From the IMG/VR virus record IMGVR_UViG_3300006334_000008, positions 1 to 34,197 of that record: DNA of 34,197 bases. One strand, 5' to 3'. Shown in pieces: positions 1-34,197 of the stretch. How positions within the stretch are numbered: the stretch's first letter is position 1; every line of letters starts with the position of its first letter. This DNA comes from a virus. The notes beneath the pieces were generated by a model. That model made no database searches, had not been told where the DNA came from, and was given only the letters and a program-made list of their open reading frames with translations. The translations under genes and the position numbers were made by a program.

Positions 1-61
1 TTGCAATCGTCTTCTTTATGACGGCAAACGCACTGTTTATTGCCACAAGCTCTGCTAACAT
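1..61 (-). CDS. Partial: N-terminus of membrane-anchored late protein (left allele)
   Basis: The start codon is at 61 and the window edge cuts the gene after about 20 codons. The same gene is complete at 32526-32966 and the 61 shared bases are identical, so this is the strain-overlap copy and not a second gene. Its ATG overlaps the stop of the next upstream gene as TAATG. Confidence 0.85.
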   Translation of the reverse strand, partial: MLAELVAINSAFAVIKKTIA

Positions 62-228
62 TAGTTTCTATATCCGCCTCCCTTTGCTTTGTAGGCTTTT
101 GCTAACATTTGGGCTTTCCGCGCCGACCATTGGCCCGGCCTGCCGCCTTTGCCACCAGCCTTGATACGATTAAACAATGCTTTTCGCATTGCAGGTTTGG
201 TGTAATTACCAGCAGCGTTGACAGCCAT
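61..228 (-). CDS. Small basic phage protein with GQWSARKAQ motif (left allele)
   Basis: A 55-residue, Lys/Arg-rich protein starting MAVNAAGNYTKP and carrying GQWSARKAQ and a C-terminal GGGY. I know this motif from small uncharacterised phage proteins; the function is unknown, and DNA or virion binding would be a guess from charge. The start is fixed by comparing alleles: the in-frame codon four upstream of the ATG is TAA here but TAC in the right copy, so MAVN is the only start common to both. An AGG lies just upstream. Allele differences change Gly to Ser and Pro to Ala. It joins its neighbours by TAATG overlaps at both ends. Confidence 0.8.
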   Translation of the reverse strand: MAVNAAGNYTKPAMRKALFNRIKAGGKGGRPGQWSARKAQMLAKAYKAKGGGYRN

Positions 229-431
229 TATACCTTACCTTCCTTCTGTTGTATGCAATCTTTTGCTGTTACTCTAGTAAAAGGAAACTTTTGATAAATA
301 GTAAATTCCATTTCCTTTAACCTATTCAAACATTGCTCTTCTTTAATGTATGGCCCTTCTGTATCTTGGGCAACCAAACATTGTTGTCCACCAAACCCAA
401 CCCAACAAATTAGAAGAGATGCATAAAACAT
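228..431 (-). CDS. Small secreted cysteine-containing protein (left allele)
   Basis: A 67-residue protein beginning MFYASLLICWVGFGG, which reads as a short hydrophobic signal or anchor segment. A small soluble part follows with Cys at about 18, 34 and 59. Export to the periplasm or inner membrane is inferred from the N-terminus. The function is unknown; a spanin-like or entry role cannot be shown. It is coupled by TAATG to the 43-aa gene upstream and the 55-aa gene downstream. The only residue change against the right copy is Lys to Thr next to the C-terminus. Confidence 0.75.
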   Translation of the reverse strand: MFYASLLICWVGFGGQQCLVAQDTEGPYIKEEQCLNRLKEMEFTIYQKFPFTRVTAKDCIQQKEGKV

Positions 432-562
432 TAATAGCCGCGAGAATAGTTTCCAGAAGCAGGCTTGCGCTTGGCTGGCATCTTTTTCTTAGCGGCAGCT
501 TTCTTAGCTGCAGCTTTGCCCTTGGCTGTGTATGGGAACTTTTTATTACCGACCTGTGGCAT
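431..562 (-). CDS. 43-residue Lys/Ala-rich basic protein (left allele)
   Basis: Reads MPQVGNKKFPYTAKGKAAA then alternating AAKK blocks, ending in RGY. It is strongly cationic with no membrane segment. Start codon 560-562 follows the previous stop by one base, and stop 431-433 overlaps the next ATG as TAATG. The two alleles are identical over this gene. Small K/A-rich proteins with an FPYT start are common in marine podovirus late operons; condensation of packaged DNA is a guess from composition only. Confidence 0.75.
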   Translation of the reverse strand: MPQVGNKKFPYTAKGKAAAKKAAAKKKMPAKRKPASGNYSRGY

Positions 563-563
563 T

Positions 564-671
564 TTACTTTCCTTTCATCTTTGCTTTCAAAATTTTTTGC
601 TGTAATGCTTTTGGCAATGTCTTTTGTTTTGCTGTAAGCATTGATTTTTTAGCTGCTTTCTTTTTCATCAT
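564..671 (-). CDS. 35-residue basic peptide with LTAKQKTLPKALQ motif (left allele)
   Basis: Starts MMKKKAAKKSMLTAKQKTLP and ends in a Lys-rich tail. Two adjacent ATGs (671 and 668) are possible starts, with an AAAGG about 10 bases upstream. The LTxxQKxLPxALQ pattern is one I recognise from tiny phage and bacterial peptides of unknown function. It sits tightly between the 66-aa and 43-aa genes in the late operon and is identical in the right copy. Confidence 0.7.
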   Translation of the reverse strand: MMKKKAAKKSMLTAKQKTLPKALQQKILKAKMKGK

Positions 672-673
672 TG

Positions 674-874
674 CTATTGGCCTTTCGCTTTTAAATACAT
701 CATATAAACTTTTTCAAGATTAGCCAAAGGCATTGCATCAATTTCTTTAGATGTAGCAATGCCATTTTCTTTTGCCCAAGCCCTTACTTCTGGAGATTGC
801 ATTTTTATTATGTCGCTACCAGATGCACGTTTTAAAAGCGACTTAGGCTTTGCTTTTTTAGGAGCTTGCTTCAT
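674..874 (-). CDS. 66-residue basic hypothetical protein (left allele)
   Basis: MKQAPKKAKPKSLL start, then a helical region (SPEVRAWAKENGIATSKEID) and a basic end. No family recognised. All three differences from the right copy fall at third codon positions and only one changes a residue (Ile to Met), which supports this frame being translated under purifying selection. It overlaps the upstream 115-aa gene by 4 bases (ATGA). Confidence 0.8.
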   Translation of the reverse strand: MKQAPKKAKPKSLLKRASGSDIIKMQSPEVRAWAKENGIATSKEIDAMPLANLEKVYMMYLKAKGQ

Positions 875-1218
875 TTTTTCTTTTTCCTCTTCTTTGCAGC
901 TTGATATCTAGCCAATAAACGGCGACCTTTGGCTACCGCAGATGCTTTGTCACCAGAGTGACCCCATGCGACCAGTGATAGCTTCAAACGTGTCGGTCTG
1001 CCCTTTTCGTCTTTCAGTGGTCCTTTCGCTGAACCCATGCGCACAAGGAACGAACCTTTCCTTCTTAGCTTCTCTGGTGTATCTGCTGCACCTTTTACTG
1101 GTGCTTTCAGATTGCCCTTTTTGCCAGACTTCGTTCTGTACGATGCCCTGCCCTTTGCATTTAATCCGCCTTTCGGATTCTGACCTGCCTTGCGTGTCCA
1201 TGCTGGTGACTTTGCCAT
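871..1218 (-). CDS. Basic phage protein with NPKGGLNAKGRAS motif (left allele)
   Basis: A 115-residue protein. AWTRKAGQNPKGGLNAKGRA near the N-terminus, KGSFLVRMGSAKGPLKDEKG in the middle and a poly-Lys tail resemble a small conserved phage family that I believe is Pfam DUF6321 (from memory, unchecked). Function unknown. Of 12 substitutions between the alleles, 11 are at third positions and only one changes a residue (Asp to Asn), a clean sign of coding under constraint. The start overlaps the upstream stop as TAATG. Confidence 0.88.
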   Translation of the reverse strand: MAKSPAWTRKAGQNPKGGLNAKGRASYRTKSGKKGNLKAPVKGAADTPEKLRRKGSFLVRMGSAKGPLKDEKGRPTRLKLSLVAWGHSGDKASAVAKGRRLLARYQAAKKRKKKK

Positions 1219-2060
1219 TATGCTGCTGGCCCTTCAAATGCAAAATCTCCTTGTGATTCTTGTATCTGTGCTGTTGTTGGGCGTGACAATGGTGCTTCAA
1301 CATCAACCATTTTTGGTGGGCGTGGTGCTGGTGTTGGAACAGTATCAGCTTCTGCTGCACCTGCTGGGTTTATTAAGCCAGTAAATAAACTCCAACGTTT
1401 TTTTGTCATTGGGCCACGATACACAACTGATTCAGCACCTTCTGGTATTGATGGCTCGAAATCAGATTCTGGTTCTTTGGCTGCAACTTGCGGCAGTGTA
1501 ATATTAACCCTTAGGTTATCGTCACGTCCTTCATTCATCATGCGCTCACCTATAAAGCGAGCATAAAAATATTTTCTTTTATCCGGATGATCAGCTATAG
1601 CTTTTCTGTAATCATCAAAGGTTTGAACATCATTATACTGTTCCCAGTTACCTATCTCTGGGAAGTCATATATATCTGATATTCTTAAACGCCCATCTTC
1701 TTTATACAGCATGAAGTCGCCAAGAGACATTTTTACTTGCTCTTCAAAGCTGTCTACCGAAAACTCTTTTTTATTAAAGATGTTTTTTAAATTATATTTT
1801 TTATTAATCATGTCATACCGTATTGGCACAGCCTCTCCGTCTTGCAAATCAGGCGCAACCTCTTCAGCAAGAATACGCAGCATTTCTAATAGTTCGCCGC
1901 TTATGCTGTCTTCTGTTATTGCGTTGTCAAACGGATTTAAAAACTGCGGCAACACAGCGTTGAACACACCGCGTATAAAAAAGTTTTCATGAAGCGGCAT
2001 CCCAGCAACAAAACCTTTTGATGCAGATAACGCTTCTTGCTTTCCTAATTCCTGTACCAT
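1218..2060 (-). CDS. Hypothetical 280-aa late protein
   Basis: An acidic, mostly soluble protein. An N-terminal region (about 20-100) is rich in hydrophobic helices, the middle contains SFEEQVKMSLGDFMLYKEDG, and the C-terminal 90 residues are Pro/Ala-rich and probably disordered. No catalytic motif and no family recognised. It lies downstream of the secreted peptidase and heads the run of small basic genes, so a virion or maturation role is possible but unshown. No strong ribosome-binding site precedes the ATG at 2060. Confidence 0.75.
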   Translation of the reverse strand: MVQELGKQEALSASKGFVAGMPLHENFFIRGVFNAVLPQFLNPFDNAITEDSISGELLEMLRILAEEVAPDLQDGEAVPIRYDMINKKYNLKNIFNKKEFSVDSFEEQVKMSLGDFMLYKEDGRLRISDIYDFPEIGNWEQYNDVQTFDDYRKAIADHPDKRKYFYARFIGERMMNEGRDDNLRVNITLPQVAAKEPESDFEPSIPEGAESVVYRGPMTKKRWSLFTGLINPAGAAEADTVPTPAPRPPKMVDVEAPLSRPTTAQIQESQGDFAFEGPAA

Positions 2061-2091
2061 TATGCATCATTCTCATTAAGCTGTAGAAAAT

Positions 2092-2589
2092 TCAACGCAC
2101 AATATCGAACATACACCCCATACCCCAGCCATTGTCAATGTGTAGATGATGTTGATGGTTAGCATCATGGTCGGGCGTTCTCACTGTGGTAAAATATTTA
2201 CACGCTCTTTTGTACGCATGTCGCCATTGTTTAGATATAGGCACACCGTCTATCTTCTTTACATCAATCGCATTTCCATAAGAGTGTTGTGACATCATAA
2301 ATCCGCCACGCACCTTGCGGCAGTTGTACCCACCAATATGCGTAATATGCTTTGCGCCTATATCGAAAGCCCAATCACCAACACGCTTGGCAAACGGACA
2401 CGACAAAGTTATTGGCGATGAAAAATTTGTGGTAGGTGTTGCATACATCCTTACTGGGTCGCTGATGCCACAAGAGCCGTCTTTGAACGGAGCTAACCTT
2501 TCAACGCGGTAGCCAGACTCTAGCAACGAACTAACGCAATCAGCAAACGCAATGCTGGGGAACAATAACAAAATAAACAATAACCGCAT
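2092..2589 (-). CDS. Secreted extensin-like / M15-type D,D-peptidase (lysis or entry)
   Basis: A 165-aa protein with a clear signal peptide (MRLLFILLLFPSIAFA, cleavage after about residue 16). The zinc-peptidase signature follows: SQHSYGNAID (His102, Asp109) and HHLHID (His148/His150), the SxHxxGxAxD and HxH ligands of VanY/M15 and extensin-like C-terminal domains. Several Cys suggest periplasmic disulfides. Cleavage of peptidoglycan cross-links in the periplasm is the expected role. A strong AAGGAGGTCATC leader precedes the ATG, and a TTGACA promoter lies at 2616-2644. It sits away from the lysozyme/holin cluster at 12.2-13.1 kb. Confidence 0.85.
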   Translation of the reverse strand: MRLLFILLLFPSIAFADCVSSLLESGYRVERLAPFKDGSCGISDPVRMYATPTTNFSSPITLSCPFAKRVGDWAFDIGAKHITHIGGYNCRKVRGGFMMSQHSYGNAIDVKKIDGVPISKQWRHAYKRACKYFTTVRTPDHDANHQHHLHIDNGWGMGCMFDIVR

Positions 2590-2610
2590 GATGACCTCCT
2601 TGTTGCATTA

Positions 2611-2669
2611 GTGCTACAGTACCTTTGCGGCTATAATGTGTCAACAGGTCGTGTCGATGGTTGTAGCAC
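2611..2669. repeat. 8-bp inverted repeat flanking the 2616-2644 promoter
   Basis: GTGCTACA at 2611-2618 and its exact reverse complement TGTAGCAC at 2662-2669. The left arm overlaps the -10 element and the right arm lies just upstream of the -35, an arrangement typical of a repressor operator pair. The binding protein is unknown; the two small HTH proteins at 6.9-7.3 kb are candidates. Confidence 0.4.
2616..2644 (-). promoter_or_regulatory. Sigma70-type promoter for leftward late region
   Basis: On the minus strand, -35 TTGACA (2644-2639), a 17-base spacer and -10 TACTGT (2621-2616), about 27 bases ahead of the peptidase start codon. A perfect -35 and ideal spacing make it the best promoter match I found. 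It could drive the whole TAATG-coupled late transcript. Confidence 0.65.
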
Positions 2670-2705
2670 CGACTTTTTGCCCCCCTACCGTCTATGATGA
2701 CACTC

Positions 2706-2748
2706 AGTCAGCCAGTGTACGCAGACTTTGTCGCGTACCTAGCTGACT
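2706..2748 (-). terminator. Hairpin at the terS stop codon (weak terminator)
   Basis: AGTCAGC (2706-2712) pairs with GCTGACT (2742-2748), and inside it GTACGC (2717-2722) pairs with GCGTAC (2733-2738), leaving a 10-base loop. It overlaps the terS stop codon (2747-2749). No T-run follows on the minus strand, so it may be an attenuator or RNA-stability element and not a full intrinsic terminator. Confidence 0.45.
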
Positions 2749-3127
2749 AGGACAAGTCTATACTAACGGCTATGTCGCCAGCTCTCATGGTCAGTTGGCG
2801 GTCAGGAGCCTTGTAGCCTGCTCTGTCTAAGATGTCTTTGCTTGCTTCTAGCTGCACGTACTCGGACTTGGCTCCTTTTGCCAACTGAACAAGCTTTGCG
2901 CTAGCAACCGTAGCATTCAGCCCGAGCGTCTCGCCTATTCGTTCCATCATGTACATCTGCACATGCGGCAGGCGCAAAGCTTTGCTGGCTGTCACTCTCC
3001 CGCTTTCGCCGTCTGCGTAACCTGCCAAACGAGCGGCCTCTGTGATACTGCATCCATTTGCTACAAGCGCATCAACTAAGGCCGCTTGCTTGGTGGTTAC
3101 TGGACGCACTTTCGCTATGTCGTTCAT
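2747..3127 (-). CDS. terS: Terminase small subunit (TerS-like)
   Basis: A 126-aa protein with an N-terminal helix-turn-helix of terminase small-subunit type: TKQAALVDALVANGCSITEA followed by ARLAGY, then an all-helical middle suited to oligomerisation and an acidic end. TerS recognises phage DNA and positions TerL for packaging. On the circular map it is the first gene of the leftward region, ahead of TerL by about 3.7 kb. The ATG at 3127 has an AGG about 9 bases upstream. A TTGACA promoter at 3167-3195 serves it. Confidence 0.8.
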   Translation of the reverse strand: MNDIAKVRPVTTKQAALVDALVANGCSITEAARLAGYADGESGRVTASKALRLPHVQMYMMERIGETLGLNATVASAKLVQLAKGAKSEYVQLEASKDILDRAGYKAPDRQLTMRAGDIAVSIDLS

Positions 3128-3166
3128 TGATACTACCTATTCTTACCCCCCCTTGTGTTCCCCCCC

Positions 3167-3195
3167 AATATGGATGGGGCTATTTTGCTTGTCAA
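3167..3195 (-). promoter_or_regulatory. Sigma70-type promoter for terS
   Basis: On the minus strand, -35 TTGACA (3195-3190), 17-base spacer, -10 CATATT (3172-3167). The predicted start falls around 3160, inside one of two G7 tracts (minus strand, 3166-3160 and 3152-3146), so the terS leader RNA would begin G-rich and could form a quadruplex-like fold. Confidence 0.55.
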
Positions 3196-3419
3196 CGCAC
3201 AAAGGCAAAGTGCCAGCCTGCTCGTGTCAGTCCCTTTCTGATGGCTGACGTAAGGCGGCAGATTTTGTCACTGTTCTAGGGACTGACGTAGAGCAGCCGC
3301 GCTGCAGCCAGAGGCGGATACCAGTTTAGCCTGTCAATAGACCGCAAGGACGTTCATTCTCGTGCGTAAGCTCGTGGTCAATTTTCTTCCATGCTTTACT
3401 CACTTCTTGGAGTTTTACA

Positions 3420-3500
3420 ATGACCTACGACAGTGCTTTCGTCTTCAGCGGCTGGGCATCGCCAGCAGTTGGCAGCTTCGACATAGCATGTCCGCTTTGA
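3420..3500 (+). CDS. Possible 26-aa leader peptide
   Basis: ATG at 3420 follows TTGGAG with 8 bases between, and the frame runs 26 codons (MTYDSAFVFSGWASPAVGSF...) to TGA. The ribosome-binding site is good, but the start codon lies beside a predicted helix (3372-3380/3421-3430) within the structured region, so it may be fortuitous. Confidence 0.2.
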   Translation: MTYDSAFVFSGWASPAVGSFDIACPL

Positions 3501-3524
3501 CAGCAACGATCCAGTTTGTATCCG
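3497..3524 (+). promoter_or_regulatory. Weak candidate early promoter
   Basis: TTGACA at 3497-3502, 16-base spacer, TATCCG at 3519-3524. Transcription would begin near 3530, at the 11-bp hairpin 3524-3578. The -10 is poor. The TTGACA can also pair with CTGTCAA at 3331-3337, so it may instead be part of the RNA fold. Confidence 0.3.
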
Positions 3525-3578
3525 ACAGAATTCATGTGCAAGTGTAGCGGAGTACGCACACGCGCTTTGGATTCTGTC
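3524..3578 (+). other. Extended hairpin in the structured region
   Basis: GACAGAATTCA (3524-3534) pairs with TGGATTCTGTC (3568-3578), 11 bp with one U.G. It continues directly into TGTGC/GCACA (3535-3539/3556-3560) and a small GTA/TAC tip closing a GCGGAG loop. The only long asymmetry is a 7-base bulge at 3561-3567. This is the most regular local stem in the gap. Confidence 0.6.
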
Positions 3579-3709
3579 CTATATTCCCCTGCAGTAAACT
3601 GAAAATGGCAGCATCCTACAAAAAAGCCACTTCAAAGTGCATAAATCGTGAGGACTCTTTCACCAGCGCATCAATTTGCTAAGACATTTGGAGCAACTTC
3701 TGCGTTTTG

Positions 3710-3986
3710 CAAGACTAGGTTCAAGACACAACCTGTACCCAGACAGCGACGTAAGGCTGCCACAATCCCGCCCTGCCATCCAGCAACTTCCGTCTGGCTT
3801 GTTCCCCCTGTACTGGTAGGTTGTGCGTAGCTGGTTTGTGGTTGTGCGGACAGGGGGCTGGATGCTTGGCTTGCAAGTGTTCAGCCAGGCATCCCTGTTT
3901 GATTGACGGCTGTTCGCCGATGCCAGTTCGAGAAGACGCGCAGCTTTGCTGGACAGCATTGCGGGATGGTGGCAGGCCTAGTCTTG
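3710..3986 (+). other. 277-nt RNA domain closed by a 10-bp helix
   Basis: CAAGACTAGG (3710-3719) is the exact reverse complement of 3977-3986. A CAGC/GCTG hairpin (3744-3747/3756-3759) and the 9-bp helix 3772-3780/3968-3976 sit directly inside, giving a three-way junction. Further in are the 3804/3857 helix, the 12-bp 3860-3894 hairpin, and small stems at 3907-3919 and 3941-3951. Two copies of GGTTGTGCG 21 bases apart (3819, 3840) lie in the 3804-3857 loop. Confidence 0.55.
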
Positions 3987-4035
3987 TTCTGGCTACAGAA
4001 CGTATCTTAAACCTAGGCAAAACGGAGAAGTTGAA

Positions 4036-4482
4036 ATGTCTAAGCAAATTGAAACACTGATAAAAGAGTACGATTTATACACTTTGAAGATGGCTGTAGC
4101 ATGCTACCATTCAGGGGAATATAACAGAATCAACAAAGCGCGTGATGCGTGCTACACTAGCAATAATTCTATCGAATACAAACATGGTCTTATGCTAGAT
4201 GTCAAAGCGGACATGGCAAGTCTCAGACAGCAACTGCTGGACGATGAAGCCACTGAAGGGAAAGGCACTATCGTAGGTGTAAAACTTTCCAAGAAGCTCG
4301 ATATCTTCAAAAGCATGGAAGAAGAATTGGCAGAGCTTGAAGATACGCACAAGAATGATCGTGCGGTCTATAAGAAATTGACAGGCGAAACATGGAATCC
4401 GCCAAGAAAGTCTGGCTCCAACACGTCTGCAAGTCAGTCCGAGCTAGAACAGATTGACAAAATCTTAGCCAAGTCAGCCTAA
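4036..4482 (+). CDS. Hypothetical 148-aa early protein
   Basis: First early protein gene, directly behind the structured RNA region, with GGAG 8 bases before the ATG. The sequence is soluble and helical: an N-terminal YHSGEYNRINKARDACY segment, then probable coiled coil around 50-115 (KKLDIFKSMEEELAELEDTH) and a Ser-rich tail. No family recognised. As the first expressed gene, flanked by a strong terminator downstream, it forms its own transcription unit and may be a host-takeover or regulatory protein, but nothing in the sequence proves this. Confidence 0.8.
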   Translation: MSKQIETLIKEYDLYTLKMAVACYHSGEYNRINKARDACYTSNNSIEYKHGLMLDVKADMASLRQQLLDDEATEGKGTIVGVKLSKKLDIFKSMEEELAELEDTHKNDRAVYKKLTGETWNPPRKSGSNTSASQSELEQIDKILAKSA

Positions 4483-4489
4483 GTATCAG

Positions 4490-4523
4490 AAAGGGACAGT
4501 CGATCAGGCTGTCCCTTTTTTTT
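4490..4523 (+). terminator. Strong intrinsic terminator
   Basis: AAAGGGACAG (4490-4499) pairs perfectly with CTGTCCCTTT (4509-4518) around a 9-base loop, and a run of eight T (4516-4523) follows. This ends the transcript carrying the RNA region and the 148-aa gene, so the genes from 4561 on need another promoter or antitermination. Confidence 0.9.
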
Positions 4524-4560
4524 GTGCTTATGACTATGGGGCAACACAAGGGAGCAGCGT

Positions 4561-4713
4561 ATGTACCTGTTACAGTTCTATGATGGCGGTTTTTGGTTTA
4601 CTTATGACGAGTACAGCAAGTGGTGTATTTGTAGAGCGAAACAAAAGCAGCTCGAGCGAAAATACCCAGCTATCAGTTGGCGTATTGCAAACACTGGCAT
4701 AATGCCAGCTTAA
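4561..4713 (+). CDS. Hypothetical 50-aa protein
   Basis: ATG with GGGAG 7-8 bases upstream; 50 codons beginning MYLLQFYDGGFWFTYDEYSK, with two Cys (CIC), a basic stretch RAKQKQLERKY and a C-terminal NTGIMPA. Rich in aromatics. No family recognised. A perfect CTGGCA-TAA-TGCCAG inverted repeat lies at its 3' end and could fold in the mRNA. Confidence 0.65.
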   Translation: MYLLQFYDGGFWFTYDEYSKWCICRAKQKQLERKYPAISWRIANTGIMPA

Positions 4714-4771
4714 TGAATATAACTGTTGCACTTATGCAGTAGTTGTATTAGTCTTGTACATGGAGGTCAAT

Positions 4772-5602
4772 ATGTACGCAGATATTACACAACAGATAAT
4801 CAAAAAGATTGAAGATGGATGCCCACCATGGTTGCGTCCATACAACAAGATGGGTGGCGGTCTACCACTACGCCACAATGGTGTACCATACCGAGGCATG
4901 AACATCATCATGCTTTGGATGTGTGACTATGACAATCCATACTGGATGACTTACAACCAAGCACAACAGCTTGGAGGCAACTTAAAAGGTCAAAAGTCAC
5001 CAACCAAAGTCTTTCACTTTGGCACAGCCAAAGACAAAGACAAGGAAGACAAGTTCTATTCGTATGCCAAAGCATACTCTGTCTTCAATGCATCACAGAT
5101 AACTGGCTTGCCAGATCATTACTATCCAAAGCAAGAGCTATACAAAAATGTTGATGAGCCAGACCTTTGGATTGATTTACAATTATCAAAGATTCCTGCA
5201 ACTGTTGTAGAAGAAGAAGGGTGTACCCCTTGCTATCGTCCAGCAACAGATGAAGTATACATGCCGTGGTGGAAAGACTTTTCTGACGGACTTGCATACT
5301 ACAGCACAATGATACATGAGCTTGTCCATTGGACAGGCCACGAATCCAGACTTGACCGCCTTGGTCTGAAGAACAAGAAAGGCTATGCCTTTGAAGAACT
5401 TGTTGCAGAAATGGGCGCGTCATTCATGATGGCACAACTCGGGCTGGAACCAACAGCACGAGATGACCATGCACAGTACATCTCATCATGGTTACAAGCA
5501 TTGAACAATGATGTGAAGTACGTGTTCGAAGCGGCGAAAGTCGCACAACAAGCTGTGGAACTACTCAACAATCACACAGCAGAAGATGTAGCTATAGCAT
5601 AG
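4772..5602 (+). CDS. ArdC-like antirestriction / ssDNA-binding zincin-domain protein
   Basis: A 276-aa protein. The N-terminal part (ITQQIIKKIEDGCPPWLRPY, then YRGMNIIMLW) matches the ArdC/DUF1738 ssDNA-binding domain. The C-terminal part has the metalloprotease signature HELVHWTGH (182-190) and a later Glu in YAFEELVAEMGASF, typical of the polyvalent-protein zincin. ArdC proteins protect incoming DNA from type I restriction and bind ssDNA. I start at ATG 4772, since GGAGGTCAAT precedes it and the same leader recurs at 7834 and, slightly varied, at 9145. An upstream in-frame TTG at 4754 lacks such a site. Confidence 0.88.
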   Translation: MYADITQQIIKKIEDGCPPWLRPYNKMGGGLPLRHNGVPYRGMNIIMLWMCDYDNPYWMTYNQAQQLGGNLKGQKSPTKVFHFGTAKDKDKEDKFYSYAKAYSVFNASQITGLPDHYYPKQELYKNVDEPDLWIDLQLSKIPATVVEEEGCTPCYRPATDEVYMPWWKDFSDGLAYYSTMIHELVHWTGHESRLDRLGLKNKKGYAFEELVAEMGASFMMAQLGLEPTARDDHAQYISSWLQALNNDVKYVFEAAKVAQQAVELLNNHTAEDVAIA

Positions 5603-5614
5603 GAGGTATATGTC

Positions 5615-6088
5615 ATGAGCATCTTTCAAACCAAAGACCCAGTAGCTGAAGAAAATGTTTTGCGTCAGAAGGTTGAGCTTGTTCTCAACAGACAGACTGA
5701 AACATTACATCAGCTAACAGCGATAACTAAAGACTTAGAAAAAGTTACCAAATCTGTAGCAATAATGGCAGAAGCTGTAACTGGTTTATCAAAACCAAGG
5801 CCACAGATATCTGAGCAACTTGTGTTTGCTGATGGCAAAGAGTCAACACCAGTTATCAATGCTGTGTATATGGCAAGCAAGCGCGACATTGTTCGCATGG
5901 AAAAACTGCATGTCTTTATGGCTGGCTCACATCCTGTAACTATACACACGATGATGGCAGTCTGGTCTTGTTCACAGAAAGCAGCAGAAGCAACGCTATA
6001 TCGGTTTGAAAAAGATGAGCGTTATGTTGTCATCAAAACAAAGACCAAAGGACATCCAACACTTTATACAATCAAGGAGGCATCATGA
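5615..6088 (+). CDS. Hypothetical protein, coiled coil plus C-terminal winged-helix-like region
   Basis: A 157-aa protein. Residues 10-65 are heptad-rich (LRQKVELVLNRQTETLHQLT...) and probably coiled coil. Residues 90-155 (KRDIVRMEKLHVFM...GHPTLYTIKEAS) have the length and ending of a small winged helix, which suggests DNA binding. No named family. A GGAGG site lies 8 bases before the ATG, 12 bases after the ArdC-like gene, and the stop overlaps the next ATG (ATGA). Confidence 0.7.
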   Translation: MSIFQTKDPVAEENVLRQKVELVLNRQTETLHQLTAITKDLEKVTKSVAIMAEAVTGLSKPRPQISEQLVFADGKESTPVINAVYMASKRDIVRMEKLHVFMAGSHPVTIHTMMAVWSCSQKAAEATLYRFEKDERYVVIKTKTKGHPTLYTIKEAS

Positions 6089-6366
6089 CTTTACCAGCAC
6101 ACTTGATTGCACAGCAGGGGATGTTCGATTCCCTGCAAGTGCAAAAGCATCACCAAACAACCATTGATTTGGTGAAGGTTGGCACAGCACTTGGCAACAA
6201 GTTATGGCCTAACGAAATCATGACTGTTGCCGAATGCATTGTCGGCAAAGACACACCAGCATTCAACCATCTTATCAAGCATGCGATGGAAGAATACGAA
6301 AGACTAGCAGATGCAGAAATGGAGGTACTCGGAGATGGATACTGCACAAATCAACACGTCGGATGA
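6085..6366 (+). CDS. Hypothetical 93-aa early protein
   Basis: Soluble and helical; begins MTLPAHLIAQQGMFDSLQVQ and contains NEIMTVAECIVGKDTPAFNH. No family recognised. The ATGA overlap with the gene before and a 32-base overlap with the gene after put it in one translationally coupled early operon. Confidence 0.7.
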   Translation: MTLPAHLIAQQGMFDSLQVQKHHQTTIDLVKVGTALGNKLWPNEIMTVAECIVGKDTPAFNHLIKHAMEEYERLADAEMEVLGDGYCTNQHVG

Positions 6367-6562
6367 CATGTCATGGGCGAAGGCTCATGGGCTAATACAA
6401 ACTCTTGTAATCAAAGAGATTGTTGCCCTTGAAAACAAAGCCAAATGGCATGACGAAGAGCATGAAGAGGAAGACTACTCGCACAAAGAAGCGGCAAAAA
6501 TATTCCGCCGTGAAGCAGCAGTCTTACGTGATGCACTATTTATTTTGGCAAGAGGAGTCTAA
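6335..6562 (+). CDS. Hypothetical 75-aa early protein
   Basis: Starts at ATG 6335 (MDTAQINTSDDMSWAKAHGL), which has GGAGG 9 bases upstream; a farther in-frame ATG at 6311 has no such site. The protein has a highly charged middle (KWHDEEHEEEDYSHKEAAK) and a helical end. Function unknown. Its stop is one base from the next start. Confidence 0.65.
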   Translation: MDTAQINTSDDMSWAKAHGLIQTLVIKEIVALENKAKWHDEEHEEEDYSHKEAAKIFRREAAVLRDALFILARGV

Positions 6563-6563
6563 A

Positions 6564-6797
6564 ATGATAATTGATGATACACCCACATTGACTACTATTA
6601 TCCGTAGAATGATACAAGACGAGATAACAAAGGTCATGAATGATATGCCAGCTGCTGTAGATGATGCAATATCCAATGTGTCTCGTGAAGTGGCTGAAGC
6701 AGTTATGGATGATAATCTTGATGATAAGATTACAGATTGGATGAATGACAATCTTCATGATCAACTTGAAGACAAGATACGCATTGTCATAGACTAG
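6564..6797 (+). CDS. Acidic 77-aa protein with Asp-rich repeats
   Basis: Starts MIIDDTPTLTTIIRRMIQDE at ATG 6564, preceded by AGGAG. Very acidic, with repeated DxxxDxxxDxx spacing in its second half (MDDNLDDKITDWMNDNLHDQ). An acidic helical phage protein like this could be a DNA mimic, but that is speculation. It is the last gene before the hairpin at 6804-6838. Confidence 0.65.
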   Translation: MIIDDTPTLTTIIRRMIQDEITKVMNDMPAAVDDAISNVSREVAEAVMDDNLDDKITDWMNDNLHDQLEDKIRIVID

Positions 6798-6803
6798 CAT
6801 CGG

Positions 6804-6838
6804 CAAGGCCAGCCAGCCCACAATACTGGCTGGCCTTG
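6804..6838 (+). terminator. 13-bp perfect hairpin, T-run lacking
   Basis: CAAGGCCAGCCAG (6804-6816) pairs exactly with 6826-6838 around a 9-base loop. It follows the early operon stop by 6 bases. No U-tract follows, so it is a poor classic intrinsic terminator. Its right arm includes the first bases of the -35 of the next promoter, linking termination and re-initiation. Confidence 0.6.
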
Positions 6839-6864
6839 ACGCATTAGTGCAACTAAAGTATTTA
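6836..6864 (+). promoter_or_regulatory. Promoter for a probably leaderless regulator transcript
   Basis: TTGACG (6836-6841), 17-base spacer, TATTTA (6859-6864). Transcription would begin at about 6871-6872, which is the ATG of the next gene. The first part (TTGACGCATTA) resembles the minus-strand promoter at 2644 (TTGACACATTA). Confidence 0.55.
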
Positions 6865-6871
6865 TTTTTTT

Positions 6872-7075
6872 ATGAAAACTTATCTTGAACAATTAAACGA
6901 ACAGGCATCACCAACTGGGATGAGATTGCTTGACTTCTTTAAACTATCTGGTGTGCCTACATCAACATACTATCGTTCTCTGGGTGGTCAAGAGATGCGT
7001 CTATCAACAGCAATGAAAGTTGAAGATGCGATCAAAACTTACACACTACACAAAACCCAGAGTGAATACGAATAG
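6872..7075 (+). CDS. Small HTH regulator, probably leaderless
   Basis: A 67-aa protein: MKTYLEQLNEQASPTGMRLL, then FKLSGVPTSTYYRSLGGQEM with LSTAMKVEDAI, which fits a compact helix-turn-helix of Cro/CI-like type. The ATG follows a T-run with no Shine-Dalgarno, and the predicted transcription start is at the ATG, as with lambda cI from PRM. A DNA-binding control role in the early/late switch is inferred. It overlaps the second HTH gene. Confidence 0.65.
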   Translation: MKTYLEQLNEQASPTGMRLLDFFKLSGVPTSTYYRSLGGQEMRLSTAMKVEDAIKTYTLHKTQSEYE

Positions 7076-7301
7076 CTGGCAACATTTAGTTACAACTCTT
7101 GTAGCTATTCGCAATGAACGTGGCTATAGTCAAGAAGAGTTAGCGCATCGTATTGGATGTGCTGCATCTTTGATACACAAATGGGAACAATATAAAAGAG
7201 TTCCGTCAGGATTTATGTTTGTCTGCTGGTTGGATGCGCTCGAAGCGCAAATCGAAATCAAAGAAACTTGTAGACAAGAGAGGAAACCCAGCCAAGTGTG
7301 A
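7062..7301 (+). CDS. XRE-family HTH DNA-binding protein
   Basis: About 79 aa from a GTG at 7062; in-frame TTG 7020 and ATG 7026 are alternatives. The core LVAIRNERGYSQEELAHRIG with SLIHKWEQYKR is a textbook XRE/Cro-CI helix-turn-helix, ending at about LDALEAQIEIK. No dimerisation domain, so it is Cro-sized. It overlaps the HTH gene before it and the zinc-ribbon gene after it. Likely operator sites are the inverted repeats at 2611-2669 and 9080-9122, but this pairing is a guess. Confidence 0.75.
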   Translation: MNTNSWQHLVTTLVAIRNERGYSQEELAHRIGCAASLIHKWEQYKRVPSGFMFVCWLDALEAQIEIKETCRQERKPSQV

Positions 7302-7545
7302 CCACTGTGGTAGCACAACTCATTGGTTTTCTATCATGGCTAGTGGTTCTACTTGGTGCGATGATTGTATGGAGTATTACGGATGGGAACATCTAGCCGC
7401 AACAAAGGAAGCTACCACGAAAGATGGTGGTGCAACTGGTTCACGGAGAAAGGCTGCGACGCGAGGCGGCAACCGTTATCTGGCGCGCTGGGAGGTGACT
7501 TCAAGTCCGATATCTCTATCGACGCCGAGCAAGGACGATTGGTAG
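7234..7545 (+). CDS. Zinc-ribbon protein overlapping the resolvase gene
   Basis: The N-terminal half is a basic stretch (MRSKRKSKSKK) followed by a four-cysteine ribbon: C22-x2-C25 and C42-x2-C45 (CDHCGST...WCDDC). The remaining 50 residues are low-quality sequence lying over the resolvase start in another frame, so the true functional part may be only residues 1-55. The start at 7234 is uncertain, with no good ribosome-binding site. It may bind nucleic acid, or be the leading part of a frameshifted fusion with the resolvase. Confidence 0.5.
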   Translation: MRSKRKSKSKKLVDKRGNPAKCDHCGSTTHWFSIMASGSTWCDDCMEYYGWEHLAATKEATTKDGGATGSRRKAATRGGNRYLARWEVTSSPISLSTPSKDDW

Positions 7546-7718
7546 CTGAATCAAAGTATCAAGCTACTGGGCGTGGTTTCTCTTTCTTAACAAAGACACA
7601 CCAAACACAACCAGCAGATATTTATTTATTAAAACAAAAAACTGGGCCAAATTTTATATGCATTGAGGCATCACATCCATTGGCTGAAAAATTTGTGCGC
7701 TGGCTAGGTGGAGGTTAG
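7383..7718 (+). CDS. Hjc-like Holliday-junction resolvase / PD-(D/E)xK nuclease
   Basis: A 111-aa protein with the order of archaeal-type Hjc resolvases: RNKGSYHERW (KG and catalytic Glu13), GCDARRQPLSGALGGDFKSD (variable loop and metal Asp39/Asp43), VAESKYQ (Glu56-x-Lys58), and a closing basic helix. It would cleave four-way junctions or branched concatemers before packaging. ATG 7383 has GGAG 11 bases upstream. It sits in the replication/recombination block. Resemblance is by motif only; another small PD-(D/E)xK nuclease is possible. Confidence 0.7.
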   Translation: MGTSSRNKGSYHERWWCNWFTEKGCDARRQPLSGALGGDFKSDISIDAEQGRLVAESKYQATGRGFSFLTKTHQTQPADIYLLKQKTGPNFICIEASHPLAEKFVRWLGGG

Positions 7719-7726
7719 CCTAGCCA
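7701..7726 (+). terminator. 8-bp hairpin over the resolvase stop codon
   Basis: TGGCTAGG (7701-7708) pairs with CCTAGCCA (7719-7726) with a 10-base loop containing the TAG stop. No T-run follows. Like 6804-6838, it may slow or attenuate transcription or protect the 3' end. Confidence 0.4.
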
Positions 7727-7833
7727 ACGCACAGAATGCGCACTTAGGGAGGTCAATCTTGCGCTGATTACAATCTGCCTAAAGTGTTTGATTCTGTCAA
7801 GCAACGTTGCTAATATTTAGATTGGAGGTCAAT

Positions 7834-8010
7834 ATGAAACAACGTAATCCAAACTGGAAACTGCCACGAAATCAAGTAGTTCCAGACAAGCGTGATAAGC
7901 TGCGCGAAAAACAACATCAAGAAGAATTGAAACAGGACGGTCAACCAGACTGGCAACAGGAGTGGTCTGACTTTGGTGAGGTCTATGATGATGACCCCAC
8001 CCACATATAG
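7834..8010 (+). CDS. Hypothetical 58-aa charged protein
   Basis: ATG 7834 is preceded by GGAGGTCAAT, the same leader as the ArdC-like gene. The protein is Gln/Asp/Lys-rich (LREKQHQEELKQDGQPDWQQ) with a likely single helix and an acidic tail. No family recognised. Its last 23 bases overlap the start of the replication initiator gene, so the two are probably coupled. Confidence 0.65.
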   Translation: MKQRNPNWKLPRNQVVPDKRDKLREKQHQEELKQDGQPDWQQEWSDFGEVYDDDPTHI

Positions 8011-8626
8011 CTATATCAACTGGGCTATCAAAGCTACATGTCCAGATAACCTGTCAAAATTATTATTGATTTGCCTTGCTAGTTTTGCTGACAACAAGAC
8101 AGGCAAATGCTATCCTTCAATCTCGACCCTTGCTAATCGCACACAGATGTCCAGAGCAACTGTATGCCGTAAGCTAGAGTCACTTGAAGATGCCAATCTA
8201 ATTGTGCGGCAGCGCACACAGTTTGGTAAACCAACAGTCTACCAACTAGTCTCACAGGGAGACAAAGTAGTCTCACACAGAGACAAGGTAGTCTCAGACG
8301 GAGACACTAACTTACCATTAACTTATATACTAAGCGAAGATTGGTTGCCGTCTGCTGAATTGATGAAGAAGATAAATGCACTAGCATTCAAACAAAATGG
8401 AGAGGTCAACCATGACATTGAGGTCATTAAATTTGTCAACCACTATATCTCAACAGGAGCCAGACTTGCCAACACAGACGCCGCCTATACAAAGTGGTGT
8501 CTTAACGCTGTCGAGTTCAATGCAAGAAAAAGCACTGGCTCGTCTGGTCAGTCCAGACACAAAGGTTCTACAAGTGACGAGCATGATCGAAGATGGGGTG
8601 AGTTCGTTAGTTCAGTTAGAAGTTAA
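7988..8626 (+). CDS. O-like replication initiator (HTH_36-type N-terminus)
   Basis: About 212 aa. Residues 5-90 form a winged HTH like that of phage replication proteins: CYPSISTLANRTQMSRATV, then LEDANLIVRQRTQFG. The C-terminal part (FVNHYISTGARLANTDAAYT followed by KWCLNA) resembles the DnaD/O-type helicase-recruiting end. Between them a repeat segment (VSQGDKVVSHRDKVVSDGD) is encoded by three iterons at 8249-8308. The family role is binding the origin and loading host replication proteins. Three ATGs (7985, 7988, 7991) follow GAGGTCT; 7988 has the best spacing. Confidence 0.72.
   Translation: MMTPPTYSYINWAIKATCPDNLSKLLLICLASFADNKTGKCYPSISTLANRTQMSRATVCRKLESLEDANLIVRQRTQFGKPTVYQLVSQGDKVVSHRDKVVSDGDTNLPLTYILSEDWLPSAELMKKINALAFKQNGEVNHDIEVIKFVNHYISTGARLANTDAAYTKWCLNAVEFNARKSTGSSGQSRHKGSTSDEHDRRWGEFVSSVRS
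8249..8345. other. Candidate replication origin: three 21-bp iterons plus AT-rich block
   Basis: Units begin at 8249, 8270 and 8291. Each contains GTCTC-N5-GAGAC, a perfect short palindrome in all three, and the first two share 17 of 21 bases or more. An AT-rich stretch follows at about 8306-8345 (TAACTTACCATTAACTTATA). Iterons with dyad symmetry inside the initiator gene next to an AT-rich unwinding region is the organisation of the lambda origin in gene O. Confidence 0.6.
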
Positions 8627-9023
8627 ACTAAGCAAAGACTACGAAGTCAAAGCATACCACATTGACCGCAACAGCCCCTTGCACAAACTGCATGAAGCAC
8701 ATGAGCTAGTTCTTAAGTCATTGGTTCCGTTACCTATTTCAGAGCTAGACCAACGCATCACTGCCATGACTTTACTGCTCACCATACCCAAAGACTTCTC
8801 GCCAAAAGTTCTGTCCGCCAAGCGACAAGCATTGGCGGACAAACTCAAACAATACCCAGCCGACATCGTTCTTGATGCGATTGGTTATGTTGAACGTAAT
8901 GTAAAGTTTTGGCCTAGTCTGTCAGAGTTTATCAATGATGGTGGCATTGGCTGGAAGTCACGCCCAAGGTTTATGTTGCGTGACGAGTTGCAGAAATGCA
9001 TTGCTTATCAAGAAGCAGTGTGA
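8583..9023 (+). CDS. Possible helicase-loader-like replication protein
   Basis: Immediately follows the initiator in the position held by lambda P. The conserved-looking part is helical: LDQRITAMTLLLTIPKDFSP, ALADKLKQYPADIVLDAIGY, then KFWPSLSEF and a C-terminal PRFMLRDELQKC. The YP...DAI...FWPSL.E pattern occurs in phage replication-accessory proteins next to O-like genes, but I cannot name the family. The start is uncertain: ATG 8583 minimises overlap, while 8520 and 8412 (with an AGGTCAACC leader) are alternatives. Confidence 0.5.
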   Translation: MIEDGVSSLVQLEVKLSKDYEVKAYHIDRNSPLHKLHEAHELVLKSLVPLPISELDQRITAMTLLLTIPKDFSPKVLSAKRQALADKLKQYPADIVLDAIGYVERNVKFWPSLSEFINDGGIGWKSRPRFMLRDELQKCIAYQEAV

Positions 9024-9079
9024 TAAAAAAAATATGCGGCAGTCGAGACTGTACCTTGAAGAAAGGGCAGGCCGCGCTT

Positions 9080-9126
9080 TAGCAGGGTGTTTGACCTTAT
9101 TGTTTGGTTATTCACCCTGCTATACA
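9080..9126 (+). promoter_or_regulatory. Extended -10 promoter inside a 10-bp inverted repeat
   Basis: TAGCAGGGTG (9080-9089) and its exact complement CACCCTGCTA (9113-9122) are 23 bases apart. The right arm runs into TGC-TATACA (9118-9126), an extended -10, with a weak TTATTG -35 at 9097-9102 (18-base spacer) between the arms. A repressor on the dyad would block the recombination operon that starts at 9145. The repeat could also fold as an RNA hairpin. Confidence 0.45.
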
Positions 9127-9144
9127 AAATAGATGGAGGTCTAT

Positions 9145-9927
9145 ATGGAAAGAAAAGGTTTTATCGGCGGGTCCGATATGTATTCAATCGTGCGTGGCGA
9201 TTGGAATACGCTATGGCATGTCAAAACTGGACGCACTCAACCAGACAATCTGAACGATGAGTTCAATGTACAGCTTGGCATTCGTACAGAATCATTCAAC
9301 ATGGAGTGGCTTGCCAAACGTACTGGCTGGGATGTAATGCCAAGCCCAGACATCATACGCAAAAAAATATCTGGTGTTCCCTATCAAGCAAGAGCAGATG
9401 GTATAGCTTACGACAAAGATGGCATAGCTATGATTGTCGAGTGTAAACATACAGCAAGCTATCGCAGCATGTCTGATATGTTGGAAGCATATCTACCACA
9501 GGTACACTTATACATGCGTGTGCATGAGCTTCAGAAAGCTGTGTTCTCTGTCATCTTTGGTAATATATGGGAATATTGCATAGTAGACTTTGAAGAAGAC
9601 TATTGGAAAAATGTCAGCACACAAGCCTATCAATTCTGGCAAATGGTAGAGTCTGACGTTGAGCCAGTACAGAATCATGCCAACAAAATTGATTGGTCTA
9701 ACGTCAAGATTGATGGCCTTATCAAACGTGATGCAAGCAAAGACAATCAATTCATGGATGCTGCTCACAGATTTGTGAACTATTCACAACAAGCTAAAGA
9801 ACATGAAGCTGTCAAAAAAGAATTAAAGTCAATGGTAAAAGACACAGAACGTGAAGTCTATTGTGATCTATTGACTATCAAGCGTGACAAGCGTGGTGCT
9901 TGTCGCATTACAATCCACTCTGACTAG
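9145..9927 (+). CDS. YqaJ-type recombination exonuclease
   Basis: A 260-aa protein with the lambda-exonuclease/YqaJ fold signature: IGGSDMYSI at the N-terminus, LGIRTES (Glu49), ARADG (Asp85), VECKH (Glu99-x-Lys101) and a downstream LPQVHLYM motif with the helix Gln. It digests one strand of double-stranded ends to make ssDNA tails for annealing. Paired directly with the Erf-type gene, as in many phage SSAP/exonuclease modules. ATG 9145 follows GGAGGTCTAT, so I prefer it over ATG 9133. Confidence 0.88.
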   Translation: MERKGFIGGSDMYSIVRGDWNTLWHVKTGRTQPDNLNDEFNVQLGIRTESFNMEWLAKRTGWDVMPSPDIIRKKISGVPYQARADGIAYDKDGIAMIVECKHTASYRSMSDMLEAYLPQVHLYMRVHELQKAVFSVIFGNIWEYCIVDFEEDYWKNVSTQAYQFWQMVESDVEPVQNHANKIDWSNVKIDGLIKRDASKDNQFMDAAHRFVNYSQQAKEHEAVKKELKSMVKDTEREVYCDLLTIKRDKRGACRITIHSD

Positions 9928-9935
9928 GAGGTAAC

Positions 9936-10382
9936 ATGGCAGAGAAAAAACTATCCATTGCCGATGCATTTATTTCATGGCATGCAAAAGAAGTGAAGGC
10001 TAGCAAAGACGGCAAAAACCCACACTTCCGTTCAACATATTCTACGTTGGAAGAAGTGATTGCTGCTTGCCGCAAAGCAGGGCAGCATGGTCTGACGTTT
10101 ACACAGCTAATCGATATGGATGATACTGGCCGCATGTTTGTCAAAACTATTGTCATGCATGTCAATGGCGAAGTGTTGACAAGCCGCACACCTATTGTAT
10201 CACCTGACCTATCGAACCCACAAAAGATGGGGTCAGGCATTACCTATGCCAAACGCTATGGCTTGCAAGCTGCGTTTGGTCTGCCATCAGAAGATGATGA
10301 TGGCAACAAAGCGGCAGAGCCAAAGGTTTGGAAAGAACCTATGCCGCACAATACCCCAGCAACTAAGCCATCTGAATTTTAA
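9936..10382 (+). CDS. erf: Erf-type single-strand annealing protein
   Basis: A 148-aa protein of the ERF superfamily: FRSTYSTLEEVIAACRKAGQ (the Y-STL-E-V box), then GSGITYAKRYGLQAAFGLPS and EDDDGN, the family's strongest motif. P22 Erf anneals complementary ssDNA and helps circularise and concatenate phage DNA. It lies 8 bases after the exonuclease, with AGGAGG ahead of the ATG. Shorter than P22 Erf; the C-terminal region is reduced to a Pro-rich tail. Confidence 0.9.
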   Translation: MAEKKLSIADAFISWHAKEVKASKDGKNPHFRSTYSTLEEVIAACRKAGQHGLTFTQLIDMDDTGRMFVKTIVMHVNGEVLTSRTPIVSPDLSNPQKMGSGITYAKRYGLQAAFGLPSEDDDGNKAAEPKVWKEPMPHNTPATKPSEF

Positions 10383-10393
10383 GGAGTGTATAT

Positions 10394-10822
10394 ATGGCAT
10401 ATGAAATGAAAGTCGGTAAAGGCTCAGCGTTCCCTGTACAAGAGGACGATGAGCGTCTTGGTGTTCCTATTCTTTCTGGCACAATCAACATAGAAGATTG
10501 GGTCAAAAAGATTGACGACCCACACAATCCGCGTGTGGTGTTATTCAAAAAAGAAATCAACGGCAAGCGTACACTTGGTGTGTATGTAGAACTTGGATTG
10601 CTGTGGGATAACGGCGACCAAGTTCCAGAAGGCAAGCCCAACTATTCTGGTTCGTTTGGCAATATGAAAATATCTGCTTACAAAAACAAATCACAAGCTG
10701 GAAATGACTATCTTGGTCTTAGTGTGTACGCGCCTAGCGGTGAACCACAAGGGCCATCTGAAATCCCAATGTCACCAGCCGTACCAATGAGTACAGGAGT
10801 GGATGATGACATACCCTTCTAA
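10394..10822 (+). CDS. SSB-like protein with DDDIPF C-terminal tip
   Basis: A 142-aa protein ending exactly DDDIPF, the acidic tip by which bacterial SSB recruits host repair and replication proteins. A Pro/Ser/Gly linker precedes it, as in SSB. The N-terminal 100 residues are beta-rich (KRTLGVYVELGLLWDNG...YSGSFGNMKISAYKNKSQAG) and could be an OB fold, but the canonical SSB sequence is not evident. Placement after exonuclease and Erf supports ssDNA binding in recombination or replication. Confidence 0.65.
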   Translation: MAYEMKVGKGSAFPVQEDDERLGVPILSGTINIEDWVKKIDDPHNPRVVLFKKEINGKRTLGVYVELGLLWDNGDQVPEGKPNYSGSFGNMKISAYKNKSQAGNDYLGLSVYAPSGEPQGPSEIPMSPAVPMSTGVDDDIPF

Positions 10823-11030
10823 TCGCACAACAACAAAAAACAGATACAATGCAACGCCCTACAAAGTGGGCGTTGTCGTTGAGCATTTTGTTGAGTTCTG
10901 TTTTTTTGCACAAAACAAAGCAGAAGCAAAACTTATTACAGAAAATAAATTACGTAAATTTAAAAGCCCATCACAACTAAAGACTGCTGTGCTGGGTGAT
11001 ATCCATTTCATTGAGGTCAAAGAAGTATGA
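10803..11030 (+). CDS. Hypothetical 75-aa protein in the recombination operon
   Basis: ATG 10803 follows AGGAG and overlaps the end of the SSB-like gene. A basic N-terminus (NRTTTKNRYNATPYK) is followed by an alpha/beta segment with FFAQNKAEAKLITENKL. No family recognised. The stop overlaps the next ATG (ATGA). Confidence 0.65.
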   Translation: MMTYPSNRTTTKNRYNATPYKVGVVVEHFVEFCFFAQNKAEAKLITENKLRKFKSPSQLKTAVLGDIHFIEVKEV

Positions 11031-11362
11031 ACAGGGAGGATATATTAGCATTTGCTAGTCAGGCCGTTGCTGAACGTGGTCAAAACTACGGCAAGCCGAG
11101 CGAAAACTTTGAGCGCATTGCTGGTTTATGGTCAAGCTACACTGGCTATGAATTTAACATTGAAGACGTAGGCATTATGATGATGCTAGTTAAGATAGCT
11201 AGACTTATGGAAGCACCACATCATACAGATAGCTGGGTAGATATTGCAGGCTATGCTGCTGTTACCGCCGAAGCGATAGCAGATAGTCTAAATAATCAGC
11301 CCCTTCCTGTGGATCAACAAAGCAATGTGTCCAGTTTGTCGGAGACATTGAATGGGGATTAA
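11027..11362 (+). CDS. Conserved phage protein, DUF6378-like
   Basis: A 111-aa protein. RGQNYGKPSENFERIAGLWS, DVGIMMMLVKIARL and HTDSWVDIAGYAA match a small conserved phage family I recall as DUF6378, an all-helical fold with conserved Asp/Glu. The arrangement resembles MazG/dUTPase-like nucleotide hydrolases, but that is unproven. Function unknown. Last rightward gene: the family core ends near residue 85, and the tail overlaps the end of the opposite-strand phosphoesterase gene by 101 bp. Confidence 0.8.
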   Translation: MNREDILAFASQAVAERGQNYGKPSENFERIAGLWSSYTGYEFNIEDVGIMMMLVKIARLMEAPHHTDSWVDIAGYAAVTAEAIADSLNNQPLPVDQQSNVSSLSETLNGD

Positions 11363-12251
11363 TGATTTGAAAAATAGCTTGTCCAAAGTTTTGTTGATCA
11401 AATCCTTTGACCATAGCATAAGTGTCATGGAACTTGTAACCTCGACAACGAGCAAGCCAAGCTGTTGCTTTCTTTTCCACGTTCTCGATTTGCGCCAAGC
11501 CCCAATTATGCCTGTGACCACTAATGTACAAGTCGGCGTGACCCTTGAACTTAGCCATTTTATTTTGGGCATGAAGCGCATTCCATTGGCTGTGTCCAGC
11601 CATGTCGTGCGCCGCATGTATTCTACACTCTCTGCCATTTGGAAACCGAAGACAGATTCTAGCCTCCCAATCTTCACGAATGGTGTGACCAGACGTAATC
11701 CATTTCAGCGGGTCTCCCGCGCCAGACCACATGTCATGGTTGCCGCCAATGAGAATAAGCGGATTCATCTCGTTTATCAGCCACTCAACTAACTTCCACG
11801 CTGTTTTGTGGGATGTGTCCTGTTCGCTGTACAATCGCCCCAGACGCCCAACCCAGTTATTCTGGTAGTCACCTACCGAGCATCCATAGATGTGCGTGTG
11901 TGAGGCTATTATGGACAAATGATGGCGTAATGAATCCCAATCGCAATAATTATCATCAACATGTGGGTCACCCAGCCATAACAATCCAATAGGATCATCT
12001 GACTGCATGTCTACATTATACCATTTTGTTGCGTCTTTATGAGCCTTGCGCTTTTGAAAACGCAGATGAAGATGATTAACTATGTCTTCAACAGGCAAAT
12101 CATCTTCTGGTATTTCTGGTAAGATGTATGATTTTTGTTTTGACTTTTGCAGTTCTCGGTAGAACTTGCTCTTTGACATTCCTAAAGCATCTGCTGCTTT
12201 TTCTATTGTGCCAAATTCTTTGTATGCTTCTTCAATGTTATGTTTGCCCAT
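11262..12251 (-). CDS. Metallophosphoesterase with N-terminal HTH
   Basis: A 329-aa protein. Residues 5-38 (FGTIEKAADALGMSKSKFYR) form a helix-turn-helix. From 85 on is a calcineurin-type phosphoesterase: GDPH (Asp95, His97), VGDYQNN (Asp128), GGNHD (170-173), a middle His near 215, and GHRH (245-248). It would hydrolyse phosphodi/monoesters using two metals, acting on nucleic acid or nucleotides; the substrate is unknown. It is the last leftward gene, after the lysozyme (14-bp overlap), and converges on the early operon. Confidence 0.85.
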   Translation of the reverse strand: MGKHNIEEAYKEFGTIEKAADALGMSKSKFYRELQKSKQKSYILPEIPEDDLPVEDIVNHLHLRFQKRKAHKDATKWYNVDMQSDDPIGLLWLGDPHVDDNYCDWDSLRHHLSIIASHTHIYGCSVGDYQNNWVGRLGRLYSEQDTSHKTAWKLVEWLINEMNPLILIGGNHDMWSGAGDPLKWITSGHTIREDWEARICLRFPNGRECRIHAAHDMAGHSQWNALHAQNKMAKFKGHADLYISGHRHNWGLAQIENVEKKATAWLARCRGYKFHDTYAMVKGFDQQNFGQAIFQIINPHSMSPTNWTHCFVDPQEGADYLDYLLSLRR

Positions 12252-12657
12252 TACATTCTAACATCATGTCACGTAAATGTTTACCACGATGTCCTACCTG
12301 ATTAAACCAAAGTGAGTCTTCCATTTCATGTGCAGCTTTATCCCACATGCGGTCTTCTAATGCAGTTATAAATTTTTTGAATTGAGAAAACCGAGGCCAG
12401 CCCATATTAAATACCATTGATGCAATAACCATTTGCGCTGGCTCTGGCAAATCACGCCACCAATCCATACGCTCATCAAGTTCTGCAAAAACAATTTTAA
12501 TATCATCGTCTAGTATAACTTTGGCAGCTTCTGCTGATATTGGCATCATCATGTTATGACCATAGCCAATAGTCGGTACGCCAACTGTGTCATGATACAT
12601 TTCTAAGCGCAGCCCCTCATGTTGGGCAACGAGTTCTGTAAACTTTGCTATGTTCAT
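12238..12657 (-). CDS. T4-type lysozyme (GH24 endolysin)
   Basis: A 139-aa protein with Glu14, Asp23 and Thr29 in AQHEGLRLEMYHDTVGVPTI followed by GYGH, the same spacing as T4 lysozyme Glu11/Asp20/Thr26. It cleaves peptidoglycan glycan strands. No signal peptide, so release should depend on the adjacent holin candidates. The ATG overlaps the stop of the 114-aa holin-like gene (ATGA). Confidence 0.92.
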   Translation of the reverse strand: MNIAKFTELVAQHEGLRLEMYHDTVGVPTIGYGHNMMMPISAEAAKVILDDDIKIVFAELDERMDWWRDLPEPAQMVIASMVFNMGWPRFSQFKKFITALEDRMWDKAAHEMEDSLWFNQVGHRGKHLRDMMLECNGQT

Positions 12658-12998
12658 TTTTTAAACATCTTTGTCAACTGCTGTACACCAAAAGACGCAG
12701 CAAATACCACGCCGACGGCAGTCTTATAGAAATCTGGCATTGTGTCAAGCGCAGCAAAACCACGCTCAACAATATCTTCATTACCAGTAAAAGCTAATAT
12801 TAATGGAATACTTACAAGAATTGTTAGCCACTCGTCTTTCCACGATGATGATGAATTCTTTGCCTGTTCAAGATTCCATTCTTGTTCACCAGCAGCAACA
12901 CGCTTAGCAACAGCAGTTTTAGCTTTTTGTGTTTCTACTTTAGACTCAACCCACGAACCAGCAATATTGGCTATCGGTGCTATTAATGCTTGCAACAT
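12654..12998 (-). CDS. Holin-like membrane protein (GTA_holin_3TM type)
   Basis: 114 aa from ATG 12998 (MLQALIAPIANIAGSWVESK), one base after the stop of the small holin candidate; an upstream in-frame start at 13067 would overlap that gene. Amphipathic N-terminus, charged helix 17-48, then hydrophobic segments WLTILVSIPLILAFTG (about 57-72) and YKTAVGVVFAASFGV (about 91-105). The DEWLTIL...P.ILAF...GF.ALD..P pattern is that of the holin family known from gene-transfer-agent and phage lysis cassettes. Confidence 0.75.
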   Translation of the reverse strand: MLQALIAPIANIAGSWVESKVETQKAKTAVAKRVAAGEQEWNLEQAKNSSSSWKDEWLTILVSIPLILAFTGNEDIVERGFAALDTMPDFYKTAVGVVFAASFGVQQLTKMFKK

Positions 12999-12999
12999 A

Positions 13000-13149
13000 T
13001 TATTTATCCCAATATAAACGCCAAATTTTCCAACCAACATAAATGATTGACATAACACCAAGCACAAGCGTTACCCACATATTCAAAGTGGGCAACCACA
13101 ATGGCGCAGATATACCACCTGTTGCTATGATGAAATCATCAGGCTTCAT
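13000..13149 (-). CDS. Small one-TM holin candidate, 49 aa
   Basis: Reads MKPDDFIIATGGISAPLWLP, then a single membrane segment (MWVTLVLGVMSIIYVGW) and a short basic tail (KIWRLYWDK). The size and plan resemble T7-type class II holins and the tiny membrane proteins before lysozyme in marine podoviruses. ATGA overlap with the 79-aa gene upstream, and one base separates its stop from the next ATG. Together with the 114-aa protein it may form a holin/antiholin or pinholin pair. Confidence 0.72.
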   Translation of the reverse strand: MKPDDFIIATGGISAPLWLPTLNMWVTLVLGVMSIIYVGWKIWRLYWDK

Positions 13150-13385
13150 TCACCACCCTCTTTTGGTTCTTCAACAGGCTTTGCTGCTGCTGTTCTTGTT
13201 TGCCCAGCAGCTAAAAACGATGGAGTTCCACTGCCTGTTTTTAAATGTGGCGGTGCTATATTGAACACCATGTTATCTAAGTCTTCCTCAGTTATGTCGG
13301 CATTGAGTTCTAAGAACGTCCATGTGCCATCACTAAATTGAATCTTAGCTACATTGTTATTAATCTCTTCTATTGTGTACTGCAT
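13146..13385 (-). CDS. Conserved small tail-region protein, 79 aa
   Basis: MQYTIEEINNNVAKIQFSDG, then a beta-rich core ending APPHLKTGSGTPSFLAAGQT and a Pro/Glu tail. I recognise the SDGTW...APPHLKTG.GTPSFL pattern from unnamed marine phage proteins found between tail fibre and lysis genes; it may be a fibre-associated or chaperone protein. Its start overlaps the fibre stop as TAATG and its stop overlaps the holin ATG. Confidence 0.7.
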   Translation of the reverse strand: MQYTIEEINNNVAKIQFSDGTWTFLELNADITEEDLDNMVFNIAPPHLKTGSGTPSFLAAGQTRTAAAKPVEEPKEGGE

Positions 13386-14404
13386 TATGCTACCGCTCCT
13401 AAAAATGAACCATTTTGTGTAAGTGTGACATTACTGTAACCACGAACAGATGCACCAGCCGCACCGCCTCCTGCACCGTTTGTATAGTTTCCATTTACGC
13501 CACTACCGCCAGCTTGACCGTAACTCGCACCAGCACCGCCAGTACCAGCATTTGTACCGCCTCCAGAGCCAGATGTTGCAGACTGATTGTACCCTTGGCC
13601 TACGCCACCAGTGCCTCCGTTTGAATAATTTGTAGTGTATGTAGTTCTAGACACAGAATACAAATAGAAGGGGTCATCATACGTTTGATAAGGGCCTTTC
13701 GAATAGTAATTACCATCATTACCTGTAAATCCAGTGGTTGTGTTAGCAGAACCATAATAATAGTTATTCCACCAACCAGACGCTTGGTATCCCATAAAAA
13801 GACGGAAAGTATATTTATAACCGTAAGGATAACTATATATAGGGCCTGATGTAGATGAAGTTGTATAGCTGCCCTGACCACCAGTGCCGCCACCGCCACC
13901 ACCAGAACGAATAACACCATTGTTGATCAATGTTACAGCTACAGCAGTTTCAAAAGCATCACCACCAGCCTGACCAGCCGCACCACCTGCACCACTGAGA
14001 GTGCCATTATTCGTTACTGTAATTGCACCTGCGCCACCCGCTGGTATTTCTAGAGCTTCTTCTGACGTGCTTGTTGCGCCTAGCTCTACACCTGCGTTGA
14101 TGACAATCTCTTTTGGATAATTAAGGTCATAGTCATCACCAAAAATAGTTGCTGCACTTTGATTGGTTGCTCCAGATGTAAAGGTAAATCTAAAGCCTTT
14201 AGCTGTACCAAGAAAATTTTGAACACTTATTGGGCCATTTGCTGGAACAGCAGCAGCAAGATTAACACCAGTATTATCATTAGCTTTAGCTCTTACATTA
14301 GAGCCACCACGGTACAAATCTGCAAATGAAATAGCAGAAGAACCACCTACAAACTCAGTTCGTAAGTCAGAAAAACTAATTGCTCCTGATGACGCTATTG
14401 GCAT
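13385..14404 (-). CDS. Glycine-rich tail fibre/adhesin
   Basis: A 339-aa protein. The N-terminus has two ISFSDL/ISFADL repeats (about 9-32) common to marine phage fibre-tip proteins. From about 110 on are Gly-rich stretches (AGGAGAIT, SGAGGAAGQAGG, SGGGGGGTGGQG, NAGTGGAGASYGQAGG) separated by Tyr-rich segments (YSYPYGYKYTF, GWWNNYYYG). This resembles adhesins where polyglycine strands carry variable receptor-binding loops, as in T2-type gp38. Likely role is receptor contact; the Tyr-rich blocks would be the specificity loops. Confidence 0.72.
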   Translation of the reverse strand: MPIASSGAISFSDLRTEFVGGSSAISFADLYRGGSNVRAKANDNTGVNLAAAVPANGPISVQNFLGTAKGFRFTFTSGATNQSAATIFGDDYDLNYPKEIVINAGVELGATSTSEEALEIPAGGAGAITVTNNGTLSGAGGAAGQAGGDAFETAVAVTLINNGVIRSGGGGGGTGGQGSYTTSSTSGPIYSYPYGYKYTFRLFMGYQASGWWNNYYYGSANTTTGFTGNDGNYYSKGPYQTYDDPFYLYSVSRTTYTTNYSNGGTGGVGQGYNQSATSGSGGGTNAGTGGAGASYGQAGGSGVNGNYTNGAGGGAAGASVRGYSNVTLTQNGSFLGAVA

Positions 14405-14619
14405 TATGGTGTTCCGTATGCTGTTATATTGTCTTTTGCTATTACTGCACCAGCAGTTGTAAGCTTGAAAACTTCAGTAGTGTTGTATTTAAACACCATG
14501 TCTGAACCATCTAAGGCCGCTGACCAGTTTGTTGGAAACGCTGCTACGTTATCTAAATTTGTTAGCTTAACATCACCGTTATTATCAATGAGGTCAGCCA
14601 TTTGTCTTGCCTTTGTCAT
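14404..14619 (-). CDS. Small tail appendage protein (TKARxxADL type)
   Basis: 71 aa beginning MTKARQMADLIDNNGDVKL, a start shared by many marine phage fibre-accessory proteins. Beta-rich remainder, no catalytic motif. Located between the main fibre and the Gly-rich adhesin and joined to the latter by TAATG, so it is likely a connector or small fibre subunit. Confidence 0.7.
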   Translation of the reverse strand: MTKARQMADLIDNNGDVKLTNLDNVAAFPTNWSAALDGSDMVFKYNTTEVFKLTTAGAVIAKDNITAYGTP

Positions 14620-14628
14620 TTCTTACTC

Positions 14629-17160
14629 CTATCCAAAGACTACGAATTCAAGTACATCACCAGCAGCCGCACCACTTGCAAGAACTACAGTTGTTCCATT
14701 TGATGCTGTAAAGTCTGAGCCGCCGCCAATCAATTTTATACCATTCATAAACACTTGTATGTAACCAGCAGTGTAAGTTACATTAAATGTTGTTTGATTA
14801 GCTGTAGCTGTGGCATTGCTTTCTGTCATACTCAATGCAAGATTAAGGTCTTCATTGCCACCAGCATTTAAAGTGCTTGCAGTAATACCAGTACCAGCAA
14901 CTAACTTATTACCTAGTACGTCTGCTGTAGTATCATTGCTTGTGATTTTTAATGTTCCACCGCCAGCAGAAGCCGCTGCTTGGGAAGCAGAGGCAGCTGC
15001 TGCAGTAGCTGAATTAGCGGCATTTGTTTCTGAAGTTGCCGCATTTGAAGCTGATGTAGAAGCAGCCGATGCCTGAGATGTTGCGGTCGAGGCAGAACCA
15101 GAGGCGGAAGTCGCTGAGTTACCAGCATTCGTTTCGCTAGTAGCTGCTGCTGTAGCAGAATTACCTGCGTTTGTTTCACTAGTTGCAGCGTTAGTTGCAG
15201 ATGTATTTGCCTGTGTAACTAAATTATTAAGACTTGTTTCTTGTGTTAAGCTTATCTTTGTAAATACCTCAACATAAAGAACATCACCAGCTGCTGCTCC
15301 ACTATTCAGAATAACATTGTTGCCATTTATGTAATAATCGTTAGAAGAACTACTGCCTTCTGCTAAACGAATACCATTTAAAAACACAAGTGTGTTACCA
15401 TTTGCAACAATATTCATTGTGTTGTTGGCATCATCAGTCGTAAACGTTGTTTGATTTGAAGTTGCTGTAAAGATGTGGGTCGTTGTTAGACCCTGCAAAT
15501 AAGCACCAGCAATTTGGAATGTGCCAGATACATAAACTTTTAATTGTGAATTACCTGTGTCATACCACAAATCACCTTCGCTTGGTGAATTAGGAGCATT
15601 TGCACCAGCAGAAAAAATATCATTAAAACTATTTATTGCAGAAATACTTGTGGCTGCTGTAGTGATGCCAGAAACGTTAGATGCAACTGTATTAATGTTT
15701 GTTGCGTTACCAGCAACAGAATTTACACTGGTAATATTTGATGCAACCAAAGCCAAATTAGAATTAACAACACTTATTGTATTGCCCATAGCATTACCAT
15801 GAACTGTACAATAATATCTCAGTGAAGATGGAGCAGCATTATCAACATCTATCTGAACTTTTGCACCAGCTTGACCTGCCACTCCTGTTGTTGTTACGCC
15901 AGTAGTGTAGCTATTCCCAGAACCATCTTTAAAAGCCAGGGGGTGTCCTGAGTTAGTATTGTTTGATAGGTCAAATATATAAGTATTGCCACGATCAAAC
16001 GTTAATGTTGGGTTAGCAACCCCATCAAGGTAAAACACATTTACGCCACCGCTTTGTGCAACTGTAACTGTGTATGTAGTGCTAGCACCAAGAGCATTTG
16101 CAAGGCTTGAGATATCAGAACTTATTGCCGCCAATGTTCCAATATCTGTACTATCACCAGCAACTGTAGTGACATTTGCTGATATACCTGCAACAGTAGT
16201 AACATTTGCAGATATCCCAGCTACTGTTGTTACATTTGCATTTATGCCAGCAACTGTATTTATATTAGATGAGTTTGTATTAACTGCATTAATGTTTGTT
16301 TCATTACTGGCAACAGAAGTTATATTAGAATTATTACCAGCTACAGTATTTATGTTTGTAGCATTTCCAGCCACAGCATTTACATTAGATATATCATTTG
16401 CAACTGTGTTTACATTTGCAATATTTGTAGAAACTGTACCAATATCTGTTGCATCATTAGCAACAGAAGTAACTTGTGATTGAATCCCTGCTACAGTGGT
16501 GACATTACTTGAAATGCCAGCCACAGTAGTAACGTTAGCATTAATTCCAGAAACAGTGGTGACATTAGCCGCAATCCCTGCAACGGTATCAATATCTGTA
16601 GATATAGCGGCAATAGTATTTACATTGCCAGTTTGTGGCCCAGCTTCTGCCGCACCAGTTGTTGAGTTAAAGGCTAAAACTGTACCTTTACGAGAATCAA
16701 CAGCAGGCAAAGTAAGTGTTGCGTCAATATCAAAATCAGTAAGGCGTAATGAACGGCTTATGTCATCTTGTAAGTCAGCTTGAATAGCAATGACTTTATC
16801 AAGCGCAGTGTTTAATGCAGCAACATCGAAAGGCCCAGCAGAAGGGAAGTCAGTAGTTCGTTCAATATCAATGGAACGAGTGATAACAATTTTGATGTCA
16901 GCCCCAGAAGCTGTTGGCACATTTCCAGTAGTGAAGTGAATAAAACCTGTAGTTCCTGAAGTGTGTGCGACTCTTGATGCTGCATTATTATTATCTGCCG
17001 TTACATAATGAGTTGTTAAAGTTTTTAATGTGCCATCTTGATAAACATTCAAATCACCATCATCAAAGAACTCAAACGGCACAGTAAATACTTGCTGCGA
17101 ATTGCCATCCGCAACTGTATATTCAATCCGTGGATCATTATCTGCTAGATTAATAGTCAT
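14629..17160 (-). CDS. Tail fibre with T7-type N-terminus, decapeptide repeats and a cupredoxin-like insert
   Basis: An 843-aa protein. Residues 1-145 resemble the T7 gp17 virion-attachment domain (VFTVPFEFFDDGDLNVYQDG ... ALNTALDKVIAIQADL). Residues 181-350 are 17 tandem decapeptides of the form (N/D/T)TVAGIxANV, and about four more lie at 467-510. Between them, 361-465 is a cupredoxin-like domain with GHP (His406) and C451-x2-H454-x3-M458. Residues 560-635 and 783-843 are two copies of one beta domain (NQTTF...NGI(R/K)L...SGAAAGDVL). Residues 650-735 are Ala/Ser/Thr-rich, with SETNAGNSAT repeats, probably coiled shaft. Trimeric receptor-binding fibre by analogy. Confidence 0.85.
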   Translation of the reverse strand: MTINLADNDPRIEYTVADGNSQQVFTVPFEFFDDGDLNVYQDGTLKTLTTHYVTADNNNAASRVAHTSGTTGFIHFTTGNVPTASGADIKIVITRSIDIERTTDFPSAGPFDVAALNTALDKVIAIQADLQDDISRSLRLTDFDIDATLTLPAVDSRKGTVLAFNSTTGAAEAGPQTGNVNTIAAISTDIDTVAGIAANVTTVSGINANVTTVAGISSNVTTVAGIQSQVTSVANDATDIGTVSTNIANVNTVANDISNVNAVAGNATNINTVAGNNSNITSVASNETNINAVNTNSSNINTVAGINANVTTVAGISANVTTVAGISANVTTVAGDSTDIGTLAAISSDISSLANALGASTTYTVTVAQSGGVNVFYLDGVANPTLTFDRGNTYIFDLSNNTNSGHPLAFKDGSGNSYTTGVTTTGVAGQAGAKVQIDVDNAAPSSLRYYCTVHGNAMGNTISVVNSNLALVASNITSVNSVAGNATNINTVASNVSGITTAATSISAINSFNDIFSAGANAPNSPSEGDLWYDTGNSQLKVYVSGTFQIAGAYLQGLTTTHIFTATSNQTTFTTDDANNTMNIVANGNTLVFLNGIRLAEGSSSSNDYYINGNNVILNSGAAAGDVLYVEVFTKISLTQETSLNNLVTQANTSATNAATSETNAGNSATAAATSETNAGNSATSASGSASTATSQASAASTSASNAATSETNAANSATAAAASASQAAASAGGGTLKITSNDTTADVLGNKLVAGTGITASTLNAGGNEDLNLALSMTESNATATANQTTFNVTYTAGYIQVFMNGIKLIGGGSDFTASNGTTVVLASGAAAGDVLEFVVFG
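16111..16620 (-). repeat. 17 tandem 30-bp units encoding fibre decapeptides
   Basis: The fibre gene here repeats every 30 bases, encoding residues 181-350 of consensus NTVAGIxANV. Neighbouring units such as TTVAGISANV are duplicated exactly at protein level (316-325 region). Tandem units like this expand and contract by recombination, so fibre length may vary between strains. Confidence 0.85.
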
Positions 17161-17201
17161 TCTAGTCCCCTATCATACAAACTATAACTGCTCTACGCAC
17201 A

Positions 17202-20200
17202 TTATCGTCTACCGCCTATCATCAAATCACGCATGTCATCACGAATAAATGGCAACCCTAAGAACGGCGCATTGTAAAACAGCTCTTTGTTTGCGTCTGT
17301 ATATCTGCCAGCAAGATAATCACTAGCTGCTCTATAATAAGACAGACCCAAACCAACAGGCGCACCAAACGGCTCTGTCAAAGAATCCCACACACGGTCT
17401 TCTCTGTTAGGCGAGACATATCGTGGCTCAATAAAAAAGTCTTCTGGTGTATCAGCAAACCCTGCTGCAAGAGACAAACCCATATAGCCAAGGTCAGAAT
17501 AGATACCTGTAATACCTGAGTGGTCAATCAAGCGTGCAATCATGTCAGGTGTTTCATCTTCACTATTCCACCAATATCTATCCTTTACTTCCAATGACAG
17601 ATATGACAAGCCAAGCAACGACACTACACCAGCCAATCTATGTTTGCGCATAGGGTCGCGAACAGCAGTGAGTATCTTGTTGTTTGCACCAAAAGCAAAG
17701 TTCATAAATGTAAATGGCAAAGTCATTGCCTGATTCTCAATACGAACAAACTTTTGCGCTGCTGTTGATGCACGCTCATCAATGGCATACAAATTCGGAA
17801 ACTGTTTGCGCATCATTGCAAAGAACGGATTGTCTTTTAAATAAAGAACCCCATCCATAATCAATGGCTTATCAAAGTTTTGCGCCATAACTACAGCGTT
17901 ATCGGCATGAGCCGCAGTAGCTGTTTGATACTGACGCAAAAAAGCACGTTGTTGTGGTGTTTCTCTAGGCCATTCATCAGTATTCGCTAAAAAGAAGTTA
18001 TCGGCTTCTGCACGCTGTACAGGCATATCGTTTATGTATCTGGCAAGGTCTTCGTCAATGCCGTACCTAAACAGATATTCTTTGTCTTGGCGGTCAATGC
18101 TTTTGTCTAACAACTTCTTTGACAAACGAATAAACTTATCATTAACAAGAACTTGGTCGAGCGCTTTAAAGGTAACTGTAATAGGGCCAAGTGCATTTAA
18201 TGTATAAAACAATCTATTACCAAACTGCATAAATTGCTCTATTGGTGTCATATTATGCTGTTGCAATGAATCATTAAGAACACGCAACTGTGCTTGAGCC
18301 ATTGATACATCAAGCGCAGTATTAGCACCTGCTGCATCAGTTAATATCTTACCTCGCAACACGCCATCAGTAAGCATTGCTTTACCAGCGCGAACAACAT
18401 CAACCATTCCATGTGCAAGAACAATAGTTGCTGGATCAGATAAAGCAGATATTCCAGCACCACCAAGATATGTCCATCCAGCGTATGTTTTTGTTAATCG
18501 CAATGCCTGTTGGTCAAGACGATTTGCATCACGATTTAATAAACCCATAGCCCTGTCATATTCAGAAACAAAATCTTTGCGTAGTTCTGCAACTTTAACT
18601 TCTGATAACCCTTGCGCCCTGCCTAATGCTTCAATATCTTTAAACACTTCATCTGGTGACTTGCCACCAAACGCACGAGAAAACTCTATTTTACGGCCCA
18701 TTTGCATTGCATACGTAAGCAACACTTCTGGTTTTTTAATCATAACATCAGCAACTTCCCATTCATCGAAGTCAGTCTTACGATGTGCAAAATACTTAGA
18801 ACCACCTAACTTGCCGCCAAAGTCCGATTCCAAATCTGCACCATCTTCATCAAGAATACGAGATACGGTTTTTGCCGCATCGTTATTAGCTTGCTCACGA
18901 TGGAAACCTTCATCCATTTTAGGATTGTCTCTCATACGACGTGCAAAATATTTATCTGCAAGCCTTTGTTTAAATGAAGCTAACAATTCTTCATCTTCAT
19001 TTAATGCTGGCTTATCATAGAAAATAGGAAAGCGATAATTCTTACGTGTAGGTAATGCAAAAGCATCATGCATACGACTAGCAAATGTAGTTTGAAAACT
19101 TATCTCACGTTGTAAATCTAATATTTTTCTACGTTGCTTTGGCGTCCCAGCTTTCAAACCACCTTCTAACTCATCAATTTGTTTGAGAAGGTCTGCCATT
19201 TCGTCATCTATTTTTTTGATAGCAGCTAATTGTTTTGCACTATATGAACCATTTTTTCGAACATTAACTTCTATACCTTCAAGAAACTCTGCTTTTTTTG
19301 CATAGGCTTTTGTAAGACGGTCAAATAATTTTGTATTATAATCTTTTATTGAATCTTCTATATCTCGTAAAAGATTCATCTTTGTCTCAATTTTTGCTTC
19401 CGCATCACGAATTGCTTTTGCAATAAATTCATCGTCTTTAATTACACCAAAGTGACGAGCATCAAAGTTGAAGCCATCAAAAAACTCTTTGAACAAAGTA
19501 AATGCCTTCTTTTGCTGGTCAGTAACGCCAGCCATAAGTGCATCAACAGCTTGCGGATTTGGTTGACCAGCTTGCAGATACTTCATTACTGTATCTTCAA
19601 ACCATTCATTGTATGGTCTTTTGCCTAAAGGAACAAAGTCAGCAAGATGTGTGTTAAGTATGCGCGATGCTTTTTCTACACCCTGCTCACCTTTTCTAAA
19701 TGCAGATACTTCTTGTGCATGCAAGTCTTCAAGAGAACGCATCAAACGCATAGCATTACCGACATGACCTTGTATGCCAGCAGCAACAGATTGTCCAAGT
19801 GAGCGTGCCTTTTGCCCTTCAATCGGCACACCCATATTATAATTTAGTAAATAAAAATATCGTTTGATGTCATCGCTAAACTCATCACTTGCCATAATGC
19901 GTTGCCCACGACTACCAAATGGATTACCAAATGATGCAGTATATTCACCACGAGAATTCGCATAAACTAGCTCACCTGTCTCTGGATCAACAGTATGCGC
20001 AACCTCTTCACCACGCATTCTTGCTCTAGCTTTACCAATACCAGAACGGATAGCTGGCAACATATTTACGCCAAAACGTAAGCCACCGCCAAGAAACGCA
20101 CCCATTGCTGTTTCCATAGCAATGTTGCTAACAGATTCGTAAGGGTCATCACCAACAGCAAAAGGCGCACGCCTTGCTTCTGATGCTGTGCCATAGGCTA

Positions 20201-20654
20201 GACCAACACCACCAAAACGAGCAGCAGAACTAGTAACTGTTTTACCCAGTTTGAGTACATTTAAGGCTGGCACAAAAGATAAAAAGAAAAGCGGATCGCC
20301 AACTGTGCCGCCAGCAAGTTGTGATGTAAATGGTGCATCACGCATAATTTGCTTGCGTTGCAATGCATCAGCAAGACGGCCCTCAAGATAAGCTAGGTGG
20401 TCTGCATTCTTGGCACGCACAAGGTCTTCAGCATAAGGCAGGTACTCTTCTGAAATGTGGTCAGCGGCAACAAACCCTTCTTCAAAGGGTACATGAGCAA
20501 ATAATGCTGACTCTTCAACAGATTCAATAAATGGCATATTGTTGTATGCAACAGCAGCAGTAAACCCCTGCACCCATGTTGGGTCTGGGGTTGCCATATA
20601 TTCTGGCGGCATGTGATGTACATAATTACGATGACGGCGATTATATTCAATCAT
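17202..20654 (-). CDS. Large internal virion / DNA-ejection protein
   Basis: An 1150-aa protein in the position of T7 gp16, followed by the fibre gene. Mostly helical, with a hydrophobic stretch near 115-150 (VGDPLFFLSFVPALNVLKLG) that could insert in a membrane, and coiled coils at about 410-515 (AEAKIETKMNLLRDIEDSIK; IDDEMADLLKQIDELEGGLK). No N-terminal lytic transglycosylase motif was seen, unlike T7 gp16. Expected to be ejected with the DNA to form a channel across the envelope. The start overlaps the upstream gene by 4 bases (ATGA). Confidence 0.75.
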   Translation of the reverse strand: MIEYNRRHRNYVHHMPPEYMATPDPTWVQGFTAAVAYNNMPFIESVEESALFAHVPFEEGFVAADHISEEYLPYAEDLVRAKNADHLAYLEGRLADALQRKQIMRDAPFTSQLAGGTVGDPLFFLSFVPALNVLKLGKTVTSSAARFGGVGLAYGTASEARRAPFAVGDDPYESVSNIAMETAMGAFLGGGLRFGVNMLPAIRSGIGKARARMRGEEVAHTVDPETGELVYANSRGEYTASFGNPFGSRGQRIMASDEFSDDIKRYFYLLNYNMGVPIEGQKARSLGQSVAAGIQGHVGNAMRLMRSLEDLHAQEVSAFRKGEQGVEKASRILNTHLADFVPLGKRPYNEWFEDTVMKYLQAGQPNPQAVDALMAGVTDQQKKAFTLFKEFFDGFNFDARHFGVIKDDEFIAKAIRDAEAKIETKMNLLRDIEDSIKDYNTKLFDRLTKAYAKKAEFLEGIEVNVRKNGSYSAKQLAAIKKIDDEMADLLKQIDELEGGLKAGTPKQRRKILDLQREISFQTTFASRMHDAFALPTRKNYRFPIFYDKPALNEDEELLASFKQRLADKYFARRMRDNPKMDEGFHREQANNDAAKTVSRILDEDGADLESDFGGKLGGSKYFAHRKTDFDEWEVADVMIKKPEVLLTYAMQMGRKIEFSRAFGGKSPDEVFKDIEALGRAQGLSEVKVAELRKDFVSEYDRAMGLLNRDANRLDQQALRLTKTYAGWTYLGGAGISALSDPATIVLAHGMVDVVRAGKAMLTDGVLRGKILTDAAGANTALDVSMAQAQLRVLNDSLQQHNMTPIEQFMQFGNRLFYTLNALGPITVTFKALDQVLVNDKFIRLSKKLLDKSIDRQDKEYLFRYGIDEDLARYINDMPVQRAEADNFFLANTDEWPRETPQQRAFLRQYQTATAAHADNAVVMAQNFDKPLIMDGVLYLKDNPFFAMMRKQFPNLYAIDERASTAAQKFVRIENQAMTLPFTFMNFAFGANNKILTAVRDPMRKHRLAGVVSLLGLSYLSLEVKDRYWWNSEDETPDMIARLIDHSGITGIYSDLGYMGLSLAAGFADTPEDFFIEPRYVSPNREDRVWDSLTEPFGAPVGLGLSYYRAASDYLAGRYTDANKELFYNAPFLGLPFIRDDMRDLMIGGRR

Positions 20655-22837
20655 TGCTGCGCTCTTTGCATAATGGCATCTAATTGGTCAAATTGTGACT
20701 GCTGTATTCTTTTTTGTGGCGTATCACGATTTAACAAATCTTGGAACTTTTGTTGTTCTGATGCTGCACGCTGGCGTAAACGCATACCTCTTGCTTTTAA
20801 TATGGCATTTGCATTGACGTAAAGAGGCTGTCCTCTATCGTCTATAGCCATCAAACCAGACTCTTTATGTATAATTAGATACGTGCCTTTTTGTCTTGTT
20901 GGTGCAAGATAGTGGGTTTGCCCCAACATATTCTTTCCGCCACCAGCAAGTGTTGTCAAAACAGAATCTACAGCGCGGTCAAATTCAACTAACTCATCTT
21001 TGCCCATAATTGCTTCTGGCGCAAAACGAGTCTTCATAGGCTTGCCTATTTCAACAGGCCTAAAATAATCTGTTGTTGTAAAAATTGTATCTTTAGATTC
21101 TTTTAGTATTTGCCTTGCGCCATCTATACCATAAAAAGCTATATATTTTTCAGTTAATGGACGGAAGAACTGTCGCTCATCTGCTGTAATATCTTTGCCA
21201 AGAACAGATTGCAAAAACCCATCTAATGTTTTCTCATTGTCATTGCCAGAGTTTTCTAACTCAGCTTTTACCAAAGCTCGTCTTTCAGCAACTGGTTTTA
21301 AATTAAAGTCAGCAGTTTTTTGAAACCACTCTTCCATTTTAACTGGTTGCATTGAAGATGAATAACGACCCATTGATTCCATCAACAAAACTGTTTCATT
21401 ACTTAGATTGCGCTGCAATCTTGTTTCTGTGCCAAAATCACCAAAGTCTCTTGTCATGGTGTAATACATATTTAAGGCATTACCTAACTGACCTTGTGCA
21501 GTTAAGTCTGCCAAAATGTCAGGAGAGAATATATTTGTAATCTGTGCTGGCAACATAGAGCGACCATTTATCATTTGATTCAAAGGTGCGCCTTCAGCAA
21601 ACAACCCTGCTTCACCTTTGCCAAACTCACGCAACACATCAAATGGAGATTGAATGCCAACAGAAGTAAGGTAATCACCTGCCTGTTTTGCACTAACAGG
21701 CTTGCCTTCCATTAACATCAATTCTGTATCTTGGTTTAGTCTAGCCACTCTAGTTGTATTAAACTCTTGCGCCAGCTTACCTTCAAGAACAGTAATTTTA
21801 CTAGCAACCTCATCGCGTATGCCAACAAACTCGCTGCTAGTTACAAACTCTTTTGTAAAACCTGCTCGTTCAAAGATACGTTTTTCAAATGGAGACAAGG
21901 AATCATACAGTGCTGGGTTTGTCATAGTCATGCTCATCCTATTAAGAAGGAACTGACCACGACTATACGAATCGTAACTTGCACCACCACCTGCTTGTTG
22001 CATAACATTGACTGCCATGCCATTAGCCTGACCACCAAAGAATGATTTTCTTAACTGCTTTTTAAGATTAGGCACAACATCATCACCAATGCGAGATGAA
22101 TGCTTTGCTTGCAACTGATCTATGTTTGCCATTTGTTGTTGATATAATTGCCCTAAAATAACACCAACATCTTCTGTTTCCCCATCAACAGAAAATTGAC
22201 CACTTGTTGCGCCACTAACAGACATTGCTAAAATGTCATCATTAGTTTTCTTAATGATGGTCAGCATGTTTTCTTTGTCGGTATCTAGTGCAGCTTTTAC
22301 AGCTTTGTTGCGTATGTCTTGCACATGCTGCACTTGTATAGCTGCACCAAGATCAGCTACTGCACCACCAAGATCACCAGATAACTGTACAGTTTTATTT
22401 ATATATGCTTCAAAGTTTGAATTAAACTGATCTTCATTTGCAGGACTTGTTAAGTCAGGTTCACCATCTGCACCTTTGTTGTAACGAAAATTATTAGCTG
22501 CATTTGATATGTCAACTTTTGTTGCATTCAAATAGCGTTGATTAAGAAGAGGTTTTGCAGAAGCACGAGCAACTTTAGACAAATCAGCTTCTTCAATAAT
22601 TGCACTATAGTCTTCAACATTAAGAGTGCCATCTTCTTTACGAGAAAAAGTATAAGATGCTGCAAAATCTTTGCCTTCTTTCTCTTGTCTATCAACAGCT
22701 AACTTAAATGCAGAATCAAGCAACTGCTGACCCATACGCATCTGGCTTTCAGCAGCACGCACACCAGCATTAGATGGCCTTACTAATCCAATAGGGCCAA
22801 TAGCGGGAGCAGATGTTTGAAACTTTTTAATTTCCAT
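20651..22837 (-). CDS. Internal virion protein (T7 gp15-like position)
   Basis: 728 aa, almost wholly helical and charged, starting MEIKKFQTSAPAIGPIGLVR. It lies between the gp14-like gene and the 1150-aa gene, with 2-base and 4-base junctions, which is the T7 internal-core order 14-15-16. No enzymatic motif seen. Expected to form the core and ejection tube. Confidence 0.72.
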   Translation of the reverse strand: MEIKKFQTSAPAIGPIGLVRPSNAGVRAAESQMRMGQQLLDSAFKLAVDRQEKEGKDFAASYTFSRKEDGTLNVEDYSAIIEEADLSKVARASAKPLLNQRYLNATKVDISNAANNFRYNKGADGEPDLTSPANEDQFNSNFEAYINKTVQLSGDLGGAVADLGAAIQVQHVQDIRNKAVKAALDTDKENMLTIIKKTNDDILAMSVSGATSGQFSVDGETEDVGVILGQLYQQQMANIDQLQAKHSSRIGDDVVPNLKKQLRKSFFGGQANGMAVNVMQQAGGGASYDSYSRGQFLLNRMSMTMTNPALYDSLSPFEKRIFERAGFTKEFVTSSEFVGIRDEVASKITVLEGKLAQEFNTTRVARLNQDTELMLMEGKPVSAKQAGDYLTSVGIQSPFDVLREFGKGEAGLFAEGAPLNQMINGRSMLPAQITNIFSPDILADLTAQGQLGNALNMYYTMTRDFGDFGTETRLQRNLSNETVLLMESMGRYSSSMQPVKMEEWFQKTADFNLKPVAERRALVKAELENSGNDNEKTLDGFLQSVLGKDITADERQFFRPLTEKYIAFYGIDGARQILKESKDTIFTTTDYFRPVEIGKPMKTRFAPEAIMGKDELVEFDRAVDSVLTTLAGGGKNMLGQTHYLAPTRQKGTYLIIHKESGLMAIDDRGQPLYVNANAILKARGMRLRQRAASEQQKFQDLLNRDTPQKRIQQSQFDQLDAIMQRAQQ

Positions 22838-22839
22838 TA

Positions 22840-23274
22840 TTAAGTCACCGTACTAAATTTTAACCCAGCACCAATAATATTCATTATTTGTGCATTGCGA
22901 GCAGAGCTTCTTGCAAAACGCTCGTCCATCATAGCTTGATCAGCACGAGTGGCAGACAGTGACATTTGACCTAAAGTTCTTATCGAAGCTTGGTCTAATG
23001 CCTTTGATGATTTTTCTGCTGCTGCTTCACGTATGGCGTTTATTGAACGGTCTTGCCTGCCTTGGCCTGCAAGAACAAGTAGCTTTTCATATTGACGGAA
23101 TTGTTCAACGCGATTGTTGTGGTCAATAAGACCACCAAGTTGCGCACGCTTCATCTCTTGAAAATTTTGCTGCTGCAACATTCTTGCAGAATCAACTTGC
23201 GCACGTTCTCTTGCTGTTATTCCTTGGCTAGTAATAAATGCACCAGCCGCCATCAATGCAATTTCAAAAGCCAT
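22840..23274 (-). CDS. Internal virion protein (T7 gp14-like position)
   Basis: 144 aa. A short hydrophobic N-terminus (MAFEIALMAAGAFITSQGIT) is followed by a long charged helix rich in Gln/Arg (QQQNFQEMKRAQLGGLIDHN) and an Ala/Ser-rich end. Size and place fit gp14, which sits in the outer membrane after ejection. TAATG overlap with the tail tube B stop. Confidence 0.75.
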   Translation of the reverse strand: MAFEIALMAAGAFITSQGITARERAQVDSARMLQQQNFQEMKRAQLGGLIDHNNRVEQFRQYEKLLVLAGQGRQDRSINAIREAAAEKSSKALDQASIRTLGQMSLSATRADQAMMDERFARSSARNAQIMNIIGAGLKFSTVT

Positions 23275-25487
23275 TAAAATGCCACCTCTATTACCATGCC
23301 GTTAATCTGTAAATCTAACGGTGCTGATTGCGATATAGTTACTCGTGGGTCTTTACTAAAACCTAGCGGTCTAAACTCTTCTTTGCCTGTTTGTTTAACA
23401 CGAGGCTGTGAAGGGTCAAAGCCAACATTACGAATAATCATGTCAGTTCCATTAACAGAAACAGATAACGTGTCGTTGAGGTCAAGGTCAACTAATGAAA
23501 GTCTACGTGGTCTTGCAGTCAAAGGCCCACCTTGAACACCAGCATCAATAGGTAACGTCTTCAACTCTGGTGTAAACTTCAGACCAATCTCAGCAGACGA
23601 AGCTGTTGCGTCAACAGCAGATACATCTGCATTGCTACTAGCAACAGTAAATGCGCCTAAATATTCTGTGCCTTCAACAACATCAACAGATGCACCATTG
23701 GCAAACACAGAAGATACATCAAAGACACCAGCAGTGCCTGTATAATCCTTACTGCAATCAAGCTGAAAATCAGTATCGAACTGTTCAAGATATAGCTTTG
23801 TTGTGCCATCACCTTGGTCACGCGACACAACAGCAAACAAGTTATTATCTGTAGAACCAACAGAAACGTAATTACCGTTTGTTGTCCAGTTCATCCAACC
23901 TAACTTCTTTTCGTTACGAATATGATAGAATACAGATATGTTACCATCACCATTTAAAAAGAACCCATAAGCACCAGACCTGTTTAATGAGCCTTTAACG
24001 ACCGCTAGCTGCTTAGGATTGCTTATAAGGTGGGAAGATAGCAAAGATACCTGTGCGCCAACGTAGGCCCCTTCAGAGTCCGTAAACACAAACTCTCTAA
24101 CAGCAGTACCAGTTGACTGCACAAACAGTGTTGCACCATCGATAGATTGTGGCCTAACAAAGCCAGTACCAAATGGAGTCTGCGCAGATATTTTAGCATT
24201 AGCTGGTGTTAATGGTTGTGTTGTAGAGCTTGGCAAAAAGAACTCACCTTGCGATGCAAACACTTGCAAGTCTCTGTTTGATACAAGATGGCGAATGCGG
24301 TTTGTTACACCAGCAGCTACATCTAAATCAATAGCATCTGTATCTTCACCCTTGCCAATATCAAAGTTAAAATACTCTGCTGTTTTAGAACTCCATATAC
24401 CATCAGGCTGACTGTTAGTACCGCCAAACCAAAGACGGTTTTCATGAAATGTAATAGCAGATGGGAAGCCACGGAATGTAGAGTATGATTGTTCAAACCA
24501 TTCTGTTGTTGCTGCTGTTGACTCTATTGTAACAGAGCCACCACCAATATCTTCCAATGTAGCATTAGCACCAGCAGTAACTTCATATTTATTTTCATCA
24601 ATTACACGAGATATTGTTCTTGCGCCATTTATATTCGCAGCAGTTATGCCACCAACACCACCAGCATTAGCAATCGTGACAGATGCGCCAGATGCAAGGC
24701 CATGATTAACATGTGCAATCTCTATTGCAGAAACACCTTTTTTGGTTTTAATGGCATCAATATCTAATTGCTTTTGTATCGTACCTTTAATATTGCCAGT
24801 TACATTTTGTGCATCTGTAAAAGCAGTAATAACAACTTCTGTTTCGCCGATTAGCAATCTTGTACCAACCATTGCACTATTGAAGTAATCAGCACTTGTT
24901 GTAAATGTTCTGCTGTTACCAGATGTATGGGATGGCGTGATAGTTACACCAGCACTTTGGAAGTTATAATATGGCTGAAAAGTTTTGTTGCCATCTAATG
25001 ATGTTTCAAAAGCATACTGTTGACGTACAAACGTATTCAAACCTGTGCGCTTTAAAATAACAGGAAAGAAATCAGAATGGCAAAGAAACATAAAATCGCC
25101 AGACTGAGCAAACGTTATTTGTGGTATGCGTGCGCTTGTAACTTCAGTAAACGCAACAGTTGCGCTTAGCGTTACAGCACCTGTTGTCGGGTTTATAAAA
25201 AAACAATCAATGTTGCCATCACGAAATGCAACAATATATTTTTCGTCATCAGAAAAAACAAACGGCTCAATCCTTACTTGCTGGGTTAAGGCAGCATTAT
25301 AACTATCTGAAAACTTGTGAATAAACTTCGAGCCGGGTCTTTTTATGACACCACCTTCAGCACGAATAAAAAAGTTTGTTACCTTTTCTGCAGCGTTTTG
25401 ATAGACCTGCGAGTCAGTCCTAGATGTTAAAGAAGGGCTGACTTCACCAAAAGAAAAGTTGTTTAAAGGTACACGAATGCGTGCCAT
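23274..25487 (-). CDS. Tail tubular protein B (gp12-like)
   Basis: A 737-aa beta-rich protein starting MARIRVPLNNFSFGEVSPSL with AAEKVTNFFIRAEGGVIKRP, the standard N-terminus of podovirus tail nozzle/stabilisation proteins. It forms the distal tail tube below protein A. Coupled to tail tube A by TAATG. Length is normal for the family (T7 gp12 is about 790 aa). Confidence 0.88.
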   Translation of the reverse strand: MARIRVPLNNFSFGEVSPSLTSRTDSQVYQNAAEKVTNFFIRAEGGVIKRPGSKFIHKFSDSYNAALTQQVRIEPFVFSDDEKYIVAFRDGNIDCFFINPTTGAVTLSATVAFTEVTSARIPQITFAQSGDFMFLCHSDFFPVILKRTGLNTFVRQQYAFETSLDGNKTFQPYYNFQSAGVTITPSHTSGNSRTFTTSADYFNSAMVGTRLLIGETEVVITAFTDAQNVTGNIKGTIQKQLDIDAIKTKKGVSAIEIAHVNHGLASGASVTIANAGGVGGITAANINGARTISRVIDENKYEVTAGANATLEDIGGGSVTIESTAATTEWFEQSYSTFRGFPSAITFHENRLWFGGTNSQPDGIWSSKTAEYFNFDIGKGEDTDAIDLDVAAGVTNRIRHLVSNRDLQVFASQGEFFLPSSTTQPLTPANAKISAQTPFGTGFVRPQSIDGATLFVQSTGTAVREFVFTDSEGAYVGAQVSLLSSHLISNPKQLAVVKGSLNRSGAYGFFLNGDGNISVFYHIRNEKKLGWMNWTTNGNYVSVGSTDNNLFAVVSRDQGDGTTKLYLEQFDTDFQLDCSKDYTGTAGVFDVSSVFANGASVDVVEGTEYLGAFTVASSNADVSAVDATASSAEIGLKFTPELKTLPIDAGVQGGPLTARPRRLSLVDLDLNDTLSVSVNGTDMIIRNVGFDPSQPRVKQTGKEEFRPLGFSKDPRVTISQSAPLDLQINGMVIEVAF

Positions 25488-26071
25488 TAACTTCTCCTTT
25501 CAGTAATGAACCTCGATGTTGTCAGCTTACGTGTTGTTTGTTGTTGTGCGTCAAGTGTCTTTGCTTGTTGCATTAACAGCTGAGCTTTGCGCTCCATCAT
25601 TTGAGCCATCTGTTCATCTCTAGCAATAGCCAATGCAAAACTTGCAGCTAAAGAATATTGAACAGCTAATGTAAAGTAACTTGGAAAATCCACTTCTCTT
25701 GCACGAAAAGTATAGTCAATAACTAATGTTGATGTATCTGATTCATTACAAAATATCTTATCACCATATATTGTGTAAGCTATTAATTGATCATCTATTG
25801 TAACTGCATGCACCATAAGATTATCAGATGGCACTTGATATGCCGCATCAAAACGTCCAGTAGGAGCATTAGTTAATCTATTTAACTGTGCTTGATTAGT
25901 AGCAAAACGCCAACGTGTTGTACACAATGCTGTGCGTACAGTATCTTCATAAATATTATCTGCAACCAGTGCCTCTGTACTGTCTGCAGAAAACGAAGTA
26001 ATAGGGTTCGCGCCAATAAGTATTAGGCCACGAGATGCAATATCAATATCTGAATTAGCTACACTACTCAT
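25487..26071 (-). CDS. Tail tubular protein A (gp11-like)
   Basis: 194 aa. The N-terminal part (ASRGLILIGANPITSFSADS, then RTALCTTRWRFATNQAQL) is the gatekeeper/tail tube A signature that binds the portal. The C-terminus is helical and Gln-rich. The ATG at 26071 has no Shine-Dalgarno; an 8-bp GC hairpin sits 7 bases upstream, so initiation may rely on coupling or the local fold. Confidence 0.88.
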   Translation of the reverse strand: MSSVANSDIDIASRGLILIGANPITSFSADSTEALVADNIYEDTVRTALCTTRWRFATNQAQLNRLTNAPTGRFDAAYQVPSDNLMVHAVTIDDQLIAYTIYGDKIFCNESDTSTLVIDYTFRAREVDFPSYFTLAVQYSLAASFALAIARDEQMAQMMERKAQLLMQQAKTLDAQQQTTRKLTTSRFITERRS

Positions 26072-26078
26072 GTGGTTA

Positions 26079-26098
26079 TGGGGGGCAGAAGCCCCCCA
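26079..26098 (-). terminator. GC-rich hairpin between capsid block and tail block
   Basis: TGGGGGGC (26079-26086) pairs with GCCCCCCA (26091-26098) around an AGAA (minus strand TTCT) tetraloop. No U-tract follows in the minus direction. It could partly terminate or protect the abundant capsid mRNA, lowering expression of the tail genes downstream. Confidence 0.5.
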
Positions 26099-26103
26099 CT
26101 TCC

Positions 26104-26367
26104 TTAGTCGGAGTCTGTCATTGTCAGAGCAGTACCGTCAGCAATATCGACAACGCCGCCTGTATTAGACAGCACTACAGATATGCCCATGGTAGGAGCA
26201 TCTGAATCATAGACAAAAACAACGTCGCCAACATTCATCATGTCAGATGCGTCATTGAAGTAGCCAGATACACGGACTGCTGTCAGCGCATCTGTTGAGG
26301 TGTAGAACCACAGATTGTGACCGCCACCAGTAGCCATATTAGTTAGGCCAGAAGCTGAATAAGCCAT
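26104..26367 (-). CDS. Small capsid-associated protein (possible decoration protein)
   Basis: An 87-aa beta-rich protein: MAYSASGLTNMATGGGHNLW, then YFNDASDMMNVGDVVFVYDS and a VVDIADGTALT end. This type recurs directly after the major capsid gene in marine podovirus contigs, and its place suggests a capsid decoration or head-completion role. It is 10 bases from the capsid stop and ends before the GC hairpin. Confidence 0.72.
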   Translation of the reverse strand: MAYSASGLTNMATGGGHNLWFYTSTDALTAVRVSGYFNDASDMMNVGDVVFVYDSDAPTMGISVVLSNTGGVVDIADGTALTMTDSD

Positions 26368-26377
26368 GCTCTACTCC

Positions 26378-27193
26378 TTATGTGTTGTTATCAAGGACTT
26401 CATAGATACCATTGTCATCAATAACAGTAGCACCCATTGACATCATTGAAGTTGCAAGGTGTGCAGCTTTTTGCGGCACATAATTAATTTCAGTTTGAAC
26501 ATCTGAGTTGATGCCCAAGCCGACAGCAGATGTATGGTAAGCCATGTTCTTACCAGCAGTAATTGCTGATGTAGAGAAAATCTTGAAACCAAGAAACTCT
26601 TTCATGGTCATGCCACCTGCGTATGGCAGATTCTGCTCACCAACAAAATCGCTTGATGCAAATTCTGTGATTAAGAACAGATCGGAATATCCCTTTGGAT
26701 GCATAGCTAAGAAGCGACCGCCATCTTCTGGAATATTTGCAGAGCCAAATGTTTCAAACAAAGTCAACAAATCAGCCTTTTCAATAGCACCATTTGTATC
26801 ATGTATTTGAGTTGAGTTAGCACCTGCGTCCATAGCAGTATAAAGAATCTCGTCAGTCTTACGACCAAGAGCGGCAGCAGCAGACTGCGCTACAGCTTGA
26901 CGTTCATCTATATTAGTCTTCAGTTCATCAAGCTTGTCGATGTACTCAGCCGCATAATGGTCAGCCATAGTTGCCTCAACCTGTGTGTGGGTGAGTTCCA
27001 TAGCGGTTATGTCACCATTACGTGACTTTGTTGAAGCAGAACCAGTACCGATTTTTTGGAAGCGAACAGTGCTACCAGCAACATTGCCAACTGTGCGTAC
27101 AGTGTTACGCAACTTTGAACCCATGCGCTGATAAGCCATGTGAACTTCTGACTCGAACTGCTTGATAAATGCGACATCAATAGTATTCGCCAT
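26378..27193 (-). CDS. Major capsid protein
   Basis: 271 aa, starting MANTIDVAFIKQFESEVHMA, with AQSAAAALGRKTDEILYTAM and a TSAVGLGINSDVQTEINYVP ending, which match podovirus capsid proteins I know from marine phage. Shorter than T7 gp10. Position after the scaffold and core genes and before the decoration and tail genes supports the call. AGGA lies about 8 bases before the ATG. Confidence 0.85.
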   Translation of the reverse strand: MANTIDVAFIKQFESEVHMAYQRMGSKLRNTVRTVGNVAGSTVRFQKIGTGSASTKSRNGDITAMELTHTQVEATMADHYAAEYIDKLDELKTNIDERQAVAQSAAAALGRKTDEILYTAMDAGANSTQIHDTNGAIEKADLLTLFETFGSANIPEDGGRFLAMHPKGYSDLFLITEFASSDFVGEQNLPYAGGMTMKEFLGFKIFSTSAITAGKNMAYHTSAVGLGINSDVQTEINYVPQKAAHLATSMMSMGATVIDDNGIYEVLDNNT

Positions 27194-27226
27194 TTTATCA
27201 GTCCTTTCAAAAGAGGTTTACGTTTA

Positions 27227-27255
27227 CTACACAGTTGTCCGTAACATCGCGTCAA
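27227..27255 (-). promoter_or_regulatory. Weak candidate promoter ahead of the capsid gene
   Basis: The 102-base gap 27194-27295 contains TTGACG on the minus strand (27255-27250) with TGTAGT 18 bases further (27231-27226), a poor -10. It starts TTGACGC like the 6836 promoter. It could boost capsid transcription, but the match is marginal. Confidence 0.25.
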
Positions 27256-27295
27256 TCGGTTATCCCGCAGGGCCGTCAGCTAGAAACAGGCTGTA

Positions 27296-27841
27296 TTAAT
27301 CAAATCTCACTTCTATCTCTGGTTGGCAACGCACAAAACGTAAACAATGATAACCATTTATGACGGTAGGTTGATTTGAAAAAGAATAACCTAGCCAATC
27401 AAGCCATCTAATTGTGCGCTCATGTTCAATAGGAACAAGGTTTTCTACCCAATCATATTGGTTGCAAAGCCAATTAGACATCAACTTTGATGTTGTAAGA
27501 AACTTACGTGGTTGCTCATCTAATACATTAGAGCCTAGCAACCATATATGCCCAGATGAAAGATTAGCTGTATTCTCAAAAGGATAAACACCAAACATAC
27601 ACACAGGTTCATCTTTGTATAAACCTGTCCATGTTTTTGCATGTTTGCTTGATAAAGGTACATGAAGCGCACGCCACGGCGTTGCGCCGTGGATCATGCA
27701 CTCTCGTATATCAGTATCACGAAGACGATGTTGTAAGTAGCCAGCATGCTCTATTGTAGCCTTTACTATCTTTACATCACCGTCTTCATGGAAAGCGTTA
27801 ATTGAAGACTTTGGAAAAGCCTGCTTGGACTTCCTTGACAT
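27296..27841 (-). CDS. GNAT-like late protein (T7 gp13-like)
   Basis: About 181 aa from ATG 27841 (MSRKSKQAFPKSSINAFHED); an upstream start at 27880 overlaps the scaffold gene more. RECMIHGATPWRALHVPLSS, CMFGVYPF, HIWLLGSNVL, then EHERTIRWLDWLGYSF follow the acetyltransferase-like fold typical of gp13-type virion proteins in T7-like phages. It may act in core assembly; enzymatic acetyl transfer is not shown. It sits between scaffold and capsid. Confidence 0.75.
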   Translation of the reverse strand: MSRKSKQAFPKSSINAFHEDGDVKIVKATIEHAGYLQHRLRDTDIRECMIHGATPWRALHVPLSSKHAKTWTGLYKDEPVCMFGVYPFENTANLSSGHIWLLGSNVLDEQPRKFLTTSKLMSNWLCNQYDWVENLVPIEHERTIRWLDWLGYSFSNQPTVINGYHCLRFVRCQPEIEVRFD

Positions 27842-28511
27842 AGGCTGGGTCTCTTTTTGCTGGATTCCAATAACGCTCATCAGTCATCATAGAACGCAGT
27901 TTATCTTCCGTCATCGCAGTAGGTAAGCCTGCATCAGCAGACATTTGCGCACTACCTACTTTAGACATGATAAACTCAAGAGCCTCAATGCCCTTTGCCG
28001 TTTGCCCAATCTGCAAAATAGCATCGCTATATTCTGCTGGGAAAAACTTGTTTGCCCACAAGTCAACAGCTTCAATACGTGCATCAGCATTGTCACCAAG
28101 ATTAGCACGCTCTTGTTGAAGGTCAGGTGTTTGTGAGTTTATAAACTCTGCATATTTTTCTATGCCAGATTCAAACTCCTCTTGGCTATATGCATTTTCA
28201 AATGCATGATCAGCCCACCATTGAAACAGTGGATTATCAACAGCCATTTCTGCATCAACAGATTCTGGTATCTGATAATCACCAGCAGTAGCTGGCCTGT
28301 TTTCATAAGCAGCAGATTCAAACTCTTGTATGATTTGCTGCCGTAGTTCTTCTTGACCAGCACCAAGTTTCTGTTCAAGAGACTGATAAGAAGACGCAAG
28401 GTCTTCTGGTGTATTAAATTTTTCTGGTAGCCATTCTGGACGTTCAGCTACAGGTGCTTCAGTTGTGGCTGTGGCTTCAGCCGCTACTTCTACATTATCT
28501 GCTTCGCTCAT
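27798..28511 (-). CDS. Capsid assembly / scaffolding protein
   Basis: A 237-aa acidic protein: disordered Ala/Thr/Glu-rich N-terminus (MSEADNVEVAAEATATTEAP), WLPEKFNTPEDLASSYQSLE (a motif of podovirus scaffolds), a coiled middle, and a C-terminal TDERYWNPAKRDPAYVKEVQ. Directs procapsid assembly by analogy with T7 gp9. Located between the portal block and the capsid. Confidence 0.85.
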   Translation of the reverse strand: MSEADNVEVAAEATATTEAPVAERPEWLPEKFNTPEDLASSYQSLEQKLGAGQEELRQQIIQEFESAAYENRPATAGDYQIPESVDAEMAVDNPLFQWWADHAFENAYSQEEFESGIEKYAEFINSQTPDLQQERANLGDNADARIEAVDLWANKFFPAEYSDAILQIGQTAKGIEALEFIMSKVGSAQMSADAGLPTAMTEDKLRSMMTDERYWNPAKRDPAYVKEVQAGFSKVFN

Positions 28512-28759
28512 TTCTTTGCCTTTTCTGCTTGTTTAAATCGCCTCTCTATGAGGCCCACTAAATAACGCTGTCCTTCTAAATGACGTAGTTCAGCGTCAGA
28601 TATGTTCGCACCGCTAACAGATTCAATAGTGATAGAACGTAGATACTTCATCACTGCTTTACCATTAGGTGTGCGGAACAAACTGTTTATGTTCTGAGAT
28701 ATTCTGTCGTCTTCTTCTTTTGGGCGTGGAAACCCATCAAGGCCTAAGTGATTGGACAT
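28508..28759 (-). CDS. Small conserved late protein (Bbp19-like)
   Basis: 83 aa from ATG 28759 (MSNHLGLDGFPRPKEEDDRI), with GAGG about 11 bases upstream; a start at 28837 would overlap the portal gene by 100 bases. LFRTPNGKAVMKYLRSI and GQRYLVGLIERRFKQ resemble the short Bbp19-type phage proteins found after portals. Function unknown. The stop overlaps the scaffold ATG. Confidence 0.62.
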   Translation of the reverse strand: MSNHLGLDGFPRPKEEDDRISQNINSLFRTPNGKAVMKYLRSITIESVSGANISDAELRHLEGQRYLVGLIERRFKQAEKAKK

Positions 28760-30278
28760 CAGGCATTTCACCTCTTGACTGTGCTTCTTGATATCGTTGT
28801 GCAGCTCTTCCAAGCTCTTCGCGCTCAACGCTATCACGTATTAATGTATCAGGCACGCCAAATTTTTCAGCAAGGTGAACAGCAACATCTTCTGGCTTTA
28901 CAAGAAGAGTAAGAATCTCTGGCCCAAACGTACCGCCAACTAACTGCAAATAACGTGATATAGATGTAATATCTTGATTAGCTTGCGCTTGTGCAAGAGG
29001 TGAAACAGAACGAATCTTAACTTCTCTGCCATTTATAACTGGTAATTCAATACGGCCCTGCTTCTTCAGAATGTATACAACACGCTGCAATATTGGTTGA
29101 ACCATCTCAGCCTGTAGTCTACCAAAGGCTGACCCAATCCTTCTTGATAAATCAGCCATACGTTCTGCAACTTCAGTGGCTGATGCTGGTGTTTTATTTG
29201 GGTCGCCAAGCATATCATTATATAAAGCCCTCTTAATATTATTGCGCATATCATTAAGAATAAGATTAGCAACATTAAAGTCACCAGCAGCACGTATTGG
29301 TTGCAATCCCATTGACCCCATCGCCTTTGGGATGATCGTCCCTGGCACAAGATTTATTGTATCTGTATTCATAACGCCATCATCATCCATCTGATAGATG
29401 CCTGAGATAGCCATCTGTGCATTTTCTAAAACAAGCTCAATTGTTAAATTAGTTGTTTTGATTGCACTGAGGGCGTTGACAAGAGGGCCACGCCCATAAA
29501 TTTCTCCACTGGCTTTAGACCAACGAAAACATATAAACGGATTAGAGCCTGCACCAACAAACTGTTCATAATAAATTATTTCTTCGTTGGCAGTATCGAT
29601 AACAAAATAGTCATAACGTTCTTCATTGCGCTTTTCGTAATTTTTACAAATAACTTCCAGAATCTTACACTCAGCTTCTGGCTGTGTTGCAATAGCTTTT
29701 GCAAGTCGCTCACTAACTTCAGCACGCTCATAGGCAACAGGAATCGAACGGTTCTTAAGAGTCCTCTCTCTAAACACATGGTCAATCGAGCCATCTGCAC
29801 CTGTGTCCAACACGACAGACGGAAGTGGTATCGCGTTAAAGCGTACTGGATTGAGCGCATCACCTTCTTCAACAAGCAACACACCTGTTCCGACAGCCAA
29901 GTCCATGAACGATTCATGTATCTCTTGCCCAAAGTTAGAAGATTGCAAAACTTCAAAAACATAATTAGTCACCACATCTAGTTGATTATTGACCTCATCA
30001 ATCTGTTCATCTGGTATTTCAGAACCAGCAATAAAATCTGCCCAACGTGCAAAGTTTGGGACTAGGCCAGATTGAAGACGAGAAGCAAACTCTTGTGTGC
30101 CGACAACAGCAGTTTCATCAAAGATTTTATCATCACGACGTTGACCAGCAACTTCGTAATAAAATCCCTGTCGCATAGGAAGTGCATATTCATAGCACTC
30201 ATCAAACAGTGGCTCAAAGTTTAAACGTTTTTCTTTAGCACGCTCATACTTTTCCAACATCATTTTTGGCTGATGCAT
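28737..30278 (-). CDS. Portal / head-tail connector
   Basis: A 513-aa protein of the T7-type head-tail connecting family: YERAKEKRLNFEPLFDECYE then YALPMRQ, and VVGTQEFASRLQSGLVPNFA, the family's conserved start, then long helices and a C-terminal QAQANQDITSISRYLQLVGG. It forms the dodecameric portal that TerL docks on. TAATG overlap with the 83-aa gene upstream. Confidence 0.92.
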   Translation of the reverse strand: MHQPKMMLEKYERAKEKRLNFEPLFDECYEYALPMRQGFYYEVAGQRRDDKIFDETAVVGTQEFASRLQSGLVPNFARWADFIAGSEIPDEQIDEVNNQLDVVTNYVFEVLQSSNFGQEIHESFMDLAVGTGVLLVEEGDALNPVRFNAIPLPSVVLDTGADGSIDHVFRERTLKNRSIPVAYERAEVSERLAKAIATQPEAECKILEVICKNYEKRNEERYDYFVIDTANEEIIYYEQFVGAGSNPFICFRWSKASGEIYGRGPLVNALSAIKTTNLTIELVLENAQMAISGIYQMDDDGVMNTDTINLVPGTIIPKAMGSMGLQPIRAAGDFNVANLILNDMRNNIKRALYNDMLGDPNKTPASATEVAERMADLSRRIGSAFGRLQAEMVQPILQRVVYILKKQGRIELPVINGREVKIRSVSPLAQAQANQDITSISRYLQLVGGTFGPEILTLLVKPEDVAVHLAEKFGVPDTLIRDSVEREELGRAAQRYQEAQSRGEMPDVQSLRP

Positions 30279-30529
30279 TATAGAGTCTCGTCAAAATAAC
30301 CCATGCCGCCTCTGCCACCTGTCAGCAAAGATGTAGCACCAGAACCACGGCGTTGTTGTTTAGCAGAGCTTTCTAAACCTTTTTCTCTTGCCTCATCACG
30401 TCTTCTACGCTCTTCTGCTTCTCTTTGTTCACGAGCATCTTTTTCTGCTTTTTTAGCAGCTTCCATTTCAGCTTTTTCTTCTGCTGTTGGCCCTTGTACA
30501 GTTGGCCTTGCTGGTCTACCTACACACAT
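30278..30529 (-). CDS. Small charged coiled-coil protein before the portal
   Basis: 83 aa: MCVGRPARPTVQGPTAEEKA, then a long E/K/R helix (AEERRRRDEAREK) and a Gly-rich end RGGMGYFDETL. Similar short genes precede the portal in marine podoviruses. Role unknown. A strong AAAGGAG lies ahead of ATG 30529. Confidence 0.7.
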   Translation of the reverse strand: MCVGRPARPTVQGPTAEEKAEMEAAKKAEKDAREQREAEERRRRDEAREKGLESSAKQQRRGSGATSLLTGGRGGMGYFDETL

Positions 30530-30555
30530 AACAGTCTCCTTTAGTTTTTCATACA

Positions 30556-30578
30556 GTTGCTTTTACAAACAAAGCAAC
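30556..30578 (-). other. 8-bp hairpin in the terL-portal gap
   Basis: GTTGCTTT (30556-30563) pairs with AAAGCAAC (30571-30578), loop of 7. It is the only feature in the 56-base gap other than the ribosome-binding site for the 83-aa gene. No T-run in the minus direction. An RNA-processing or attenuation element is possible. Confidence 0.4.
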
Positions 30579-30585
30579 GCACATT

Positions 30586-32124
30586 TTACATTCTAGCCCA
30601 AAGACCTTTACGTTTTTGTCGTGGTTTTCTTGTAAAGACATCATAGTTACGTTCAGCTTGAAAGGGTTTAGGCGCATGCTGCATGTTCGTCAAGATTGCA
30701 CGTCCTTCGCCAGAACCAAGCATTAAATACTGCAAAGCATCATGTATATGTGAGAAATGATTTTTATCTGGCTTATCCATATAACGCTCACCAGATACTT
30801 GCAGCCGCCTGTATTGATAGCCGCCCTCAAAACCCTTGATTATATTGCGACATCGAAAGTCAACTAATAGTCCTGAACTACCATCAACCATGCGGTTAAG
30901 TGCAGAGTTTACAGATTCAATCCTAAGAGCAACATCATTTGACGGTGCTGGCCTTGCATTCAAACCTGCACCACGCAATATTTGAAATGGTGTCGATTCA
31001 TCAGTTTGGGCGCGGAAGTCACCTGCTGGGTCGCCAAAGATAATAGCTTCGTTAGTTGCATACTTTGTAGACAACTCTTGCCGTAGCACTTCAGTAAACT
31101 TAACGATACCCATATCAAACGCTACTATCTCTTGTAGTATTAGCCAACGTCCACGCACCTTTTGTGCGACTACCCCAGCAGGAGTAAGGCCAAAATCAAG
31201 ACCAATATAAACAGGTAATCCTGCGGCAACAGGTATTTCTTCTTTGGCAACGTGGACATCTGCTGCAAAATTGGCATAAACGGGTTTACCATCTTTTATA
31301 CTCCCAAGGCGGTTCATCACATATACATCTATCCAACTCTTCGTCTTCCCTTGTACAATGTTCGGATAGTAGTCGGCCCTCATATTCTTTGCGTTTTCTG
31401 CGTTCTTGTTTAGAACGTAACCTGTGATGATCCCTTCTTCGTCCTTTGTTTCCAGCATACCTGCTGGTTGTGTGTAAAAATTCCAGTTGTCTGGCTTGAC
31501 CAACATCTTCGCTTCTTCTTTGGGAATGTGGTCTGGAATAGGAACTTCGCCTGACATTATGGGCCACCAGTGATCTTCTTCTGGTGCATTTGTGTCGGCT
31601 ATTACTCCTGTCCATGTGCATCCACCATCTTTCATTGAAGGGAAACGACCAACACGCATAGAGCATGCATCAATAATAGATTTGGGTATCTCCCTCGCCT
31701 CGTTGATCCAGATACCTGTCAATTCTAGGGAGAGGAGTTTCTTGACATCTTCTGGTCTGTCGAGAGCGAGGAAGATAACTTCAAGGTCTAGGTCTGCTCG
31801 TTTGATGTGATGTGTGTATGGCACAGACCAATGGAATTTGCCCCAGTCTTCTTCTGGAAACCAATCCAACCAAGTTTTAATTGTGGTAGTTTTAAGCTGT
31901 GGATTTGTATTTCTGATGACAGCCCAACGTGATTTACGCATGCCATCCATACCCTTTTCTTGTTGAATAGCACGCCTAAATAATTCAACACAACAGCACA
32001 CAGACTTGCCTGACCCGACAGGGCCACGCAATGCGCGAAAAAACGAATCGTCTTTCATAAAAGATTTAAGAACTTCACCATCAGGCTTGTAGTTAAATTT
32101 GGTCAATCTTGTGATCCTTACCAA
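30586..32124 (-). CDS. terL: Terminase large subunit
   Basis: A 512-aa protein. Walker A is GPVGSGKS (about 34-41), Walker B with catalytic Glu is GIWINEARE (about 136-144), and the C-terminal RNase H-like nuclease shows IGLDFGLTP, FGDPAGD and HDALQYL. It translocates DNA into the prohead and cuts it. On the circular map it lies downstream of TerS, separated by the small basic genes. The start overlaps the upstream 64-aa gene by 32 bases. Confidence 0.95.
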   Translation of the reverse strand: MVRITRLTKFNYKPDGEVLKSFMKDDSFFRALRGPVGSGKSVCCCVELFRRAIQQEKGMDGMRKSRWAVIRNTNPQLKTTTIKTWLDWFPEEDWGKFHWSVPYTHHIKRADLDLEVIFLALDRPEDVKKLLSLELTGIWINEAREIPKSIIDACSMRVGRFPSMKDGGCTWTGVIADTNAPEEDHWWPIMSGEVPIPDHIPKEEAKMLVKPDNWNFYTQPAGMLETKDEEGIITGYVLNKNAENAKNMRADYYPNIVQGKTKSWIDVYVMNRLGSIKDGKPVYANFAADVHVAKEEIPVAAGLPVYIGLDFGLTPAGVVAQKVRGRWLILQEIVAFDMGIVKFTEVLRQELSTKYATNEAIIFGDPAGDFRAQTDESTPFQILRGAGLNARPAPSNDVALRIESVNSALNRMVDGSSGLLVDFRCRNIIKGFEGGYQYRRLQVSGERYMDKPDKNHFSHIHDALQYLMLGSGEGRAILTNMQHAPKPFQAERNYDVFTRKPRQKRKGLWARM

Positions 32125-32287
32125 ACTTAATCATGCGTTCCACAACTTCTGGCCCGATAACAGCAATAACTTTGTCTGCCTCTCTGTCAGTCTGGAACTG
32201 TTTAGGATGGTAAGCGAGATGCACCTTCTTAACAATCTGGCGCAGCATATCACGTTCTTCACGCTTTAGTGTGTGTAGAAAGCTCAT
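32093..32287 (-). CDS. Small conserved protein before TerL
   Basis: 64 aa: MSFLHTLKREERDMLRQIVK, HLAYHPKQFQTDREADKVIA, then a short helix. A helical protein of this form precedes TerL in several marine podoviruses. It could assist packaging; the function is unknown. ATGA-type overlap with the gene before it. Confidence 0.72.
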   Translation of the reverse strand: MSFLHTLKREERDMLRQIVKKVHLAYHPKQFQTDREADKVIAVIGPEVVERMIKFGKDHKIDQI

Positions 32288-32535
32288 CTGTATCTTTTGG
32301 TTTTATCTGATATCTTTTTAGGCTGTTTGGAGAACTGCTTACCAGCACGAGTTGCTCTTCTTTTAGCAGCAGTGGACGCTGCATATTCTTGCGACGATAA
32401 CGCCTTGATTGCGGCTGATGGTAGATAACGCTCGCCTGTGGCTTTTGGCCCTTGTGTGGATGGCTTGCCACTTTTGGTTCTCCATTTTTGCTTTGTCCAC
32501 TTCCGTAAAGAAGCCTGTGATGGTCTTAAAGCCAT
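32284..32535 (-). CDS. Basic phage protein with KWxxQKWRTxSGKPS motif
   Basis: 83 aa, very basic: SLRKWTKQKWRTKSGKPSTQ, ERYLPSAAIKALSSQEYAAS and a KQFSKQPKKISDKTKRYR tail. I recognise the motif set from small uncharacterised phage proteins but not a function; its charge would allow DNA or RNA binding. It continues the run of basic late genes and overlaps both neighbours by a few bases. Confidence 0.75.
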   Translation of the reverse strand: MALRPSQASLRKWTKQKWRTKSGKPSTQGPKATGERYLPSAAIKALSSQEYAASTAAKRRATRAGKQFSKQPKKISDKTKRYR

Positions 32536-32966
32536 AGTTTTTTTCTCGCTACAATATAAAAAAAGCCAGCAAACATAAACACAATAGCAAGAGATAAAGA
32601 AACAATGCCGATAACTTCAATTATCTTCTCTCTTTTTAGCCGCGCCTCTTTTATTTGTTTTTGTCTTTTAGCCCTAGCATCTGCTTGAAACTTAACCCAA
32701 TCTTCCCACAGCCCATAACGTCCATAAAGATACATAATGCTTTTGAGTTCAGCCTCTTTTCTTTTAACCTCTTCAAGAGCCATAAACTCTTCAAGATCAT
32801 TTCCAAATGTACTATTACGCTTTTTGCTTGCTTTGGATTGCAGGTCTTCCTTCGCAAAGGCAAAATCCGCAATCGCTTTCCCTGCCGAGGCAAGTTCTTT
32901 GCCGTTTGCAATCGTCTTCTTTATGACGGCAAACGCACTGTTTATTGCCACAAGCTCTGCTAACAT
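32526..32966 (-). CDS. C-terminally membrane-anchored late protein
   Basis: 146 aa. The N-terminal half is helical (MLAELVAINSAFAVIKKTIA ... GNDLEEFMALEEVKRKEAEL), then a basic coiled region (ADARAKRQKQIKEARLKREK) and one membrane span (IIEVIGIVSLSLAIVFMFAG ... FFYIV) with a short tail. Proteins of this plan are common before TerL in marine podoviruses; function unknown. The ATG overlaps the upstream stop as TAATG. Its first 61 bases also appear at 1-61. Confidence 0.82.
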   Translation of the reverse strand: MLAELVAINSAFAVIKKTIANGKELASAGKAIADFAFAKEDLQSKASKKRNSTFGNDLEEFMALEEVKRKEAELKSIMYLYGRYGLWEDWVKFQADARAKRQKQIKEARLKREKIIEVIGIVSLSLAIVFMFAGFFYIVARKKLWL

Positions 32967-33133
32967 TAGTTTCTATATCCGCCTCCCTTTGCTTTGTAGG
33001 CTTTTGCTAACATCTGGGCTTTCCGCGCCGACCATTGGCCCGCTCTGCCGCCTTTGCTACCAGCCTTTATACGATTAAACAATGCTTTTCGCATTGCAGG
33101 TTTGGTGTAATTACCAGCAGCGTTGACAGCCAT
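32966..33133 (-). CDS. Small basic protein with GQWSARKAQ motif (right allele)
   Basis: Second allele of the 55-aa gene at 61-228, with AGSKGGRAGQW in place of AGGKGGRPGQW. Here the codon upstream is TAC and not TAA, so the frame stays open 5' of the ATG, but the conserved start remains the ATG at 33133. Confidence 0.8.
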   Translation of the reverse strand: MAVNAAGNYTKPAMRKALFNRIKAGSKGGRAGQWSARKAQMLAKAYKAKGGGYRN

Positions 33134-33336
33134 TATACCGTACCTTCCTTCTGTTGTATGCAATCTTTTGCTGTTACTCTAGTAAAAGGAAACTTCTGAT
33201 AAATAGTAAATTCCATTTCCTTTAACCTATTCAAACATTGCTCTTCTTTAATGTATGGCCCTTCTGTATCTTGGGCAACCAAACATTGTTGTCCACCAAA
33301 CCCAACCCAACAAATTAGAAGAGATGCATAAAACAT
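33133..33336 (-). CDS. Small secreted cysteine-containing protein (right allele)
   Basis: Second allele of the gene at 228-431. Identical except for Thr in place of Lys near the end and one silent or untranslated difference; same TAATG couplings. Confidence 0.75.
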   Translation of the reverse strand: MFYASLLICWVGFGGQQCLVAQDTEGPYIKEEQCLNRLKEMEFTIYQKFPFTRVTAKDCIQQKEGTV

Positions 33337-33467
33337 TAATAGCCGCGAGAATAGTTTCCAGAAGCAGGCTTGCGCTTGGCTGGCATCTTTTTCTTAGCGG
33401 CAGCTTTCTTAGCTGCAGCTTTGCCCTTGGCTGTGTATGGGAACTTTTTATTACCGACCTGTGGCAT
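33336..33467 (-). CDS. 43-residue Lys/Ala-rich protein (right allele)
   Basis: Identical to the gene at 431-562; it falls in the 433-base stretch without any allele difference. Confidence 0.75.
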   Translation of the reverse strand: MPQVGNKKFPYTAKGKAAAKKAAAKKKMPAKRKPASGNYSRGY

Positions 33468-33468
33468 T

Positions 33469-33576
33469 TTACTTTCCTTTCATCTTTGCTTTCAAAATTT
33501 TTTGCTGTAATGCTTTTGGCAATGTCTTTTGTTTTGCTGTAAGCATTGATTTTTTAGCTGCTTTCTTTTTCATCAT
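33469..33576 (-). CDS. 35-residue basic peptide (right allele)
   Basis: Identical to the gene at 564-671. Confidence 0.7.
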   Translation of the reverse strand: MMKKKAAKKSMLTAKQKTLPKALQQKILKAKMKGK

Positions 33577-33578
33577 TG

Positions 33579-33779
33579 CTATTGGCCTTTCGCTTTTAAA
33601 TACATCATATAAACTTTTTCAAGATTAGCTAAAGGCATTGCATCAATTTCTTTAGATGTAGCAATGCCATTTTCTTTTGCCCAAGCCCTTACTTCTGGAG
33701 ATTGCATTTTCATTATGTCGCTACCAGATGCACGTTTTAAAAGCGACTTAGGCTTTGCCTTTTTAGGAGCTTGCTTCAT
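33579..33779 (-). CDS. 66-residue basic protein (right allele)
   Basis: Second allele of the gene at 674-874; three third-position differences, one of which gives Met for Ile. Confidence 0.8.
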   Translation of the reverse strand: MKQAPKKAKPKSLLKRASGSDIMKMQSPEVRAWAKENGIATSKEIDAMPLANLEKVYMMYLKAKGQ

Positions 33780-34123
33780 TTTTTCTTTTTCCTCTTCTTT
33801 GCAGCTTGATATCTAGCCAATAAACGGCGACCTTTGGCTACCGCAGATGCTTTGTCACCAGAGTGACCCCATGCGACCAGTGATAGCTTCAAACGTGTCG
33901 GTCTGCCCTTCTCGTCTTTCAGTGGCCCTTTTGCTGAACCCATGCGTACAAGGAACGAACCTTTCCTTCTTAGCTTCTCTGGTGTATTCGCTGCGCCCTT
34001 TACTGGTGCTTTCAGATTGCCCTTCTTGCCAGACTTCGTTCTGTACGATGCCCTGCCCTTCGCATTCAATCCGCCTTTGGGATTCTGACCTGCCTTGCGT
34101 GTCCATGCTGGTGACTTTGCCAT
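33776..34123 (-). CDS. Basic NPKGGLNAKGRAS protein (right allele)
   Basis: Second allele of the gene at 871-1218: 12 substitutions, 11 at third positions, one residue change (Asn for Asp in KGAANTPEK). Confidence 0.88.
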   Translation of the reverse strand: MAKSPAWTRKAGQNPKGGLNAKGRASYRTKSGKKGNLKAPVKGAANTPEKLRRKGSFLVRMGSAKGPLKDEKGRPTRLKLSLVAWGHSGDKASAVAKGRRLLARYQAAKKRKKKK

Positions 34124-34197
34124 TATGCTGCTGGCCCTTCAAATGCAAAATCTCCTTGTGATTCTTGTATCTGTGCTGTTGTTGGGCGTGACAATGG
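34123..34197 (-). CDS. Partial: C-terminus of the 280-aa late protein (right allele)
   Basis: The last 24 codons plus stop of the second allele of the gene at 1218-2060; the window edge removes the rest. Identical to the left copy over this stretch. Confidence 0.85.
   Translation of the reverse strand, partial: PLSRPTTAQIQESQGDFAFEGPAA

Follow-up and report, generated by a model that had tools for sequence, protein, structure and literature searches.

An early phage gene and its inverted copy form a 1.4-kb rod beside terS, a candidate large antisense RNA

What fills the long non-coding gap that separates the first early gene of a marine-type phage from terS, the gene of its small terminase subunit, and in which form is it selected? 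The window analysed here, that is, the whole 34,197-nt stretch of the virus record IMGVR_UViG_3300006334_000008, had earlier been read from its letters and open reading frames (ORFs) alone. That sequence-only reading placed a candidate large structured RNA in the gap, at 3226-4001. Here we describe the extent of the structure, its conservation, the strand on which it appears to be selected and the nature of the selected molecule.

RESULTS

The gap and the adjacent gene form one rod

Search of the window against itself revealed an opposite-strand match between 3197-3786 and 4527-3946, with 71% identity over 642 columns. The matched partner, 3946-4527, comprises a leader, the ORF 4036-4482 and a terminator. 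The copy arm differs from the gene arm by ~60 substitutions and ~45 indels, and it has stops in all three frames and 1-nt indels relative to the relatives L004 and L005, so that no conserved reading frame crosses the gap. Rather than being simply an isolated RNA gene, the gap holds, at 3151-3786, an inverted copy of the adjacent gene whose frame is broken, and the two form one rod of ~1.4 kb (Table 1). The unit spans ~3151-4553, gene included, with its ends at 3151 and ~4551-4553 set by folding, beyond the self-match.

The minus strand of the 1.4-kb unit folds at -776 kcal/mol, compared with -427 +- 10 kcal/mol for shuffled sequences (z = -33), whereas the plus-strand fold of the same unit reaches z = -20. 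In the minus-strand fold, 77% of the 1403 nt are paired, with 493 predicted pairs between the gene arm and the copy arm. Arm-to-arm pairs make up 418 of 475, 362 of 380 and 497 of 538 consensus pairs, which describes a single rod.

The helices noted earlier do exist: 3226-3235/3278-3287 and 3710-3719/3977-3986 pair at 10 of 10 positions, the hairpin 3860-3871/3883-3894 at 11 of 12 plus one wobble, and the stem 3524-3534/3568-3578 at 10 of 11 plus one wobble. The gap itself (3128-4035) folds better than its dinucleotide shuffles on both strands (plus, z = -5.0; minus, z = -7.7). The long-range helices 3710/3986 and 3772/3968 are the inner end of the inverted repeat that reaches ~4553; 3804/3857 and 3860-3894 are hairpins of the loop, and the remaining helices are local alternatives within the copy arm, where most of those noted lie. 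The loop varies from 16 to 160 nt across relatives; both of its hairpins are retained in L005 and one is missing in L004.

A gap-tolerant scan found no other rod in the window or in the cultured Pelagibacter phage EXVC031P Hodr, and none at all in MEP301. Self-BLAST of BcepC6B, Ss1, Pmp11 and VA-RY-3 returned short palindromes only, by a method that also missed the rod of Hodr because of its many indels.

Table 1. Features of the rod and its surroundings in the window
Feature	Positions	Strand	Description
terS (small terminase subunit)	2747-3127	minus	PHROG 51 and 2538
Conserved motif GGGGGGGAACACAAGGGGGGG	3146-3166	minus	Between promoter-like site and terS; distal part rod-paired (helix 1)
Copy arm	3151-3786	minus	Inverted, frame-broken copy of early gene, leader and terminator, in copy sense on the minus strand
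Promoter-like site for terS	3167-3195	minus	TTGACA (3195-3190), 17 nt, CATATT (3172-3167); rod base; from consensus scan
Loop at rod tip	3787-3945		Between the arms; two local hairpins (3804/3857 region and 3860-3894)
Gene arm	3946-4553	plus	Leader 3946-4035, ORF, terminator near 4493-4520, short 3' flank
First early gene	4036-4482	plus	148 aa; family A1; predicted coiled-coil hairpin protein

Genes and motifs around the rod

The rod lies at a divergence point, with the rightward early genes (the 148-aa gene, then an ArdC-type anti-restriction gene) on one side and the leftward terS operon on the other. The model of the 148-aa protein has a pLDDT of 82.6. Searches of Pfam, PHROG and PDB gave no significant match for this protein, and no family rose above the cut-off in Pfam, a library that may lack Oblin. 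The protein, a predicted coiled-coil hairpin without a family, was set aside as a guide to function. In the consensus scan, the promoter-like site at the rod base reads toward terS, and no consistent rightward site was found; the TTGACA of this candidate promoter is conserved in most relatives.

The region of the GGGGGGGAACACAAGGGGGGG motif is 92-100% identical over 22-28 nt in many relatives, and the C-rich complement of the motif is present in most loci. With its two G-runs, the motif could be a quadruplex, a terminase site or a regulatory site. Just to the left of terS, the segment 2594-2685, which includes the start of the 2092-2589 gene, is 76-89% conserved in several relatives and may contain a regulatory or packaging element.

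A RecE-like exonuclease and an Erf annealing protein are encoded in the window. Neither a DNA polymerase nor an RNA polymerase was recognised among the genes searched. The product of 11262-12251 (minus strand) weakly resembles a calcineurin-like phosphoesterase, annotated by PHROGs as a DNA repair exonuclease. SbcD-type nucleases act on hairpins, and a link of this product to the palindrome is conceivable. No tRNA was found in the window; in L005 (3683-3754) and L110 (1770-1840), a lone tRNA gene lies directly downstream of the early gene.

The rod is retained among relatives

Three contigs that are 93-99% identical to the window retain the rod. When the gene family (alignment A1) was used as query, 71 distinct loci with sufficient sequence upstream were recovered, and all 71 have an arm pair at the same position. 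The arm-pair score was at least 60 in 69 of these 71, compared with a control maximum of 50, and 41 have strong pairs (score of at least 300), most of them covering the entire gene. Of 61 distinct loci found through terS, 51 carry such a repeat on the stretch from terS to the first early gene; in many loci of this set another gene occupies the first early position, and the repeat is present nonetheless. In nearly all relatives, the copy covers the start codon as well as the leader. The L086 group, along with a few further relatives, has no long rod here, which counts against our best reading. In L086 (2000-2820) and also in L008, L089, L097 and L015, a different first early gene of 208 aa is found and the ArdC-type gene is shared; the gap of this type, ~800 nt long, contains numerous local hairpins of high stability (-37 to -50 kcal per 100 nt) and no long rod.

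Hodr, the only cultured close relative, also carries the rod, and its annotation consists of hypothetical proteins throughout. Its copy arm enters the terS coding sequence, so that terS and gene 022 are complementary and both intact (score 96, compared with 27.9 +- 4.8 and a maximum of 46 for codon-shuffled terS). In L058 the copy arm likewise reaches the terS coding sequence (score 98; shuffled maximum 44), while the complementarity is weaker in L018 (55; maximum 48) and marginal in L016. The record of L102 (OQ414635.1) is named EXVC031P Hodr and has locus tags of EXVC032PBaldr, and may mix two phage names. No nucleotide relatives of the gap were found in the phage collection, and tblastn gave no relatives in bacterial genomes.

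The two arms change in step

Comparison of genomes whose gene arms are at least 95% alike revealed that the copy differs at 62% of the sites changed in the gene, compared with 4.0% elsewhere; at 85-95% identity the values are 75% and 7.8%. In an alignment of 10 sequences (A2), 99.3% of the cells of the consensus rod are paired and 78 pairs have changed on both sides. These changes amount to 254 cells, against 95 in shuffles and with 0 of 500 shuffles reaching the observed value, a significance that the shuffles overstate because the sequences are related and the alignments tested are those from which the structure was taken. Slid-partner controls, which preserve this relatedness, gave at most 31. 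For the window's own group (A4), 22 two-sided pairs were observed versus 8.1 (0 of 500 shuffles; the same overstatement holds). The hairpin and its covariation are thus strongly supported, and the earlier expectation of a large structure was borne out.

The intervals that contain compensated sites have a median length of 13 nt and end at interruptions common to both genomes, which argues against long conversion tracts. Changes in the gene concentrate at third codon positions (205, versus 79 and 70 at the others), indicating that the protein is still under selection. We also considered a decaying pseudogene and rejected it, since the copy tracks the gene and the mismatches are strand-biased.

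Substitutions favour pairing of the minus strand

In the gene set, substitutions that keep G-U pairs on the terS strand outnumber those that keep them on the gene strand by 1857 to 386, with 67 loci against 1; the terS set gave 771 to 179, with 49 loci against 1. Many of these loci are related and hence not independent trials; when they are grouped by clade, each wobble class has 11 of 12 in agreement. The bias is also seen in recent changes, both those in the copy only (115:21) and those in the gene only (52:7). Every codon position shows it, and the leader shows it less strongly. The fold of the terS (minus) strand is the more stable one in 70 of 71 loci. A G+T mutation bias of the minus strand was rejected as the cause, since neither the loop nor the flanks are G+T rich on this strand.

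These patterns clearly point to the minus strand as the selected one, whereas the earlier claim had been that the G.U pairs are valid for plus-strand RNA only; both strands fold, the minus better, and the preference of the whole element is for the minus. Several observations count against a minus-strand reading: Hodr has no strand preference (8:6, with near-equal energies), the preference in the window's own group is modest, the bias is weaker in the leader, and the plus strand is itself stable.

Mismatch classes agree better with RNA than with DNA

Each of six mismatch classes was set against its mirror on the other strand. G-U is preferred over A-C, G-G over C-C and, less so, U-U over A-A, while single A-G and G-A mismatches have hardly any preference. 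After correction for opportunity, the class asymmetries correlate with predicted energies at -0.85 for RNA and -0.64 for DNA. A clade bootstrap gave -0.82 and -0.55, with RNA the better in 95%, and the short rods of other members gave -0.78 for RNA and -0.21 for DNA, these without the opportunity correction. With six classes, we take this as moderate though less than decisive evidence that the rod is selected as RNA rather than as single-stranded DNA (ssDNA).

Analysis of the interruptions revealed 9 perfect runs of at least 16 where 65 were expected, a spacing too even for chance. When G-U was counted as paired, such runs numbered 131 against 176 expected, indicating that the G-U sites interrupt the DNA palindrome yet preserve the RNA helix. 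We infer that the DNA has been selected against long perfect palindromes, perhaps owing to the RecE-like exonuclease and Erf of the phage.

DISCUSSION

The best explanation, to which we give about even odds (roughly 0.5), is that the selected element is a minus-strand rod of ~1.4 kb, most likely RNA, that would lie antisense to the first early gene and run on into terS. This suggests an undescribed large RNA that is built partly from a protein gene. The earlier idea of a long regulatory leader may hold, but for a minus-strand terS transcript. Our proposal for the mechanism is weak. A leftward transcript across the early gene would be antisense to that gene, and the copy arm downstream would make the antisense arm fold back and thereby neutralise it in cis. 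The rod would then be the structured 5' part of a transcript entering terS and might hold back or restrict the expression of terS and of the leftward late genes. Interruptions by substitutions and indels at intervals of a few bases would keep the palindrome below the lengths usable by RecE/Erf or host nucleases, and many of these interruptions would be such that the RNA still pairs through G-U, which would be a cheap way of breaking the DNA palindrome. Against the best reading, no consistent leftward promoter to the right of the rod and gene was found in the 17 loci scanned.

The absence of such a promoter would suit the main rival reading, in which ssDNA is the selected molecule, a possibility that we rate as rather unlikely. 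The minus-strand hairpin would then have its role when the DNA enters the cell, replicates, recombines or is packaged; it might, for instance, be a single-strand promoter or priming site of the Frpo/ssi kind, a fold-back end or a packaging-initiation signal beside terS. The rod adjoins terS and precedes the ArdC-type gene, its minus strand serves, as in Frpo, as the template for the early genes, and the phage encodes recombination proteins of the RecE and Erf types with no polymerase recognised among the genes searched. The mismatches speak on both sides, as G-T is likewise the milder mismatch in DNA, but the classes as a whole agree better with RNA energies. A hairpin of 1.4 kb that includes a whole gene also far exceeds known single-strand promoters, and we know of no tailed phage that injects ssDNA.

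It is unlikely that the functional molecule is the RNA of the plus (gene) strand, with the copy as a long 5' leader sequestering the ribosome-binding site and message of the early gene. The substitutions strongly avoid the classes that preserve plus-strand wobble pairs, and the plus strand has the weaker of the two folds in 70 of 71 loci; on the other side, the rod is very stable on this strand too, and the bias is weakest in the leader, which in nearly all relatives is spanned by the copy together with the start codon.

A slightly less probable reading involves no selected structure at all, only an old inverted duplication homogenised by template switching or gene conversion. Inverted repeats can swap sequence, and hairpin-templated mutation is known. 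Such exchange would erase indels and mismatches, which are instead shared by relatives around the compensated sites and evenly spaced, and it predicts neither the strand bias and the rarity of C-C, A-A and A-C mismatches nor the recruitment of terS coding sequence in Hodr and L058.

More improbable still is a kilobase rod RNA of the delta-virus or Obelisk type that is encoded by a DNA phage and has a protein gene for one of its arms, an independent RNA entity that would be replicated, packaged or serve as a particle; in some relatives terS and the early gene, both intact, would be mutually fitted, with both arms coding. Inverted chimeras are common in amplified metagenomes, but an assembly or amplification artefact is excluded for practical purposes, because the arms are only ~71% identical with patterned changes, and the rod is present in the cultured Hodr genome and, concordantly, in many independent contigs from different samples.

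If the rod is indeed RNA, it would represent a new class of large phage RNA in which coding and structural constraints fall on the same bases, and the balance of coding, RNA pairing and DNA-palindrome avoidance would become testable. It would also point to an extra level at which early and late genes are controlled in a group of environmental phages that is widespread and has one cultured member.

Comparison with known systems

We know of no bacterial or phage system in which a gene and its inverted copy form a kilobase rod, and no case of a whole gene kept complementary to an adjacent inverted copy was found for bacteria or phages in a short search of the open-access literature. Membership in the GOLLD/ROOL size class had been proposed for the gap. 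Apart from two tRNAs, Rfam gave no match at the gathering score to any family, GOLLD, ROOL, HEARO and introns included, whether in the window or in 11 related loci, and at a relaxed threshold it gave chance matches only; we therefore rejected these memberships. GOLLD, ROOL and OLE are large covarying RNAs, the first two occurring in phages and prophages (PMC12286853). Like the rod, they are large, covary and are without known function, but they are multi-branched with pseudoknots, whereas here there is a single rod with a protein gene as one arm. GOLLD and ROOL often lie near tRNA islands, compared with none in the window and the single tRNAs of L005 and L110.

The RNA of hepatitis delta virus is a rod with a coding side. 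Obelisks are rod RNAs of ~1-1.7 kb with a protein-coding side (PMC11922315). The phage rod shares with both its shape, a size within this range and a coding side. Both are circular RNA replicons, however, whereas the phage rod is encoded in the dsDNA genome of a tailed phage, has no match to a self-cleaving ribozyme in Rfam, and is antisense to the gene on its favoured strand.

Eukaryotic hpRNA loci co-evolve with their target; bacteria have, to our knowledge, neither Dicer nor an RNAi pathway. In these loci a long hairpin arises from an inverted repeat resembling the target gene (PMC10317233). The phage rod is likewise a hairpin from an inverted gene copy that changes in step with the gene, but hpRNAs feed the RNAi pathway, and in the phage one arm is the functional gene itself. 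The Frpo/ssi sites of conjugative plasmids are imperfect hairpins ahead of early anti-defence genes, formed by the folded template strand (PMC11541004). The phage rod resembles them as a template-strand hairpin preceding early anti-defence genes; Frpo sites, however, are short and lie on DNA that enters single-stranded, whereas the phage rod extends over ~1.4 kb, includes a gene and has mismatches that fit RNA better.
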